Below are positions 1 to 64,000 of a stretch of 64,000 nucleotides of DNA, piece by piece; within the stretch, counting starts at the first letter, position 1; every line of letters begins with the position of its first letter. Under the pieces are notes generated by a model. The model made no database searches. It saw only the letters and a list, made by a program, of their open reading frames with translations, and was not told the origin of the DNA. A program made the translations under genes and the position numbers. This DNA is from an uncultured Gemmatimonadota bacterium. Its GTDB lineage: Bacteria; Gemmatimonadota; Gemmatimonadetes; Gemmatimonadales; Gemmatimonadaceae. The DNA lies in assembly GCA_903882745.1 (NCBI GenBank), contig CAIRYG010000014.1:186001-250000 (forward strand). Reading direction: 5' to 3'.

Positions 1-735
1 GTCTTTGAAGGGGCGGCGCTCGCGGGGACGCACCGCGTCCCGGTGCTCACGCTCAATGCCAACCCCAGCGGGAACCCCGAAGGGACGGCCCTCTATACCT
101 GGCGCTTCGGCACCGTCGCGCCGCGCGACACGAGCCGCGCCACCGTTGAACTGGCAATGGTCGAAGCGGGGCATCGGGGCGACACGCTCCTCTACGTCCG
201 CCGCGGGGTCCCCCTTGGCAGCTCCGGGAATGTGATCCCGCCCCTGGGTGCCATTCTGGCCGGCTACGGACCGCGCAGCAAGGAGGTCGCCGCCTTCGCC
301 GACGCCGACACCATCCGCGTGCTCGTCGGAGTCGGCCCAACACAGTCGCGACATCCGCTGGAGCTGGTCATCGGCGGCTGGCCCCGGATCCTCCGCGACG
401 GCGTCGATGTCTCCACCCGCGCCGCGGCCGACGAAGGCACGATCTCGCGCAACGCCGAGGCCAAGCATCCGCGGAGCGCGGTCGGGTTTAGCAGAGACAG
501 CAGCGTCCTGTTCATGGTGACCGTTGACGGGCGCAGTGCCAAGAGCGTCGGCGTGACGCTCGAGGAACTCGCCGCCCTCATGAAAGAGCTCGGTGCCGCC
601 CACGCCATGAATTTTGACGGCGGGGGCTCCACCACCATGGTGGTGCGCGGAAAGGTCGTGAACTCCACCAGCGACGCCACGGGGGAGCGCGAAGTGGGGT
701 CCGCCCTCTTGGTGCTCGCCAAGCCGAAACCTTAG
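1..735 (+). CDS. Phosphodiester glycosidase (NAGPA-type) domain protein, 5' partial
   Basis: The reading frame is open from the first base, so the N-terminus lies outside the window. The visible 244 residues match the phosphodiester glycosidase (NAGPA/DUF2233) fold: an early segment around LTLNANPSG and the family signature MNFDGGGSTTMVV near the C-terminus, followed by a conserved VGSALLVLA ending. Family members remove sugar residues from phosphodiesters or act on exopolysaccharide; the substrate here is unknown. An internal GTG at 43 could be taken for a start, but the frame and conservation continue upstream. It is separated by about 40 bases from the next gene on the same strand. Confidence 0.8.
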   Translation, partial: VFEGAALAGTHRVPVLTLNANPSGNPEGTALYTWRFGTVAPRDTSRATVELAMVEAGHRGDTLLYVRRGVPLGSSGNVIPPLGAILAGYGPRSKEVAAFADADTIRVLVGVGPTQSRHPLELVIGGWPRILRDGVDVSTRAAADEGTISRNAEAKHPRSAVGFSRDSSVLFMVTVDGRSAKSVGVTLEELAALMKELGAAHAMNFDGGGSTTMVVRGKVVNSTSDATGEREVGSALLVLAKPKP

Positions 736-777
736 GTTCCAGAACGGCGTATTATTAGCAATTACTCGGAGCCTGTC

Positions 778-1158
778 GTGAAGCGTTCGTCTACTATCGT
801 CCTGACTCTCGTCCCCGCGTTCGCCGCGGCCTGTGGCCCCTCAAGCCAGCCGCTCGACCCCTGCCTCCCGCAGAACTACGCGGCGGCGGCGTGCGAGTAC
901 GCGGTGCAGAACCGCGGCTACTACTACGGCGGCGCCTGGTACCCACACGTGTACACGCAGCCCTTCTTCTTCTACAACAACGCCTACACGGGCTACGTAG
1001 CGCGCGGTGGCCGCGTGATGCCGGTCGAGGCGGGGCGCTACAGCCCGTCGCTCGCGGGCGGCAGTGCGACCGCGGGCGGGACCACCACCCGGGGTGGCTT
1101 CGGCTCCTCGGGCGCGGCGCGTGCGTCGGCCGGCAGCCGCTTCAGCTCCGGGGGCTGA
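778..1158 (+). CDS. YgiB-like (DUF1190) lipoprotein
   Basis: A GTG-started protein of 126 residues with a lipoprotein signal peptide: hydrophobic stretch, then AAAC with Cys at about residue 19. The mature part is rich in Tyr, Gly and aromatic residues (YYYGGAWYPH, FFFYNN) and ends in a low-complexity tail containing TTTRGGFG. That tail closely resembles the C-terminus of E. coli YgiB (DUF1190/UPF0441), and the gene lies directly before a YgiC-like ATP-grasp gene, the same order as ygiB-ygiC. The function of YgiB is not established. The assignment rests on the tail and the neighbour, since the rest is poorly conserved. Confidence 0.65.
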   Translation: MKRSSTIVLTLVPAFAAACGPSSQPLDPCLPQNYAAAACEYAVQNRGYYYGGAWYPHVYTQPFFFYNNAYTGYVARGGRVMPVEAGRYSPSLAGGSATAGGTTTRGGFGSSGAARASAGSRFSSGG

Positions 1159-1160
1159 GC

Positions 1161-2303
1161 GTGGAACGCAAGGTCACCACCGAACGCGCGAACTGGAAAG
1201 CGCGCGTCGAAGCCCGCGGGCTGGTGTGGCACTCCGAAGACGAGCGGCCCTATTGGCACGAGGGGGTCCACTACGAGTTTACGGGCGATGAGATCGAAAA
1301 GATCGAGCGCGCTACCAATGAACTGCACGCGCTCTGTTTGAGCGCCGTTCAGGTCGTGATCGACGAGAAACGCTACGACCAACTCGGGATCCCGCCCACC
1401 GCCATCCCGCTCATCGAATCAAGCTGGGAGGCCGAACCCCCCTCGCTGTACGGGCGGTTCGATCTCGCGTACGACGGCGTGAGCCCGCCCAAGATGCTCG
1501 AGTACAACGCCGATACCCCCACGAGCCTCCTCGAAGCCTCCGTCATCCAGTGGGACTGGATGCAAGACTGTTTCCCCAAGGCGGATCAGTTCAACGGGAT
1601 CCACGAGTCACTCATCTCGCTCTGGCGCGAGTTCCAGCCCTACCTCCCCGCGCCGGGTCCTGATGGGCACATCGTCCACTTCAGTTCCATGGACAACGTC
1701 GAGGACGCCATGACCTCGGCGTATCTCGCCGAAACAGCGGCACTCGCGGGATACCGAGTGAAGATGCTCGCGATCGACGACCTCGGCTGGAACGACCTCG
1801 CGCGCGAGTTCCGGGATCTCGACGAAGAGCGCATCACCACACTGTTCAAGCTGTACCCCTGGGAGTGGATGGCGAGCGAGGCGTTCGCGGCGCACGTGCT
1901 GCCGTCGGAGTCCGTGATCATCGAGCCGGCCTGGAAGATGATTCTCTCCAACAAGGGCATCCTCCCCATCCTGTGGGAGTTGAACCCCGACAGCCCCTAT
2001 CTGCTTCCCGCCTACTTCGACGATCCCGGCGACATGTTCGAATGGGTCAAGAAGCCGCTCTTGTCACGCGAAGGCGCCAACGTCACCGTCCACACGATGC
2101 AGGATCATATCGAGGGGAAGGGGAGCTACGGCGCCGAAGGGTTCATCTTTCAGGAGCTGGCAACGATCCCGCTGTTCGACGGACGTCGCCCCGTGATCGG
2201 CGCCTGGATGGTCGGTCAGTCGGCCGCGGGCATCGGCATTCGTGAGTCGGATGGCTGGGTAACCGACAACACCTCGCGTTTCGTCCCCCACATTTTCCGG
2301 TGA
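1161..2303 (+). CDS. Glutathionylspermidine synthase-like ATP-grasp protein (YgiC family)
   Basis: 380 residues from a GTG two bases after the previous stop; YgiC-type proteins are also about 385 residues. The product is recognisable as the C-terminal synthetase part of glutathionylspermidine synthase, an ATP-grasp fold, without the N-terminal amidase. Typical segments include LEYNADTPTSLLE, a Trp-rich mid part, and the late NTSRFVPHIF. The peptide or polyamine substrate of the YgiC branch is unknown. It forms an operon with the YgiB-like lipoprotein upstream, and its stop overlaps the start of the M28 peptidase by 4 bases. Confidence 0.88.
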   Translation: MERKVTTERANWKARVEARGLVWHSEDERPYWHEGVHYEFTGDEIEKIERATNELHALCLSAVQVVIDEKRYDQLGIPPTAIPLIESSWEAEPPSLYGRFDLAYDGVSPPKMLEYNADTPTSLLEASVIQWDWMQDCFPKADQFNGIHESLISLWREFQPYLPAPGPDGHIVHFSSMDNVEDAMTSAYLAETAALAGYRVKMLAIDDLGWNDLAREFRDLDEERITTLFKLYPWEWMASEAFAAHVLPSESVIIEPAWKMILSNKGILPILWELNPDSPYLLPAYFDDPGDMFEWVKKPLLSREGANVTVHTMQDHIEGKGSYGAEGFIFQELATIPLFDGRRPVIGAWMVGQSAAGIGIRESDGWVTDNTSRFVPHIFR

Positions 2304-3325
2304 GCGTCGTGTCGGCAACTCCGCGTGCGCTTATGGCGCGCAGGGCGCTGTTCGCGCTTCTTGTGATCGCGCCAACACTGTCGGCGCAAGCGGCCGCAAA
2401 ATCGCCACCGCCCGCGGTGCAAAGCACGAGCCGCACATCAAAGGGCATCGGCTACGCTGGCATCGATTCGGTGCAGCTGCTCATCGACCTCGCCGCGATC
2501 TCCGCCGACTCCATGGACGGCCGCCGTACGGGCTCAGCGGGCAACATCCGCGCCCGAGCGTACATCCTCCGCCAGTTCCTTGCCGCGAGCCTGTCGCCCT
2601 TTTCACAGCGGTTCACCTTTTCGTTTACCGTCGCGCGCCAGGGGGGAACCACCACGGCTACGAATCTCGTCGGCTACCACGAGGGTACGAAGCACCCCGA
2701 TCGCTACATCGTACTCTCAGCGCACTACGATCACCTCGGCAACAAAAACGGCGTGATCTACAACGGTGCCGACGACAACGCTTCCGGAACGGCTGGAGTG
2801 TTGGCGATCGCACGGTGGCTCAAGGAGCATCCTCCCGAAAACTCGGTGATCATCGCGATGTTCGACGGGGAGGAGCAGGGGCTCCTGGGATCCAAAGAGT
2901 TCCTCACGCACTCGCCTGTGCCTCTCGACAAGATTGTGGCGAACGTCAACCTCGACATGGTAGGGCGGAACGCGAACGGGGTGCTCTGGGCAGCCGGCGC
3001 GACGCCGTGGACGGTGATGCGTCCGCTTCTCGAGGGACTCATCCCCACGGCACCCGTCACGCTCAAGCTTGGCCACGACAGCGGAACGGGGCAGGAGAAC
3101 TGGACGCAGCAGTCGGACCAGGGTCCCTTCCACACCGCGCGCATCCCGTGGGTCTACTTCGGTGTCGAGGATCACCCCGACTATCACCAGCCGAGCGACA
3201 AGTTCGCCAAGATTGAGCCGGGGTTCTTCGTGCGCAGCGTGCGGACGATCGCCGAGTTTGTGCACCGCCTCGATCAGGGGCTTGAGCCCGTGGTTGCCGC
3301 AAAAACTCGAAGCCCCGCGCGTTAG
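2300..3325 (+). CDS. Secreted M28 family aminopeptidase
   Basis: 341 residues starting at GTG in a GTGA overlap with the upstream gene. It has an N-terminal hydrophobic signal (ALFALLVIAPTLSAQA). The di-zinc M28 core is complete: HYDHLG (first ligand near residue 142), NGADDNASG (bridging Asp), DGEEQGLLGS (catalytic Glu and ligand Glu), NLDMVGR and a late YHQPSDKF His. The family removes N-terminal amino acids from peptides in the periplasm or outside the cell. Its end overlaps by 4 bases, tail to tail, the end of the TonB-dependent receptor gene on the other strand. Confidence 0.9.
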   Translation: MSVVSATPRALMARRALFALLVIAPTLSAQAAAKSPPPAVQSTSRTSKGIGYAGIDSVQLLIDLAAISADSMDGRRTGSAGNIRARAYILRQFLAASLSPFSQRFTFSFTVARQGGTTTATNLVGYHEGTKHPDRYIVLSAHYDHLGNKNGVIYNGADDNASGTAGVLAIARWLKEHPPENSVIIAMFDGEEQGLLGSKEFLTHSPVPLDKIVANVNLDMVGRNANGVLWAAGATPWTVMRPLLEGLIPTAPVTLKLGHDSGTGQENWTQQSDQGPFHTARIPWVYFGVEDHPDYHQPSDKFAKIEPGFFVRSVRTIAEFVHRLDQGLEPVVAAKTRSPAR

Positions 3326-5541
3326 AAGCTCGTCGCGAGCGCCAGCGTCACATTGCGCCGCGGCTCCGGACGGAAGAAACTGGAGTTCGCCGCCTCCGCG
3401 TAGAGCGCGTTGGTGAGGTTGTTCACCGACACCGTCAGGTCTTGGTGGGTGGAGCCAATCTGCCAGCCGCGAATCCCGCCGCGTAGCGCGTGCACCGTGA
3501 AGGCCGGAAGTGTGTTGCCAATCGGGCTGGTTCCCGACGCGATGTCTTTCTGCTCGCCGTTACGGCGCACCGCGTACTCAATCCAGAACCGATCCACCGT
3601 CCACGAGGCCGCAAGATTGAGCTTGCTGGCAAACGTATCGCCGATCGGGATCTGCGGATTCAGCACATTGGCCGACGCGATGCTCGAATAGTTCGCACGC
3701 AGCGCGAGGCCATGGTCCAGGAGGAGGCCAGCGCCCAGCTCACCGCCGCGGGTGCGAATGCGACCCACGTTCACGTTCTGATACACGGGGAGTCGGTTCT
3801 GTGTCGCGCCAGTGGGCACCACGAGAATGCCGTTCGAGATGTCGTTATTGAACACCGAGAGTTCCGCGGTGAAACGCGAGCGACGGTACTTGAGCCCGAG
3901 GTCCGCGTTGATGCTCGACTCTGGCTTCAGGTCGGGTGACGCAATCTGATAGGCACTCCCCTCTGGCGTCGGACCATTGAAAAACCGTTCCACCAGATTT
4001 GGCGCGCGGAAGCCGCTGCCGTACGTCGCCACGAGGTTGAGGTCGTCCGTCAGGCGCACCAGCGCATTGGCAGCATAGACTCCCGTGCTGTTGCCATGTC
4101 CTGGAATCGCGGCCGTAATCCCCGGCGTGTACTTGGTTGCACTCTCGACCTGCTGCACGCGTCCCCCAACAATCACGGTGATGCGATCGGTGGCAGCGAT
4201 GCTCCCCTGGGCAAAGGCGCCAATGCTAGAGAGTGTGGCGTTGGGTACCGACGACTGCGTGGACGCCTGCGGGTGCGGCGGTCCAAACCCGATGACAGTC
4301 TGCGTGCTCGTGTCGGTGTTGAACGAACGATCAACAAACGCGTCGGCGCCGTAGGTGAGCACCACGCGCGAGAGCGCCTTCACGAACTCCAGGCGCGAGC
4401 CGACGGTCGCGAGGTCGGTGTAGTTCCCTGTCTGAATCGACACGCCCGCGCCGGGCGGCGTGCCCGGCCCGAACGGGATGAAAATGTCCTGCGCCAAATT
4501 GCGCCGATTGCGCTGTGAGTAGGCGGTGAGTTCGACCTTGTCGGCGAACGGCAACTGCATCGCGGTGCGTGTGTAGCCGGCACTCACCTTCTGGAAATCC
4601 TGATGCGGATATTGAATTTGGATCTTGGTCGCGTCGCCGCCGAGGAGCGCGTTCGGGATATAGCCAAAGCCGGCGTTGTCGGCCAGGTAGCGCTCCACCT
4701 TCACGAAGGCCGAACCACCCGTCGCGCTGCGCCACGCCAGGGACCCATTCAGTGAGTTGTCCTTCACGCCGCCATCGAGCACTTCGGTGTCGTTGGCGAG
4801 GGTGAGCTTGCCGAACGTCCCCTGCGGCGCCGAGTAGTTACCCACGCGGCGCGTGCTCGCACCAAAGCGCCAGGCAAAATCACCGGCCGACCCCATAAGC
4901 GAGCCCTCGCCCTTTCCGAGCGCACCACTGCTGCCGTACTGATAGGCGGCATGGCCACCCATGGTCGCGGGGCCGCCGCGCACGAACGGAGCCTGCGTAA
5001 TCAGATTGATCACACCACCGATGGCGTCGGTTCCGTAGAGCACGGATGCGGGTCCGCGAACCACTTCGATGCGCTCAATCGCCGACACATCAACGAGCGC
5101 GGGGAGTTCACCAAAATCCTGCTGGCGACGCGAGTTGTTCAAGCGCACGCCATCTTCGAGTAACAGAATCCGCTGCCCACGTTGGCCACGAATCGAGGGG
5201 CGATTTTGATTTGGGCCCACGCCAATCACATCCACGCCCGGAAGTTCACGGAGCAAGTCGGCGGCATTCGCCGGTGTTCGCTCACGCACGGCGCTCGTGT
5301 CGAGCACGCTCACCGGCGTTGGGACATCGTGCACGTCGGTGGCCTGACGTGTGGCAGTTACCGTCACCGGGCGCAGTTGCGTTGAACGCATTGCAGCCGA
5401 ATCCGCAACGGGCGTGGGCTTAGCGGTCGGCTGCTGCGCCAACAACGCGACGGGCGCCAACGTGGCAAGCGCCAACGCGGCAAGCGCAGTGCGCGTGGCA
5501 AAGCGGAGGGCGGCGCAGCGGAGAGAGAAAATCGAGGGCAT
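3322..5541 (-). CDS. TonB-dependent outer membrane receptor
   Basis: About 739 residues: a signal peptide ending near LLAQQ, a TonB-box-like segment (PVTVTATR), a plug domain with RGQRGQRILLLEDGVRLN and IERIEVVRGPASVLYGTDAIGG, and a long beta-barrel ending in Phe (LALATSF) as expected for Bam-inserted barrels. It resembles receptors for siderophores, heme or cobalamin; the ligand cannot be told from sequence. ATG 5541 is preferred because it directly precedes a standard signal peptide; GTG 5565 in the same frame would add eight residues. Neither has a clear ribosome site. It follows the NAD-salvage/two-component operon by about 140 bases on the same strand. Confidence 0.9.
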   Translation of the reverse strand: MPSIFSLRCAALRFATRTALAALALATLAPVALLAQQPTAKPTPVADSAAMRSTQLRPVTVTATRQATDVHDVPTPVSVLDTSAVRERTPANAADLLRELPGVDVIGVGPNQNRPSIRGQRGQRILLLEDGVRLNNSRRQQDFGELPALVDVSAIERIEVVRGPASVLYGTDAIGGVINLITQAPFVRGGPATMGGHAAYQYGSSGALGKGEGSLMGSAGDFAWRFGASTRRVGNYSAPQGTFGKLTLANDTEVLDGGVKDNSLNGSLAWRSATGGSAFVKVERYLADNAGFGYIPNALLGGDATKIQIQYPHQDFQKVSAGYTRTAMQLPFADKVELTAYSQRNRRNLAQDIFIPFGPGTPPGAGVSIQTGNYTDLATVGSRLEFVKALSRVVLTYGADAFVDRSFNTDTSTQTVIGFGPPHPQASTQSSVPNATLSSIGAFAQGSIAATDRITVIVGGRVQQVESATKYTPGITAAIPGHGNSTGVYAANALVRLTDDLNLVATYGSGFRAPNLVERFFNGPTPEGSAYQIASPDLKPESSINADLGLKYRRSRFTAELSVFNNDISNGILVVPTGATQNRLPVYQNVNVGRIRTRGGELGAGLLLDHGLALRANYSSIASANVLNPQIPIGDTFASKLNLAASWTVDRFWIEYAVRRNGEQKDIASGTSPIGNTLPAFTVHALRGGIRGWQIGSTHQDLTVSVNNLTNALYAEAANSSFFRPEPRRNVTLALATSF

Positions 5542-5613
5542 CGTCCGTGGTGTTGAGAGGTACACGGACGATATGCCGACTCCTGCCCCCGCACTATTCG
5601 GAGAGTTACGCAG

Positions 5614-5635
5614 GAAGAACCCCTGAGGGGTCTTC
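5614..5635 (-). promoter_or_regulatory. Hairpin in the leader of the TonB-dependent receptor
   Basis: On the minus strand GAAGA pairs with TCTTC and CCCC with GGGG around a three-base loop, with one bulged base. It sits 70-95 bases before the receptor start. A second perfect 6-bp hairpin (TCCGTA/TACGGA) lies at 5681-5696, just after the response-regulator gene. Neither has a run of T, so they could be weak terminators of the upstream operon or leader structures of the receptor mRNA. Confidence 0.35.
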
Positions 5636-5707
5636 TACGTAGACGTCATCGAAATTCCTACACGAACGCCGCTCGCATTCCGTAAAACTACGGACGCCGC
5701 AGCGGAT

Positions 5708-6391
5708 TTAGCCGATCAGCCCCTGTTCCAACGCGAGACGCGTGAGCCCGGCCACCGTGCGAATTCCAATCTTGCGCATCAACGAGTCGCGGTGCGCTTC
5801 AACCGTACGCGTGCTGATACCGAGCACCGCGCCGATCTCCTTGTTGGTCTTTCCTTCGGCGATATGAATAAGAATTTCGCGTTCGCGCCCCGTAAGCACG
5901 TCAACCGCGCTCGGCAGCTTGACGGTGCGATCCACCACGGGCTCGGGTGGCACATTCCCACCGCGGAGCGCTTCGGCCAGCTGACGCGCCACCTGCGGCG
6001 AGAACCAGGCGTTCCCACTCCGCACGGTCGTCACTGCATCACGCAACTCGGCGGGTGTGGAGTCCTTGCGCAGATAGCCGTGCGCGCCAGCCCGAACGCT
6101 CTCGAGAATGTATTCCAGGTCGTCGTGGACGGACAGCATCAGAATGCGCACCGTGGGAACCTTCGCCAGCAGTTCACTCACCGCGTGAAGCCCAGATCCG
6201 CCCGGCATCGAGATGTCCAAGACCACCACATCGGGTTGCACCTCCACCGCCGCGCTAATCGCCTCAACACCGCTCGACGCCTCGCCCACCACCACAAACC
6301 GCACGCCGTCGTCCAGTACGTGACGAATACCTTCGCGCACCACACTGTGGTCGTCCACCACCAACACTTTGATCGGACTCTGCTCGCTCAC
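5708..6391 (-). CDS. NarL/FixJ-family response regulator
   Basis: 227 residues from a GTG that overlaps the kinase stop by 4 bases. The receiver domain (about 7-125) has the acidic pair D13-D14, phospho-acceptor D59 in VVVLDISMPGG, and Lys in LRKDSTP. The C-terminal LuxR-type helix-turn-helix (about 160-222) contains LTGREREILIHIAEGKTNKE and STRTVEAHR. It is the output partner of the histidine kinase encoded immediately upstream. Likely targets are the operon itself and possibly the TonB receptor gene next to it; this is inference from position. Confidence 0.95.
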   Translation of the reverse strand: MSEQSPIKVLVVDDHSVVREGIRHVLDDGVRFVVVGEASSGVEAISAAVEVQPDVVVLDISMPGGSGLHAVSELLAKVPTVRILMLSVHDDLEYILESVRAGAHGYLRKDSTPAELRDAVTTVRSGNAWFSPQVARQLAEALRGGNVPPEPVVDRTVKLPSAVDVLTGREREILIHIAEGKTNKEIGAVLGISTRTVEAHRDSLMRKIGIRTVAGLTRLALEQGLIG

Positions 6392-7707
6392 GCCTCGTCC
6401 CCTCTGAAAATCGGCACTTGAATTTCGATATCGACCCCTGCGCCCACCGCCGAGCGCACCTGGGCGGTCCCGCCCAGCGCCACAATACGCTCGCGCATTC
6501 CCACCAATCCAAGATGCCCTTCGGACTCGGCGCGCGACAGTTCAGCCTCCCCCGCAAACCCCGGACCGCTGTCGCTAATCCGCATCACGACCGCGTCGGG
6601 CAGCACGCGAATCAGCACGCGCGTCGGCGCGCTGGATGCGTGGCGCGCCACATTCGCCAGGGCTTCCTGCAACGCGCGGAACAACGCGACCTCGGCTTCG
6701 TCGCTCAACACCGGGAGCTGTGTCGGCCCCTCGATCGTCACGGGAAGTCCGCGCCGCTCCTGGTAATCGGCCACCAGTGACCGCAACGCAGGGAGGAGGC
6801 CGAGATCATCGAGCAACGACGGGCGCAGGTCGTTCACCACATTGCGAATACCGCGCATGCCGTCGTCCACGAGTTCCACCGCGCGCAGGAGGCGCGCGGC
6901 CACCGGCGGGTCGCTCTCGGTGAAACGCTCGCTCATGACCCCGAGCTGCATTTTGACGGCCGCGAACACCTGCGCCGTTTCGTCGTGCAGTTCAAGCGAA
7001 AGCCGACGGCGTTCTTCCTCATGCTGCTGCACCATTCGGCGCGACAAGCGCTCCAGTTCCACGGTGCGAAGCTGCAAGCGACTCGCGAGATCCGCGTTCA
7101 CGAGGAGTAAAATGCCGGCGCCGACCGCGAGCAGGAACAGAATATCGATGTAATAGCCCCACGGATTCCACGCGCCGCGCGCCCGGAGAATGGGATAGTC
7201 CAGATGGTGAATTCCCCAGAGCAGAAAGGTCCAGCCGAGTAAGGCGCTCGCGCCTTGCGTGTCCTGACGCTGGTACCGCAGATGCACGATCCCGGTCCAG
7301 AGCGTCGCCCCTGAGAGGAAGAGCACCGCCGGTACCGCGGCGAGTGTGAAGTTGTCGAGTCGGATGACCGCGACGTAACTCCACGCCAAGGGGAAGGCGA
7401 CGAACACATAGTACCAGCGTCGCCACCGCGCTTCGTGCGAAAACTTGAGGGCCGCCCAGAGCAGCGCGAGCGCGGTCCAGCCAGTAATGACTTGATGCCA
7501 AAAGAGCCAGCTCCGGTTGCCGCTCGCAATGAACACCACAATCACGGTGATCCGCAGCAGAAAGAGCCCGAAGGCGAGCGCCCACCAGCCAAAGTACGGC
7601 TGACGGCTGCGGGACCAGAGCCCGAGGCACAGACTCGCGAGCGCGGCGGTGATCCCCGCCTGCAAGAGGGCGGCCGCGAACTCGCCAGCGGCGACAACGG
7701 GAATCAT
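6388..7707 (-). CDS. Membrane sensor histidine kinase, HisKA_3 (NarX/DesK-like)
   Basis: 439 residues. The N-terminal half (about 1-205) is a series of roughly seven hydrophobic helices with no obvious soluble sensor domain. The HisKA_3 dimerisation segment carries the phospho-His in LSLELHDETAQVFAAVK, and the C-terminal ATPase has intact N (LQEALANVARHA), G1 (ISDSGPGF) and G2 (GHLGLVGMRERI) boxes. Its start ATG overlaps the stop of the NadR-type kinase gene and its stop overlaps the regulator start, so all are probably translated from one mRNA. The membrane sensor may monitor a compound linked to PnuC transport (inference). Confidence 0.93.
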   Translation of the reverse strand: MIPVVAAGEFAAALLQAGITAALASLCLGLWSRSRQPYFGWWALAFGLFLLRITVIVVFIASGNRSWLFWHQVITGWTALALLWAALKFSHEARWRRWYYVFVAFPLAWSYVAVIRLDNFTLAAVPAVLFLSGATLWTGIVHLRYQRQDTQGASALLGWTFLLWGIHHLDYPILRARGAWNPWGYYIDILFLLAVGAGILLLVNADLASRLQLRTVELERLSRRMVQQHEEERRRLSLELHDETAQVFAAVKMQLGVMSERFTESDPPVAARLLRAVELVDDGMRGIRNVVNDLRPSLLDDLGLLPALRSLVADYQERRGLPVTIEGPTQLPVLSDEAEVALFRALQEALANVARHASSAPTRVLIRVLPDAVVMRISDSGPGFAGEAELSRAESEGHLGLVGMRERIVALGGTAQVRSAVGAGVDIEIQVPIFRGDEA

Positions 7708-8261
7708 GTGAGCACCTCACGCAGCGGTCGCGTGATGTCATGCTGGCCAAGCGCCCGAACCGCGGACTCCAGCCGTGCAACACCGGTGCCCTCCACCCAC
7801 TCGGCGGTACACCCAAACTCACACATCGCGTCGCCAAAGGCGCGCAAGAGTTCCTCGCGCGCGGAGGGGCGGTCACGGATGCCGTCGGCTGTCCACGGAA
7901 GGTCGGTCGCGCAGAGCAAGTAGAGGTCGCCGCGTCGTTCGCGCGCTTCCGCTTCGACCCACGTCGGTGCCGAGCCATAGTAGTGCCGCGCGTAGACCAC
8001 GGTCGACACAAGGTCGGTGTCGAACACCGCGACCGCGGGGCGCGCAGCCATAGCCTGCTCCTCAAGCGACATCGCCAGGCGCGCGATCGGCGCAACGTCG
8101 GTCGCCAACAGCGTGTGCGCAGGATCGGTCGCCAACTGCGCCTCGGCGTAGCGCCGCGCCGCTTCGGGAACGACCGGCGCGCGCAAACGATCGCCAAGCA
8201 CCGCGGCGAGCCTGCTCTTGCCGGTGCTCTCGGGGCCCGTCACGACAATCCGGATGGTCAC
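7704..8261 (-). CDS. NadR-type ribosylnicotinamide kinase domain ATPase
   Basis: 185 residues from a GTG overlapping the pnuC stop (GTGA). It has a P-loop at the very N-terminus (GPESTGKS) and the features of the C-terminal kinase domain of NadR: PEAARRYAE, DTDLVSTVVYARHYYG and LYLLCATDLPW followed by RDRPS. NadR kinases phosphorylate nicotinamide riboside to NMN, trapping it after PnuC import. The HTH repressor and adenylyltransferase domains of full NadR are absent, so only the kinase step is expected. The longer open frame upstream lies inside pnuC and was not used. Confidence 0.88.
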   Translation of the reverse strand: MTIRIVVTGPESTGKSRLAAVLGDRLRAPVVPEAARRYAEAQLATDPAHTLLATDVAPIARLAMSLEEQAMAARPAVAVFDTDLVSTVVYARHYYGSAPTWVEAEARERRGDLYLLCATDLPWTADGIRDRPSAREELLRAFGDAMCEFGCTAEWVEGTGVARLESAVRALGQHDITRPLREVLT

Positions 8262-8878
8262 GCGCGCGCCGTCGCGGTTGCCGGCGATACGGCGAGCGAC
8301 CGCTTCCACCCCACGTATCCCATCCAGGCCAGTACCAAGAACACCGCGTATTGCACTGCGGTCGCTGGTAGGCCACGCGAGATGAAGGTGGGGACATACA
8401 CGAGATTCACCCCGATCCAGACGAGCCAGTTCTCGAGCAACTTGCGCGTCATCATCCACTGCGCCACCAAACTCACGGACGTGAGTGACGCGTCCAGGTA
8501 GGGTACCGGCGAATCGGTGTGCGTCGACATGAAATAGCCCAAGCCAATGGCGAACGCCGTGGCGAGTGGAACACTCACGATCCAGTGCCCCCGCGTGGCG
8601 CGCGTTACCTGCAGCGTCGAACGCTCCGCACCGCCGTACAGCCATTCATACCAGCCATACACCGACAGCACGAGATACACGATCTGCAACACCGCGTCGG
8701 CGTAGAGCTTGCTGTGCCAGAACAGAAAAAAGTAGAGCCCGACATTCACAATCGCGGTGGGCCAGCTGGCGATCCGCTCCTTGGCGGAGAGGTACACGCT
8801 CACCAGCCCGAACAGGACCGCGACGTTCTCCACCCACGTCCAGAGCTCCCACCCGAACACCGGGAGCGTCATGCTCAC
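8258..8878 (-). CDS. pnuC: PnuC nicotinamide riboside transporter
   Basis: 206 residues, almost entirely hydrophobic, with the seven-helix Trp-rich pattern of PnuC: SWPTAIVNVGLYFFLFW, YLVLSVYGWYEW and LENWLVWIGVNLVYV. PnuC proteins take up nicotinamide riboside by facilitated diffusion, driven by cytosolic phosphorylation. The next gene encodes the matching kinase, which is the classic pairing. The ATG overlaps the stop of the upstream amidohydrolase gene by 4 bases. Confidence 0.93.
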   Translation of the reverse strand: MSMTLPVFGWELWTWVENVAVLFGLVSVYLSAKERIASWPTAIVNVGLYFFLFWHSKLYADAVLQIVYLVLSVYGWYEWLYGGAERSTLQVTRATRGHWIVSVPLATAFAIGLGYFMSTHTDSPVPYLDASLTSVSLVAQWMMTRKLLENWLVWIGVNLVYVPTFISRGLPATAVQYAVFLVLAWMGYVGWKRSLAVSPATATARA

Positions 8879-10203
8879 GGCGTCGTCTTTGCCGACGCCA
8901 GAAAGTCGGTCGCCAGCGACACGAGCGCCTTCACACCGGTCGGCATCGCATCTTCATTCACGAAGAACTTGGTCGAATGGTTGGCCGGCGCATCTTCCAC
9001 CGCGACCCCAGCCTTGTTCACGCCGAGAAAGAGATAGACGCCAGGGGTGTTCTTGGTGAACGAGGGAAAATCTTCTGACGGCATCCACACCGCGTTGCTG
9101 TTCACCTTGCCGCCCGCGGCCTTGGCAATCGTAGGTGCCATCTGCGCGGTCAGAGCGGGATCGTTCCACACAATGCTGCCGCCGAGCGTGATCGTGACCG
9201 TGGCTGAGCCGCCACTCGCCTCGGCGATCTTCTCCGCCGTGCGGGCGATGCGCATGTGAATGTCCTTGCGCATTGCGTCGTCAAAGGTGCGGATCGTGCC
9301 CGTCATGATCACACTGTCGGGAATGATGTTGAAGCGCACGCCGCCATTGATTGTGCCAACGGTGACAATCGCCGGTGCTGCCGTGATGTCGGTCTGCCGC
9401 GCGGTGATGGTCTGCAGTGCGGAGACAATCTCCGCCGAGAGGACGATCGGATCGACGCCACGCCAGGGCTGCGCCCCGTGCGTCTGACGGCCACGGACCA
9501 CGATCTTGAGTTGGTCCGACGCCGACATCGCTGCGCCAGGCTTGTAGCTCAGTTTGCCGGCTTCTTCGGGCCACACGTGCAGCGCGAATACCGCGTCCAC
9601 ATGCGGATTCTCGAGCGCGCCCTGCTCAACCATTACCGCCGCGCCGCCGCGTTCGCCCGGCGGGGCTCCTTCTTCGGCGGGCTGGAAAATGAACTTCACG
9701 GTGCCCGGGAGCGAGGCGCGCATTCCGGCGAGCACCTCGGCGGCGCCCATCAGCATGGCGGTGTGCGAGTCGTGGCCGCAGGCGTGCATGACGCCAACCG
9801 CTTGGCCGCCGAAGGTCGCTTTGACGGTGGACTTGAAGGGAAGATCTGATTCTTCGGTCACCGGCAGCGCGTCCATGTCGGCGCGCAACGCCACGACCTT
9901 GCCCGGCTTTCCGCCCTTGAGAATGCCAATCACGCCGGTGCCTGCAACCCCTTCGCGGACATCCAGGCCCAGGGCGCGCAGGTGGTCGGCAACGATCTTG
10001 GCGGTGCGTTTCTCGCTGTTGGAGAGTTCCGGATGTTCGTGGAAGTCGCGGCGCCAGGTGACGACCTTGCTCATGACCTGCGCGATGCGCGTGTCGAGTT
10101 CGTCGGTGCCCTTTTTGCTTTGCGCGCTGGCGCTGATCGCGGTCAGAGAGAGCACGGCGGTCCCGAGAAGGGCCGCGCGGGCGGAACGAGGAAGGTGAGG
10201 CAT
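8875..10203 (-). CDS. Exported M20-family amidohydrolase
   Basis: 442 residues with a clear signal peptide ending at SASAQ. Metal-binding elements of the M20D amidohydrolases (IAA-amino-acid hydrolase / N-acyl-amino-acid hydrolase type) are present: WRRDFHEHPELS, MHACGHDSHTAML and FQPAEEG. It hydrolyses an N-acyl or amide bond in the periplasm; the substrate is unknown. As first gene of the operon with pnuC and the NadR-type kinase, it might release a transportable pyridine precursor from a conjugate, but that is inference only. A signal peptide and coupling to a transporter make a nutrient-scavenging role likely. Confidence 0.88.
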   Translation of the reverse strand: MPHLPRSARAALLGTAVLSLTAISASAQSKKGTDELDTRIAQVMSKVVTWRRDFHEHPELSNSEKRTAKIVADHLRALGLDVREGVAGTGVIGILKGGKPGKVVALRADMDALPVTEESDLPFKSTVKATFGGQAVGVMHACGHDSHTAMLMGAAEVLAGMRASLPGTVKFIFQPAEEGAPPGERGGAAVMVEQGALENPHVDAVFALHVWPEEAGKLSYKPGAAMSASDQLKIVVRGRQTHGAQPWRGVDPIVLSAEIVSALQTITARQTDITAAPAIVTVGTINGGVRFNIIPDSVIMTGTIRTFDDAMRKDIHMRIARTAEKIAEASGGSATVTITLGGSIVWNDPALTAQMAPTIAKAAGGKVNSNAVWMPSEDFPSFTKNTPGVYLFLGVNKAGVAVEDAPANHSTKFFVNEDAMPTGVKALVSLATDFLASAKTTP

Positions 10204-10378
10204 CGGCGTGAGTCCGCGTCTGGGGTGATGCTTCAGGGTAACGGCGGCCGCGCCGCGGCGCGAGGTCGAGCGGCACAGATTGCGCGCTTGGCTGGTTCCC
10301 TGAGCCCCGCGGGGCTACATTACAGCGTTCCCCTGACTCCAGGCCTCGGCCGGCGTCCTGACCATTCCAACGGTATCC

Positions 10379-10600
10379 ATGGCGAAAGAAGAAGCGATCG
10401 AACTCGAAGGCACCGTGAGCGAAGTGCTCCCTAGCGCGACCTTCCGCGTGCTCCTGTCGAACGGGCACGAAGTCCTCGCGACGATGGCCGGCAAGATGCG
10501 TCGCTTCCGCATTCGCGTGCTCCAGGGTGATCGCGTGACCGTTGAGGTCTCGCCGTACGACCTGAGTCGCGGTCGTATCACCTTCCGTCATAAGAACTAA
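10379..10600 (+). CDS. infA: Translation initiation factor IF-1
   Basis: 73 residues, full family length, one S1/OB-fold domain. Diagnostic segments are [32 protein letters not shown] and the highly conserved [18 protein letters not shown]. It binds the 30S A site during initiation. It stands alone rather than in the secY-infA-rpmJ cluster found in many bacteria, and is followed at once by a strong terminator. Transcribed away from the amidohydrolase operon, so the 175 bases between them hold divergent promoters. Confidence 0.97.
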
Positions 10601-10627
10601 GTCTCGTCGGCTCGCACCGACGGAACG

Positions 10628-10659
10628 AGCGGGGCCCGGCAACCGTGCCGGGCCCCGCT
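10628..10659. terminator. Strong hairpin terminator after infA
   Basis: A perfect 13-bp stem (AGCGGGGCCCGGC with its complement) around a 6-base loop, just after infA and just before the end of the oppositely transcribed small gene. There is only a short T-poor tail, so it is probably shared by both directions. Confidence 0.75.
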
Positions 10660-10678
10660 TCGTACATCGGTCGAACGA

Positions 10679-10828
10679 CTACTTCTCAGCCGACGCGTGA
10701 CGGTCCGGCTTGAGGTACGTCGCCTTGTGGATCGAGAAGGCCGTCACATTCGCGACGATCGCAAGAATGATGATCGCAAGGGCGAAACCCCACCCCTTGG
10801 CCGACGGATTGACTGGTTCGTTGTTCAC
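10679..10828 (-). CDS. Small single-pass membrane protein, unknown function
   Basis: 49 residues from a GTG at 10828 with an AGGAG ribosome site eight bases before it. One strongly hydrophobic segment (WGFALAIIILAIVANVTAF, about residues 13-31) is followed by a short charged tail (KATYLKPDRHASAEK). The in-frame extension further upstream reads through a tandem repeat and is unlikely to be translated. No family is recognised; small membrane proteins like this are often left out of annotations. Confidence 0.6.
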   Translation of the reverse strand: MNNEPVNPSAKGWGFALAIIILAIVANVTAFSIHKATYLKPDRHASAEK

Positions 10829-10903
10829 GGTCTGCTCCTGGTGAAGGCTGAAGGGTAATCGGGACTCAAAGACGCCGCAATCGGTGGCGCGCGGTTGGCT
10901 GCT

Positions 10904-10968
10904 CACGCGCTTCCCACGCGCTTCCCACGCGCGTCCCACGCGCGTCCCACGCGCGTCCCACGCGCGGG
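10904..10968. repeat. 11-bp tandem repeat, about six copies
   Basis: Units of CACGCGCKTCC repeat head to tail: two copies read CACGCGCTTCC, three CACGCGCGTCC, and the last is diverged. It sits in the divergent promoter region between the small membrane protein and the esterase gene. Short unit and near-identity suggest slippage-prone DNA. Confidence 0.85.
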
Positions 10969-11011
10969 CCACTCGCTAGCCCAAGGCCCCCGCACACGCC
11001 ACCTTTCCCCT

Positions 11012-11701
11012 ATGCGCCTCGACACCTTCACCACCCCGCGGACCGCACGGGTCGCCCTCCTCGGTCCCGCCGACGCGTCCGCACTCCGCGGCATCCGCGA
11101 GCTCTGGATTGTCCTCCACGGCTACGGTGAACTCGCCGCCCCGTTCCTCGAGAACTTTCGCTGCCTCGACGACGGCACCCGCTTGATCGTTGCCCCCGAA
11201 GCCCTCTCCCGACACTACACCGGCCGACTCGAAGATCGCATCGGCAAAGAGGTCCCGATCGGCGCGAGCTGGATGACCAAAGAAGCGCGCGAGCACGAAA
11301 TCCACGACTACCTCACCTACCTCGACGGACTCCACGCACACCTCCTCACCCAGCTCAACGGCGCCACTCCCGCCATCACCGTCCTCGGCTTCTCACAGGG
11401 CGGGGCGACCTCAGCAAGGTGGGTGGCCAGCGGCTCAGTTCCCGTCGCGCGCCACCTGCTCTGGGGCTGTGCCCTGCCGCCCGAACTCGACATCGCGACC
11501 GCAGCCGCTCCCCTGCGTCGCCCCAACACGGTGCTGGTTGTGGGATCCCGCGATCGGTTCGCGCCCCCAGATGCCGTCGCCCGTGAACGGGAGCGCCTGG
11601 ATGCTGTACACTTTCCGTACACATTTGAGTCGTTCGAAGGTGGGCACAGATTAGACACCCAAACATTGGGTCGGTTAGCCGCGTCGATTTCGGGGTACTA
11701 A
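11012..11701 (+). CDS. Phospholipase/carboxylesterase-like alpha/beta hydrolase
   Basis: 229 residues from ATG 11012. The fold of the carboxylesterase/phospholipase family (YpfH/FrsA-like) is indicated by LWIVLHGYGE (oxyanion region), the nucleophile elbow LGFSQGG, the acid in VVGSRDRF and the His in FEGGHRL. No signal peptide is visible, so it should be cytosolic. Its substrate is unknown; relatives hydrolyse short-chain esters or lysophospholipids. The frame is open further upstream through the tandem repeat, but the ATG matches the family N-terminus. Confidence 0.82.
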   Translation: MRLDTFTTPRTARVALLGPADASALRGIRELWIVLHGYGELAAPFLENFRCLDDGTRLIVAPEALSRHYTGRLEDRIGKEVPIGASWMTKEAREHEIHDYLTYLDGLHAHLLTQLNGATPAITVLGFSQGGATSARWVASGSVPVARHLLWGCALPPELDIATAAAPLRRPNTVLVVGSRDRFAPPDAVARERERLDAVHFPYTFESFEGGHRLDTQTLGRLAASISGY

Positions 11702-11904
11702 TTCCGTTGAACTTCCCATCCCATGGGAACGCCTATCGTCAGCGCCCCTATAGCGTTACGCACAGGTTACCTATAACTTCCGAGAGCCGCGCGTCTGGGC
11801 TCGCGTGATCAGCGTGCGGACAGATGAATATTTTGACATGTGTGCGTGGTCGCCCTGTTGTGGGTGCACTTCGCGCACACTCCTGATACTCCCGCGGGGA
11901 TACC

Positions 11905-12291
11905 ATGGAAAATTCTCAGTACAGCGTATTGCTCGTCGACGACGAACCGGCGGTGCTCAAGTCGCTTCAGCTCGTGCTCGAGCGCGCGGGCTTCGACGTG
12001 CTCGCGGTCAATGACGGGCGTGTCGCGATTGAGGCCATGCAGTCGGGGCGCTTCGACCTGGTGCTGACAGATCTGGTCATGCCAGACCGCGAAGGGGTCG
12101 AGACCATTATCGAGCTCCGCCGCACGCACCCGAATCTCCCGATCATTGCCATGTCCGGTGGCGGCATGGGGTCGGCTGATCTCTACCTCTCCGTTGCCGC
12201 GCAGGTGGGCGCCAACGCCACCTTGCTCAAGCCCTTCTCCGAAGCACAGTTGCTGAGCGCCGTGCGCCAGGTGCTCGGGGAACCGATGTAG
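11905..12291 (+). CDS. Stand-alone receiver (single-domain response regulator)
   Basis: 128 residues, a receiver with nothing attached. The acidic pair is D12-D13, the phospho-acceptor D56 (LVLTDLVMPD), the switch residue Ser in IAMSGGG, and the Lys in LLKPFS; all are intact. It has no DNA-binding or enzyme output, so it probably acts by protein contact or as a phosphate relay. It is the first gene of a run in which four membrane histidine-kinase homologues follow, the first only 29 bases away. It is the only receiver in that run, so it is the likely common partner. Confidence 0.93.
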   Translation: MENSQYSVLLVDDEPAVLKSLQLVLERAGFDVLAVNDGRVAIEAMQSGRFDLVLTDLVMPDREGVETIIELRRTHPNLPIIAMSGGGMGSADLYLSVAAQVGANATLLKPFSEAQLLSAVRQVLGEPM

Positions 12292-12320
12292 ACTCCCCGC
12301 GTTCCGCGGCGGTCGTCCTC

Positions 12321-13832
12321 GTGCATCTCGATCAAGTTGCCTACCGACTGCTCATGCAGTCGCTGATTGCCACAGTCATTATTGGCATTGCCGCTGGGGC
12401 GTGGATCGGCAGTCGAGTCTTTCAGCAGCGCCTCGTCCGTATTGTCGCGCTCTTCTGGAGCTGTGCCGCACTCGCTGCTGTCGCGGGTGGGCTGGGCGTT
12501 GTCGCGACGTACCGCAGCAGTCAACCGCTGATCTGGCTCGCGAGCGTGCTGTACTTCGTCGGGCTCCTCAGTGCAACCACGCTGGTTTCCGCCGCCTTTC
12601 AAGAAGTGGCGGAGGAGCCGGTCTCAACGCTGGCGCTGCGCCGCCGCTTCGCGATCGTGATTCCGGTCGCACTGGTGATCTCGGTGCTCTCGAGGCTCTA
12701 TGCGGTCCGGGAGGCCCGCGCGGACGTCAACTTGACGCACGGGTTTTTTGCGCCCATCGTCGCGATGATACTGATATCGAGCGCGTGCGCACTGTACTTC
12801 GCGATGGCGAGTCGCGGTCGCGTCCGGAATCGCGAGGTGAATCGGGCCTTTGTGCTCGGCATGATTCTCTTGGCGAGCCGTCCATTGCAACAGGTGGCGA
12901 TCTCGGGCTCGTGGGACGGATATCCGGGGCGTAGCCAAACCATGCAGTTGCTCTCGTTTGCGTTGGCCCTGCTCACGATGTTCGCTGTCGCGTACACGCA
13001 GTTGATCGCGGTGCTCAGCATGGAGCGCGCGGTCCTCAACAACCAAGCGGCCCGATTACGGATCGCCGAAAACACGGCCGCGCGACAGCGCCGACACGAA
13101 ACCGCAGGGTATTTGGCCCGTGGCATCGCGCGCAATGTCGCCGCACTCGTGGGATCATTTGAGCGGGTGCGACTGGAGATTGGGGCGCAGCCTGATCGAC
13201 ACGCGGAGCTCGCGATCATCGACGCCGTGCGGGCGAAGGGGCAGGATTTGCTCTCGATGCTGCGCGAGCCGGACATCCAAGCGGTCGATGGGCATCGGCT
13301 CGAGATCGGCACCCTCGTAGAAGTCGCGCTGCCGCGCGTCCGCCGCATGTTACCGTCGGTCGACATCCGCTGGACACCGAGCGCCGACCTCCATCACTGC
13401 GAATGCCCGCCCGAAGAGTTCTCTCGTGCGGTCATGAACCTGATCCTGTATCTCAGTGCGAGGCCAGCCCACGAGTTGTCGCCGGAACAGGAGACGGTGG
13501 TCACGGTGCAGTTGTCGAGCCAACGCCTGTCGGCGTCGCCTGGGCTGCTCTCGGCGGGTGACTACGCCCGATTGTCGGTGCAGGGAAACGCGCCGCAGGG
13601 CCCGAGTGGAACACGGGTGAACCCCTTCGAGGGTCCGACTGAGGCAGTGGGTGGGGGCCGCGGCGATGGAGGACTCGCCTCGTTGCGCCGCTTTACGCGG
13701 TTGCTGAGCGGTGATGCTGCGGCCGAGTTCGATGCGCCGTCGGGACAACTCACGATTCATCTCTGGATTCCCGATAGTGGGCGCGCGCCGCGCATCAGCG
13801 ACGACCGTCCGGCGGCGGAGTCCGTCCAATGA
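12321..13832 (+). CDS. Membrane histidine-kinase homologue 1, probable pseudokinase
   Basis: 503 residues: about seven hydrophobic helices over residues 1-235, then a dimerisation-like segment and a C-terminal ATPase-like domain ending LTIHLWIPDSG. The position of the phospho-accepting His is Arg271 (LARGIARNVAALV, where functional relatives read about LAGGIAHDFNNLL). In the N box NLILYLS the second Asn is Tyr, and the G1 Asp is gone (LSVQGNAPQG). It should therefore neither bind ATP normally nor be phosphorylated on His. Start GTG 12321; ATG 12354 is an alternative. Its stop overlaps the next kinase start (ATGA). Confidence 0.82.
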   Translation: MHLDQVAYRLLMQSLIATVIIGIAAGAWIGSRVFQQRLVRIVALFWSCAALAAVAGGLGVVATYRSSQPLIWLASVLYFVGLLSATTLVSAAFQEVAEEPVSTLALRRRFAIVIPVALVISVLSRLYAVREARADVNLTHGFFAPIVAMILISSACALYFAMASRGRVRNREVNRAFVLGMILLASRPLQQVAISGSWDGYPGRSQTMQLLSFALALLTMFAVAYTQLIAVLSMERAVLNNQAARLRIAENTAARQRRHETAGYLARGIARNVAALVGSFERVRLEIGAQPDRHAELAIIDAVRAKGQDLLSMLREPDIQAVDGHRLEIGTLVEVALPRVRRMLPSVDIRWTPSADLHHCECPPEEFSRAVMNLILYLSARPAHELSPEQETVVTVQLSSQRLSASPGLLSAGDYARLSVQGNAPQGPSGTRVNPFEGPTEAVGGGRGDGGLASLRRFTRLLSGDAAAEFDAPSGQLTIHLWIPDSGRAPRISDDRPAAESVQ

Positions 13833-15361
13833 TCGCAGCCGCCCTCTGGTCACTGCAGGCAATCGGGGCGAGCGACCCGGCCTGGCGGCACTTCACGCTT
13901 GACGCCACGGGAAAATACGCGATCACGGCGCTCGTGTATGTTGCCGTGGTCGGGCTCTCGGTCATTGCCAGTCGGCGGTTTTCGTCGATCTCAGGGCAAT
14001 ACTTCTCGCAGTATCTCTTGATCTACATCTCGCTGCGCAGTGTCCGGCAGTTGGGCGGGTTGCTGCTCAGCACAATCGACGCAAACGGGTACGTGGGCAC
14101 TGAGGTACCCGCGATCGTCACCGTGCTGACCGTGGCGAGCATGGTGGCCTCCATGCCTGTCGTGCGGACGCTCATGGAATGTTACGCGGAGCGTGAGGCA
14201 CCGCGCATCGCCATGGCCGACCTGCGGCGCCTGGTGACGATTGTTGTCGGCGTCGTCTCAGCGGTCATTCTCGCGCGCCAGGCGTTCCCGGCGTTGGGAC
14301 TTCCGTCGAATGCGGGGCTCATCGCGGGTGTCAATCTAATGGTGGGCGGGCACGCGATCTGGACGGTGCAGCAGTGGCGTGATCGAACCACTCTCCACGC
14401 GCGCACCGTGCGATTTTTTCTTTCCGCGCAGATCGTCTCGGTCTTGGCCGAGGTGACGCGGACGAAGGTGACGTTCAATGCGGCGCCACTGGATACCCCG
14501 ATGGCGGGGCTCGTGCAGTTGCTCCAGACCGAGTGGATATTGATCATCGCCGCGGCGCTGCTCCTCGCCTTTCTGCTTGTGATCGCGAGCTTCCCGTACG
14601 CACGGCTCAAGCAGGATCAGGAACGGCTCCGTGTGACCGAGTCGCTGCGCGACGCACGGTCGAGTGACGCGCGCCTCGGACAGTACGTGATCGGGCTCAG
14701 CCACGAGTTGCGGAATCTGATGCTGGGGGTGCGGATGCTGGACAGCGCGTTGGCCGACCCGGCCACCGGTTCGAGCGGCTCCACCAGCTTGACGGCAGTG
14801 CGTCAGTTGAACGACCAACTCGAAGAGCGCATTGCTCGACTGGCCTCATTCGCGAATCCTGCGCCATCGCAGCAGGCGTACCTCGACCTGCCCCTCTTTC
14901 TCCAACGATTCCGCGTGGTGATGGAAGGGATCCTGGCGCAGCACGACCTTGTGAAGGAGGCGCGTGTTCGCAGCGTGCTGGTGCGCGCGCCACAACAGGT
15001 GCTCGAAGACGCCGTGGTGGAGGTGCTCACAAACGCGCGGGATTTTTCGCCGAAGGCGACCGCCATCCTTGTCACAATCGACCGCGTTGCGGTGGGCGCC
15101 GGCGATTCGCCGTCCCTTCGGCCGGGTGATTACGGCGTGGTCACGATTTCCGATCGAGGGGTTGGGATGTCCGCCGAGGAACTGTCCGTGGTCTTTGATG
15201 CGTCCTTCACCAAGCGCGCCGCGCGCGACGCGGGGTTTGGCCTGATCAACGCACGCGGACAACTCCGTGTGACGGGTGGTGACCTGACCATCACGAGCGC
15301 GGTGGGCCAAGGGACCACCGTGACCCTGTGGGTACCCTGCGCCGAGACCATCGCCCAATGA
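13829..15361 (+). CDS. Membrane histidine kinase 2, apparently intact
   Basis: 510 residues with the same architecture: hydrophobic helices to about residue 265, then HisKA and ATPase domains. It keeps the phospho-acceptor His292 in GLSHELRNLMLG, an N box with Asn (VVEVLTNARDFS), G1 (ISDRGVGMS), an F box (FDASFTKR) and a modified G2 (DAGFGLINARG). It is the only one of the four neighbouring homologues with both halves of the kinase reaction apparently complete, although its N and G2 boxes are somewhat divergent. It overlaps both neighbours by 4 bases. Confidence 0.88.
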   Translation: MIAAALWSLQAIGASDPAWRHFTLDATGKYAITALVYVAVVGLSVIASRRFSSISGQYFSQYLLIYISLRSVRQLGGLLLSTIDANGYVGTEVPAIVTVLTVASMVASMPVVRTLMECYAEREAPRIAMADLRRLVTIVVGVVSAVILARQAFPALGLPSNAGLIAGVNLMVGGHAIWTVQQWRDRTTLHARTVRFFLSAQIVSVLAEVTRTKVTFNAAPLDTPMAGLVQLLQTEWILIIAAALLLAFLLVIASFPYARLKQDQERLRVTESLRDARSSDARLGQYVIGLSHELRNLMLGVRMLDSALADPATGSSGSTSLTAVRQLNDQLEERIARLASFANPAPSQQAYLDLPLFLQRFRVVMEGILAQHDLVKEARVRSVLVRAPQQVLEDAVVEVLTNARDFSPKATAILVTIDRVAVGAGDSPSLRPGDYGVVTISDRGVGMSAEELSVVFDASFTKRAARDAGFGLINARGQLRVTGGDLTITSAVGQGTTVTLWVPCAETIAQ

Positions 15362-16821
15362 GCACAGCTGCTGCTTGGGTTGTGGTGCTGGTGAACCTGA
15401 TGGTGGTCGCCCAGTTCTACGTGGGCGCCGTGGCGTTCACCCTCTTTGCACGCTTTAGCGGCACGTTATTCTCGCGCCTCCTCGCCGCGGTGTGGTGGGT
15501 GGCCTCGGTCGCGGCCACCACGCAGGCCGGAATGTCGCTGGCCATGACGCTCGGGTATCCCGTGTGGACGGGGATCAGCGTTCCGGTCTTCACGGCGCTG
15601 GTCGCGTCAATCGTGCCGCTCTGGACGCAGCTGATTGCGAGTCTGCGCGCTCCGGGCGTGGACGAACCGCTGAATCTCAAGCCGTTACTCATTGGGGGAT
15701 TGGTTGGATTGCTCGTGGGTCTCACCCTCGTGCTGGCCTTCCCGGCGCAGTCGGAAGCCATCTCTCGGCTCTTCATTACGGGCTGCATGCTCGTACTGCT
15801 CGGCATGTTGGTGCGGGCGCCGGGGCTGGTGGGTGAGGGGCGACGCGCGATGCTGATGATTAACGCGGCGGTTGCGGCGCAAGCCTGTCGTCCGCTGCTG
15901 GTGTGGTGGGCCACGGGTGGAATTTCGGCGCAGCACGGGGTTCCTCCCGCCCGCCAGGCGGTCGTGCTGATTGGCACGCTCGTCTTTTCGACCGTTATGC
16001 TGACGCTGGACTTCTGGGCCGTCTTGTTGGTTGAGCGAGGGGTGGTCGCCGACCGGTTCGAAGGCGCGTGGCGGCGACAAGTCGGCGCGGCGCGTCAGCA
16101 GCGCCGGGAGGCATTGGGGGCCTTGGCACGGGGGCTCGCGTCGGAAATCAGCGCGACCGTTGTCACGGTGAACGAGTTCGCCGCGCAGGCGCGGTTATCG
16201 CCGGACACACAGCACGAGGCAGAAGTGCTCGAGTTGGCGGCTGAGCAGGGCGCCGTCCTCCTGCAGCGATTGACCGAGGTGCGCGCAAAGCCGGGTGCCG
16301 AGATTCCCACGATTGATGTGGCGACTGTGTTGCGCACCACGTTGCCCGTCCTCAAGCGGTTGTCGCCATTGCAGTCGGTTCGGTTGAATGCAGACGATGT
16401 GATCCTGCGGGCCGAGTGTCCGCCGGCGGAGCTCGAACGGGCGGTCACCAATTTGGTGCTGAACGCACGGGACGCCTCCCCGTTGGGAGGCCTCATCCAA
16501 ATTCAGGCCGCGATGAGCGCCCTGCCGCCAGCGCTGCTCAACCGGGGTCTCGTGGACGGGGACTACGTGGTGGTGCGGGTGACTGACACGGGGTCAGGAA
16601 TTCCCGAGGCGGTGATGGGCCGCGTGTTTGAACCGTACTTCACGACGAAGGGCACCAAAGGGACAGGGCTTGGACTCACCTCCATTCGGACCTTCCTGCG
16701 TTCGATTGGCGGAGAAATCACCTGCGAGTCGACCGTCGGGCAGGGCACAACGTTCAGGATGTGGATTCCCTCGGCCGTAACAGCCCCGAGCGCGGGTTTC
16801 CGCGAAGGAGCGTTGCGGTGA
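15358..16821 (+). CDS. Membrane histidine-kinase homologue 3: intact ATPase, no phospho-His
   Basis: 487 residues from ATG 15358, which overlaps the upstream stop. Hydrophobic helices extend to about residue 225. The dimerisation helix reads LARGLASEISATVV, with Ser262 where the phospho-His should be. In contrast the ATPase domain is the best preserved of the four: AVTNLVLNARDAS, VTDTGSGIP, FEPYFTTK, GTGLGLTS and a WIP ending. A protein like this can bind ATP but cannot phosphorylate itself, so it could act only on a partner. Segments such as ECPPAELERAV are shared with homologue 1, showing common descent. Confidence 0.88.
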   Translation: MSTAAAWVVVLVNLMVVAQFYVGAVAFTLFARFSGTLFSRLLAAVWWVASVAATTQAGMSLAMTLGYPVWTGISVPVFTALVASIVPLWTQLIASLRAPGVDEPLNLKPLLIGGLVGLLVGLTLVLAFPAQSEAISRLFITGCMLVLLGMLVRAPGLVGEGRRAMLMINAAVAAQACRPLLVWWATGGISAQHGVPPARQAVVLIGTLVFSTVMLTLDFWAVLLVERGVVADRFEGAWRRQVGAARQQRREALGALARGLASEISATVVTVNEFAAQARLSPDTQHEAEVLELAAEQGAVLLQRLTEVRAKPGAEIPTIDVATVLRTTLPVLKRLSPLQSVRLNADDVILRAECPPAELERAVTNLVLNARDASPLGGLIQIQAAMSALPPALLNRGLVDGDYVVVRVTDTGSGIPEAVMGRVFEPYFTTKGTKGTGLGLTSIRTFLRSIGGEITCESTVGQGTTFRMWIPSAVTAPSAGFREGALR

Positions 16822-18350
16822 TCACCACTTCCGTGTGCTTGGCCGTGCAGGGCACGAGCGGGATCATTGCGGAGTCGCGCATCAGTGGCCTCGACCCCAC
16901 GGTGTTTGCCTTCGTGGTGCGGGCGACCGTCCTCATTATGAACCTCTGGGGATGGGCGATGGTGCGCGGCATCGAAGGGGTGTACCGGCAGACGCTGGTG
17001 CGCGCCATCCTCGATTGCGTGCTGTGGCAAACCTTTGCGACCTTCGCGCTCGTTGGGGTCGAAATCGCGTCGACTGATCCACGCACCACCTGGATTATCC
17101 TGCCGTCGCTCCTCGTGACGCTGGTGTGCTGGGTCCTCTCGTTCCGCGCGATGGTCGGTCTCGCTGAGGAGCTGTCGGGCCAACGCTACCCGCAGCTGCG
17201 TCCGCGGATCTGGGTTGGTGGGGCCGTGCTGATGGCGGCATTGCTCACGGTCGGTGCCACCCAACCCCTCGAGGCCCTCGGTGTGTCGCAGTTGCTCCTC
17301 CCCACAATTTTCTCCAAGACGGTCGCGCAGTTATCGTTGGCGGCGATGCTCTGGACCTTAGTGCCGCGGGATCATCCCCGCCGCCGTATCGCCAATGTCA
17401 TGATCTGGGTGCTGATTGCCATGGCCATGATGCGGCCGCTGTACCTGATTGTGCCCTTTAATGCGCTCGCGTCCCCGATGAAGAATTTCGTGGGTGCCAG
17501 CGAGCAGCTCAAGTCACTCCTGCTCGTGATGACCTTTAACGGCGCGGTCAGTGTCGGGGTGGTCGGACTGTGCTTACGCCTGTCGCGGTCGGATTTCGAG
17601 GTGGCAGCGGCGCGCGCCGTGCTCGTCGAACGGCTGGCTGCCGGGCGACGTGCCGACGCCGACGCGGGACAGTTTGCCGTGACCGTGGCCCACGATCTCA
17701 AGAACGTGTTGCAAGCCACCAGCGTCGTTGCCGCTGAACTCCGACACACCCCACACGGGCGCGACAAGTACGGTCCACTGGCGGTGGCGAGCGACCGATT
17801 GTCGCGCAAGCTCAACCGACTGCTGGAGTTCGCACGCACCGACCCGGCCCCGCCGACGTTGGTGGAAATGAGTCAGTTTCTTGAGCGCATGCGTCCGATT
17901 CTTGATACCCTGTTCGCCGAGCGCCAACTCCGCATGTCGTTGTCCGACGTGGGATTGTTGGTGCGTGTCGACGAGGAAGCGCTCGAACGCATGGTGGTGG
18001 AACTGTGTGAGCGAGCCCGCGAGCACACCCTGCCGCGAGGGGTCGTGACGGTGCAGTTGCTCCGCCAGGCTGCCGCTGGCTTTGGCCTGCACGATGACAT
18101 GACGGTTCCGCACGTCGCTGCGGGGGACTACGCTTGTCTTGCTGTCATCGACAGTGGCGCGCCCGTGACCGCGGCGGAACTCACGACGATTTTTGAGCTG
18201 CGGTTGTCGGACGATGATGGTGCGCGTGGCGGACTCGGGCTCGCCTGGGTGCGCGCCCATGCGAATTCCATTGGGGGCGATCTCTCGGTCGACACCGCGC
18301 GCGACACTGGCGCGGCGATCCGTCTCTGGATTCCGCTCGTGAAGGGGTGA
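16818..18350 (+). CDS. Membrane histidine-kinase homologue 4: phospho-His kept, ATP site degenerate
   Basis: 510 residues from GTG 16818 (GTGA overlap, GAAGGAG eight bases earlier). About seven hydrophobic helices reach residue 255. His292 is present in VAHDLKNVLQATS. The ATPase domain has lost both N-box Asn residues (VVELCERAREHT) and the second G1 Gly (VIDSGAPVT), although GGLGLAW and the WIP ending remain. It might accept phosphate on His from a partner but is unlikely to bind ATP well. This is the reverse of homologue 3, the gene before it. Confidence 0.87.
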   Translation: MITTSVCLAVQGTSGIIAESRISGLDPTVFAFVVRATVLIMNLWGWAMVRGIEGVYRQTLVRAILDCVLWQTFATFALVGVEIASTDPRTTWIILPSLLVTLVCWVLSFRAMVGLAEELSGQRYPQLRPRIWVGGAVLMAALLTVGATQPLEALGVSQLLLPTIFSKTVAQLSLAAMLWTLVPRDHPRRRIANVMIWVLIAMAMMRPLYLIVPFNALASPMKNFVGASEQLKSLLLVMTFNGAVSVGVVGLCLRLSRSDFEVAAARAVLVERLAAGRRADADAGQFAVTVAHDLKNVLQATSVVAAELRHTPHGRDKYGPLAVASDRLSRKLNRLLEFARTDPAPPTLVEMSQFLERMRPILDTLFAERQLRMSLSDVGLLVRVDEEALERMVVELCERAREHTLPRGVVTVQLLRQAAAGFGLHDDMTVPHVAAGDYACLAVIDSGAPVTAAELTTIFELRLSDDDGARGGLGLAWVRAHANSIGGDLSVDTARDTGAAIRLWIPLVKG

Positions 18351-18363
18351 TCGTCCTCGCGCG

Positions 18364-18777
18364 CTACCAGCCGCGCGAGCGTTCGAGGTCGCGGCGGTCC
18401 TTCTTGGTGGGCCGCCCCTCGCCGGGATCCATGACCGGCGCTGCATGCTTCAGCGTCCACGCGTGGCGCTCACGCGCTGCCTTGGACTCGGGCGTTTCCT
18501 CATAAAGGAGCGCGGCCTGCGACGCTGGTCCTCGGGCCTCGCTCACGGCGCGCACCATCACGGTGTGTTCATACGGGCCGAGGCGTAGCCAGAGCTCGTC
18601 GCCAACTTTCACCTCGCGCGCTGGCTTCGGCCGGTCGCCGTTGATCGTGATTTTCCCGCCGGCGATCGCCTCCACGGCAATCGAGCGCGTCTTGAAAAAC
18701 CGCGCCGCCCAGAGCCATTTGTCGATGCGCACCGCGCGGAGCTCGCGCAGCGGCTCGCGTCCAGATTCCCGTGACAT
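18364..18777 (-). CDS. hslR: S4-domain RNA-binding protein, Hsp15 family
   Basis: 137 residues from ATG 18777. An N-terminal S4 domain (RIDKWLWAARFFKTRSIA, then GGKITINGDRPKPAREV and VGDELWLRL) is followed by the Hsp15-type EARGPASQAALLYEETPES and a basic tail. Hsp15 binds stalled 50S subunits carrying nascent chain-tRNA and helps to recycle them. Longer in-frame extensions are not supported. It converges with the kinase array, with 13 bases between the stops, and is divergent from the lipoprotein gene. Confidence 0.9.
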   Translation of the reverse strand: MSRESGREPLRELRAVRIDKWLWAARFFKTRSIAVEAIAGGKITINGDRPKPAREVKVGDELWLRLGPYEHTVMVRAVSEARGPASQAALLYEETPESKAARERHAWTLKHAAPVMDPGEGRPTKKDRRDLERSRGW

Positions 18778-18807
18778 ACCCCAAAGATAGGGCCCCTCCC
18801 GCGCGCC

Positions 18808-18846
18808 GGCACGTTCCTCCGGCACGCTCCTCCGGCACGCTCCTCC
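18808..18846. repeat. 13-bp tandem repeat, three copies
   Basis: GGCACGCTCCTCC repeats three times without spacer, the first copy with one T for C. It occupies the short divergent promoter region between the hslR-like gene and the lipoprotein gene. Confidence 0.85.
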
Positions 18847-18867
18847 GGTTTTCAATAGATTCCACCC

Positions 18868-19386
18868 ATGCGCCACATACGCCCCGCCGCCGTCGTGCTG
18901 CTCCCCTGGCTCGCAGTCCTCAGCGGCTGCGCGGATCCAGCGGCCGAAAAGGCCAAAGCGGTCGCCGTGGCACGCTCGGCCGTCGAGGCAAGCGCCGAAC
19001 AGGCCGCCGCGGCCGCCGCCACGCCGGTGACCACCGGCCGCTGGGACGAAGCCCACCTGGTGGAACGGCTGGTGCGCGCGGGACTCGCCCCGCAGGCGAT
19101 TCCCGGAGACCAGGGCACGCGAAACTTTCGGGTCCCCGGCATCGTATTTCAGCTCGGGACCTCGCGTTTGACGGTGTATTTATATCCCGACTCTGTGGCG
19201 CGGCTGGCCGTGACCGCAGGGCTCGACACCACCGCCCTCGGCCCCACCCCCGTGCAAGGGGAACCGCCGGTGCTGCGTCAACTGATTGTCCAGAACAACC
19301 TCGCGGCCGTGCTCATTGGTGGCAGCGAGCGCCAGCAGGAACGCGTGATGCTTGCGCTCAGTGCCGGCTTGCCCGTCCAACCCTGA
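18868..19386 (+). CDS. Hypothetical lipoprotein
   Basis: 172 residues with a lipoprotein signal (LLPWLAVLSGC, Cys about 21). The mature part begins with a helical Ala/Glu-rich stretch and then a compact domain with FQLGTSRLTVYLYPDS and VLRQLIVQNNLAAVLIG. No family is recognised. It is followed 32 bases later by another exported-protein gene on the same strand, so the two may be co-transcribed. Confidence 0.75.
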   Translation: MRHIRPAAVVLLPWLAVLSGCADPAAEKAKAVAVARSAVEASAEQAAAAAATPVTTGRWDEAHLVERLVRAGLAPQAIPGDQGTRNFRVPGIVFQLGTSRLTVYLYPDSVARLAVTAGLDTTALGPTPVQGEPPVLRQLIVQNNLAAVLIGGSERQQERVMLALSAGLPVQP

Positions 19387-19418
19387 TTGCTGACCACCAC
19401 TTTCTGACAGGTCCTGGT

Positions 19419-20210
19419 ATGACACCTTCCCTTCGCAGGCTCGCCACCGTCCGTCCACTCGTGCTGACCGTGGCACTCATGGCGGCAGTGGCCGCGCGCG
19501 GTGCGGCGCAGTCCGCTCCCGCCACGCCAGCCCTCCCGGATGCCAAGACGCTGATCGCCAAGGCCGACCAAGCGATGGGCGGACGCGCTGCCATGGACAA
19601 GCACACCTCGCTGCACCAGACGGGCACCATTAGCATCGCCGTCGCAAACATCACCGGCGCCCTCGAAATCTGGCGCGCCAAGCCCGCCCTCTTCGTGCAA
19701 AAGCAGTCGCTCGGCATGCTCGGCGACATCAGCACCGGGTTCAACGGAACGGTGGCGTGGGGCAACTCCTCGCAGGCCGGCGCGCAGCTGCTCGACGGGG
19801 ATGCCGCAACCGAGGTCAAGAACAACGCCGACTTCTTTGCCGATTTCTATGACCCGAGCAAAGTGAAGAGCGCCGAAACGGTGGCGCTGATGGATTTTGA
19901 AGGAAAGAAGGCGTACGAGGTCAAGATCATTCGCCTCAACGACAGCGAGAGCCGGAACTATTTTGACGCCGAGACGGGCCTGCGCATTGGCCAGACCTCG
20001 CGCGTGAGCATGCAGGGACAGACCATCGATCAAACGGCGGTGATTGGGGAGTACAAGGAATTCGGCGGCCTCAAGATCCCCACGAAGATCGTGCGCAAGC
20101 TCGGCATGGCCGACGTGGTGCTCGAGGTGACGAGCGTCGAGTTCGACACGGTGGACCCATCCGCGTTTGCATTGCCGGCGTCGGTGCAGGCGCTCGTGAA
20201 GAAGCCGTAA
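19419..20210 (+). CDS. Exported protein, LolA-like fold suspected
   Basis: 263 residues from ATG 19419 with a signal peptide ending at ARGAAQS. The mature protein reads like the periplasmic lipoprotein-sorting (LolA/LolB-like) type of sheet: ADQAMGGRAAMDKH, then ISTGFNGTVAW, VALMDFEGKKAYEVKI and ESRNYFDAETGLRIGQ. Proteins of this type are often encoded beside M16 or other peptidases in this kind of genome. The exact role is unknown. Only six bases separate it from the metalloprotease gene, so the two probably form one transcript. Confidence 0.75.
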   Translation: MTPSLRRLATVRPLVLTVALMAAVAARGAAQSAPATPALPDAKTLIAKADQAMGGRAAMDKHTSLHQTGTISIAVANITGALEIWRAKPALFVQKQSLGMLGDISTGFNGTVAWGNSSQAGAQLLDGDAATEVKNNADFFADFYDPSKVKSAETVALMDFEGKKAYEVKIIRLNDSESRNYFDAETGLRIGQTSRVSMQGQTIDQTAVIGEYKEFGGLKIPTKIVRKLGMADVVLEVTSVEFDTVDPSAFALPASVQALVKKP

Positions 20211-20216
20211 ACGATC

Positions 20217-22721
20217 ATGTCAAACATCCGTATTCGTTCACTCGGCGCACGGTTCACCTCGACGGTTCTTGCGTCGATCCTTGGGATCTCGTCGCTTGTC
20301 GCGCAGCAGGCGCCTGCCGCAGCAGCGGCAGCAGCGGCAGCAGCAGCGACTCAGGCTCCCGCTACCACCATCGCCGCGCGTACCGCCGGCATGGAGCGCC
20401 GCGACGGCTTCATTCCCGTCTGGCTCAGTGAGCGCACCGGGGGGATTCTCCTGGAACTGCCCGCCGACGGTACCCGCGCGCTCTTCATGACGACGCTCGC
20501 CACCGGCCTCGGCTCCAACCCGATTGGCCTGGACCGTGGTTCCGGCGGCGGCGTGCGAGTGGCGCGCTTTCAGAAGGCGGGCGACCGGGTGTTGCTCACG
20601 TTCGAGAATACGACGTATCGCTCCAGCGGCTCGGTGGACAATCAACGGTCCGTGGCTGAAGCGTTCGCGAATAGCACGAGCGCCGCGCTTCCGATCCTCG
20701 CCGAAGAGGGGGGCAAGCTGCTCGTCGACGCGACAGATCTGGTCATGCGCGACTGGAACGAGATTGGCACCACCCTCGCGCGCTCGCAGCAGGGGCAGTA
20801 CGCCGTAGCGCGCGATCGCTCGCGGATTTTTAAGCCGTACACGAAAGGGTTTCCCGAGAACACCGAGATCGACGTAGCGCTCACCTTTGCCGCGCAAGGA
20901 AATCCGTCCGGCGCCTTGGGACGCCTGATTCCCGACGCGCGCGCGCTCGATTTCCGGCAGCACATCACCCTGCTCAAGCTGCCAGATACCGATTTCAAGC
21001 CGCGCGTGGCGGATCCGCGCGTCGGCTTCATGGGCATCAGCTTCAAAGACTACAACCAGCCGATCCAAGCGCAGCTCGAACAGCGCTGGGCCTCGCGGCA
21101 TCGCTTGGAGCGCGTGAATCCTAACGATCCCAACAGCCCGATCAAGAACCCGATCGTGTACTACGTGGACCGCGGAATCCCGGAGCCGTTGCGCACGGCG
21201 ACACTCCAAGGCGTGCGCTTTTGGAGCGAGGCCTTTGATCGGGCCGGGCTCAAGGGCGCATTCCGTGTGGAGTTGCTCCCCGAAGGGGTGGACCCGATGG
21301 ACTCGCGCTACAATGTGGTCCAGTGGGAGAACCGCAACGAACGCGGCTGGAGTGTGGGCGGCGCCCTCACCGATCCGCGCACCGGCGAAATGCTCAAGGG
21401 GATGGCCCGCATGGACTCCCATCGCAATCGCACGGACTACAACATCTACGCCGCGCTTCTCGGCGCCGATGCAGCCGCAGCCGACACGGCCTTTGTGCTT
21501 TCGCGCATTCGCCAAGTGAGCGCGCACGAAGTGGGGCACACCCTTGGCCTCCAACACAACTATCTCGCCAGCACCTATGATCGCGGCTCGGTGATGGATT
21601 ATCCCGCCCCGCGCGTGCAGGTGAAGGGCGGAGCGATCGATCTCTCGCAGGCGTACGCCACGGGCCCCGGCGCCTACGATGTGTGGGCGATTCACTGGGG
21701 CTACGGCATCTTTCCCGCCGCCAGCGAAAAAGATTCGCTCACGACGATCGTCGCCGACGGACTCAAGAAGGGCTACCTCTACCTCAGCGATGGCGACGCA
21801 CGCCCCGAGAACTCCGCCGACCCGCGCACCTCGCTCTGGGACGACGCGGAAACGCCGAACCTGTTCCTCCAGCGGCAGATGGACGCTCGTCGCATTGCGC
21901 TCGCGCGCTTCGGCCTGCGCAACATCCGCGACGGGGAGCCGCTCGCGATTCTCCAAGACCGTTTTCCGCTCCTGTATTTCTTCCACCGCTTCGCGGTCAA
22001 CGGCGTCACCAAAACACTCGGCGGCCTCGAATACGCCAACCCGCTGAAGGGCGATGGCCAACAGGCTACCTCCGTGATCAGCGCCGCGCGTCAGCGTGAG
22101 GCAATGCGCCTGCTGCTCGGCGCGCTCGACCCCAAAGAACTCGCAATCCCCGATACGGTGCTCACCCTGTTCTCGCCGCGTCTCGACCGCGACGTCGAAC
22201 TCCTCGGCTCACGCACCACCCCCGTATTCGACGAGCTTGGCGCGGCGCGCACCCTGGCGCAGATGATCGTCGATGGGATCCTGCAGCGCGAGCGCGCCGC
22301 TCGCATGGTGCAGTATTCCGCACGACTCGGCGGCTACTCGCTGAGTGACGCCATTGGTGACTTGGTGAAGGGGACCTGGAGCGCGGCCGTGCCGCCCTCG
22401 GGCAAGCTCGCGGCTATTCAGCGGGTCACGCAACGCGCGGTGAGTGATCGCTTGATTCTTCTGGCGGCAGACAAGGACGCGTCGCCCGAGGTGCGCGCCA
22501 TCGCAGATTTGTGGACCGAGAAGCTCAAGGCCACCGCTACCGCGAAGGGCGCCGCCGCCGCGAGCGACGATGTGAAGGCCCACTGGCGGTCGATTGCCGG
22601 CGATCTGCGACGCTGGCAGGAGAAGGGCGAGGTGCCCGTGCTCACCGAAGCGCTCAAGGCCCCGCCGGGAGATCCGTTCGGCGATGGCTGGAGCGAAACG
22701 ACCTGGACGATCCGCTGGTAG
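20217..22721 (+). CDS. Zinc-dependent metalloprotease, DUF5117/DUF4953 type
   Basis: 834 residues with a signal peptide ending near SLVAQ, then a poly-Ala linker encoded by GCA/GCG triplets. The catalytic site HEVGHTLGLQHN (residues about 437-448) has the metzincin pattern HExxHxxGxxH and is followed by a Met-turn candidate (SVMDYPAPR). Conserved pre-catalytic parts include WNEIGTTLA, YYVDRGIPEP and NVVQWENRN. These exported proteases are common in Bacteroidota and Gemmatimonadota; the substrates are unknown. A second family member lies at 48841-51459. Confidence 0.92.
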   Translation: MSNIRIRSLGARFTSTVLASILGISSLVAQQAPAAAAAAAAAAATQAPATTIAARTAGMERRDGFIPVWLSERTGGILLELPADGTRALFMTTLATGLGSNPIGLDRGSGGGVRVARFQKAGDRVLLTFENTTYRSSGSVDNQRSVAEAFANSTSAALPILAEEGGKLLVDATDLVMRDWNEIGTTLARSQQGQYAVARDRSRIFKPYTKGFPENTEIDVALTFAAQGNPSGALGRLIPDARALDFRQHITLLKLPDTDFKPRVADPRVGFMGISFKDYNQPIQAQLEQRWASRHRLERVNPNDPNSPIKNPIVYYVDRGIPEPLRTATLQGVRFWSEAFDRAGLKGAFRVELLPEGVDPMDSRYNVVQWENRNERGWSVGGALTDPRTGEMLKGMARMDSHRNRTDYNIYAALLGADAAAADTAFVLSRIRQVSAHEVGHTLGLQHNYLASTYDRGSVMDYPAPRVQVKGGAIDLSQAYATGPGAYDVWAIHWGYGIFPAASEKDSLTTIVADGLKKGYLYLSDGDARPENSADPRTSLWDDAETPNLFLQRQMDARRIALARFGLRNIRDGEPLAILQDRFPLLYFFHRFAVNGVTKTLGGLEYANPLKGDGQQATSVISAARQREAMRLLLGALDPKELAIPDTVLTLFSPRLDRDVELLGSRTTPVFDELGAARTLAQMIVDGILQRERAARMVQYSARLGGYSLSDAIGDLVKGTWSAAVPPSGKLAAIQRVTQRAVSDRLILLAADKDASPEVRAIADLWTEKLKATATAKGAAAASDDVKAHWRSIAGDLRRWQEKGEVPVLTEALKAPPGDPFGDGWSETTWTIRW

Positions 22722-22729
22722 TTGGGGGT

Positions 22730-22772
22730 GACGAATCGAGCGGCTGACTAATGTCAGCCGCGCCCGTTCGTC
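22730..22772. terminator. Hairpin between convergent genes
   Basis: A 9-bp stem GCGGCTGAC/GTCAGCCGC around TAAT (22740-22761), flanked by GACGAA and TTCGTC, which can extend the structure. It lies between the ends of the metalloprotease and arfB genes and probably serves both; there is no T-run. Confidence 0.55.
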
Positions 22773-22781
22773 ATTCCCGGC

Positions 22782-23228
22782 TTACTCGTCGCCGGAAAAC
22801 CGTCGCGTCTTCTTTTTGGCGCCCTGCTTTTTCTTGCTGCTGATGCGGCGTTCGACCGCCGCACGACCCGGTTTGGTTTTCTTGCGCGGTTTTCGCACGA
22901 GCAGTCCGTGATGCACCGTGGCGGCCAGGCGTTCTTCGGCGATCGCGCGGTTTTGCTTTTGGCTCCGCGTGTCGCTGACCACGATGCGGAGCGTGCCGTC
23001 GCCGTCGATCTTGGACTGCAGCTTGAGGAGTATTCGCGCGCGCTGATCGTCGGTGAGTGCCGCGGATCGCACCACATTCCAGGTCAGCTCCACGCGGGTG
23101 CTGGAGGTGTTCACATGCTGCCCTCCAGGTCCGCTGCTTCGGCTGGCGCGAAACTCGATTTCGCTGGCCGGAATCGTCACGGCGGCACTGACGCGTAGTC
23201 CCTGAACTTCCGGTGCGGGCAGACTCAT
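22782..23228 (-). CDS. arfB: Alternative ribosome-rescue factor ArfB (YaeJ-like peptidyl-tRNA hydrolase)
   Basis: 148 residues from ATG 23228, which has a strong AGGAGGA ribosome site nine bases upstream. The RF-1-type GGQ motif is present (SSGPGGQHVN), followed by a long basic tail (RKPRKKTKPGR, SSKKKQGAKKKTRR) that in ArfB enters the empty mRNA channel. It releases peptides from ribosomes stalled without a stop codon. The longer in-frame extension beyond 23228 is not conserved. It is divergent from the glycosyltransferase gene. Confidence 0.93.
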   Translation of the reverse strand: MSLPAPEVQGLRVSAAVTIPASEIEFRASRSSGPGGQHVNTSSTRVELTWNVVRSAALTDDQRARILLKLQSKIDGDGTLRIVVSDTRSQKQNRAIAEERLAATVHHGLLVRKPRKKTKPGRAAVERRISSKKKQGAKKKTRRFSGDE

Positions 23229-23478
23229 CTGGACTCCTCCTGTCTCGTGCGGTTCGCATGCGTCAGGCGCGGGCCTAACGTTCGCGATGTGCAGGACTGT
23301 GGTGCGGCCGTCTCGACACAAGAACGATAGCCGAGTGCGCGCGGTTGTGTCCCTTTGGAGGCCGCGGCTAACCGGTCCCCGCCGTCTCTTGGGGCACCGC
23401 ACCCGCCACTCCGCACCCGCCGCTCCGTCGAGCGGAGCCTGCTCGCGCTGCAGAATATCGCTATCTTTCTTTCCGACT

Positions 23479-24234
23479 ATGTCATCGTCGTCGATTGCCC
23501 AGCCCGTGAGCCGCCTACGCGGCCTCACCCCGATGCCCATGGAGAGCCTGGTGCTCTCCGTGCTCATTCCGGTGTTCAATGAGCGCAACACGATTGAGGT
23601 GATCCTCGATCAAGTGCGGTCCGTGCCGGTGTGTCAGCAGATTATTTGCGTCGACGATTTCTCTACCGACGGCACTCGCGCGATTCTGCAGCGCTTGAAA
23701 GACGAAGGGCGGATTGACGTGTTGATCCTGCATGACCGCAATCGCGGCAAGGGATCGGCCATTCGCACGGCGCTCGCGGCGAGCACCGGCAATGTGGTGA
23801 TCGTGCAGGATGCCGACCTCGAATATGATCCGGCCGACTGGCCTGCGATGCTGGATCCGATCATGGAGGGGCGCGCCGACGCCGTGTTCGGCTCTCGCTT
23901 CCTGGGCGGCCCGCATCGCGTGCTCTATTTTTGGCACTCGGTGGGCAACTTCATGCTGACCACGTTCAGCAACATGCTCACCAATCTGAACCTCACCGAC
24001 ATGGAGACGTGCTACAAGGCGATCACGGGCGATCTGGCTCGGTCGCTGACGCTCACGTCCGAACGGTTCGGCTTTGAGCCCGAAGTCACGGCGCAGTTGG
24101 CCAAGCGGCGCGCGCGGATTTTTGAAGTGCCAATCTCGTATTCGGGCCGCACCTACGCCGAAGGCAAGAAAATCGGGTGGCGCGACGGCGTTGCGGCCAT
24201 CGGGCACATCATTCGGTTTAATCTGCTCTCGTGA
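23479..24234 (+). CDS. GT2 glycosyltransferase, polyprenyl-phosphate mannose synthase-like
   Basis: 251 residues from ATG 23479; Met codons at 23533 and 23539 are also possible. A GT-A fold of the DPM1/DPG-synthase type: LSVLIPVFNERNTIEVIL, the DxD-type QDADLEYDP, FGSRFLGG and a C-terminal RTYAEGKKIGWRDG. These enzymes load mannose or glucose from a nucleotide sugar onto a polyprenyl phosphate, and this one lacks the C-terminal membrane helices of GtrB-type enzymes. Its stop overlaps the start of a membrane transferase that could use the lipid-linked sugar, and the pilin gene follows, suggesting a glycosylation unit. Confidence 0.88.
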   Translation: MSSSSIAQPVSRLRGLTPMPMESLVLSVLIPVFNERNTIEVILDQVRSVPVCQQIICVDDFSTDGTRAILQRLKDEGRIDVLILHDRNRGKGSAIRTALAASTGNVVIVQDADLEYDPADWPAMLDPIMEGRADAVFGSRFLGGPHRVLYFWHSVGNFMLTTFSNMLTNLNLTDMETCYKAITGDLARSLTLTSERFGFEPEVTAQLAKRRARIFEVPISYSGRTYAEGKKIGWRDGVAAIGHIIRFNLLS

Positions 24235-25988
24235 GCACGCGCTGGGGCGTCTTCTCGCCCCGTGCCGATGGCACTGTGGGGCGCGGTGAGACGGTTGGGG
24301 CGGACGATCCGTTTGATTGGCGCCTCTGGGCCGTCCTGGTCGCGTGTATAGCGCTCGCCGCCTCGATCACGGGGCTCCATAACGGATTCGCCTACGACGA
24401 TCGCTGGATTATTGCCGAGAATGCGCGTGTGCATACGCTGCGCGCGCCCTGGCACCTGTTTCGCGAGACGTACTGGCCTAATGCGCGCGGCGCGGCGCTC
24501 TACCGCCCGATGGTCATTCTTGTCTACGCGCTGCAGTGGGCGGTCGGTGGTGGACGCCCGTTGGTCTACCATCTGGTGAATATCTCGCTGTATGTCACCC
24601 TGTGCGTGATGGTGTACTGGCTCGCGCTGCAGCTGTTGCCGCGCGTTGCCGCCACGAGTGCGGCTGCACTCTTTGCGGCACATCCCGTCCATGTGGAAGC
24701 GGTCGGGAATGCGGTGGGGCAGGCTGAGCTCTGGGCCGCGTGCGTGGTGCTCGCCGCCACGGCGCTGTACGTCCGCGCTCGGCGTGAAGGACTCCCGCTA
24801 CGCGCTGGTGCTGGGACGGCGATTGCCGCCCTCTACGCGGTTGGCATGTTCTTCAAAGAGCATGTGATTGTGCTGCCGGCACTGTTTGTGGCCGTCGAAC
24901 TGTTCGTGGTGCACGATCCGCGTCCGTGGCGCGAGCGGCTCGACGAGTGCGCGAGCTATCTGCTCAAGCTCGCCCTTCTGGCGACGGTTTTCCTGGCGAT
25001 TCGGACGGCCGTGCTGTCCGACGTCGCCGGTGACACCCCGCATTTCTCGCTGCAGGGGCTGACCATGGCGCAGCGTGCGGTTGTGATGCTTGGCTTGGTG
25101 CCGGAGTTCGGGCGCCTGCTGCTCTGGCCCGCGCGGCTCTACGCCGACTACTCGCCGGCGCTGGTCCATGTGCACACGAGCTGGCATGTGGAGCTCCTGC
25201 CTGGGATTCTCTTGCTCGGGTGCACCGCGCTGCTCGCGGTGCTCTGTGTGCGCCGCGCGCCGCGTGTGGCATTCGGGCTCGCGTGGATCGCCATCTGTCT
25301 GTTACCCGTGGCGAACATTTTGCTCCCGACGGGAATTCTGATTGCGGAGCGCACGTTGTTGTTGCCGAGTGTGGGCGCGATGCTCGCGGTGGGGGTCGCG
25401 GTGGGGTGGATGGTGCGCCGACTCCAGCACGAGGTGCGCGCGGCACAGCTCGCCGCGGGCGGTGTGTTCGCCGCGCTGGTGATGGCGGGCACCGCGCACA
25501 GCGCCGAGCGCCAGCGGACCTGGCGCGACGATGATCATGTGTTCGAGACGTTGGCCTTTGACGCGCCGCTCAACTTCCGCAGTCACTACTCGCTCGGTGG
25601 TCGCTTGTTTGAGAAGCATCGCCCGCTTGAGGCAGAGCTCCAGTGGCGCACGGCGATCGCGTTGCTGCCTGGGTATCACGCGGTCCACATTGACTTAGCG
25701 CATAAGTACCGGGAGGCGCATGTCTGTCAGGCGGCGATCCCGGAGTATCACACCGGACTCGCGATTGCGCCTGCGTCGCCGCTGGCGCGCGCGGGGCTTG
25801 TGTCGTGCCACCTGGAGTTGCGTCAATGGCATACGGCCCGCACCGAAGCGCGTGTCGCGATTGCCGACGGCATGTATCGGCGGGCTTTTGACTATATGAT
25901 TGAAGTTGCCGACAGCGCGCTTGTGGCGACCGACTCGTCGGACGGCACGGTTCGGTGGACCGGAGCGCATCGGGTGGTGAAGCCGTAA
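24231..25988 (+). CDS. TMTC-like membrane O-glycosyltransferase (GT-C) with C-terminal helical repeats
   Basis: 585 residues. About ten membrane helices (to residue 425) follow the GT-C plan: the catalytic acidic pair in the first outer loop (GFAYDDRWII), ALFAAHPVHVEAVGNAVGQAE, and FFKEH. The remaining part (about 430-560) looks like TPR-type helices (LGGRLFEKHRPLEAELQW, HKYREAHVCQAAIPEY). Human TMTC1-4 are protein O-mannosyltransferases with this arrangement; bacterial relatives are mostly uncharacterised. Translational overlap with a lipid-sugar synthase and a pilin gene 160 bases downstream make glycan transfer to exported proteins, perhaps pilin, plausible. Confidence 0.82.
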   Translation: MSTRWGVFSPRADGTVGRGETVGADDPFDWRLWAVLVACIALAASITGLHNGFAYDDRWIIAENARVHTLRAPWHLFRETYWPNARGAALYRPMVILVYALQWAVGGGRPLVYHLVNISLYVTLCVMVYWLALQLLPRVAATSAAALFAAHPVHVEAVGNAVGQAELWAACVVLAATALYVRARREGLPLRAGAGTAIAALYAVGMFFKEHVIVLPALFVAVELFVVHDPRPWRERLDECASYLLKLALLATVFLAIRTAVLSDVAGDTPHFSLQGLTMAQRAVVMLGLVPEFGRLLLWPARLYADYSPALVHVHTSWHVELLPGILLLGCTALLAVLCVRRAPRVAFGLAWIAICLLPVANILLPTGILIAERTLLLPSVGAMLAVGVAVGWMVRRLQHEVRAAQLAAGGVFAALVMAGTAHSAERQRTWRDDDHVFETLAFDAPLNFRSHYSLGGRLFEKHRPLEAELQWRTAIALLPGYHAVHIDLAHKYREAHVCQAAIPEYHTGLAIAPASPLARAGLVSCHLELRQWHTARTEARVAIADGMYRRAFDYMIEVADSALVATDSSDGTVRWTGAHRVVKP

Positions 25989-26149
25989 TCGCCCTAAGAT
26001 GTTGCGGTGTATGAGTTTAGGGTTGCTACTGTCCACCGGGCCAACAAAGGCATAACTTATAGCCGATGGCAATCCTTTGGTGAAACGTATCGCGGGGCTG
26101 TTCGTCTTCTACACGTTGGAATCCTATCACCGTTACTAGGGAGTCTGAA

Positions 26150-26524
26150 ATGTTGAACAAGCGTAAGGGTTTTACCCTGATCGAGCTGCTCATCGTGGTT
26201 GTGATCATCGGCATTTTGGCCGCGATCGCGATTCCGAAGTTCTCGACCACCAAGGAAAAGGCGTACGTCGCGTCGATGAAGTCGGATCTGCGTAACCTGA
26301 TCACTGCCCAGGAAGCCTACTTCTCGGACAACAGCAGCACCTACGCCGCTTCGACCACCGCGCTCGGCACGAGCTACAAGCCGTCGACCGGCGTCACCGT
26401 CACCATCGGCGGCTCCTCGAACACCGGCTGGTCCGCAACGGCCTCGCATAACGCGACCGCGCAGACCTGCACGATCACTCTCGGCGGCACGTCGACGGCG
26501 GAAGGCGAGCCGAGGTGCAGCTGA
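26150..26524 (+). CDS. pilA: Type IV major pilin PilA
   Basis: 124 residues with a six-residue basic leader and the class III signal GFTLIELLIVVVIIGI, cleaved after Gly by PilD and then methylated; Glu5 of the mature protein is present. A short globular part follows, rich in Ser and Thr (about 78 residues after the helix), with two Cys near the end (QTCTITL and PRCS) that can form the usual C-terminal disulfide loop. GGGAG lies eight bases before the ATG. A strong terminator follows, so pilA can be expressed at high level on its own. Confidence 0.95.
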   Translation: MLNKRKGFTLIELLIVVVIIGILAAIAIPKFSTTKEKAYVASMKSDLRNLITAQEAYFSDNSSTYAASTTALGTSYKPSTGVTVTIGGSSNTGWSATASHNATAQTCTITLGGTSTAEGEPRCS

Positions 26525-26565
26525 GCTTTGCTCGTGTAGCTGATTGAGGAAGTGCTGTTGGACCG

Positions 26566-26605
26566 GAGTGGGCCAGGCGATCATCGTCTGGCCCACTCTT
26601 TTTTT
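26566..26605 (+). terminator. Intrinsic terminator of pilA
   Basis: GAGTGGGCCAG pairs with CTGGCCCACTC, with three further pairs around the loop ATCAT, followed directly by seven T. A textbook rho-independent terminator 42 bases after pilA; it separates the abundant pilin from the minor pilin genes. Confidence 0.92.
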
Positions 26606-26680
26606 GGGTTGCACGGATTTGCTACGCCACGCAACAGGTTGATGTCGGATGGTGCCGGCCTCCCGCGTATCGTGTGCGGT

Positions 26681-27028
26681 ATGCGCATACCATGCTCCGC
26701 AGGATTTACGCTCACTGAAGTCGTTGTGGCGCTGCTCGTGGCGTCCGCGGCGGGCGTTGTACTCACGACAACGCTGCTCGCTGAACAGCGACTCCGTCTG
26801 ATTGCCGACGCCGAGCGCGAGGGCGCGCGCGCCGCCCGTGAACAGCTGGAGGTCTTCGCCGCCCGACCATGTGGTGCAGACTCCGCAGGCGTGCGCCGAG
26901 GGGGGTGGGGCGACGTGCGGTGGTCAGCCCGCGCCACGGATGGGGCCTGGACCCTCGTGGACAGCCTGCGCCCGCTGCGGGCGCATCGGGCGATCGTGAT
27001 CAGTGCCACCGTCCGGTGCGCGCCATGA
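26681..27028 (+). CDS. Minor pilin / PilV-like prepilin
   Basis: 115 residues from ATG 26681. A short leader is followed by the prepilin signal GFTLTEVVVALLVASAAG, with the Glu5 position kept, then a helix and a small domain with Cys pairs (RPCGADSAG, TVRCAP). It resembles PilV/type II pseudopilin GspI-like minor pilins. Its stop overlaps the next gene start by 4 bases (ATGA), placing it at the head of a minor-pilin operon that leads towards pilM. Confidence 0.82.
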   Translation: MRIPCSAGFTLTEVVVALLVASAAGVVLTTTLLAEQRLRLIADAEREGARAAREQLEVFAARPCGADSAGVRRGGWGDVRWSARATDGAWTLVDSLRPLRAHRAIVISATVRCAP

Positions 27029-27881
27029 CCGTGCCGAGCGTGAGGTGGGGTGGTACGCCGCCGCGCCGCCGAGGCGCTGTGATCGCGGAGATGATCGTGG
27101 CGCTGGTGATTAGTTGCGTGGTGGCGGCGTTGGCCGCCTCGGCGCTGCTGGCGGCGGAGCGCCGTCTGCGGGCGGGGAGCGGGGCAAGCGATGCGTCCCG
27201 GGTTGAGCAGGACGTGGAGCTGGTGCTCCGTTCGGAGCTCCGCGCCTCGCTTGGCGACAGCGTGGTGCTGCGCGGTGATACCGCGATTGAGGTGCTGGCC
27301 CATGTTGGGACGTCCGTGGTGTGCAGTTGGGGAGGGCGTGTGCTGACGGTGCCCCCGTCGCAGAGTTCCACGGGTGTGCCGCTCAGTCGCTGGCGGTACA
27401 CCCCCGCTGCGGGCGACCTGCTCTATGTGTCGGACAGCACGACGGGTGCCTGGGGGCGCTATGTGGTGGATTCCGCCGTGTGCGTGTGGATGCCGCGGGG
27501 TGTCCGCCATCGACCGGGTTCGAGTCACGAGCGGATAGTGTGCTGCGGCGCCCCGTCACGCGCCTGGTACTCACCGGTGCTCTGGCCGAAGGGCTCGTGG
27601 TGGGATCTCCCGTGCGTATCGTGCGTCGGGGCCGGTGGGGACTCGTGCGCGGCACCGATAAGCGCTGGGAGTTGGCGTATCGCAGCTGTGATCTCCCCGG
27701 GCGCTGTGGTGCATCGCAGCCGGTGGCTGGACCGCTGGCCTCACCCGCCGACAGTGGACTGCGCGTTCGCCTGATGCCAACGGGCGAGGTTGCGCTGGCT
27801 ATTCGGTCGGCGCAATCGGTGGTGTTGGGTCGGGCTGCGCTGATGGTTGTCGTCCCACCGATGACGCGCGCCCTCCCATGA
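27025..27881 (+). pseudogene. PilW-like prepilin gene with apparent frameshift
   Basis: From ATG 27025 the frame encodes a prepilin-type N-terminus (RRRGAVIAEMIVALVISCVV) and a domain to about 27480 (YVVDSAVC). After that the frame becomes Cys/Trp/Pro-rich junk and stops at 27774, whereas the next frame gives good sequence (VRVDAAGC, then SVLRRPVTRLVLTGALAEGL to MVVVPPMTRALP), stopping at 27881. That stop overlaps the next ATG by 4 bases, as elsewhere in this operon. So one protein of about 285 residues appears split by a -1 (or +2) shift near GTGTGCGTGTGG at 27477-27490. A sequencing error, true mutation or recoding are all possible. Confidence 0.7.
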
Positions 27882-28372
27882 CGCGCGCTCCCATGAAGCG
27901 CGCGCCCGTGACGCGCGCTAAGTCTAATAACGACAATCGGTTGCGAAGTGGTCTCGCACTTCCTCTGGCGCTGATGGCGCTTGTGGTGGTCGCCCTGATG
28001 GGGGCGATGGTGCTGGACGCAGCCTTGCAGGACCTGCGGCTCGCGCGGGCGGGGCGGGCGCAAATCACCGCACAGGGGCTCGCCGAATCGGCGCTGGCGC
28101 CACAGGTCGAGGGGGCCACCGACAGCAGCTGGTTGCGGGCGGCGCCTGGTTCGGTGCGCCAGCAGAAGGTGGCGGTGGGGCGCGACACCATAACGTTGAC
28201 GTTGCTCCGGCTCGGCGGGCGGTTTGTCCGGGTCTCGAGCGCCGCCCGAAGTCGGGTTGGGGGCAGCCGGGGGGATGCTGGAATGGTGGCCTATCTGTTG
28301 ATTACGGGTGACAGTGCTGGCGCGCTCCGTCTGCAGCGTGTGCCAGGGTGGTGGTGGGCTCCTGATCCCTAG
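27878..28372 (+). CDS. PilX-like pilus assembly protein
   Basis: 164 residues: a basic N-terminus (RAPMKRAPVTRAKS), one hydrophobic segment (LALPLALMALVVVALMGAMVL), then QDLRLARAGRAQITAQGLAESAL, the usual opening of PilX/PilX_N-type minor pilus proteins. Position between PilW-like and pilM genes agrees. The first codons come from repeated ATGACGCGCGC-type sequence at 27860-27920, so ATG 27893 is an alternative start. The stop codon TAG runs straight into ten G. Confidence 0.7.
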   Translation: MTRAPMKRAPVTRAKSNNDNRLRSGLALPLALMALVVVALMGAMVLDAALQDLRLARAGRAQITAQGLAESALAPQVEGATDSSWLRAAPGSVRQQKVAVGRDTITLTLLRLGGRFVRVSSAARSRVGGSRGDAGMVAYLLITGDSAGALRLQRVPGWWWAPDP

Positions 28373-28381
28373 GGGGGGGGG
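28372..28381. repeat. Run of ten G after the pilX-like gene
   Basis: Ten consecutive G begin with the last base of the TAG stop codon and lie 170 bases before pilM. Such runs are prone to slippage; because it follows the stop it would not alter the protein, but it might affect transcription into pilM. Confidence 0.8.
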
Positions 28382-28549
28382 CGGTACGTCACCGAAATCC
28401 GTTACTTCCCAGCCCGTCCGCTCGTGTGATGTTGGCAGGGGGTCCGTTCGGGCCTTGCGTGCGCTCAGGTGGGTTGTTGGGAGCAGTGTCGGGTTTGGGC
28501 TGCGGCCGGGATTCCGGTCGGGGCCTACTCGGATCTTTGTCCCTTTCGT

Positions 28550-29593
28550 ATGTCGCTTTTCGGCCGCAAGAAGACAACCGTTGGTCTCGATATCGGTTCC
28601 GGCCTCATAAAAGTGGCGGTAATCGAGCACGGGGGTCACGAGCCTACGCTGAAGAAGGTCGTGATTATGCCCTTATTGGTCGATGCGATTGTCGAGGGGG
28701 AGATCATGGATCCCAGCATCGTGTCCGAGGCGATTGCGGCTGCGCTCGTCGAAGCGGGGGTCACGACGAAGGAGGTCGTGGTCGCCGTTGGGGGGCGCGA
28801 TGTCATTATCAAGAAAATTCAGATCGAGCGCGTCAAGGAACACCAAGCGCGCGAGCTCATGCGCTGGGAAGCAGAGCAGCACGTGCCGTTCGACATGGAG
28901 TCCGTTGAACTGGATTTCCAGATTCTCGATCCCGAGGGCACGGGCCACGAGATGCAGGTCCTGCTGGTCGCGGTCAAGCGCGAGCTGGTAGAATCGAAGC
29001 TGCGCGTGTTGTCCGACGCGGGACTCGACGCGTCCTTGGTCGACGTGGACGCTTTTGCTTTGCACAATGCCTTTGAGTTGAATCATCCGGATGCCCTCAC
29101 GGGGCTCGTCGGGCTGCTCAACATCGGGCACGAAGTCACCAACATCAATATTCTTGACGATGGCGTGCCGATCCTCACGCGCGACATCACCGTGGGCACG
29201 CGCCGGTTCCGCGAAGATTTACAAAAAGATCACGGGATGTCGCAGGACGACGCAACGGCGCTGATCCAAGGCTTCGACCGTTCGGAGCAACTCGACGCCG
29301 TGGTCGCGATTCGTGGCGACGAAATCTTTGCCGGTATCGATCGTGCGCTGGCCTTTCTGGCCACCAACTCGCGGAGTGCGGGCGCCTTGCGCACGATGTT
29401 CCTCTGCGGTGGTGGATCGCGAATCCCAGGGCTCGACGACGTGCTGGGCGATCGACTCGGGATTCCGGTTGAACATGCCAACGCACTCGGAAATCTGCAG
29501 GTGGCGAACGGCGCGCTCGACGGTCTCGTGACCGACGAGATCGCACCGCTCTTGATGCTGTCTATCGGACTGGCGCTACGCCAGAGCGCCTGA
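28550..29593 (+). CDS. pilM: Type IV pilus assembly ATPase-fold protein PilM
   Basis: 347 residues, usual PilM length. Actin-like fold: phosphate loop VGLDIGSGLIKVAVIE, LLNIGHEVTNINI, and LCGGGSRIPGL. In other species PilM binds the cytoplasmic N-terminus of PilN and links the inner-membrane PilNO ring to the motor. ATG 28550 gives the standard MSLFGRKK start; the longer open frame upstream is not conserved. It is first of pilMNOPQ. Confidence 0.96.
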   Translation: MSLFGRKKTTVGLDIGSGLIKVAVIEHGGHEPTLKKVVIMPLLVDAIVEGEIMDPSIVSEAIAAALVEAGVTTKEVVVAVGGRDVIIKKIQIERVKEHQARELMRWEAEQHVPFDMESVELDFQILDPEGTGHEMQVLLVAVKRELVESKLRVLSDAGLDASLVDVDAFALHNAFELNHPDALTGLVGLLNIGHEVTNINILDDGVPILTRDITVGTRRFREDLQKDHGMSQDDATALIQGFDRSEQLDAVVAIRGDEIFAGIDRALAFLATNSRSAGALRTMFLCGGGSRIPGLDDVLGDRLGIPVEHANALGNLQVANGALDGLVTDEIAPLLMLSIGLALRQSA

Positions 29594-29600
29594 GCATCCG

Positions 29601-30353
29601 ATGATTGAGATCAACCTCCTTCCCGGCGCGAAACGCAAGCAGCCGTCGGCCGCCAAAATGGAAGTCGGCGCCGCGTTCCGTGAACTGGCCTCCCGCTATC
29701 AGGTCGATCGGCTGCTCCTGGGCTCGGTGGCACTCTTTGTTGCCGGCCTCGCCGCCGTCGCGGGGATGTGGTACTTCCAAGGCAAGAGCTTTGAGGACGT
29801 GAAGGCGCACGAGGTCAAGTCGCACGGTGATTCGCTCCGGTTCGCCCAAGTCATTAAGCAGCGAGCCGTAGCGTCCGCGGTTCGCGACTCGGTTGCGCGC
29901 CAACTGCGCATCATCAACTCGCTCGACGGGTCGCGGTTCGTGTGGCCCCATGTCCTCGAATCCGTCAGTCGCGCCCTGCCAAGCTATACCTGGCTCGTGT
30001 CGCTCCAACAAACGAGCGCGGTCACCTCGCTCACGCCAGAGATCGACGCGGGGCTTTTCACCGGCGGCGATCCCGCCAAGATCGCGGCCGAAGCCGATAG
30101 CGCACTGAAAGCCTCACAAAACGTGAAGGTGCGGATCGTTGGGCAAACGGTGGATGTGCAGGCGATTACCCGTTTCTGGAAGCAGCTCGAGGCCTCGCCC
30201 TATCTGCAGGACGTCCAACTCGTCAAAACTGAGGTGGTCTCCCTTCAGCCGTCGGGCAAGGAAGCCACGCAGTTTACGCTCGAGATGCGCTGGCAGCAGC
30301 CGGATTCGTCGGCCATCCGACGCGCGCCCTTTCGTTCCACGGAGCGCCCCTGA
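29601..30353 (+). CDS. pilN: Type IV pilus assembly protein PilN
   Basis: 250 residues starting with the PilM-binding signature MIEINLLPGAKRK, followed by one membrane helix (about 38-58, LLLGSVALFVAGLAAVAGMW) and a periplasmic part with a coiled-coil and ferredoxin-like fold. The N-terminal linker between motif and helix is slightly long, and an insertion (SALTPEID-type region about 135-165) makes the protein larger than the usual 180-200 residues. It forms heterodimers with PilO. Confidence 0.93.
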   Translation: MIEINLLPGAKRKQPSAAKMEVGAAFRELASRYQVDRLLLGSVALFVAGLAAVAGMWYFQGKSFEDVKAHEVKSHGDSLRFAQVIKQRAVASAVRDSVARQLRIINSLDGSRFVWPHVLESVSRALPSYTWLVSLQQTSAVTSLTPEIDAGLFTGGDPAKIAAEADSALKASQNVKVRIVGQTVDVQAITRFWKQLEASPYLQDVQLVKTEVVSLQPSGKEATQFTLEMRWQQPDSSAIRRAPFRSTERP

Positions 30354-31009
30354 TGGCATTCGGTCTCCCCACGGATCCGCGCGGTCAGCGACTCTTCTTC
30401 CTTGGCTTCCTCGGCATTGCCGCCGCAGGGGGCTATTGGTACGGCGTCTTCGAGCCAAAGCGCCTCGAGATCCACGAACTGCGCGTTCGGCTCGACACCG
30501 TCGACAGCCTCAACCGGCTGGCCAAGATCGAAATTTCCAAAGGGAACACCAAGCAGATCAACGCCACCACGGATCGTAGTCGCGCTGACCTCGCGACGCT
30601 GCGTACACTGGTGCCTGACGGGGCGGAGGTCTCCGCCCTCATTGACCAGATCTCAAACTCGGCGCGACGCGCGAATCTCGACATTGGAACTGTCGAGCCG
30701 CTGCCCGTGGTCGAAGGGGAACTGTTCGACACGCATCGCTATCGCATGCGCCTGACGGGTCCGTATCACGACATCGCCGTGGTGCTGGCCAACATTGGAT
30801 CGCTCCCGCGAATCGTGACGCCGGTCAACTTGTCGCTGGCCCTTCCGCCGACGCTCAACGCGAAAGTGCCCCCGGGAAAGCAGCCGCTGATTGCGACCTT
30901 TGAACTGCAAACCGCCGTCGTGCGCACGGCCCCGCCAAAGCAAAAGTCGAGACCAAAGCGCGCGGCTGCTCCTGCTCCCGCAAGTCCGGCGAAGGGAGGT
31001 GGCGCATGA
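30353..31009 (+). CDS. pilO: Type IV pilus assembly protein PilO
   Basis: 218 residues; the ATG shares its A with the pilN stop (TGATG). A single membrane helix (about 10-30, LFFLGFLGIAAAGGYWYGVF) precedes a coiled-coil and a domain with GTVEPLPVVEGELF and the typical YRMRLTGPYHDIAVVLANIGSLPRI segment split across it. The C-terminal tail is basic and Pro/Ala-rich (KSRPKRAAAPAPA). It pairs with PilN and contacts PilP in the alignment complex. Confidence 0.93.
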   Translation: MAFGLPTDPRGQRLFFLGFLGIAAAGGYWYGVFEPKRLEIHELRVRLDTVDSLNRLAKIEISKGNTKQINATTDRSRADLATLRTLVPDGAEVSALIDQISNSARRANLDIGTVEPLPVVEGELFDTHRYRMRLTGPYHDIAVVLANIGSLPRIVTPVNLSLALPPTLNAKVPPGKQPLIATFELQTAVVRTAPPKQKSRPKRAAAPAPASPAKGGGA

Positions 31010-31557
31010 TTCGCGCGTTACATCGCTCGGGTACGCAGACGGTCCTGCGGATGGTGGTGCGGGTGGTCCTGCCGGTGGTCGTCTCGGTGGCGATCGGGCC
31101 AGTCTTGGCCGTTGCACAGGGCACGCCCAGCGCAAAGCCACGCGTCACGACTCCGGCCCCGGCCACCACGACCGCGCCGTCCCCTAAAGACAGCGCCGGC
31201 GTCGTGATTATGCGTGAGGTCTACAGCTATCCCACGGAAGGGCGCCGCGATCCATTCGTGTCGCTCATGACCACGGGCGAGCTGCGGCCGTTGCTGACCG
31301 ACCTGGTGCTGCTCGGCGTGATCTACGATACGGAATCGCCACGGCGCTCCATTGCGATCCTCACCGACGGTTCCACCGGCCAAACGTATCGCGTGACGGT
31401 CGGTACGACGATCGGCCGCATGAAAATCGCCAAGATCGGGCAACAAGACGTGACGTTCGCTGTCGACGAGTTTGGCATGAGCCGACAGCAGACGTTGGTC
31501 ATGGATAAGTCGCCAAAGAAAGACGCCAAAGGTAATACCACAAGGAGACCGCAATGA
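31006..31557 (+). CDS. pilP: PilP-like pilus alignment protein
   Basis: 183 residues starting in an ATGA overlap with pilO. It has an N-terminal hydrophobic anchor or signal, then a Pro/Thr-rich linker and the PilP beta domain: GRRDPFVSL, LVLLGVIYD, TYRVTVGTTIGRMKIAKI. The family bridges PilNO to the secretin. No lipobox Cys is present, unlike the lipoprotein PilP of Pseudomonas and Neisseria, so the protein is probably held by its hydrophobic N-terminus. Four-base overlap with pilQ follows. Confidence 0.88.
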   Translation: MIRALHRSGTQTVLRMVVRVVLPVVVSVAIGPVLAVAQGTPSAKPRVTTPAPATTTAPSPKDSAGVVIMREVYSYPTEGRRDPFVSLMTTGELRPLLTDLVLLGVIYDTESPRRSIAILTDGSTGQTYRVTVGTTIGRMKIAKIGQQDVTFAVDEFGMSRQQTLVMDKSPKKDAKGNTTRRPQ

Positions 31558-33488
31558 CGCGAGTCCGTCACATCGCGGCAATGTTTGCTGCGTGCCTGCT
31601 CATCGCGATCGGTGCCCCGCGCGCCGCCGCCGAGCGTATCAAGCACGACAACGCCCCAGGGAGTGTCACGGCCGTGAGCGTGACCCCAGGAACGGGACGT
31701 GCAGACGTTGTGATTGCCGTCGAAGGCCCTATCGAAATTTTTGACTTTACACTCGAGGCGCCGCGCCGGATTGTTGTCGATCTGCGCGGTGCAACGCTGG
31801 GTGTCGCGGCGCGCCTCTACGACAAGGTCGCACGCGGTGGCATCACCAACGTGCGCCTTGCGCAGTACAAGCCTGGGGTTGTGCGCGTGGTGCTCGACCT
31901 CGATGGTCAACACGAATACACGATTGTGCGCGGCGAGAAGGACGTCCGCATTTCCGTGGCGGGCTCCGATCGCTTTGCCACGTGGAACCTTGGGGGGAGT
32001 GCCGAAGCCGCAGAGAAGGCGTCATCCACGACGCCTCGTCCGGCGAACGCGCGAAGCACCAAGGAGTCGACCCAGCAGTCGCAGTCGGCGCAGCAGGCGC
32101 AAGAGCGTCGCATCACGGTGTCATTCCAAGAAACGCACATCCGCGACGTCATCACCAGTTTTGCGCAGTTCAGCGGCCGGACGATTGTCGTTGGGCGCCA
32201 AGTGGACGGCTTCGTAACGGCTGACATTAAGGATCAACCGTGGGACCTCGCACTCAAGAGCATCTTGTCGTCGCAGGGGCTCTCGCTCGTGTTAGATCCG
32301 TCGGGCATCATCACGGTCGACAGCTACGCCAATATTGCCGACAAGCAACGGGTTGAGCCGGTGCAGACGCAGGTCATTCAGGTGAACTACGCCAAAGCCG
32401 AGACGATGGCGTCCACGGTACGCCAACTGCTGGGCGCCGGGTGTGGCGGCGCTGGCGCGACTGCGCCAAAGCCAGTCGTGCCTGACGCCTTCGGCTCGAG
32501 TCCGTCGAGTGCCGGCACTGCGGCGGCCGCCGGCGCTGGAGTTGCAGGCGGCGCTGTCACGGCAAGTTGCAACGCGCGCGGCGTCGTGAGCTTTGATGAG
32601 AAAACCAACTCGGTCATCGTGACTGAGACACCGGGACGCCTCGCCGACATCGCCAACTATATCCGCGATCTCGACGTGCGCACGCCGCAGGTTGCGATCA
32701 AAGCCAAAATCATTGCCGTTGATCGCACGGGAACGGAGCAGTTGGGGATCAGCTACGACTTGGGCTCCGCCAACGCGTTCAGCAATGCGTTAGTCCCGCG
32801 TCTCAATGGCGACACGCCGCTCCCGGGCGACTTCCGCGTGAACATTTCCGGCGACGGACTTGCGGGTGTGGCCAACGCAAGTCGCGCCTACAAATCCACG
32901 TCGTCGCTCGCGCTGATCTACAACATGACGCTTGGCGGCTTCAATCTGACCTCGTTCCTCGACGCGCTCAGCGAACAGCAGCTCTCCGACGTGCAGGCCG
33001 AACCGAGCACCACAACGGTCGACAATCGCGAAGCCGAGCTCTTTGCAGGCACGCAGATCGCCTACTTGCTCACCCCGCCGACTATTCCGGGGCAGCTCTC
33101 GCAGTCTGGCCCGCAGCAGCAGCGGCAAGATGTTGGCATCACGCTCCGCGTGACGCCCCATGTGACCGCCAATCATCAGGTGCTTATGTCGGTGTACGCC
33201 GAGCAACAGTCGCTCGCCGGCGCCACGGTCGCAGGCCCGACCATCAACAAGCGCTTCAGCCGCAACGAAGTGCTCGTCGGCGACGGCGAGACCGCTGTCA
33301 TTGGCGGGCTAACGCAAACGCAGGTCACGCGGAACCAGCGTGGCATCCCATTCCTGATGAGCCTCCCAGGTATCGGACGCCTCTTTTCCGAGACAGAAAC
33401 GGTGGAACGGAAACAAGACCTTCTCATTCTGATCACGCCACGGATTATCGACGATGGCGAGATCGTTCGACCGGCCAAGACGCCGTGA
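31554..33488 (+). CDS. pilQ: Type IV pilus secretin PilQ
   Basis: 644 residues: signal peptide (to about 26), one AMIN domain (about 35-140, peptidoglycan binding), a Ser/Gln linker, the STN/N0 domain (about 182-265, RITVSFQETHIRDVITSF), an N1-type domain with a Gly/Ala-rich insertion (about 300-345), and the secretin gate and barrel (LRVTPHVTANHQVLM, GDGETAVIGGL, PGIGRLF, LLILITPRI). It forms the outer-membrane pore for the pilus. Only one AMIN domain is seen; Pseudomonas PilQ has two. Overlaps aroC by 4 bases. Confidence 0.96.
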   Translation: MTRVRHIAAMFAACLLIAIGAPRAAAERIKHDNAPGSVTAVSVTPGTGRADVVIAVEGPIEIFDFTLEAPRRIVVDLRGATLGVAARLYDKVARGGITNVRLAQYKPGVVRVVLDLDGQHEYTIVRGEKDVRISVAGSDRFATWNLGGSAEAAEKASSTTPRPANARSTKESTQQSQSAQQAQERRITVSFQETHIRDVITSFAQFSGRTIVVGRQVDGFVTADIKDQPWDLALKSILSSQGLSLVLDPSGIITVDSYANIADKQRVEPVQTQVIQVNYAKAETMASTVRQLLGAGCGGAGATAPKPVVPDAFGSSPSSAGTAAAAGAGVAGGAVTASCNARGVVSFDEKTNSVIVTETPGRLADIANYIRDLDVRTPQVAIKAKIIAVDRTGTEQLGISYDLGSANAFSNALVPRLNGDTPLPGDFRVNISGDGLAGVANASRAYKSTSSLALIYNMTLGGFNLTSFLDALSEQQLSDVQAEPSTTTVDNREAELFAGTQIAYLLTPPTIPGQLSQSGPQQQRQDVGITLRVTPHVTANHQVLMSVYAEQQSLAGATVAGPTINKRFSRNEVLVGDGETAVIGGLTQTQVTRNQRGIPFLMSLPGIGRLFSETETVERKQDLLILITPRIIDDGEIVRPAKTP

Positions 33489-34678
33489 TTCGTTTTGTGA
33501 CGGCCGGTGAGTCGCACGGCAAAGCGCTGGTCAGCCTCATCGAGGGAGTCCCGGCGGGACTCCCTCTGCTTGCTGCGGACATCGACACGCAGCTCGCCCG
33601 TCGCCAACAAGGCTACGGACGCGGCCGACGCATGCAGATCGAAACCGATCGCGCCGAGTTTCTCTCTGGCGTGCGGGCCGGCCAGACGATTGGCTCGCCG
33701 ATCGCCATGCTGATCCGCAACAGCGACTGGAAGAACTGGGAAGCCATCATGGACGCCGCGCCTCGCGACGAGGATTCGACCGCAGAAGGGCGCAAGCGTC
33801 AGGTGACGCGCGTGCGCCCAGGGCACGCCGATCTTACGGGCGTTCTCAAGTATGACCGCGATGATGCCCGTGACATTCTCGAACGCGCCTCAGCGCGCGA
33901 GACCACGGCCCGTGTAGCCGCCGGGGCGGTGGCGCGTCGGTTGCTCGCGGAGTTTGGTGTGCGCATTGGCTCGCACTTGGTGCACCTCGGTGGGGTCGAC
34001 GCCACACGCCCGAACCCAATGCCAACGGATATCAATGGCGCGGCCGACGGTTCCCCTCTGCGCACTCTCGACGCTGCGGCAGAAGCCCTGATGATCGCGC
34101 GCATTGATCTTGCCAAAAAAGAGGGCAATACGCTCGGCGGTATTTGCGAAGTGGTCGTCGACGGGCTCCCAGTGGGACTCGGCTCGCATGTGAGCTGGGA
34201 TCGAAAGCTCGATGGTCGATTAGGTGCCGCGCTCATGAGCATTCCCGCCGTGAAGGGCGTGGAGATCGGGATGGGGTTCGAGACCGCGCGCCGCACCGGC
34301 GCTGAGGTCCACGACGAAATCGAGATGGCGCCCGGATCGCCGCGCACCGGGAATGTGCGGCGCGTTACGAATCGCGCGGGCGGACTCGAAGGGGGCATGA
34401 CGAGCGGCGAGCCACTCGTGATCAAAGTCGCGATGAAGCCGATCAGCACATTGATGCGCCCGCTGCACACTATCGACACCAAGACGGCAGCACCAGCAGA
34501 AGCCGCCGCAGAGCGGAGCGATGTGACCGCTGTGCCGGCGATGGGGGTGATTGCCGAGGCAATGACGGCGCTTGTGATGGCGGATGCGTTCGTGGAGAAG
34601 TTCGGCGGCGACTCGATCAACGAGCTGCGCCGCAACTACGACGCGTATCTCGCGCACATCGCGACGCGACTTGGCTGA
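33485..34678 (+). CDS. aroC: Chorismate synthase
   Basis: 397 residues from a GTG overlapping the pilQ stop (GTGA). Family signatures are present: VTAGESHGKALV, RRQQGYGRG, RVRPGHADLTG, and GGICEVVVDGLPVGLGSHV. It converts EPSP to chorismate with reduced FMN, the last step of the shikimate pathway. Linkage of pilMNOPQ to shikimate genes also occurs in gamma-proteobacteria, where aroK-aroB follow pilQ; here it is aroC-aroK. Confidence 0.97.
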   Translation: MIRFVTAGESHGKALVSLIEGVPAGLPLLAADIDTQLARRQQGYGRGRRMQIETDRAEFLSGVRAGQTIGSPIAMLIRNSDWKNWEAIMDAAPRDEDSTAEGRKRQVTRVRPGHADLTGVLKYDRDDARDILERASARETTARVAAGAVARRLLAEFGVRIGSHLVHLGGVDATRPNPMPTDINGAADGSPLRTLDAAAEALMIARIDLAKKEGNTLGGICEVVVDGLPVGLGSHVSWDRKLDGRLGAALMSIPAVKGVEIGMGFETARRTGAEVHDEIEMAPGSPRTGNVRRVTNRAGGLEGGMTSGEPLVIKVAMKPISTLMRPLHTIDTKTAAPAEAAAERSDVTAVPAMGVIAEAMTALVMADAFVEKFGGDSINELRRNYDAYLAHIATRLG

Positions 34679-34697
34679 GGCTCCCGCGGCATCAGCG

Positions 34698-35228
34698 ATG
34701 CACCCCGCACACCCCGTACATCCCGTACACCTTGTGCTCGTCGGGTTGCCGGGGAGTGGAAAGAGCACGGTGGGGCGCGCTGTCGCCGAGCGACTGGGGC
34801 GCCCGTTCATGGATTTTGATCGTGAAATCGAGCGCCGTGAGGGGGCGACGGTGGCCCAGCTCTTTGCCGATCGTGGCGAGCCCTGGTTCCGCGACCAGGA
34901 GCGGGCACTCACGAACGAACTCGCCCAAAAACTGGGGATGGTCCTTGCCCCGGGGGGCGGCTGGATGGCGAATCCTGGGTGCTATGAGGCGATCAAAAAC
35001 TGTGCAGTTGTGGTCTATCTGCGTGTGACACCGGAGACAGCGCTCTCCCGAATGGGCGCCGAACGGGGGACCCGACCGCTGCTGAGTCGGGCTGATCCGC
35101 TGGCCGAACTGCACAATTTGAAAACAGCGCGAGAATCAGCCTATCTGCAAGCAAATCATACGGTTAGCACTGAATTGATGTCGCTTGTTGAGGTCGTTGA
35201 TACCATAGTAGTGCTTGCGGGGGGCTGA
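34698..35228 (+). CDS. aroK: Shikimate kinase
   Basis: 176 residues from ATG 34698, usual length. P-loop GLPGSGKST, shikimate-binding DFDREIE and GGGW (LAPGGGWM), and the Arg-containing lid region near RGTRPLL are present. It phosphorylates shikimate at O3. A TTG at 34671 inside aroC would give a version nine residues longer, so the start is not certain. The start region has short repeats (CACCCCGTACATCCCGTACA), giving MHPAHPVHPVH. Confidence 0.92.
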   Translation: MHPAHPVHPVHLVLVGLPGSGKSTVGRAVAERLGRPFMDFDREIERREGATVAQLFADRGEPWFRDQERALTNELAQKLGMVLAPGGGWMANPGCYEAIKNCAVVVYLRVTPETALSRMGAERGTRPLLSRADPLAELHNLKTARESAYLQANHTVSTELMSLVEVVDTIVVLAGG

Positions 35229-35249
35229 ACCCCGGACTACCATAGGTCG

Positions 35250-35276
35250 TTGATAGGGTAGTCACACAACTATAGA
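35250..35276 (+). promoter_or_regulatory. topA: Possible topA promoter
   Basis: TTGATA and TATAGA separated by 15 bases, 65 bases before the topA start in a 112-base intergenic gap. The spacing is a little short for a housekeeping promoter, so this is tentative. Confidence 0.3.
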
Positions 35277-35340
35277 GTGTCCGCCCCACAACGGAGGCCG
35301 CCGCCCAGACGGCCGTCGCGCGGGGCTCTTCATACGATCC

Positions 35341-37776
35341 ATGGCCACCAAGAAGAAAGCCACCGTCACAAAGAAGAAGACCGCGACCAAGAAGGTCGCG
35401 GCCACCAAGAAGGCTGTCGCCAAGCGCCGGTCCAAGGCGCCTGAGGTCGAGCCAGTCGAGGAAGAGGTCGAAGCTGGGGTACCCAGCGGCAAGGCACTGG
35501 TGATCGTCGAGTCGCCCGCCAAGGCCAAGACCATCGGCAAGTACCTGGGCTCGAGCTACGCCGTCAAGGCGACCGTCGGTCATATCCGCGACCTTCCGGC
35601 CAAGACACTGGGGATCGACCTCGAAGACCACTTCGAGCCCGACTACGTCACGATTCCTGGAAAAGAAAAGACAGTCGCCGAGTTGAAGGCGGCGGCAAAG
35701 ATTTCGCGCGCGGTGTTCATCGCCACCGACCCTGATCGCGAGGGTGAGGCGATTGCGTGGCACGTGTACAGCCAGATCAAGGGCAAGAACGCGCCGCCGA
35801 TCAAGCGTGTGCTCTTTCACGAAATCACCAAGGATGCGGTGAATCGTGCGATCGAGCGTGCTGGTGACATCAATCAGGAGAAGGTGGACGCGCAGCAGGC
35901 GCGTCGTGTGCTGGATCGCCTGGTCGGCTACAAGGCGAGCCCGGTGCTCTGGAAAACGGTGAAGAAGGGCTTGAGTGCCGGCCGCGTGCAGACCGTTGCG
36001 CTGCGTATTCTCGTGGAGCGCGAGCGCGAGATCCGCGCGTTCAATCCCGTGGAGTACTGGACTATCGCCGCGGCGCTGTCGCACGACGGGCAGGCGTTCA
36101 CCGCCAAGCTGCACCATCTCGACGGCAACAAGCCGATCATTCCGACCGGCGACATGGCACGGGCGCTCGTTGCGGATGTCGCGACGCGCAACATCTTCGA
36201 TGTCACCGACATCAAGCGTCGTGAGCGCCGCAAGAATCCCGCGGAGCCGTTCAAGACGTCAACGCTTCAGCAGGAAGCGGCAAAGAAGCTCGGCTACGGT
36301 TCGAAGCGCACCATGCGGTTGGCGCAGAACCTGTACGAAGGTATCGAGCTCGGAAAGGTGGAGGGCTCGGTCGGTCTGATCACGTACATGCGTACCGACT
36401 CCACCCGTATTTCTGAGACGGCAGTGGCGGCGGCGCGCGAATATCTGCTGACGCAGTACCCCGAAGCCTTCTTGGCCAAGGCGCCGATGATGTACGGCGC
36501 TGCGGGCGATACGAACGCGCAGGACGCGCACGAAGGCATCCGCCCCACCGACCCGGTGCGTACGCCGGAATCGGTTCAGAAATATTTGTCGCCCGAACAG
36601 TTCAAGTTGTATCAGCTCATCTGGCAGCGTTTCATGGCGAGCCAGATGGCACCGGCGGTATTCGATACCACCACCGTGGATTTCGATTTCGCCGGGGCTG
36701 ACCATCGCTACCTGTTCCGCGCGACCGGCTCCGTGATCAAGTTCCAGGGCTTCCTCTCGCTCTACAAGGAGGCGCGCGAGGAAGGCGACTCCAAGGCGCT
36801 TGAGGACGAGCAGGCACTCCCCGCGATCGAAGCAGGGGAGAAGGTCCCGGTCAAGGAAGTGAAGCCGACGCAGCACTTCACCGAGCCGCCTCCGCGCTAT
36901 TCGGAAGCGAGTCTCGTGAAGGAGCTCGAACGCCTCGGCATCGGCCGCCCGTCGACGTACGCGAGCATCATCAGCACGCTCACCGAGCGGCATTACGCCG
37001 AGCTCGAGCAGCGCCGCTTCTTCCCCACGCCGCTCGGCGAGAGCGTGGAGAAGGTGATGGTCAAGCAGTTCCCCAACGAGTTCGATGTGACCTTCACCGC
37101 TCGCATGGAACGCGAGCTCGACAAGGTCGAAGGCGGGGAGATGCCCTGGGTGGACGTGCTCACCGAGTTCTGGGGGCCGTTCGACACTGCGCTCTCGTCG
37201 GTGAACTACGAAGGGCTCATTCACGCGGCGCATGATTTGAGTGCGCTCGAGACCGAGAAGTGCCCGCTCGATGGCGGAAAGCTCCTGGCGAAGGGCGGAT
37301 TCTTTGGCCCGTTCGTCGCCTGCGAGAATCATCCCAAGACCTGCAAATACACGCGCCCGCTTAAGGGCGAGCGTGTGCCGCCTGTGCTCACCGAGTATCA
37401 GTGCACGCAGTGCGACAAGATGATGGTGGTGCGCCGTGGTCGGAGTGGCGAGTTCCTCGGGTGCAGCACGTTCCCGAAGTGCCGCGGCACGCGGTCAATG
37501 CCGACTGGCGTCAAGTGCCCCAAGGACGGCGGTGACATTGCCGCGCGCCGCTCGAAGAAGCGCGGCAAGGCGTTCTACGGGTGCGAGAATTATCCGAACT
37601 GCGATTTCGTCTGCTGGGACAAGCCGGTGAACGAACCCTGTCCGGACTGCGGGTTTATTGGCGCCGAGGCCAAGAGCAATAAGACACGCGGCAGTTTCCG
37701 GAAATGTCTCAAGTGCACCAATGAGTGGAGTGTCGTAGATCCGGCTGATGTGGAGGCAGAAGGTGCTGCGCAGTAG
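35341..37776 (+). CDS. topA: DNA topoisomerase I (type IA)
   Basis: 811 residues. A basic Lys/Ala/Thr-rich tail (about 1-40, KKK repeats) precedes the Toprim domain (VIVESPAKAKTIGKYL, DPDREGEAIAWH). The catalytic tyrosine is Tyr349 in ITYMRTDSTRIS. The C-terminus has several four-Cys zinc ribbons (CPLDGG..., CTQCDK...CSTFPKC, CPKDGG...CENYPNC, CPDCG...CLKC). It relaxes negative supercoils. The histone-like N-terminal tail is an addition not found in E. coli TopA. Confidence 0.97.
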   Translation: MATKKKATVTKKKTATKKVAATKKAVAKRRSKAPEVEPVEEEVEAGVPSGKALVIVESPAKAKTIGKYLGSSYAVKATVGHIRDLPAKTLGIDLEDHFEPDYVTIPGKEKTVAELKAAAKISRAVFIATDPDREGEAIAWHVYSQIKGKNAPPIKRVLFHEITKDAVNRAIERAGDINQEKVDAQQARRVLDRLVGYKASPVLWKTVKKGLSAGRVQTVALRILVEREREIRAFNPVEYWTIAAALSHDGQAFTAKLHHLDGNKPIIPTGDMARALVADVATRNIFDVTDIKRRERRKNPAEPFKTSTLQQEAAKKLGYGSKRTMRLAQNLYEGIELGKVEGSVGLITYMRTDSTRISETAVAAAREYLLTQYPEAFLAKAPMMYGAAGDTNAQDAHEGIRPTDPVRTPESVQKYLSPEQFKLYQLIWQRFMASQMAPAVFDTTTVDFDFAGADHRYLFRATGSVIKFQGFLSLYKEAREEGDSKALEDEQALPAIEAGEKVPVKEVKPTQHFTEPPPRYSEASLVKELERLGIGRPSTYASIISTLTERHYAELEQRRFFPTPLGESVEKVMVKQFPNEFDVTFTARMERELDKVEGGEMPWVDVLTEFWGPFDTALSSVNYEGLIHAAHDLSALETEKCPLDGGKLLAKGGFFGPFVACENHPKTCKYTRPLKGERVPPVLTEYQCTQCDKMMVVRRGRSGEFLGCSTFPKCRGTRSMPTGVKCPKDGGDIAARRSKKRGKAFYGCENYPNCDFVCWDKPVNEPCPDCGFIGAEAKSNKTRGSFRKCLKCTNEWSVVDPADVEAEGAAQ

Positions 37777-39070
37777 CCGCGGCGGCACGCACGCCCTCGT
37801 GCGCGCTGTCGCGTTCGGACTGGCAGGGGTGATGGCGCTCGCGACGATCCCGTCGCGGGCGCTGTCGGCGCAGGGGCGACTCGCGTCACCGGTCAAGGAC
37901 AGTACGCTGGTCGCCCTGGACGACAATGGATTGCGGATTCACTCCGTGGATGGGCGCCGCCAGTTCAAGCTGCGCGGTTTTCTGCTCCTCGACGGACGAT
38001 TCGTGCCGAGCGACCGGACCGACGCGCTCCCGAACGGATTCGCGATCCGCCTCTCGCGACTGATCGTGGACGTGAATGTGAATCCGTGGCTTGCCGTCCG
38101 TCTCATGCCCGATTTCTACGTGACGGGTGGTACGCCGGCCATGGCCGATGCATTCTTCGACGTCTACTTCTCGAAGCGGTGGTGGTTGCGCGTCGGCAAG
38201 CAGAAGACGGTCTTCGGCTGGGAACGGTGGCAGTTCGAGACCGACATGGCCTTCGCCGAACGATCGATCGCGAGCATGCTCGGCTCAAATCGTGACGAGG
38301 GTGCCGTGCTCACCGCCGACCTCGCGAACGGTCGTGGCGAGGTGGCGTTCGGCGTCTTCAACGGGATCCCGGACGGCGGAGCGAACGGCGATGGTGATGC
38401 GAACGATGCGAAGGATTTCGAGGCGCGCGTGCTTTTGCGTCCTGTCATCCGGCCGGCGTCGCAAGGGTGGACGATCGGTGCTTCCGCCACGCACGGCGTG
38501 ATGCGAGCGGCGGGGACCAGTCTCGGCCTCCCGCACTTCTCAACGGTGGCAGCGAGCCAGTTCTTCAGTTTCCGTGAGTCGAGTGGAGCCATCGCTGACG
38601 GCGAGCGCGACCGACTCAACGCCTTCACCTTCGTGCACTTCGGCACGATGGGGTTCTACGCCGAAGGGTATCGCGATCAACAGATGGTGCGCCGAACGAC
38701 GACGCTCTCGCGCGTCTCGACCAGCGGGATGACCGCGGTCGTGGATTGGGTACTGACGGGAGAACCCTCGGTTCAAGGGGGCGTGAATCCGTCCAAGCCA
38801 TTCGACCCGGACAAAGGGCAGTGGGGGGCGTTCCAGATGGCGGCGCGCGTGGCCCACGTGGGGATCGGTGACGAGGCCTTCCCGGTGCTCGCGGACTCCG
38901 CCGTCGCAGCGAGATCGGCGACGGAACTTGGCGTGGACCTGAACTGGAACATCACGCGGCTCACCAAGGCGCAGCTGCAGCTCACGAACACCAGCTTCCG
39001 CTCAGGGGCCACGACTGGCAACAGGGCCGCGGAGCAGTTCGCATTGCTTCGACTGCAGCTCTACTTCTGA
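37748..39070 (+). CDS. Phosphate-selective porin O/P-like outer membrane porin
   Basis: 440 residues with a signal peptide ending at SALSAQG. The mature part is a beta-barrel of the OprO/OprP type: FKLRGFLLLDGRFV, IRLSRLIVDVNVNPWLAVRLMPDF, LRVGKQKTVFGWERWQ, a Gly/Asp-rich loop (DGGANGDGDANDAKD) and a terminal Phe (LRLQLYF). Substrate may be phosphate or another anion, which sequence cannot decide. ATG 37748 lies inside the end of topA in another frame; GTG 37763 or 37799 are alternative starts that would keep the signal peptide. Confidence 0.85.
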   Translation: MWRQKVLRSSRGGTHALVRAVAFGLAGVMALATIPSRALSAQGRLASPVKDSTLVALDDNGLRIHSVDGRRQFKLRGFLLLDGRFVPSDRTDALPNGFAIRLSRLIVDVNVNPWLAVRLMPDFYVTGGTPAMADAFFDVYFSKRWWLRVGKQKTVFGWERWQFETDMAFAERSIASMLGSNRDEGAVLTADLANGRGEVAFGVFNGIPDGGANGDGDANDAKDFEARVLLRPVIRPASQGWTIGASATHGVMRAAGTSLGLPHFSTVAASQFFSFRESSGAIADGERDRLNAFTFVHFGTMGFYAEGYRDQQMVRRTTTLSRVSTSGMTAVVDWVLTGEPSVQGGVNPSKPFDPDKGQWGAFQMAARVAHVGIGDEAFPVLADSAVAARSATELGVDLNWNITRLTKAQLQLTNTSFRSGATTGNRAAEQFALLRLQLYF

Positions 39071-39108
39071 TCACTCGCGCGCCGCTCCACGCGGGCCGCT
39101 CAATCGCC

Positions 39109-40461
39109 ATGACGTCGTCGAAGGAAATCCATATCGTAGGAGGCGGCCTCGCCGGGAGCGAGGCCGCTTGGCAGCTCGCGGAGCGTGGGCACACGGTGGT
39201 GCTGCATGAGATGCGCGGGGTGCGCGGCACTGAGGCCCATAAGACCGATCGGCTCGCCGAACTCGTGTGCTCCAACACGTTCAAGAGCACCGAGGTCACG
39301 AATGCGCACGGGCTGTTGAAGGCCGAGATGCGCGAACTGGGCTCGATCATCCTCACCGCGGCTGACGAAGCTCGGGTGGCGGCCGGGAGCGCGCTCGCGG
39401 TGGACCGCGATGTCTTCAGCGCGGCCGTTCATGATCGCATTCTGGCACACAAGAACATCACCGTCGTGCGCGAGGAGATGACCGCGCTCCCGTCGCCCGG
39501 GATCATCGCGACCGGCCCGCTCACCAGCGACGGGCTCGCCACGGCGATACGCGAGCGGCTGGGTGTGGAATCGCTCGCCTTCTACGATGCCATCGCGCCG
39601 ATCATCGCCGAGGAGTCGCTCGACCATTCGATCGTCTTCCGCGCGTCGCGGTACGGGAAGGAGACGATGGAAGGCGCCGAGGAGGGCGGAGCGTACTTGA
39701 ACTGCCCGATGGACAAGGCGCAGTACGAGGCGTTCATGGACGCGCTCGCGACGGCGGACCAGTTCACGAGCCACGAGTTCGACAAGGTGCCGTACTTCGA
39801 GGGGTGCATGCCCGTTGAGGAGATGGCGCGTCGCGGGCGCGAATCGTTGCGCTTCGGCCCAATGAAGCCGGTCGGGCTCGATGATCCGCGCACGGGGCGC
39901 AGGCCCTGGGCGGTGGTGCAGCTCCGCAAGGAGGATCGCGCGGGGCGGATGTGGAATATCGTGGGATTTCAAACCCGATTGCGGATCCCTGAGCAGCAGC
40001 GCGTGCTCAAGATGGTGCCAGGGCTCGAGAACGCCGAGTTCCTGCGCTTCGGGAGCATCCATCGGAACTCGTATGTGAACTCGCCGGCGTCGCTCACGCC
40101 ACATCTCAGTCTGCGCGATGATCCGCAGGTGATGTTCGCCGGGCAGATCACTGGTGTGGAGGGCTACACCGAGAGCACCGCGACGGGGATCATGGCGGCG
40201 ATGAATCTCGACCGGATGCTGCGCGGGCTCGAACCGGTGGTCCCGCCGCCGACCACGATGCTTGGCGCGCTCTATCGGTATCTGCGCGAGGCGGATCCGA
40301 AGCACTTCCAGCCGATGAACGCGAACTTCGGGTTGTTGGAGGAGTTGAACCTGGTGCCGCGCGACAAGGGGAAGAAGCGGGAGATGTATGCGGAGCGGGC
40401 GCTGACGGCGCTGCGCGGGTGGGTTGGGAAACTGGGGACTACGGTGAGCTACCGCGCTTAG
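39109..40461 (+). CDS. trmFO: Methylenetetrahydrofolate-tRNA-(uracil-5-)-methyltransferase TrmFO
   Basis: 450 residues, full length. An N-terminal FAD-binding site (IVGGGLAGSEAAWQLAERG) and family segments NTFKSTEVTNAHGLLKAEM, EEMARRGRESLRFGPMKPVGL and GQITGVEGYTESTATG are seen. It makes the conserved T54 (m5U) of tRNA using methylene-THF and FADH2. It is the last gene before a region of different composition. Confidence 0.96.
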   Translation: MTSSKEIHIVGGGLAGSEAAWQLAERGHTVVLHEMRGVRGTEAHKTDRLAELVCSNTFKSTEVTNAHGLLKAEMRELGSIILTAADEARVAAGSALAVDRDVFSAAVHDRILAHKNITVVREEMTALPSPGIIATGPLTSDGLATAIRERLGVESLAFYDAIAPIIAEESLDHSIVFRASRYGKETMEGAEEGGAYLNCPMDKAQYEAFMDALATADQFTSHEFDKVPYFEGCMPVEEMARRGRESLRFGPMKPVGLDDPRTGRRPWAVVQLRKEDRAGRMWNIVGFQTRLRIPEQQRVLKMVPGLENAEFLRFGSIHRNSYVNSPASLTPHLSLRDDPQVMFAGQITGVEGYTESTATGIMAAMNLDRMLRGLEPVVPPPTTMLGALYRYLREADPKHFQPMNANFGLLEELNLVPRDKGKKREMYAERALTALRGWVGKLGTTVSYRA

Positions 40462-41038
40462 GGGCGGGTCTGAGCGCCAGATTGCAGCTGTCGGGGAATA
40501 GCTGACAGGCCTGACCGCATTCCCCCGATTCGCGAGGACAAGATCAGGTGCATCTTTGCTATGAGCCTCCGGTGTGAGTCTCGTCCAGTTCTCTAGAGTG
40601 CCTTGCCGAACATCGTGCACCGCCTCTTTCAGTTAAGGTCGCACCATTTCACAGAAATGGCATGCTTGCCTTCGATATTCTGACCTTCGGATAGGTAGCT
40701 CGGCTTTCGAATTCCTAGATGTGTCGGCACAGCTGAGCGCACAAAGTTGCGCGCTGCCGATCCGGATTCGAAAGAAGAATGTCACGCACTGACTGATTGC
40801 GTGGCTGGACGTCTACGATACCGGACGATCATCGTACGCACCTCGTTAAAGGCGATTGCCGATGATCGCCGCAGAGCGGAGGTCGATGGGAGAGAGTCGC
40901 TCACGCTGCGCGTACGCGGTGAGTCGGCAGGTAATCCGCTACCAGTACACCGCTGTCGTCATCGTCTCGTCCAACCTGTCAAGCGACCGTTCGAAATGTA
41001 CGATTGGTACGATTCCCGAGTCCCCGGAGGAAGCTGTC
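40462..41038. other. 577-base non-coding, AT-richer stretch
   Basis: No convincing gene on either strand. In the 60 bases 40621-40680 I count 28 G+C, against 42 of 60 in 39841-39900 inside trmFO. The start has an imperfect hairpin (CAGCT...AGCTG at 40486-40505), possibly the trmFO terminator. The stretch may be the left junction or decayed part of a transferred segment; no repeat or integrase remnant was recognised. Confidence 0.6.
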
Positions 41039-42805
41039 ATGAATCGGAACCTCAAAGCAATAGGACTTTTCGCTCTTGCGACGTTTATCGTGGGATTTCG
41101 CACTGCCGTCGCGCGACATCAACCCCCCGGACCGAAGTCAGCGGTCGGCGCCGTACCGCGCTCGGACGCCAAGAGCGGCTTGGATTCCGCATTTCTTGCG
41201 ATTGAAGCACAAGTACCCGGATTCGCGGGGCTCTACATTGACGAGAGCGGAGAGCCGGTTGTATTGACGAAGCACGATGGAAGTCGTGTTCAAACAACCG
41301 CGCTAGTTCAGGCCTTCCTGTCGGGGCGAAGGCACTCGGGGAAAGGAATCAAGTTTGCGCACGCTAACTACAGCATCGCCGAACTCACGACATGGCGAGA
41401 GGCGCTACGCTCGGCCTTCTACATTCCGGGTGTGGCGACCGTTGGCATTCAACACCAGTACAATCGCATTCTCGTCGGTGTTGTCGGGAACGACGCTGAG
41501 CGAGCTGTCCTACAGCGGGCTCGTGACCTCGGAATACCGCGGGAAGCGATTCGGATTGAAGACAGGCAGGGAATCAATATTGTTTCGTCGCTGCATAACG
41601 ACAACAGTCGCCCGGTGCGTGCGGGGACGTCGACTGAACACGTCGGCTCACTCGGATGCTGCTACCCTTGCACAATTGGCTTCAACGCCTTCTCGAACTA
41701 CCCGAGTGAGCTCCCGGGGGAACTGTACATAACGGCGTCGCACTGCACTCGATATCCATGGGACAACACGACCGCAGATAGTCTGTACAAGCGGGACACC
41801 ACTACGAACTACGTTTCTCTCATTGGAACGAAGGCATTCGATAGGCCTGGATTTTCCTGTCCTGACAGCGTTGGAGCCAGTTGTAGATACGCCGATGCAG
41901 CCGCGGTTAGGTACATCGGTACCGTGCACCCGGATTTCGGAAAGATCGCGATCCCTTCGGCTATGAACGACAGCGCTTCATCTATTTCTGGGTCATTGTA
42001 CGTCGCCTATGATGATGTCGTTTGGCCGCTTGTTGGTGACTCGCTCGATGCTATCGGCATAAGCACCGGGCGGAAGCGCGGCGTGGTCACATGCGCTTCG
42101 TGCGACGAATACGCGTTCTTGACCAACAAGTTCTTTCTCATGCAGGCGGAGCTGGCTGTCGAATCACATCCCGGAGACAGCGGCGGACCGGTCTTTCGGT
42201 ACAACGCCGAAGACGGTACGGCGTCGCTTGCTGGCGTGATCTGGGCGGGCGGTGTCGGGGTGTCGGTTTCTTACTTCAGTCCGATTGGGGCGATTGAAGG
42301 TGACTTAGGTACACTGCGGAAGATGGATCGCTTTCCAGGCGACCGAGGCCCCCTCAGTGTTTCTGCCATTGCTCCAGGGATTGCGCCAGCTCCATATGAG
42401 GAACAGAGTTACAGTGCTGTCCTCGTCGGCGGAACTGGGACACTGACCTGCACGTGGACAGTCGACGAAGTCGAGCAGGAAGGAGCGGATGACTGCACCA
42501 TGGCATACACGAACACCGGGGCTCCGTTCACGGTCGCGGTGACGGTCCACGATGCGCACAGCCACTATTCCGGCTTCGAGAGGGAGGTCACTCCCTACAA
42601 TCCATGCTATCCGTACGATTGCGCTGAGTTCTTGCGGATCACTTCTTTGGGAACACGCTTCGCCACCGGAGGAAGCGCGAGTTTGACGTGGCATCCCGCT
42701 AGCTCATTTTCGGACGCGACATCGCAATCAGAATTTCGGAGGCCCGCTCGGGTCTCCCGTCAGCTGATTGGAACGCATAGCATCTATAGCTTGGGGGAAA
42801 AATGA
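41039..42805 (+). CDS. Secreted trypsin-like serine protease with C-terminal beta domain
   Basis: 588 residues from ATG 41039, with GGAGGA nine bases upstream. A signal peptide (LFALATFIVGF) is followed by a pro-like region of about 200 residues, then a chymotrypsin-fold protease with ITASHC (His), a candidate Asp in CRYADAAAV, and ESHPGDSGGPV (Ser). A late part (about 440-530, YSAVLVGGTGTLTCTWTVD) resembles a PKD/Ig-like domain. Many Cys (CCYPC, CASC, CYPYDC) suggest disulfides. Base and codon use differ from the neighbours. It overlaps the lipoprotein gene by 4 bases. Confidence 0.8.
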   Translation: MNRNLKAIGLFALATFIVGFRTAVARHQPPGPKSAVGAVPRSDAKSGLDSAFLAIEAQVPGFAGLYIDESGEPVVLTKHDGSRVQTTALVQAFLSGRRHSGKGIKFAHANYSIAELTTWREALRSAFYIPGVATVGIQHQYNRILVGVVGNDAERAVLQRARDLGIPREAIRIEDRQGINIVSSLHNDNSRPVRAGTSTEHVGSLGCCYPCTIGFNAFSNYPSELPGELYITASHCTRYPWDNTTADSLYKRDTTTNYVSLIGTKAFDRPGFSCPDSVGASCRYADAAAVRYIGTVHPDFGKIAIPSAMNDSASSISGSLYVAYDDVVWPLVGDSLDAIGISTGRKRGVVTCASCDEYAFLTNKFFLMQAELAVESHPGDSGGPVFRYNAEDGTASLAGVIWAGGVGVSVSYFSPIGAIEGDLGTLRKMDRFPGDRGPLSVSAIAPGIAPAPYEEQSYSAVLVGGTGTLTCTWTVDEVEQEGADDCTMAYTNTGAPFTVAVTVHDAHSHYSGFEREVTPYNPCYPYDCAEFLRITSLGTRFATGGSASLTWHPASSFSDATSQSEFRRPARVSRQLIGTHSIYSLGEK

Positions 42806-43377
42806 GGATGACCGAGCGTTTGTGCATAGCGACACTCAGCCTCGCTGGTCTGCTCGCAGGCTGTCAGGCCAACAATTTGACTCAGATCAGGGTCGGGTCG
42901 TCGCTGCCGAGTAATGCGACTCTTTTGGTCGATAGCGCCTCGTACCACCTGACGGTCAATGCGCTTGGATTCTACACGGGAACCGTTCGTGCATCGCTCC
43001 ACAATGCTGGAGCAAGCACACTCTACGTGCGCCGCGCTTGTGACACCGGAGACGTGCCCGGTGGACAGTTCCTTCGCCTGGCAGGCGATACGAGTAGCAG
43101 TCGTCTGTTGGTCGAGGGTGTGTGTAGCCTAGATGGGGTCCCGGTCAATCTCTTGCCCAACCCCATTTCAGTGCTACCGGGAACTACGTACTCCTGGACT
43201 GCGCACGTTGTGAGTTCTGGAACGAACGCACAGATCGCGCAGACTGCCGTCACCGGCAGGTTTCAGTTAGTGGTAATCGCAATGTCTGCCAACCGTCCGG
43301 GATCGTCGTATTTGGCTTCGGAGGTCTTGCCAGACAGCATGAGGACGTCGCCGATCATGACATACGCCTATCCCTGA
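42802..43377 (+). CDS. Hypothetical lipoprotein paired with the serine protease
   Basis: 191 residues from ATG 42802. Lipobox LLAGC (Cys about 21). The mature part seems all-beta: HLTVNALGFYTGTVRASLHN, ASTLYVRRAC, LLVEGVCSLDGVPVNLL and TTYSWTAHVVSSG. No family is recognised; it resembles an Ig-like or inhibitor-type sandwich. Its 4-base overlap with the protease gene and the shared atypical composition suggest that the two work together, e.g. as an anchored partner or inhibitor (inference). Confidence 0.7.
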   Translation: MRMTERLCIATLSLAGLLAGCQANNLTQIRVGSSLPSNATLLVDSASYHLTVNALGFYTGTVRASLHNAGASTLYVRRACDTGDVPGGQFLRLAGDTSSSRLLVEGVCSLDGVPVNLLPNPISVLPGTTYSWTAHVVSSGTNAQIAQTAVTGRFQLVVIAMSANRPGSSYLASEVLPDSMRTSPIMTYAYP

Positions 43378-43404
43378 CCGTTTGGATCGCAACCCGAAGC
43401 CGAA

Positions 43405-44076
43405 TCAGCGCCGCGTCGCGATCTTCGGCCACAACTCCGTCTGCGGGATCTCCCCCTCGAGCTCCCCGCGAACCCGGGCGGCGATCCCCTCCGCCGACTC
43501 CGGGTTCGCGATCAGATCGTAGTCGCGGACATCGATCTTGAGCACCGGGCACTTCCGGAAGCCGCCGATCCACCGCTCGTAACGCGCGTGAAGCGAAGCG
43601 AAGTACTCCGGGTCGGCGTCGCGCTCCTTGGGACGTCCGCGCGTCTGGATCCGATCGAGGATCGTCTCCAGCGGCGCATGCAGGTAGATCATCAGACGCG
43701 GGGGGCGCGCCGCCGGGGCGTGCAGCAGCTCGGCGTAGAGCTGCTGGTACAGCCCCCAGTCGTCCTCGCTCATGTAGCCCTGCTCGAACAGCCCGCGCGC
43801 GAAGATCTCGGCGTCTTCGTACCACGTGCGGTCGAGCACCCAACTTCCGCCCAATGCGCGCATGCGGCGCATGGACTTGAAGCGGGTGGCGAGGAAGTGC
43901 AGCTGCAGATGCATGCCGTACTTGTGCATCCCTTCGGAGCCCGAGTAGAACTTGTCGAGCCATGGGTTGTCGCCGTCGACGCTCTCCAACGCGTGCTGGA
44001 GACCGAAGCGCGCTGCGAGCGCTTGGGTGAGGGTCGTCTTGCCCGACCCGATCATGCCGGCGATACCGAGGAGCAT
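43405..44076 (-). CDS. Deoxynucleoside kinase (dNK/dAK-dGK family)
   Basis: 223 residues, usual length. P-loop GIAGMIGSGKTT, substrate-binding ESVDGDNPWLDKFY, the family DRTWYED motif (equivalent of DRSIYED), and an Arg-rich lid RIQTRGRPKERD. It salvages deoxynucleosides to monophosphates; specificity (dA/dG or broader) cannot be told. Longer N-terminal extensions in the frame lack conservation. It converges with the lipoprotein gene and is divergent from xerC. Confidence 0.92.
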   Translation of the reverse strand: MLLGIAGMIGSGKTTLTQALAARFGLQHALESVDGDNPWLDKFYSGSEGMHKYGMHLQLHFLATRFKSMRRMRALGGSWVLDRTWYEDAEIFARGLFEQGYMSEDDWGLYQQLYAELLHAPAARPPRLMIYLHAPLETILDRIQTRGRPKERDADPEYFASLHARYERWIGGFRKCPVLKIDVRDYDLIANPESAEGIAARVRGELEGEIPQTELWPKIATRR

Positions 44077-44119
44077 AGGGGAAGAAAGTTAGCGCTCTTG
44101 GGGATAGCTTACGAGTACC

Positions 44120-45049
44120 ATGGCTGAACCCGCGCAGGCCCTTGTAGCGCATTTCTTGAAACATCTCGAGAAAGAGCGCGACGTCTCGCCCAATACGCTC
44201 ACGGCGTACAGGCGCGACTTAGCGGAGTTCTGCGCCTTCCTGGGCCCGTATCTTGGCTCCGACGACTGGGACTGGGGGAAGGTCGATCGGCTGGCCATGC
44301 GGTCGTTCCTGGCCCATCTGACGCGTAAGGGACTGGGGAAGCGGAGTATCGGGCGCACGCTGTCAGCGGTGCGAACCTTCTACGCCTTCCTGCACCATAA
44401 CGACCAGGTCGAGCACAACCCAGCGCGCACGGTGGGGTCGCCCAAGACGGAGAAGTATCTCCCAGGGCATCTCGACCGGGCCCAAGTCGAGACCCTCTTC
44501 AAGGCGGCCGCCACGCGCGCGAGTGAAGGGAAGTATCCCGACGTACGGAACCTCGCGATGCTCGAGCTCTTCTACTCGGCCGGACTCCGCTTGAGCGAAC
44601 TGCGCGGCATCAATCGCGCCGATCTCGATTTGCTCGCGGGGCAGGTGAAGGTGCGCGGCAAAGGGCGCAAAGAACGGATTGTGCCGGTGGGCGACCACGC
44701 GCAGCGCGCGTTACGCGAGTACGAACGGGTGCGCGACGCGCTCGTGAAGCAGCTGGGGATGGGGGCGGACCGCACCGCGTTCTTTCTGAGTCAGCGCGGC
44801 AAACGCTTGAGCGCGAAAGGGGTGCAGAACGCGATTGTGGGGTGGCTCTCGCAGGTGGACGAAGGGGCAGGGCTCTCCACGCACTCGTTGCGCCACACCT
44901 TCGCCACGCACCTGCTCGACGCGGGCGCGGACCTGCGTGCGGTGCAAGAACTGCTCGGCCACGCGAGCATCAGCACCACGCAGATTTATACGCACACCAG
45001 TGTGGAGCGGCTCAAGCAGGTGTATCAGCAGAGCCATCCGCGGGCGTAA
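44120..45049 (+). CDS. xerC: Tyrosine recombinase XerC
   Basis: 309 residues. An N-terminal SAM-like core-binding domain (about 5-90, FLKHLEKERDVSPNTLTAYRR split across it) is followed by the catalytic domain with Arg in GLRLSEL, Lys in VRGKGRKER, HSLRHTFATHLL, LLGHASISTTQIYTH and its Tyr. Length and sequence fit the chromosome-dimer resolvase XerC rather than a mobile-element integrase. It starts 40 bases from the divergent kinase gene. Confidence 0.93.
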   Translation: MAEPAQALVAHFLKHLEKERDVSPNTLTAYRRDLAEFCAFLGPYLGSDDWDWGKVDRLAMRSFLAHLTRKGLGKRSIGRTLSAVRTFYAFLHHNDQVEHNPARTVGSPKTEKYLPGHLDRAQVETLFKAAATRASEGKYPDVRNLAMLELFYSAGLRLSELRGINRADLDLLAGQVKVRGKGRKERIVPVGDHAQRALREYERVRDALVKQLGMGADRTAFFLSQRGKRLSAKGVQNAIVGWLSQVDEGAGLSTHSLRHTFATHLLDAGADLRAVQELLGHASISTTQIYTHTSVERLKQVYQQSHPRA

Positions 45050-45126
45050 GCGCAGTGAGGGGCCGAAGCCGTTCGCGCGAATCGGGCGCGGTGGCGAAGA
45101 ATCACTGGCGACGATAATATTTCTGG

Positions 45127-45912
45127 ATGAGACCGACTCACGCGCTCCGCCACTGGGGTAGGCTGCGTGCCTGCATCGCACTCGTACCAACGGCGGCACT
45201 GCTCCTGGCCTGCGGAGCCTCGCCCACGAGTGCACCCACCACAAGCGACTGTCTTCGCTCGGTCATCCAACGCCATCCCGTCAACATTGCGGCCTATAAC
45301 GCCGCGACCGGGATGGCCGGCGACCTCCGATTTGTTTCGGGTGTGGTGCAAGAGAATAAGGTCTTTACGGAGTTCGGTGTTATCATCCCCGGGAACCTGA
45401 ATACCACTGGGGTCGACAAGGCGAATCCGCAGCCCACGTACCTAGCGCCCCTGCACACGCCGGTGGTCGCAACAGTCAACGGGGTGGTGGCAGAAATCGC
45501 GACGCTCTGGAGCACGCCAACGCTCGGCGATGTCTCGGTGAGAATCCGCCCTGATGGCATTCCCTCGGGATGCGCCGTGCTCATCGAGACCGAGCATGTG
45601 CTCTCCCCTCGGGTCGCCGTTGGGGATCGTGTCACCGCCGGTCAGACGATCGCCGAGGTGGGGACATTGAATCAGCAGTACAACTCGGGGCTCGGCGAGG
45701 TTGAGTTCGGATACGCGACCACGTCGGGCACGCGTCCTATGCACGTGTGTCCGTACGCCTACTTTGCGCCAAGCGTTGCGGCGGTGCAGGTTGGCCTCCT
45801 GCAGCGGCTTATGTCGGACTGGGAAACCTTCCGAAGCCTCCCGACCCTGTGGAACGAGTCCACGTGGGTCGGGGGCATTCCGGGCTGTTCCGCGACCTCG
45901 ATCACCGAGTAG
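45127..45912 (+). CDS. Lipoprotein with degenerate M23/LytM-like fold
   Basis: 261 residues with a lipoprotein signal (ALLLACGAS). The central part has the strand pattern of M23/LytM domains (TPVVATVNGVVAEI, AVLIETEHVLSP, VAVGDRVTAGQTIAEVG, EVEFGYATT). The zinc-ligand HxxxD and HxH motifs of active M23 peptidases are not visible, so enzyme activity is doubtful and a peptidoglycan- or partner-binding role is more likely. A TAATAT element ends only seven bases before the ATG, so the leader may be very short or absent. Confidence 0.65.
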   Translation: MRPTHALRHWGRLRACIALVPTAALLLACGASPTSAPTTSDCLRSVIQRHPVNIAAYNAATGMAGDLRFVSGVVQENKVFTEFGVIIPGNLNTTGVDKANPQPTYLAPLHTPVVATVNGVVAEIATLWSTPTLGDVSVRIRPDGIPSGCAVLIETEHVLSPRVAVGDRVTAGQTIAEVGTLNQQYNSGLGEVEFGYATTSGTRPMHVCPYAYFAPSVAAVQVGLLQRLMSDWETFRSLPTLWNESTWVGGIPGCSATSITE

Positions 45913-45949
45913 CGCGCGCTACCCGGCATCGCGCCTTCGATAGGCGTCG

Positions 45950-48682
45950 CTACGGCTGTACCCGCACCGTCGGCGTGTCCTTGGCGTTCTTCACATAGAT
46001 CTCAAACCAGGCGTACCAACGCGCCCACAGATCCAGGTCGCTCGCATACGTGGCGACGCTGTGATCTTCGTAGGGATACATGTAGAGCGCGGCCGGCTTG
46101 CCGAGTCCTTGGAGCGCGAGGAGCATGCGCGTGGAGCTGATCGGTGCTGTGCCGGTGTTCTGATCTTCGGTGGCGTGGTACATCAGAAGGGCACCCGCGA
46201 TTTTGTCCGCCCGCATGATCGGCGACATATCGAGGTAGGTGTCCTTGGCTTGGAAGAAGTTGCGGCGCTCGCTCTGGAAGCCGAATGGTGTGAGCGAGCG
46301 GTTGTACATGCCGTCGCCCGCGATCCCGGCCTTGAAGTACGGCACGAGCGTGAGCGCGTTCACGGTGGAGAAGGCGCCGTAGCTGTGTCCGCCGATCCCC
46401 ATCTTGTTGCGGTCCACATAGCCCGCTTCGACCACCGCGTCGAGCACGGCGTCGAGGTTCTCGCGGAGATCGCGCGTGTAGTTGTCGTTCATCTTTCCGG
46501 TGTCGCCCACGATCGGGATGTCCGGTTCAATGAGCGCGTAGCCCTGCGCGACCCAGAGCTTGGTGCTCGACGCCGGACGCAGTGCGGGGACTTCGGGGAA
46601 CTTGTTGATGTTCGTGGTATAGCGCGAGCGCTCGTAGTCCGCCTGCGTGGTGTACTCGCGCGGGTAGAACCAGATGATCCCCGGGAGCTTCACACCGGGC
46701 TTCCAGTCGCGTGGGAGCGTGACATCAACCCACATCTGAAAGCCGTCGCGTGGGCGCGTGACCTGGAGTCGCTTGGTGATGGCGCCGGTGACTTCCGGGC
46801 CCACATCCACCGCGTGGGTGAGCTGCTTGGTTGTGCCGGTCGTGACGTCCTTCATCCACGCATCGGCAATCACCGTGCGCGATTCGTGCGTGTAGATGTA
46901 GCTCGAGAAATCGTCGTCGAGCGCGGTGACGAACTCCTCGTAGGCGTTGGTCGGGGCGTCGAAGATGCGGGTGCGCTTTCCGGTCTCGAAGTCGAGCTTG
47001 TCGAGCCAGGGGCGCGGGCCTTCGGTGTTCCACTTGGCGCCCGGAGTACGGGTGCCACTCACGGCAACGCTCTTTCCGTCGGTGCCAACGATCACAAACT
47101 GCTGCCCATTGGGGCCGCGCTTCAGCTGCAACGCGCCGCCGGTGCCAGTTGCGTCGGTGCCACCACCAGCGCCCGCACCACCACGTCCACCGGCGCCGAA
47201 ACCGCCGCCCCCGGGGAGGGTGACGCCGCGGCCGAGTGGGAAGCGCTGGGTGCCGCGCACGGCGGTCACGCTGCCGCTATCGGTGACGAACATCGTCTTC
47301 GCGTCGGCGCTGAAGGCGATGGTGCCCAACTGCGCCGAGCCTTCGTAGATCACCTTGGTATCGGTCGGGCCGTAGGGTGGGAGCCAGTTTACGTAGCGCA
47401 CGCTTGTTGGCGTGGCGCGGGCCGGGGCGGCCGCGCCGCGTCCACCGGCGGCGGGCGCGCCGCCACGTCCACCGCGACCACCGCCGGGCGCGGCACCAGC
47501 GGCGGGAGCGCCCGCGGGCGCCGCACCATTGCTGCCGAACACCGACTGCAGGAACACGAGCCCCGGGCCAACCGGATTCCACTGGAGGCTACGCTTCCCG
47601 GTGTCCGAGGCCGTCTGCTGCGGACCACCACGACCACCGGCCGCGGCGACGTCCGGATCACCACCCTGTTCCCCTTCTCGAATCGGCGTGGTGGCGAGCG
47701 TCGTGATCAGCTTGCCGCTCGCGTCCCACAGTTCCTGCACCGAGCCGAAGTTCGAGACCGGCACCAGATACGAGAACGGCTCCGTCATCACCGTCACGCG
47801 GAAGGCCTGCGCGTCGCTCGCGGCGTCCACGGAGCGAATCATGCGGGGCGTGCCGATTTTCTTGGTGGACTTGGCCTTCACGTCGATCAGCGCGAGCTGA
47901 CCGGTGGTGTAGTACTTGAGGAGTGCTTTATCGTGTGGGTCGTCGAGCAGGCTGGCGTGAATCGGCTGCGGAATGGCGCGCGAGTTGGTGAGGCGCACCG
48001 TCGGGCCGTCTTCAATTCCGTTGGGGCCGTGCGTCGGCACGGGGCCGCGGCCGTCGGGGACGACGACCGTGATGAGCGACTTGCCGTCGGCGCTCCATTC
48101 GAGCCCGGTCACGAGCGTGGCGAGCAGCGCGGACTTGCTCACCTGCGTGGACTTTCCGGTGGCGACGTCGGCCACGTACGCATACGAGGCGTCGTCGAAG
48201 TTCGCGATGTAGGCGATCTGCGTGCCGTTGGGCGACCAGCTCTGCGCCGAGATCGAGGCACCCTTGGGGGTGTCGATGGTCTTGGTGGCGCCGCCTTTCG
48301 GATCGACGAGGTACAGGCCGTGGCGGGTGCTCGTGGTGAGCGAGCGATTCCGATTGGCCTTGGTGTCGACCTGCAATCCACCCAGATAGACGTGGGACTT
48401 GCCGTAGTCCTGGATGTCGCCGCGGTCGTTACCGCTGGCCTTGAGGAACCACTTTCGGTCCGGGCTGGGGGCGGTGAAGGAGATGTCCGTGCGCGGCGCG
48501 AGAATCATCTTCTCGACATTGGCCGGCGGGCGCACGTAGGCCTCGGTCTTAAGAATCTCTTGGGGGTTCCACCCCTGAGCAACCAGTGAACCGGTTACTG
48601 CCGCGGAAAGGGCGGCCGACGTGGCCGCCGAAAAGGCAACTGCGGAGAGGAGTCGACGGGCGGGGGAGAGGCGATCAGTCAT
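45950..48682 (-). CDS. S9-family (prolyl oligopeptidase-type) exported peptidase
   Basis: About 910 residues from ATG 48682, which has GGAG ten bases before it and directly precedes a signal peptide (SAAVTGSLVAQGW); ATG 48721 would add 13 residues. A beta-propeller (WSPNGTQIAYIANF, LEWSADGKSLI) carries a Gly/Ala/Arg-rich insertion (about 47400-47560). The C-terminal hydrolase has Ser in GIGGHSYGAFS, Asp in ATEDQNTG and His in YEDHSV. Related enzymes are DPP- or glutamyl endopeptidase-like. It is divergent from the metalloprotease gene, sharing a 158-base promoter region. Confidence 0.92.
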   Translation of the reverse strand: MTDRLSPARRLLSAVAFSAATSAALSAAVTGSLVAQGWNPQEILKTEAYVRPPANVEKMILAPRTDISFTAPSPDRKWFLKASGNDRGDIQDYGKSHVYLGGLQVDTKANRNRSLTTSTRHGLYLVDPKGGATKTIDTPKGASISAQSWSPNGTQIAYIANFDDASYAYVADVATGKSTQVSKSALLATLVTGLEWSADGKSLITVVVPDGRGPVPTHGPNGIEDGPTVRLTNSRAIPQPIHASLLDDPHDKALLKYYTTGQLALIDVKAKSTKKIGTPRMIRSVDAASDAQAFRVTVMTEPFSYLVPVSNFGSVQELWDASGKLITTLATTPIREGEQGGDPDVAAAGGRGGPQQTASDTGKRSLQWNPVGPGLVFLQSVFGSNGAAPAGAPAAGAAPGGGRGGRGGAPAAGGRGAAAPARATPTSVRYVNWLPPYGPTDTKVIYEGSAQLGTIAFSADAKTMFVTDSGSVTAVRGTQRFPLGRGVTLPGGGGFGAGGRGGAGAGGGTDATGTGGALQLKRGPNGQQFVIVGTDGKSVAVSGTRTPGAKWNTEGPRPWLDKLDFETGKRTRIFDAPTNAYEEFVTALDDDFSSYIYTHESRTVIADAWMKDVTTGTTKQLTHAVDVGPEVTGAITKRLQVTRPRDGFQMWVDVTLPRDWKPGVKLPGIIWFYPREYTTQADYERSRYTTNINKFPEVPALRPASSTKLWVAQGYALIEPDIPIVGDTGKMNDNYTRDLRENLDAVLDAVVEAGYVDRNKMGIGGHSYGAFSTVNALTLVPYFKAGIAGDGMYNRSLTPFGFQSERRNFFQAKDTYLDMSPIMRADKIAGALLMYHATEDQNTGTAPISSTRMLLALQGLGKPAALYMYPYEDHSVATYASDLDLWARWYAWFEIYVKNAKDTPTVRVQP

Positions 48683-48840
48683 CGAGGCGAAGCTCCGAAC
48701 AGGGGTAAAGACCAGATACATGCTTACGCGCCCAAGGGCGCGGGTGCTGGCTTTGCGCGTGGAGCGAGGCCACTGTTAACAGGATGTTGCCAGTGGCCGC
48801 GTTCCGCGGCCAGCCGTTTTCGGACCTTCTTCCCAGTCTT

Positions 48841-51459
48841 ATGCGTCGATTCCCCATTACTCTTGCCGCCGCCGGTGTTCTGCTGGTCGCGTGCCAACCC
48901 ACCCCCGCGCCCACTCCGGCGCCCTCGCCAGCGGCCGCTCCAGCAGCTGCTCCGGCAGCTGCCCCGATCGCCAATGCGCCAGCGGCACCGGCCGCTCCCG
49001 GCGCTCCGGCCGCTCCAGGCGCTCCGTCGCAAGGCCCTGGTGCCGCACAGGGTGCGCCAGGTGCTGGTGGCCCGGGTGGCCCCGGTGGCCCCGGTGGTGC
49101 CGCTGCCGGCGCTGATCCGGTCCCGCGTCCCTATGCGACCGTCATCACCCCGCGCGCCAAGACCAAGACGGGCGTGTTCGGTGTGCACCAGATTGGGACC
49201 CGACTCTACTTTGAGATTCCGGCCGCTGAGTTGGGGAAGGATTTCCTCATCACGACCGTCCTCGCAGGAACCCCCGCGGGCATCGGCATCAACGGCACGC
49301 TTGGCCCCGATGAGGTGATTCGATTCGAGCGCCGGGACAACCGGATTCTCGTTCGGAACATCAACTACCGCAACGTCGCGACCGACACCACGCTCTCGAC
49401 GCAGCGCGCGATGAACTTGATCCAGTTCTTCCCGATCATCGCCGCGTTCAACGTGGAGAGCTACGGCAAGGACAGCGCCGCGGTCATTGAAGTGACGCGT
49501 ATGTTCACCGGTGGACTCCCCGAGTTCACGGCTGGTGGGCGCCGAGCCACGGTGGACGCGACTCGTTCGTTCATCGACAAGTGGGCGGTGTTCTCGCGCA
49601 ATGTGAACATCACCGCGTCGCAGACCTACACGCCGCAGGCTGGCGGTGGCGCACCCACCCCGCCGGGCTTCCCACCCGCGCAGCCGCAGCCGACGACCGA
49701 GGCCTACACCTTCTCGATCGTTCGCTTGCCGGATGTGCCGATGCAGCCGCGTCTGCGCGATGCGCGCGTTGGGTACTTTGGACCGAGCGCCACGGATTTC
49801 GGGTCGCCCACGCAGCGTGTGCTGGCCCGCAACTATATCTCGCGCTGGCGTTTGGAGTGCTCGGACCAGAAGGTCGGCAATCTGTGCGTCCCCAAGAAGC
49901 CGATCACCTACTACGTCGACCCGGCGACACCCAAGTGGTTGCAGCCGTGGATCAAGAAGGCCATTGAAGAATGGCAGCCGGCCTTTGAGCAGGCGGGTTT
50001 CTATAAGGGCATTGTGGCCGCCGATGCACCAAACACTCCGGACTTCTCCGGTGAGGACGCCACCGTCGCGATGGTCCGCTGGCTCCCGAGTCCGGTGGCG
50101 AACGCCGTCGGACCGAGCACCGTGGATCCGCGCAGCGGCGAGATTCTCGACGCCGACGTGCAGATGTACCACAACATTCAGGATCTCCAGCGCGACTGGT
50201 ACTTCACGCAGGTCGGACACCTCGATACGCGTGCCCAGAAGTTCCCGTTCCCGGACGATCTCATGGGGCGGCTGATCCAGTTCGTTGCGGCGCACGAAGT
50301 GGGGCACACACTCGGCTTCCCGCACAACTTCAAGGCGAGCTCGATGTACCCGTTCGACAGCGTGCGCTCCAAGACCTGGGTCGCCAAGATGGGACACGCG
50401 CCGTCGATCATGGACTACGCCCGCTTCAACTATGTGGCCCAGCCCGAAGATGGCATCGCGATCGAAGATCTGACGCCGCGTGTCGGACCGTATGACAAGT
50501 TCGCCGTGATGTGGGGCTATTCGCCGATCGCGGGCGCCAAGACCCCGGAAGCGGAGCTCCCGACGCTCGACAAGTGGGCGCGCATGCAGGACACGATTCC
50601 GTGGTATCGCTTTGCGAGCGACGCGGGATCGGGTGGCGCTGATCCGGCCGAACAGTCGGAAGCGATCGGCGATGCCGACGCGGTAAAGGCCACCATGTAT
50701 GGGTTCAAGAACCTCGCGCGCATTATGAAGCTTGTGGAGCCCGCCTCTGAGCTCGACAAGACCGCGGACTACTCGCTGCTCCGCGCGACCTACGGCGCCG
50801 TGGTCAGTCAGTGGGCCACCGAGGCGGGGCATGTGGCCCGCATTGTTGGCGCGATGGATAAGCAGGAGAAGAACGCAGGCCAAGCCGGTGAGGTCTACAC
50901 GCCCGTCTCCAAAAAGCGCCAGCAGGACGCCGTGAAGTTCCTCAATGACGAGGTCTTCACGACCCCCAAGTACCTGATCGACAACACGATCCTTCGCAAG
51001 ATCGAGTCGGAAGGGAGCGTGAGCCGGATCACCGGCGCGCAGTCGCGCGCGCTGAGCTCGTTGGTGAGCAACATCCGTCTGTCGCGCATGGTCGAGTACG
51101 AAACAGTCCAGGGCAACAAGGCCGAGGTCTACACCGCCGGTGAGATGCTCACTGATCTGCGTCGTGGCCTGTGGAAGGAGATCTACAGCGGCGCGCCGAT
51201 TGACGCCTATCGTCGTCGCCTGCAGACCACGTACCTCGACGCGATGGCGGGCAAGATCAAGCCGGCCGCATCGGCCGCGGGTGGTTTCGGTGGTCCGGCG
51301 GTCAACACCGCCGACTTCCGTCCGATTCTCAAGGACGAAATGCACCTGCTCGACAAGGAGCTTGCCGCGGCCATTGGCAAGACGAGCGATCGCACCACGC
51401 GCGCGCACCTGCAGGACGCGCGCGACCAGATCGCGAAGATCTTCGATAAGAAAGACTGA
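48841..51459 (+). CDS. Zinc-dependent metalloprotease lipoprotein, DUF5117/DUF4953 type
   Basis: 872 residues from ATG 48841. Lipobox LLVACQ (Cys 18) is followed by a long Ala/Pro/Gly linker (to about residue 92) that probably spaces the enzyme from the membrane. Catalytic HEVGHTLGFPHN (about 485-496) is the HExxHxxGxxH zinc site, with SIMDYARF as Met-turn. It is paralogous to the protease at 20217-22721 (same blocks: ITYYVDPATPKW, QMYHNIQD-type region) but lipid-anchored. Substrate unknown. A strong terminator follows. Confidence 0.92.
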   Translation: MRRFPITLAAAGVLLVACQPTPAPTPAPSPAAAPAAAPAAAPIANAPAAPAAPGAPAAPGAPSQGPGAAQGAPGAGGPGGPGGPGGAAAGADPVPRPYATVITPRAKTKTGVFGVHQIGTRLYFEIPAAELGKDFLITTVLAGTPAGIGINGTLGPDEVIRFERRDNRILVRNINYRNVATDTTLSTQRAMNLIQFFPIIAAFNVESYGKDSAAVIEVTRMFTGGLPEFTAGGRRATVDATRSFIDKWAVFSRNVNITASQTYTPQAGGGAPTPPGFPPAQPQPTTEAYTFSIVRLPDVPMQPRLRDARVGYFGPSATDFGSPTQRVLARNYISRWRLECSDQKVGNLCVPKKPITYYVDPATPKWLQPWIKKAIEEWQPAFEQAGFYKGIVAADAPNTPDFSGEDATVAMVRWLPSPVANAVGPSTVDPRSGEILDADVQMYHNIQDLQRDWYFTQVGHLDTRAQKFPFPDDLMGRLIQFVAAHEVGHTLGFPHNFKASSMYPFDSVRSKTWVAKMGHAPSIMDYARFNYVAQPEDGIAIEDLTPRVGPYDKFAVMWGYSPIAGAKTPEAELPTLDKWARMQDTIPWYRFASDAGSGGADPAEQSEAIGDADAVKATMYGFKNLARIMKLVEPASELDKTADYSLLRATYGAVVSQWATEAGHVARIVGAMDKQEKNAGQAGEVYTPVSKKRQQDAVKFLNDEVFTTPKYLIDNTILRKIESEGSVSRITGAQSRALSSLVSNIRLSRMVEYETVQGNKAEVYTAGEMLTDLRRGLWKEIYSGAPIDAYRRRLQTTYLDAMAGKIKPAASAAGGFGGPAVNTADFRPILKDEMHLLDKELAAAIGKTSDRTTRAHLQDARDQIAKIFDKKD

Positions 51460-51475
51460 GTGTGTTGGTGCGACG

Positions 51476-51508
51476 AAGGGGCGGGCCGCGTACTGCGGCC
51501 CGCCCCTT
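51476..51508. terminator. Bidirectional hairpin terminator
   Basis: A perfect 14-bp stem (AAGGGGCGGGCCGC and its complement) around a 5-base loop, between the convergent metalloprotease and dehydratase genes. Confidence 0.82.
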
Positions 51509-51541
51509 CGTGTGTCATCTCACACGTTAGCGCATGCGCTT

Positions 51542-51576
51542 GCGCCTGCGGGAGCGCCTGCGGGAGCGCCCGCGCG
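51542..51576. repeat. 12-bp tandem repeat at the end of the dehydratase gene
   Basis: GCGCCTGCGGGA occurs twice exactly, followed by a third diverged unit, in the intergenic space beside the terminator. Confidence 0.75.
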
Positions 51577-51578
51577 AC

Positions 51579-52547
51579 TCAGGCGGCGAGCGCCTTCTTG
51601 AGATCGCGTTCGGCGAGATTCCCACCGCACATGATGATCGCCACCCGTTTCCCCGCGAGTTGCGGGGCGAGCGCCTGCAGCCCGGCGAACCCGGCAGCGC
51701 CGGCGCCCTCGGGAATATTGTGCGTGAGGTTGATCAGCTCGCGGACGGCCTGATACATCGCCTCCTCGCTCACGGTCACGAATCCGGCGAGTCCCTGCTT
51801 GAGCGCATCAAAGGTCATCTCGTACGCCGACCCCGTCGCAATCCCCTCGGCGAAGGTCGCGACGGGCAACCCGGATAGGCGCTCCCCCCGCTGCCAACTC
51901 TCGAACTGCGCGGACGCACTGGCCGCGCCGACGGCGTACACCCCCAGCGACGGCTTCAGCTCGCGCGCCACCGTGATCGCACCCACCGCCTGCGATCCGC
52001 CGCCGAGCGCAATAATCACGGCGTCGAGCGCGGGGTCTTGCTCGAGCAACTCGAGCGTCATGGTGCCAGCGCCGGCAATCACATGGGCGTTGTTGGTGCT
52101 GTGCACCAAGGTCAGTCCACGCTCCTCACGTACGCGGGCGCACCCGAGGATCGTTTGATCGTACGACGCGCCGATCTCGAGGAGTTCTGCGCCGAGCGCT
52201 CGGATCGCCGCGTTCTTGCCAGGATTGTTCCCCTCGGGCACGCAGATGGTGACCTTCGTCCCGGTGAGCCCGCCCGCATAGGCAAGTCCGAGTCCATGGT
52301 TCCCGGTGCTGGCCCCAATCACCCCGCGCGCACGTTCAGCGTCGCTCAGGCCGAGAATGGCACTGAGCCCATTGCGAATCTTGAAGCTCTGCGTGGGGTG
52401 GTGGTTCTCGTGCTTGACCAGCACACGGATTCCGTGCCCGATCGCTGCATCGAGCAGCGGGTAATGGCGCAGCGGCGTTGGCGTGAGATGCGGACGGATC
52501 CGCTCGCGCGCGGCGAGGACGTCTTGGTAGTTGATAGGGGAGGGCAT
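51579..52547 (-). CDS. Threonine/serine dehydratase-like PLP enzyme (fold type II)
   Basis: 322 residues, catabolic (short) form without a regulatory ACT domain. The PLP Lys is in QSFKIRNG; the phosphate-binding loop corresponds to ALGGGSQAVG, where usual enzymes have GGGGLxxG; ASTGNHGLGLAYAG and a late CGGN are also present. It probably deaminates threonine or serine, but serine racemase or hydroxyaspartate ammonia-lyase activity is possible. The altered Gly loop (Ala-Leu-Gly-Gly-Gly-Ser-Gln) is slightly unusual. Confidence 0.87.
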   Translation of the reverse strand: MPSPINYQDVLAARERIRPHLTPTPLRHYPLLDAAIGHGIRVLVKHENHHPTQSFKIRNGLSAILGLSDAERARGVIGASTGNHGLGLAYAGGLTGTKVTICVPEGNNPGKNAAIRALGAELLEIGASYDQTILGCARVREERGLTLVHSTNNAHVIAGAGTMTLELLEQDPALDAVIIALGGGSQAVGAITVARELKPSLGVYAVGAASASAQFESWQRGERLSGLPVATFAEGIATGSAYEMTFDALKQGLAGFVTVSEEAMYQAVRELINLTHNIPEGAGAAGFAGLQALAPQLAGKRVAIIMCGGNLAERDLKKALAA

Positions 52548-52611
52548 GCCCGAAACCTAGTGCGCGTATGCGCAGGGCTCCAGCGGAGATGGTGGCGTGT
52601 GAAACATGCCG

Positions 52612-53166
52612 TCAGGCGTCGTCGCGCATCCTCTCAAAGAACGCAATCAGGTCGAGCTGAAACGGCTCCGCGTCAGGCTTCACCCGCCACTCGATCGATT
52701 CGGTGAGCACCTCAGGCGCGGCACTCGACGGGAACCATCGCTCGATGCACCCCTTGGCCACATCGACGATCCAGTACTCGGCGACCCCGCCTTCCATGTA
52801 CAGCCGCCGCTTCCGCCCACGATCGCGAGACCCGGAGCTCGGCGAGATCACCTCGACCACCAGCAGTGTGCGCGCCGGCGCGAGCTCGCGAGGCCGCTTG
52901 CCTTCACGACGCTCGGATACGATCACGTCGGGCTCGACGTAGTTGCGCTGGTCGAACGGAAGCCCGACGGGCGAGACGAATGCGTACCCCGCGCCCTGCG
53001 CCTCACAGTACTGATACAGCATCATGTACAGCTGCCCGCCCGCATCCTGATGCGGCAACCCCGGCGGCGGGTTCACGATGAGCTCCCCATCGAGGATCTC
53101 GTACCGCACACCGTCATACGGCAGGGTGTCGAGATCCGCGATCGTCCACAACTGAATGGCAGGCAT
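52612..53166 (-). CDS. Uma2-family (DUF820) restriction-endonuclease-fold protein
   Basis: 184 residues from ATG 53166. The family pattern is complete: YEILDGELIVNPPPG (Glu/Asp), YVEPDVIVSER (Asp of the PD-ExK core), LLVVEVISPSS (ExK equivalent), RDRGRKRRLYMEGGVAEYWIVD. Uma2 proteins are abundant in cyanobacteria and other large genomes, have a nuclease-like fold and no known function. Not part of any visible restriction system; it is divergent from argF with about 130 bases between them. Confidence 0.9.
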   Translation of the reverse strand: MPAIQLWTIADLDTLPYDGVRYEILDGELIVNPPPGLPHQDAGGQLYMMLYQYCEAQGAGYAFVSPVGLPFDQRNYVEPDVIVSERREGKRPRELAPARTLLVVEVISPSSGSRDRGRKRRLYMEGGVAEYWIVDVAKGCIERWFPSSAAPEVLTESIEWRVKPDAEPFQLDLIAFFERMRDDA

Positions 53167-53293
53167 GGCCACACGATACGCTCGGCGGTTGAAGAAAATC
53201 AATAGTGTCGCCGAGCCCGCCCAACCCCCTCCGGGGTACACCCACCGGTTAGCCTGTATAGATTTCAGTGCTTCCCCGTTCCCCACCGCTGCC

Positions 53294-54244
53294 ATGACCG
53301 ATCGCGCCGCGCGGAAGCACCGCGATTTCCTCGCCATTCACGACTTCACTCGTGCCGAGCTCGACGCGCTCCTGGCGTTGAGCAATCGCATGCGGACCGG
53401 GCGCTACACGAAGCGCCCGCTCGCCGGGAAGTCGCTCGCGATGATCTTCTTCAAGAACTCCACGCGTACCCGCGTGAGCTTCGAAGTCGGCGCTGCTCAG
53501 CTTGGTGCGACCCCGCTCTTTCTGAGCCCGCGGGACATTCAGCTGGGACGCGGTGAGCCGATTGCCGACACCGCACGCGTGCTCTCGCGCATGGTCGACG
53601 GCATCATGCTGCGCACGCATGCGCACGCCCAGGTCGTGGAGCTCGCGCAGCACGCCGACGTCCCCGTGATCAACGGGCTCACCGACCTGCAGCACCCCTG
53701 CCAGATCCTCGGCGACCTGCTCACGATCAACCAGCATCTGGGGAGCTACAAAGGAAAGAAGGTCGCCTGGATTGGCGACGGGAACAACATGGCCAACTCC
53801 TGGCTCGACGCCGCCGCCCTCCTCGGCTTCGAACTCGCCCTCGCCTGCCCCGACGGGTACGAGCCCGACGCCGCCTGCCTGGCGCGCGCGCAGAAGTCCG
53901 CCAAGGTCACGCTGACGCGAGATCCTAAGGAAGCCATCGAAGGGGCCCACGCCGTGAACACCGACGTCTGGGCCTCGATGGGGCACGAAGACGAGCAGGC
54001 CGTCCGCGAGCGCTCATTCAAGGGCTTCACGGTGGACAGCGCCATGATGGCACGGGCCAAAAAGAACGCCATTTTCCTCCATTGCCTCCCCGCGCATCGC
54101 GGTGAGGAGGTCACCGCCGAGGTGATCGACGGGGCGCAGAGCGTGGTGTGGGACGAGGCCGAGAACCGCCTGCACGTGCAGAAGGCCGTCATGGCCGTGC
54201 TGATGGGTGGGGAGAAGCTCGTGGCGCCCGCCAAGAAGAAGTAG
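53294..54244 (+). CDS. argF: Ornithine carbamoyltransferase
   Basis: 316 residues from ATG 53294. Carbamoyl-phosphate loop STRTRVSFE, HPCQILGD, ornithine-binding region around VNTDVWASMG, and HCLPAHRGEEV with the catalytic Cys. It makes citrulline in arginine synthesis. The presence of the SMG loop and the HCLP Cys favours a true OTCase over N-acetylornithine or aspartate transcarbamylase. No other arg genes lie nearby. A short Lys-rich tail (APAKKK) ends the protein. Confidence 0.94.
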   Translation: MTDRAARKHRDFLAIHDFTRAELDALLALSNRMRTGRYTKRPLAGKSLAMIFFKNSTRTRVSFEVGAAQLGATPLFLSPRDIQLGRGEPIADTARVLSRMVDGIMLRTHAHAQVVELAQHADVPVINGLTDLQHPCQILGDLLTINQHLGSYKGKKVAWIGDGNNMANSWLDAAALLGFELALACPDGYEPDAACLARAQKSAKVTLTRDPKEAIEGAHAVNTDVWASMGHEDEQAVRERSFKGFTVDSAMMARAKKNAIFLHCLPAHRGEEVTAEVIDGAQSVVWDEAENRLHVQKAVMAVLMGGEKLVAPAKKK

Positions 54245-54370
54245 GTCGGTTGTTCCCGGCTCTTACCAACCGCCCGAAAAAGCACTAACATCAACCCGTG
54301 GCCCCGCAGCGTTGTCAGCCGCCGGTCAGCCGCGTCACAACCCTCCAGTTCCAACACGGAGTACGCTCCC

Positions 54371-54997
54371 ATGATTGCTAACCTCAGGCACGGTGCCCCC
54401 CTCGGGCTCGCCGTCCTTCTCTTTGCCGCCTGCGCCCCCGCGACCCGGGGTGGCTCGGGTACTGGCCAAGCGCCCGCTCCTGCTGTCCGCACCGTCAACG
54501 ACGCCGACGTCGAGTTCATGTCGGGGATGATTCCGCACCACGCCCAAGCGGTGCTCATTGCCGGGTGGGCCGAGTCGCATGGCGCACGGCGCGATGTGCT
54601 CGTGTTTTGCCAGCGCATTGTGGTCGGTCAGCGCGACGAGATCGGCCTCATGCAACGCTGGCTCGCCGAACGCGGCCTCGACGTCCCAGCCGCGGACGCC
54701 ACCACGCACAAGATGAAGATGGGCGACATGATCCACGAGATGATCATGCCCGGCATGCTCAACGCCGAACAGCTTGCCGAACTCGATAAGTCCCGCGGTT
54801 CAGACTTTGATCGTCTCCTCCTGAAAGCCATGATCGGCCACCACCTCGGCGCAATCGAAATGGTGAACAAGCTCCAAGCGAGCGCGGGTTCGGGGAACGA
54901 CGACATCGTCTATCGATTCTCGAGCGACGTCTACGCCGATCAGTCCACGGAAGTCGAGCGCATGACCAAGATCCTCGCAACCATCCCAGAGAAGTAA
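54371..54997 (+). CDS. DUF305 lipoprotein
   Basis: 208 residues with lipobox LLFAAC (Cys about 21). The DUF305 ferritin-like helical domain shows two His-rich repeats, FMSGMIPHHAQAVLIA and AMIGHHLGAIEMV, plus a Met/His-rich middle (THKMKMGDMIHEMIMPGM) that could bind copper. Family members are often linked to copper handling; direct proof is limited. GGAG lies ten bases before the ATG. The LVIVD protein gene follows at 67 bases, a pairing I take as functional. Confidence 0.9.
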   Translation: MIANLRHGAPLGLAVLLFAACAPATRGGSGTGQAPAPAVRTVNDADVEFMSGMIPHHAQAVLIAGWAESHGARRDVLVFCQRIVVGQRDEIGLMQRWLAERGLDVPAADATTHKMKMGDMIHEMIMPGMLNAEQLAELDKSRGSDFDRLLLKAMIGHHLGAIEMVNKLQASAGSGNDDIVYRFSSDVYADQSTEVERMTKILATIPEK

Positions 54998-55064
54998 GCA
55001 CCCGTTCGTGCACCTGTTCGTTCACAGTTCCGTTCCACGCCCCACCTCCAACCCGGAAGGCCCG

Positions 55065-57023
55065 ATGGCTCTGCATCATCCTCAGCGGCGGTTCTCCGCT
55101 GCGCTCGCGCTGGCAGCAGTCGCAAGCATCTCGCTCTACGCGTCTGCTTGCGCTACCTCGACGAGCTCGTCGAGTGCCGGCGCCGCCGGCGCCCCCGCGC
55201 CCGCGCTGAACATCACGATGTCGCCCGTGGCCCCGAGCCCGGACCCGCGTGTTGGCCTTCGCGCTGGCACGACGGCGAAGGTTCCTGCCGACACCACCAA
55301 GCGCATGATGGCCACCCGCGCCGCTGAGGCGGAGTGGAACATGCATCTCGTGAAGAACGTCGAAGCCAACGGTCCGTTCCTCGGCGTGACGCACTCCGAT
55401 CTCGCGTTCCGCGGCAACTACGTCATTCAGGGCAACTACGACGGCTACGAGATTTTTGACATCTCGAATCCGCGTGCCCCGAAGAGCATTAAGCAGATCG
55501 TCTGCCGCGGCTCGCAGAGCGATGTCTCGGTGTACGGCAACCTGATCTTCGTGTCCGGTGAAGCCACCAGCGGCCGCCTCGATTGCGGCTTGGGCGGCGT
55601 GCCGGATTCGGTCAGCAAGGACCGCTTCCGCGGCGTGCGCATCTACGACGCCACCGACATCAAGAACCCGAAGTACATCCAGAGCGTGCAGACCTGCCGC
55701 GGCTCGCACACCCACACGGTGGTCGAGGATCCGAACGACAAGGCCAACGTCTACATCTACATCTCGGGCTCGTCGGCCGTTCGCTCTCCGACGGAGCTGG
55801 CCGGTTGCTCCGACATGGATCCCTCGCTTGATCCCAACAGCGAGCGCTTCAAGATTGAGATCGTGCAGGTCCCGCTCGCGAACCCGATGGCGGCCAAGGT
55901 TATTACCAAGGCCCCGATTCTCGCCGAGTTGACGCGCGCGCCGCAGAACACGGCGCGTACGGCGTCGGACAACGCCGATCGTGCCGCGACGATGGCTGCG
56001 CGTGGTGGTGGTGCGGGTGGCCGTGCTGGTGCGCCTGCTGGCGCTGCGGCCGCCGCCGGACGCGGTGGACGCGGTGCGGTGCCGAACAACGCCGGTCCCG
56101 TGCAGTGCCATGACATCACGGTCTACCCGGCGGTTGGTCTCGCCGGCGGTGCCTGCGGCGGCTACGGCTTGCTGCTCGACATCAGTGATGTGAAGAACCC
56201 GAAGCGTGTGTTCGCGGCTGCCGACTCCAACATGTCGTTCTGGCACTCGGCCACCTTCACGAACGACGGCAGCAAGATGCTGTTCAGCGACGAGTGGGGC
56301 GGTGGCAGCGCGCCGCGTTGCCGTAGCACCGACCACTACGAGTGGGGGTCCGACGCGCTCTTCACGGTGGACGGCAAGAAGTCGTTGACGTTCAAGAGCT
56401 ACTACAAGATGCCCGCCGCGCAGACGAACCTCGAGAACTGCGTCGCGCACAATGGCTCGCTCGTGCCGATCCCGGGGCGCGACATCATGGTGCAGTCGTG
56501 GTATCAGGGTGGCGTCTCGATCTTCGATTGGACCGATCCCTCGCACCCCAAGGAGATCGCCTATCAGGACCGTGGCCCGATTGACGGCGCGGTGCAGGGC
56601 AATGGCGGCACCTGGTCGGTGTACTGGTACAACGGCTACATGTACAGCTCCGAGATCGCGCGCGGACTGGACGTGTTTGAACTGCAGCCGAGCGCGTATA
56701 TCTCGCAGAACGAGATTGACGCGGCGAAGTCGGTGAAGTTTGACTACCTGAACGTGCAGGGCCAGCAGAAGCTGGTGTGGCCGGCGAGCTTCTCGCTGTC
56801 GCGTTCGTATGTGGATCAGCTCGAGCGTTCGAAGGGCTATGCCCCCGAGAAGCTCGCGAGCATCCGTGCCGATCTCTCGGCGGCGGAGAAGCTGAGCGGT
56901 CAGGCGCGCAAGGATTTCCTGGCCAAGATGGCGACCGGCCTGCACACCGATGCGCGCGGTTCGTCGGATGCCCCGAAGGCGCACACGCTGGCCTCGTCGG
57001 TCGGCGACCTGGCCAAGCTGTAA
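55065..57023 (+). CDS. LVIVD-repeat exported (lipo)protein
   Basis: 652 residues from ATG 55065 (GGAAGG seven bases before); GTG 55008 is less likely. Lipobox-like SLYASAC near residue 29. LVIVD-type beta-propeller repeats are seen as YEIFDISNPRAP, RIYDATDIKNPKYIQ, LLDISDVKNPKRVF and SIFDWTDPSHPKE. A Gly/Ala/Arg-rich insertion (about 310-340) interrupts the propeller. It probably sits on the cell surface or in the periplasm and binds a partner; no enzyme residues are recognised. Confidence 0.87.
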   Translation: MALHHPQRRFSAALALAAVASISLYASACATSTSSSSAGAAGAPAPALNITMSPVAPSPDPRVGLRAGTTAKVPADTTKRMMATRAAEAEWNMHLVKNVEANGPFLGVTHSDLAFRGNYVIQGNYDGYEIFDISNPRAPKSIKQIVCRGSQSDVSVYGNLIFVSGEATSGRLDCGLGGVPDSVSKDRFRGVRIYDATDIKNPKYIQSVQTCRGSHTHTVVEDPNDKANVYIYISGSSAVRSPTELAGCSDMDPSLDPNSERFKIEIVQVPLANPMAAKVITKAPILAELTRAPQNTARTASDNADRAATMAARGGGAGGRAGAPAGAAAAAGRGGRGAVPNNAGPVQCHDITVYPAVGLAGGACGGYGLLLDISDVKNPKRVFAAADSNMSFWHSATFTNDGSKMLFSDEWGGGSAPRCRSTDHYEWGSDALFTVDGKKSLTFKSYYKMPAAQTNLENCVAHNGSLVPIPGRDIMVQSWYQGGVSIFDWTDPSHPKEIAYQDRGPIDGAVQGNGGTWSVYWYNGYMYSSEIARGLDVFELQPSAYISQNEIDAAKSVKFDYLNVQGQQKLVWPASFSLSRSYVDQLERSKGYAPEKLASIRADLSAAEKLSGQARKDFLAKMATGLHTDARGSSDAPKAHTLASSVGDLAKL

Positions 57024-57046
57024 GGCAACGCGCTGGGTAGCAACGA

Positions 57047-57082
57047 AGCCGCCCCGCACTCTTCGGAGTGCGGGGCGGCTTT
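57047..57082 (+). terminator. Terminator after the LVIVD gene
   Basis: A perfect 15-bp stem (AGCCGCCCCGCACTC and complement) with a UUCG tetraloop and TT tail, 23 bases after the gene. Confidence 0.88.
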
Positions 57083-57124
57083 GCGTTGGGCGCGGACGTG
57101 TCAAAGAATTGTTAGATTTCGCAG

Positions 57125-57592
57125 ATGACTCCCCTCAAGCCTGGCCGCTTGGCCCCCGAGTTCGACCTCGAAACCGACACCGGCGAACGTCTCTCGCTCT
57201 CGTCGCTCCGCGGTCAGAATGTCGTCCTGTACTTCTATCCCAAAGACGACACCCCCGGCTGCACCACCGAAGCCTGCGAGTTTCGCGACGCCTTCCCGCG
57301 CTTCAAAAAGAGCAAAGCCGTCATCCTCGGCATCTCCCCCGACACCGCGCGCAAGCACGCGAACTTCAAAAAGAAGTACGATCTCCCCTTCACACTCCTC
57401 GCCGACAAAGATCATCTTGTCGCCGAACAGTACGGACTCTGGGTCGAGAAACTCTTCTGGGGGCGTAAGTACTTTGGCGTCGAGCGCACCACCTACGTGA
57501 TCGGTGCCGACGGCAAGATCAAATGGATCTTCTCCAAGGTCACGCCGGAAGGACACGCCGCCGAAGTCGAAGCCGCAATCAAGTCGCTCTAA
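57125..57592 (+). CDS. bcp: Thioredoxin-dependent peroxiredoxin, BCP/PrxQ type
   Basis: 155 residues. The peroxidatic Cys46 and resolving Cys51 are in DDTPGCTTEACEFRD, the spacing of alpha-type PrxQ. Other conserved parts are VVLYFYPKDD and ERTTYVIGADGKI. It reduces hydrogen peroxide and alkyl hydroperoxides using thioredoxin in the cytosol; no signal peptide is present. Stands alone between two terminators. Confidence 0.95.
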   Translation: MTPLKPGRLAPEFDLETDTGERLSLSSLRGQNVVLYFYPKDDTPGCTTEACEFRDAFPRFKKSKAVILGISPDTARKHANFKKKYDLPFTLLADKDHLVAEQYGLWVEKLFWGRKYFGVERTTYVIGADGKIKWIFSKVTPEGHAAEVEAAIKSL

Positions 57593-57613
57593 ACACACCA
57601 GCGAAAAAAGAAA

Positions 57614-57642
57614 CGGGCGCGACTCCCAAAGAGTCGCGCCCG
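57614..57642 (-). terminator. Terminator of the minus-strand gene
   Basis: A 12-bp stem CGGGCGCGACTC/GAGTCGCGCCCG around CCAAA; read on the minus strand it is followed by TTTCTTTTTT, so it ends transcripts coming from 58337. It may also work for the peroxiredoxin gene. Confidence 0.88.
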
Positions 57643-57656
57643 CTCTGCATTCATGA

Positions 57657-57711
57657 CCAACGTGACATCACCAACGTGACATCACCAACGTGACTTCACC
57701 AACGTTACATC
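57657..57711. repeat. 14-bp tandem repeat, four copies
   Basis: CCAACGTGACATCA is repeated three full times (one with T for A) and a fourth, diverged copy runs into the stop codon and last codons of the minus-strand gene. In-frame loss or gain would change only its 3' end. Confidence 0.85.
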
Positions 57712-58337
57712 TTGCCCATGATCATGATGTGCGCCTTCGGCGTTCCGGGGAACATCAAGAACGGGCCGCTCATCGCGGGGGTCGCGGTAATGCCGATCGA
57801 CTCCGGCGTCGCGAACGGCACGTACACCACGCCGAGCGGCGCGATACCGGTGACCTTGTTGGTCTTGGCATCGTACTGCTCCTTCTTGCCGGTCATCGAG
57901 AACAGCGCGCCCTGCGCGGGCATCTTCAACTTGCCGCTCTTGATCTCCGCAAAGCGCGCCGAGTCGACCTTCTCGAGCGCCGTAATGCCCTGCGCACGCA
58001 ACTCGCGACCGCGCGCCATGAACGGCTCGAGTCCCTTGTGGTAGCAGGCCACGTGGAAATCAGGGCGCGTCACATACAGCGCCAAGCAGATCATGCCGTT
58101 CTTCCCCTCGCGCAAGACCTCGAGCTTGTCCTTGGTCTTGTAGCCCATCACGGTGGCCCCGTCACGGAGCTCAGCCGACAAGGGGAGCACCGCGGCCGCA
58201 ATCTGCTCGGCGGCCGGCGGAATCACCGTGGGCGCGGCAGCTGGCGCGGGCGCCTGCGCCTGTGCAAGAACGGGGAGCAGCAGCGCAACAAGCGCAACAA
58301 GCGCAACGGCGATCGGACGATTGGACGAAAAGCGCAT
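57705..58337 (-). CDS. Exported protein of unknown function
   Basis: 210 residues from ATG 58337 with a signal peptide (VALVALLLPVLAQAQA) and an Ala/Pro linker. The mature domain contains LRDGATVMGYKTKDKLEVLREGKN split across it, ICLALYVTRPDFHVACYHKGLEPFMARGREL, and ends in a Met-rich AHIMIMGKM. No family is named with confidence. The pattern of an Ala-rich leader and the phrase FMARGREL occurs in exported proteins of related genomes. The longer upstream frame lies in the ubiB region and was not used. Confidence 0.75.
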   Translation of the reverse strand: MRFSSNRPIAVALVALVALLLPVLAQAQAPAPAAAPTVIPPAAEQIAAAVLPLSAELRDGATVMGYKTKDKLEVLREGKNGMICLALYVTRPDFHVACYHKGLEPFMARGRELRAQGITALEKVDSARFAEIKSGKLKMPAQGALFSMTGKKEQYDAKTNKVTGIAPLGVVYVPFATPESIGITATPAMSGPFLMFPGTPKAHIMIMGKM

Positions 58338-58389
58338 CGGGAGGTCGGCGTGAGAGAAGTAGGAGCCTAGCGATCCCTCAACGATACGC

Positions 58390-59787
58390 TCAGTTCCCGA
58401 TACCCGCCATCGGTCCGGTGCCAAAACGGTCCACCACCCAGCGGGCCGCCTTCCCAAGGGCATAGCCCGCAACGGCGGCAATCTCGTCCACCGTAGGCTG
58501 CGCGGCCACGCCCACCGAGCGGAGAATCTTGGTGCGCATCCGCAGCACCACGGGACTCGCAATCGGAATGGCCTGGAAATACGGGTCGTACTTTGTGCCC
58601 ACCCCCTCAATCAGCGCCGCGGTTCGCGCGAAGTACACGAGATCGCGCGGCAGTGAAATCGGGAAATCATACAATGTCTTCATCACCCGGTCGGCGAGCA
58701 GCGCATCGATCCGCTCGAGTGTCGTCGTCTTGCCGAACGCATTCTCGATCAGCAACTCGGCGAGTCGCAACGCCACATCGTCGCCGGTTGTCGCCAACAC
58801 AATCCCCAGCTCGCGGAACCCCTCGGCGGTCCCCACCGGATCCTTCCGGATGGCCGCGAGTACGGTGCGCGTGAGTTTCCGGCGCGTCTCCACCGGCACG
58901 CGCACCACCATACCGAAGTCGAGCAGCACCAGTCGGCCGTCGGGGGCGAGCATCAGGTTGCCGGGGTGCGGATCGGCATGGAAGAGACCGTCCACGAGCA
59001 TCATCTGCACGTAGACCTCCACCAGCGTCGCCACCAAGCGATTCACGTTGGCCACGCCCGGGTCGAGCTTGTCGATGCGTGTGCCCACAATGAAATCCAT
59101 CACCATCACATGCTGGCGCGTGAGCTCGTGCACCACCTCAGGAATGAGCACATCGCGATTGGTGCTGAAGTTGCCGCGGATTTCCTTGGCGAACTCTGCT
59201 TCGAGTCGGAAATCCATCTCCTCGCCGATGCGCGCTTGAAACTCTTCCACCACCGCAATGAGTCCGGTGACGTGGCTGTTGTTCCATTTCTTGAGGAGCC
59301 AGCCGAGGATGCGGCGCGCGGCAATGAGGTCGCGCTCGATCACCAGTTCGATGCCTGGGCGCAAAACTTTTACGGCGACGTCGCGTCCTTTGTAGCGGGC
59401 GCGGTGCACTTGCCCGAGCGAGGCTGCGGCGACCGGCACGCGGTCGAACTGCTCGAAGAGTGCGTCGGGTGATGCGATGTCGTACGAGCGATTGATGACC
59501 GCTTCGATCTGCCGCACGTCGACCGGGGGCACCGCGTCGACGAGGGTGCCGAGTTCGCCGATGTACGGTTCGGGGATCAGGTCCGCGCGTGAGGCAAAGA
59601 CCTGCGCGAGTTTGACGAAGGTCGGGCCCAGTGCGCTGATGCGCGAGACGATGCGGCGCGCACGCACGCGATGAAACTCGGGGGCGCGTTTGAGCGGCAG
59701 GCCCCAGAAGAGCCAACGGCGTCGATCGCGGAAGACCGAGACGACGAGTGGCGCGAGCGCGAGGAGGATTTGGAGGGTGCGGAACAC
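58390..59787 (-). CDS. ABC1/UbiB-family atypical kinase
   Basis: 465 residues from GTG 59787. N-terminal LGPTFVKLAQVFASRADLIP corresponds to the family KxGQ motif, but with Ala for Gly. The Ala-rich loop PVAAASLGQVHRA, VAVKVLRPGI (Lys), HADPHPGNLML and LLDFGMV complete the kinase. A C-terminal hydrophobic end is not obvious. Members support ubiquinone/menaquinone or other isoprenoid lipid metabolism as ATPases. There is no ubi or men gene nearby, so the role is open. Confidence 0.9.
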   Translation of the reverse strand: MFRTLQILLALAPLVVSVFRDRRRWLFWGLPLKRAPEFHRVRARRIVSRISALGPTFVKLAQVFASRADLIPEPYIGELGTLVDAVPPVDVRQIEAVINRSYDIASPDALFEQFDRVPVAAASLGQVHRARYKGRDVAVKVLRPGIELVIERDLIAARRILGWLLKKWNNSHVTGLIAVVEEFQARIGEEMDFRLEAEFAKEIRGNFSTNRDVLIPEVVHELTRQHVMVMDFIVGTRIDKLDPGVANVNRLVATLVEVYVQMMLVDGLFHADPHPGNLMLAPDGRLVLLDFGMVVRVPVETRRKLTRTVLAAIRKDPVGTAEGFRELGIVLATTGDDVALRLAELLIENAFGKTTTLERIDALLADRVMKTLYDFPISLPRDLVYFARTAALIEGVGTKYDPYFQAIPIASPVVLRMRTKILRSVGVAAQPTVDEIAAVAGYALGKAARWVVDRFGTGPMAGIGN

Positions 59788-59818
59788 CAGTGAAAGCTAA
59801 CCAGCGCGCGTGGGGGGA

Positions 59819-60421
59819 TTAGCGCGCGGTGACCTCGCGTGTGCCGCGGAAGGCGCGCACGCCGTCGTCGACGTCATGCAGCAGGAGCAGGGCGTCGGGG
59901 TTGCCGTAGCGGCGCATGAGGTCGCGCATCATCTGTTGTTCGCCGCCCCAGGGGTAGCCGAACACGACGTCAAAGTCGTCGAGGGCTTTCCCGAGCTGCA
60001 GGTAGCCCGACTCGCCGCTCCCGGTGGTGGAGGTCCAGGGCTCGTGCTTTTGTGGGGTGAAGGCGAAGCCGGTGGGGAGGAAGCTCCCTTCCACGAAGGT
60101 CGCAGCAGAGTCGAAGCGTTGGGCGAGGGTGCGGGCCGTGTCGACCAGGGCGCCGTCGAGCTCAATCCCGTACGACTCGTAGCCCAGCAGGTCGGCCATG
60201 ATCGTGATCACGCCGCTTGCGGAGCCCCATTCGAGGAATCGGAGCCCCGGTGCGCGGTGGGTGATCAGCGCCTGTTGCACGCGCGCGTAGTCTGCGGCGA
60301 CAAAGGGGTGAAAGCGGTGGTCGCGCACCTCGAGTTCAAAGCGCTCGAAAATGTCCCAGCCCGCCTCGCAGATAGCGTCGAGTCGGGCGAGCAGGGGGGT
60401 GTCGAGGGCGGGGAGGGGCAT
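59819..60421 (-). CDS. SAM-dependent methyltransferase-like protein
   Basis: 200 residues. The Rossmann-like motif I reads FLEWGSASGVITIMADLLG, motif II is YGIELDGALVD, and DVVFGYPWGG corresponds to the post-IV region. It resembles class I methyltransferases of uncharacterised type; no substrate-specific domain is seen. It lies 31 bases from the UbiB-like gene on the same strand, so they may be co-transcribed. Confidence 0.75.
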   Translation of the reverse strand: MPLPALDTPLLARLDAICEAGWDIFERFELEVRDHRFHPFVAADYARVQQALITHRAPGLRFLEWGSASGVITIMADLLGYESYGIELDGALVDTARTLAQRFDSAATFVEGSFLPTGFAFTPQKHEPWTSTTGSGESGYLQLGKALDDFDVVFGYPWGGEQQMMRDLMRRYGNPDALLLLHDVDDGVRAFRGTREVTAR

Positions 60422-60458
60422 GCGGGGAATCTACCGTCAGCGCGGGGGGTGAAACGCA

Positions 60459-60495
60459 CACCGCCCCCGTCAACCGAAGGCTGGCGGGGGCGGTG
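60459..60495. terminator. Hairpin between tRNA and methyltransferase gene
   Basis: An 11-bp stem CACCGCCCCCG/CGGGGGCGGTG with a larger loop that can pair further. Read on the minus strand it follows the tRNA and is followed by GTTTCA; probably ends the tRNA transcript. Confidence 0.6.
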
Positions 60496-60571
60496 CGGTC
60501 GTACTTCAGACTGCTCCTCTGCGAGGATGTACGATAGAATTTCCCCGAAAAATCTGCAAGACCCAACCCCG

Positions 60572-60653
60572 TATCCGTGACGGGATTTGAACCCGTATGC
60601 CTCACGGCACTCCTTTCGCAGAGGAGCGTGTCTACCAGTTCCACCACACGGAC
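60572..60653 (-). tRNA. Class II tRNA, Leu-like body, anticodon GCG
   Basis: Read on the minus strand it folds into a full cloverleaf: acceptor GTCCGTG/CACGGAT (G1-U72 wobble), D arm GTGG with AACTGGTAGACAC as in leucine tRNAs, anticodon stem CTCCT/AGGAG with loop CTGCGAA, long variable arm TGCC-GTGA-GGCA, T arm ACGGG-TTCAAAT-CCCGT, discriminator A73. No CCA is encoded. Body and A73 point to leucine, but the loop gives anticodon GCG, complementary to the Arg codon CGC. One base (GAG to GCG) would separate it from a normal Leu tRNA. The tRNA gene itself is clear; its amino acid is not. Confidence 0.85.
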
Positions 60654-60878
60654 CGGTGACACCCGACGTATCGGGTGCAACGCCTCGGCTGCGACCAAAG
60701 CGCGGTTGGATGCCGTAGAGAATACAGGTATCCCGCCCATAACCCGTCACCAAAATCACTCACGATGCATCATTTCACCGCCCGGTGGTGTTGTCCCCCG
60801 CCTACCCCCACCCCTGCCACTCTGGCATATTTAGAGGGTACGTGCTCTCCCAAACACAAAACAAGCGAGCCCGCCCCA

Positions 60879-61997
60879 ATGGCCGACGTCGTTTCCGCAG
60901 CCGCTCCGCTCAAGCGCACCCCGTTCCACGACATCCACGTTGCCCTGGGTGCCAAGATCGTCCCCTTCGCCGGCTACGAAATGCCGGTCCAGTACCCCGC
61001 CGGGATCACCGCCGAACACAACGCCGTGCGCACGAGCTGCGGCCTGTTCGACGTGAGCCACATGGGCGAGTTCCTCGTCACCGGCCCGCAAGCACTGGAG
61101 TTCGTCAACTACGTCACCACCAACAACGTCGCCGCGCTCGCCATCGGACAGGTGCACTACTCCGGCATCCTCAACGACCGCGGCACGTTCGAAGACGACT
61201 GCCTGGTCTACCGCGCCGCCGACCACCTCATGATGGTCGTCAACGCGTCCAACAAAGACAAAGACTTCGCCCACATCTCGCAGCACCTCTCCAAGTTCGA
61301 CGCCACGCTCGAAGACATCTCCGATCGCATTGCCCTCCTCGCCCTCCAAGGCCCGAAGGCGCAAGAGATTCTCCAAGCACTCACCGACGTCAACCTCGAC
61401 GCGATCAAGTACTACCACTTCGAACAGGGCATGGTCGCCGGCAAGGGCCCCATGGTCGTCTCGCGCACAGGCTACACAGGCGAAGATGGCTTTGAGCTCT
61501 ACTTCGATGTCGCCGACGCCGCGCACATCTGGAACGCCCTCATGCAGCACGGCAACGTCACCCCCACCGGGCTCGGCTGCCGCGACTCGCTGCGCCTCGA
61601 AATGGGGATGGCGCTCTACGGCAACGACATCGACGACACCGTCACGCCGCTCGAAGCGAACCTCCAGTGGCTCGTGAAAATGAAGAAGGGCGACTTTGTC
61701 GGGAAGCGGGCACTCGAAGCGCAGAAAGCCGCCGGAATCCCGCAGAAACTCGTGGGCTTCACGATCGCCGATCGCGCCTTCCCACGGCACGGCTATCCGG
61801 TGTTCGTGAACGGCCTGCCGAGTGGCGAAGTGCGCAGTGGCACGAGCTCGCCGAGCTGCGGGATCGCCATTGGCACTTGCTACGTGCCCACCGATCACGC
61901 CAAGCCCGGCAACACACTCGACGTCGATATCCGCGGCAAGCGCTTCACCGGCACGATCGTCGAACTCCCGTTCTACAAGAACGCGTCCCATCGCTAA
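60879..61997 (+). CDS. gcvT: Aminomethyltransferase (glycine cleavage system T protein)
   Basis: 372 residues from ATG 60879. GcvT pattern: [40 protein letters not shown] (Asp in FDVSHMGE), folate-binding [11 protein letters not shown], and [16 protein letters not shown]. It transfers the methylene from the H-protein-bound aminomethyl group to THF. gcvH and gcvP are not in the window. No glycine riboswitch pattern was seen in the 225 bases upstream. A sigma-54 regulator gene starts ten bases downstream. Confidence 0.95.
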
Positions 61998-62007
61998 AGG
62001 CACGGAG

Positions 62008-63585
62008 ATGGCGGACATGACCGTCCTCATCACGCTCACCGACGTCGAACCCGCCGTCCGCCTCAACGCACTGCTTGAGGCGGCCGGTATTGGCACCGTG
62101 ATGTGCTCCCCCATGGACGACATCGGCGCCGCGGTCCGCCGCGGCCGCCCCGATGTCATTGTCTTCACGGGGAACCTGCTCGACCCACAAACGCTCGCCC
62201 TGGTCCGCGCCCAACTCTGGAGTGGCGCCGCCGTGCTGGGGCTGGCCGACATTGGCGACCCGCAACTCGAAGCCCGACTCAAAGGGGTGGGCTTCAACGA
62301 CGTACTCACCAAACCGGTGAGCGCCGACGAACTCGCCACGCACGTCAAGGCGCTGCTCGAGCGCCGCCGCCTGGCCGAACAAACGGGGCTCTACGGCGAC
62401 TCCGAAGCGGTGCGCGAAGTGCTCGTCAAAGTCGAGCAGATCGCGCCAGTCTCAAGCACGGTGCTGATCGAAGGGGAATCGGGCACCGGCAAAGAACTGG
62501 TCGCGCGCGCGATCCACCGCCTGAGTCCTCGGCGTGCCAAGCCCTTCATTGCGGTGAATGTGGGCGCGCTCCCCGAAACGCTGCTCGAGAGCGAACTCTT
62601 TGGCCACGAGAAGGGTGCCTTTACCGGCGCCGCCGAACGGCGCATTGGCCGCTTTGAACTCGCCGACGGGGGCACGCTCTTTCTGGACGAGATCGGCGAG
62701 ATCCCGCAATCCACCCAAGTCAAGCTCTTACGCGTATTAGAAGAGCGCGAAGTGACCCGCGTGGGTGGCACCACACCGATCAAGGTGGATGTGCGCGTGG
62801 TGGCGGCCACCAACCGCGCCCTGCGCGACGCGGTGGAGCGCGGCACCTTCCGCAGCGACTTGTACTACCGCCTGAATGTGCTGCGCATTTACCTGCCGCC
62901 GCTCCGTGAGCGTCGCGACGACATTGTGATGCTGCTGCGCCGCTTTGTGCAGGAGTTCACGCAGACGCACGAGCGCGAGTTCCGCGGGATTTCGCCTGAA
63001 GCTCTTCAGGCGTTGGTGGACTACCCTTGGCCGGGCAATGTGCGCGAGCTGCGCAACTTGGTGGAGTCCATGGTGGTGCTGGCCACGGGGCGCGAGATCG
63101 GCGTGCAGGACATTCCGTCGCAGCTGCGTGGCACGGGGAGCGACCGGTTCTTGCCGGTGCACGTGGGCCCCATGATCCGCGAGGGGGAGCGCGCCGAGGG
63201 GCGCGAGTTGGAGTTTATTGTGCGGAGCTTGTTGGAGCTCAAGTTGCAGGTGGAGGAGCTGCGCCGACGGGTGGACGACGACCGCGCGCATTTCTCCTCG
63301 ATGGTTGCGATGGGGAGCGCCCCGGCCCCCGCGATGTACCCAGGGTTCCCGGTACTCGGCGGTGTTGAACCGCCCGCGCCGGCGGGGTCGGCGAATACCG
63401 TGACCATTACGCCGGGGATGACCATGGCCGAGATTGAGCGAGCGGCCATTGAGGCGGCGTTGCGGGAGAGTCGCGGGAATCGTCGTAAGGCGGCAGAGGT
63501 ATTGGCGATTGGTGAGCGGACGTTGTACCGCAAGCTGAAGGAGTACCATTTGCCGATGGGTCACTCGGGCAACGACAGCATGTAG
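62008..63585 (+). CDS. Sigma-54-dependent activator with degenerate receiver (NtrC-like)
   Basis: 525 residues from ATG 62008 (GGAG directly upstream). The N-terminal domain (1-120) has receiver shape and the late Lys (LTKPVSADEL) but lacks the phospho-Asp (VIVFTGNL) and the acidic pair, so it is probably not phosphorylated. The AAA+ domain has Walker A GESGTGKE (about 156-163), the sigma-54 loop GAFTGA (203-208), DEIGE, and WPGNVRELRN. A linker (about 400-470) and a Fis-type HTH (RKAAEVLAIGERTLYRKLKE) end the protein. It activates sigma-54 promoters by a cue other than phosphorylation. Confidence 0.93.
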   Translation: MADMTVLITLTDVEPAVRLNALLEAAGIGTVMCSPMDDIGAAVRRGRPDVIVFTGNLLDPQTLALVRAQLWSGAAVLGLADIGDPQLEARLKGVGFNDVLTKPVSADELATHVKALLERRRLAEQTGLYGDSEAVREVLVKVEQIAPVSSTVLIEGESGTGKELVARAIHRLSPRRAKPFIAVNVGALPETLLESELFGHEKGAFTGAAERRIGRFELADGGTLFLDEIGEIPQSTQVKLLRVLEEREVTRVGGTTPIKVDVRVVAATNRALRDAVERGTFRSDLYYRLNVLRIYLPPLRERRDDIVMLLRRFVQEFTQTHEREFRGISPEALQALVDYPWPGNVRELRNLVESMVVLATGREIGVQDIPSQLRGTGSDRFLPVHVGPMIREGERAEGRELEFIVRSLLELKLQVEELRRRVDDDRAHFSSMVAMGSAPAPAMYPGFPVLGGVEPPAPAGSANTVTITPGMTMAEIERAAIEAALRESRGNRRKAAEVLAIGERTLYRKLKEYHLPMGHSGNDSM

Positions 63586-63603
63586 GACTGTAGTACAAGA
63601 TGA

Positions 63604-63635
63604 CGGCTCCAGGGCAGCGTATTGGAGCCGGCTTT
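63604..63635 (+). terminator. Terminator after the sigma-54 activator
   Basis: CGGCTCCA pairs with TGGAGCCG around an 11-base loop, followed by GCTTT, 18 bases after the gene. Confidence 0.65.
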
Positions 63636-63745
63636 GTCACGCCCATAGGTCTGCGCAGCAGCTGTACAGTGCGAAAGTGAAAGTTCGGACAGAAGTACCA
63701 TTGCAGATATAGTGCGCCTTGTAGCTGACCGTATTCACGACACTT

Positions 63746-64000
63746 ATGCCAGAGCTGAAGCCGACGTCGATAGCGGGGAGTGTGTTGCCGTTGCAGGCCG
63801 CCGAGGAGTTGGTGGCCAGTTTGAGTGATGTGGTGAGTGCGCGGATCAGTTCGGATGCGAGTGGGGCGATTACGGCGATCCACGTGTTGGTGGGTGGTGC
63901 GACGGCGCCGAAGCAGATGGTGCGGAATATTGAGAGTGCGTTGATGGCGCAGCTTGGGTTGCGGGTGGACCACCGGAAGATCAGTGTGGCGCAGCAGGCT
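63746..64000 (+). CDS. Hypothetical protein, 3' partial
   Basis: An open frame of 85 codons from ATG 63746 running off the window end. The visible part contains LPLQAAEELVASLSDVVSA, then AIHVLVGGATAPKQMVRNIE and LGLRVDHRKISVAQ, which look like a small conserved alpha/beta domain rather than random translation. I cannot name the family. No ribosome site is obvious before the ATG. Confidence 0.6.
   Translation, partial: MPELKPTSIAGSVLPLQAAEELVASLSDVVSARISSDASGAITAIHVLVGGATAPKQMVRNIESALMAQLGLRVDHRKISVAQQA

Follow-up and report, generated by a model that had tools for sequence, protein, structure and literature searches.

An intact leucine-type tRNA with a GCG anticodon lies beside a predicted antisense RNA that covaries with it in Gemmatimonadota

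Results

The window (the whole 64,000-nucleotide stretch analysed here, positions 186,001 to 250,000 of contig CAIRYG010000014.1) belongs to a genome of 3.06 Mb in 14 contigs from an uncultured Gemmatimonadaceae bacterium. It holds a tRNA gene on the minus strand together with promoter-like sites, predicted hairpins and a nearby complement of the tRNA's own anticodon arm. The order of these elements (P1, a leader with hairpins H1 and H2, the tRNA, P2, an antisense RNA and a terminator) is best explained as a two-RNA cassette, with the following features:

60719..60753, minus strand: P1, promoter-like region of the tRNA transcript, with TTGGTGAC at 60746-60753 and TATTCT at 60719-60724
60680..60703, minus strand: leader hairpin H1, predicted by folding, whose loop TCGCAG (60689-60694) complements anticodon-loop positions 32-37
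60659..60678, minus strand: leader hairpin H2, predicted by folding, directly before the tRNA and found in clades A-C
60572..60653, minus strand: leucine-type class II tRNA with anticodon GCG (ARAGORN and Rfam), helices all paired, conserved in relatives
60610-60626, minus strand: anticodon stem-loop of this tRNA, with the anticodon at 60617-60619
60531..60559, minus strand: P2, promoter-like site of the antisense RNA, with TTGCAG (60554-60559), 17 nt, and TATCGT (60531-60536)
60513..60524, minus strand: antisense core TCGCAGAGGAGC, a 12-nt perfect complement of tRNA positions 26-37
60455..60528, minus strand: predicted antisense small RNA, from its putative P2 start to the end of the terminator hairpin
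60455..60496, minus strand: GC-rich terminator-like hairpin, predicted by folding, with an equivalent in relatives and without a long T run
60472..60792, no strand assigned: 321-bp unit missing from the sister genome G014, in which the flanks 59845-60471 and 60793-62000 adjoin

ARAGORN called a tRNA with anticodon GCG at 60571-60653 (minus strand), and RF00005 matched 60572-60653 (minus strand) with 55 bits (E 8.5e-11, Rfam). Every helix pairs, as the initial annotation had claimed: the acceptor stem 7/7 (G1-U72 being a wobble pair), the anticodon stem 5/5 and the T stem 5/5. The anticodon loop is CUGCGAA, the variable region measures 13 nt, N73 is A, and CCA is not encoded in the gene. The D arm and A73, previously described as leucine-like, indeed belong to a leucine-type core with A14, A15, U48 (A15-U48) and the leucine D-loop layout. 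With the anticodon arm masked, the closest tRNA of the same genome was tRNA-Leu(GAG), at 75% body identity, followed by the other leucine tRNAs (67-69%), whereas tRNA-Arg reached at most 58%. The tRNA thus has the RF00005 match and the body of the leucine isotype, but its anticodon is GCG and not one of the leucine-decoding NAG or YAA; nor is the body of arginine type, since the D loop is leucine-like and lacks the A20 common to the genome's own tRNA-Arg genes. Gene prediction, Rfam and body identity all confirm a real, intact leucine-type class II tRNA with a foreign anticodon. The initial annotation had recognised this leucine body and its GCG; it had missed the tRNA family, the antisense RNA and the leader hairpin described below, and its alternatives of sequence error or pseudo-tRNA did not hold.

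The genome has five leucine isoacceptors (CAA, CAG, GAG, TAA and TAG) and arginine tRNAs with ACG, CCG, CCT and TCT, so that Leu(GAG) and Arg(ACG) both stand beside the GCG tRNA. Since CGC is already covered by tRNA-Arg(ACG) and these sets are in place, the GCG tRNA is an extra one that fills no gap. CGC is a common codon here, as had been proposed: in the 43 ORFs sampled from the window it makes up 56% of arginine codons and ranks fifth among all codons, behind GCG (1) and GCC (2) and ahead of GGC (6) and GAC (7). In gcvT, which adjoins the cassette, the majority of conserved arginine positions are CGC; a change of the genetic code at CGC was rejected on the strength of these mostly CGC-encoded arginines of GcvT. 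We saw no dedicated second LeuRS: each genome, with or without odd tRNAs, has one ordinary LeuRS, except that G017 (78% complete) gave no full-length match. Downstream of the cassette, a predicted 200-aa protein (59819-60421, minus strand) had no Pfam match. Elsewhere in Gemmatimonadota, the ordinary Leu(GAG) gene often lies directly before Thr(CGU) (L040-L060, e.g. L038, L058 and L060).

The window tRNA has counterparts at 81-86% identity in three genomes, two from its own genus and one from a different genus. All three carry GCG on anticodon stems that differ by compensatory substitutions; sequencing error is excluded because these relatives keep the GCG loop while the stems have changed compensatorily. 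The wider family was collected with patterns requiring a leucine D arm followed by a non-leucine anticodon, applied to 179 genomes at family level and 395 at phylum level, the relatives being Gemmatimonadota metagenome-assembled genomes. This yielded at least 24 distinct intact leucine-bodied tRNAs with non-leucine anticodons in 21 genomes, one tRNA being common to two of them. Carriers make up 18 of the 179 family genomes, and 9 of 18 in the window's genus have at least one. At least seven foreign anticodons were found on intact bodies, namely GCG (Arg), GUG (His), CGC and GGC (both Ala), GCC (Gly), GAC (Val) and GUC (Asp), and the codons that they read rank 1, 2, 5, 6, 7, 15 and 28 in the window sample; a decayed member carries CAC. 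Neither stop nor leucine anticodons were found on these bodies by the patterns, which could have detected stops.

Among the 21 tabulated members, all keep A73, U48, A14, A15 and the leucine D arm, and helices are fully paired except in G001 GAC (anticodon stem 4/5) and G023 (T stem 4/5). Positions 34 and 36 are G or C in 24/24 members, and U33 is kept in 21/24, the other three having C33. None shows the G3-U70 pair or the G-1 and C73 that AlaRS and HisRS, respectively, require. Body trees are weakly supported, yet sister bodies clearly differ in anticodon: G198 (GCG) and G213 (GCC) are 93% identical outside the anticodon arm, and G029 (GCG) groups among GUG members. One genome (G002) has three GCG leucine-type tRNAs of two clades (L087, L085 and L148), each with its own antisense.

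When GTDB was scanned with a pattern for GCG leucine-type tRNAs, clear tRNAs turned up almost only in Gemmatimonadota; outside the phylum, a single alphaproteobacterial tRNA seemed genuine, the remaining matches looking like chance or unlike tRNAs. This alphaproteobacterial tRNA (L075, minus strand, near 5411-5440 of a metagenome-assembled genome) encodes its CCA, has a very long variable arm, was missed by ARAGORN, and had no such antisense noticed nearby. Four viral contigs from IMG/VR (L129, L130, L131 and L132) contain sequences that resemble GCG leucine-type tRNAs, in some cases with an imperfect acceptor stem. A phage origin was considered on account of these contigs and rejected, since their structures are imperfect and inspection showed no such antisense. 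A different odd leucine-bodied type was seen in two genera (L152 and L153, tRNA at ~1494-1579; G420 and G155), with anticodon UGG (Pro), C33, a small lysine-rich ORF after it and no antisense to the anticodon arm.

Downstream of the tRNA, nearly all members share a same-strand arrangement of a promoter-like site, a complement of the anticodon arm at the expected transcript start and a terminator-like hairpin. A perfect antisense match of 10-16 nt lies within 200 nt downstream in 18 of the 24 members; for 87 ordinary tRNAs of the same loci, the longest was 8 nt. When tRNAs and antisense RNAs were re-paired at random, the duplex energy of the own pairs at the anticodon arm was reached in 0/20000 permutations (z -13.7), and again in 0/20000 when re-pairing was confined to the ten GCG members, which differ only in their stems. 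Covariation strongly supports the predicted pairing of antisense RNA and tRNA. The clade C members (the GUG members and G029) differ in that the antisense RNA is predicted to pair with the variable arm plus the anticodon loop (-33 to -42 kcal/mol). The sole clear failure to track the anticodon is G254 (GCC), which pairs poorly with its downstream RNA, an RNA that resembles that of the GUC member G286. For the window itself, the antisense RNA fits its own tRNA only moderately better than tRNA-Tyr (-23.7 vs -20.6 kcal/mol). A role for the tRNA as a decoy for an antisense RNA toxic to an ordinary tRNA was judged unlikely, there being no ordinary GCG tRNA and the antisense fitting its own tRNA best.

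The antisense RNA would be transcribed from P2. A TTGAC-N16-18-YANNNT motif occupies this position in 16/21 members and in 0.5% of shuffles; the window's copy is weak (7/12) and does not appear in a standard promoter scan listing. The region 60456-60531 folds at -42.8 kcal/mol (z -4.9). Upstream of the tRNA, a two-part P1 motif occurs at 97-113 nt in 15/21 members and in 0.6% of shuffles, a control that is optimistic because the motif was derived from these same member sequences. Given this position of P1, the tRNA transcript probably includes the leader. The P1 and P2 motifs look different from each other.

In clades A-C, two hairpins precede the tRNA, and the loop of H1 complements positions 32-36 of its own tRNA in 13/13 GCG or GUG members: it reads CGCAG wherever the anticodon is GCG and CACAG wherever it is GUG, and within clade C the loop changes from CACAG to CGCAG alongside the change of anticodon from GUG to GCG. 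In the third G002 copy (L148), the anticodon loop is CCGCGAA, with C33 instead of U33, and both the leader loop (TCGCGG) and the antisense (TTCGCGG) carry the compensatory base; at the level of sequence, both partners covary here with a position that is otherwise nearly invariant. A clear leader match to the anticodon loop is absent in clades D and E and in GUC members.

The cassette appears dispensable. The 321-bp unit is missing from G014, a genome whose GcvT is 98% identical to that of the window; GTC stands at both edges of the unit in the window (60469-60471 and 60793-60795). G014 retains one arm of the terminator hairpin, a remnant that points to deletion there and not to insertion in the window. 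Two decayed copies were found (at L126, ~630-730, and at L128/L121), a second GGC copy in G051 and a CAC copy in G010: the former has a broken 5' acceptor strand and an antisense that is no longer recognisable, and the latter is without its T arm. Neighbouring genes differ in every lineage, and no conserved protein gene, nuclease genes included, was found beside the cassettes. No Rfam family other than tRNA, and no T-box model, matched the window locus or the loci of six relatives.

Discussion

Bacterial LeuRS reads the tertiary core, the variable arm and A73, and not the anticodon, whereas AlaRS requires G3-U70 and HisRS requires G-1 and C73. Leucine is thus the one charge that would fit all members, because LeuRS ignores the anticodon and the elements for AlaRS and HisRS are absent. 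The chimeric tRNA would most likely be charged by the ordinary LeuRS, and insertion of leucine at CGC, among the commonest codons, is the best inference for a free window tRNA. Such a tRNA, placing leucine at codons this common, should be very harmful. The antisense RNA, from its own promoter just downstream, would pair through its 5' part with the anticodon arm and sequester the tRNA, with the variable arm and anticodon loop as the target in clade C. The leader hairpin, which displays the complement of the anticodon loop, may hold the anticodon in the precursor too. A harmful missense tRNA would then be held silent for as long as the antisense RNA is present and keeps pace with it, and this harm would explain why the antisense RNA and the leader trap are kept beside the tRNA.

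We give an even chance to this reading of a missense leucine tRNA silenced by an antisense RNA and a leader, in a toxin-antitoxin-like module made of two RNAs. A little short of that, and tentatively, we propose a new class of RNA-only toxin-antitoxin systems that pair a missense leucine tRNA, as a toxin directed at one of the most frequent codons of the host, with a covarying antisense RNA as antitoxin; the latter would lock the anticodon arm, and the anticodon switches between lineages. Patchiness, lack of synteny, decay, loss of the whole unit and changing anticodons fit such a module. Leucine charging, decoding, toxicity, expression and pairing in the cell are what we infer from these comparisons.

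The same anatomy is predicted if mistranslation is useful and regulated, such that the leucine-charged tRNA is released under stress to diversify the proteome and the antisense RNA is a switch instead of an antitoxin. Unlike P1 and P2 motifs would be expected under separate control of the two RNAs, and tRNA-ProX of Streptomyces offers a precedent for encoded mistranslation (PMC11415595). We nevertheless consider this explanation unlikely, since patchy occurrence, decayed copies, many anticodons and loss from a sister genome better fit a dispensable module, and replacing arginine or aspartate with leucine at very common codons would be severe.

Rather less probable is a stable RNA that does not decode, acting as a scaffold or as a non-ribosomal leucine donor, whose anticodon arm is only the kissing partner of the antisense RNA and drifts freely. 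It would account for the joint change of anticodon and antisense and for the three members with C33, but the anticodons are far from random (G or C at both outer positions throughout, neither stop nor leucine) and fall on common codons, and U33 in most members, the tertiary core and A73 have been kept. We regard as improbable a decoy or spare tRNA in conflicts with phages, for instance the bait of an anticodon nuclease, with its dose set by the antisense RNA. The patchy distribution, diversifying anticodons and absence of synteny are as such a role would have it, whereas no nuclease or other conserved gene accompanies the loci, and GCG, which bacterial tRNAs do not normally carry, would mimic no ordinary target.

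ArgRS recognises C35, and A73 is compatible with it. The window tRNA, in which GCG supplies C35, might therefore be a disguised arginine tRNA, charged with arginine and redundant as a reader of CGC. This is very improbable: the D loop without the arginine-type A20 and the low identity to tRNA-Arg argue against it, the same bodies are found with His, Ala, Gly and Asp anticodons and lack the identity elements for the corresponding synthetases, and the antisense RNA would be left unexplained. Finally, a sequence error (GAG to GCG), a mutated Leu(GAG) or a pseudo-tRNA, two of them raised by the initial annotation, has a negligible chance despite the decayed copies in relatives, being refuted by the second, normal Leu(GAG) in the genome and by conservation of GCG with covarying stems in relatives.

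Bacteria were thought to match tRNA body and anticodon, with few exceptions such as tRNA-ProX. In Streptomyces and Kitasatospora, these tRNAs combine a proline body with an alanine, asparagine or threonine anticodon, have A33 and A34, and are co-encoded with the synthetase ProRSx (PMC11415595). The present family is likewise an encoded bacterial family with the body of one amino acid and several foreign anticodons, expected to mistranslate. It differs in its leucine body, mostly retained U33 and single ordinary LeuRS, the partner being an antisense RNA and a leader instead of a synthetase; none of the proline body, A33, A34 and ProRSx is seen with the window tRNA or its relatives.

Type VIII toxin-antitoxin systems (SdsR-RyeA, CreTA) are RNA-RNA pairs (PMC10767807), and CreT sequesters rare tRNAs (PMC8501985). 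No tRNA acts as the toxin among the type VIII systems described in these two sources (PMC10767807, PMC8501985). At the sequence level, the window locus has two adjacent predicted RNAs with strong complementarity; if both are transcribed, the components would be RNAs encoded next to each other, as in these systems. CreT acts on the tRNA supply, and both kinds are patchy and dispensable. Here, however, the proposed toxin is a missense tRNA bound by antisense RNA at its anticodon arm, and we saw no Cas component. In type I pairs such as ShoB-OhsC and TisB-IstR, a harmful transcript is silenced by a short antisense RNA whose promoter lies close by; the cassette would work likewise, but on a tRNA in place of the mRNA of a toxic peptide. 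T-box leaders show the complement of an anticodon in a loop, as the leader here does, although the match here covers 5-6 nt of the anticodon loop and not a codon, and the leader precedes the tRNA gene itself. Nematode tRNAs with long variable arms and non-leucine anticodons also have a leucine-type body, and we know of no antisense partner for them.

In the open-access literature, we found no paper that deals with missense tRNAs of Gemmatimonadota or with an antisense RNA devoted to the anticodon arm of a tRNA, and we know of no earlier antisense RNA that serves a single tRNA. A chimeric tRNA accompanied by an antisense RNA that covaries with it matches none of the kinds that we found described in that literature, an earlier description elsewhere being possible.

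Taken together, a Gemmatimonadota family has leucine tRNAs with at least seven foreign anticodons, nearly each of them beside a predicted antisense RNA that tracks the anticodon. If the proposed mechanism is true, the cassette would hold the first antisense RNA known to us that serves a single tRNA; it would also turn the translation machinery itself into a toxin in a new way and act as a natural switch for codon-specific mistranslation. Should toxicity be shown, the cassette would stand beside type VIII systems by the nature of its parts. It also makes directly testable how a cell could cope with a tRNA that rewrites a very common codon.
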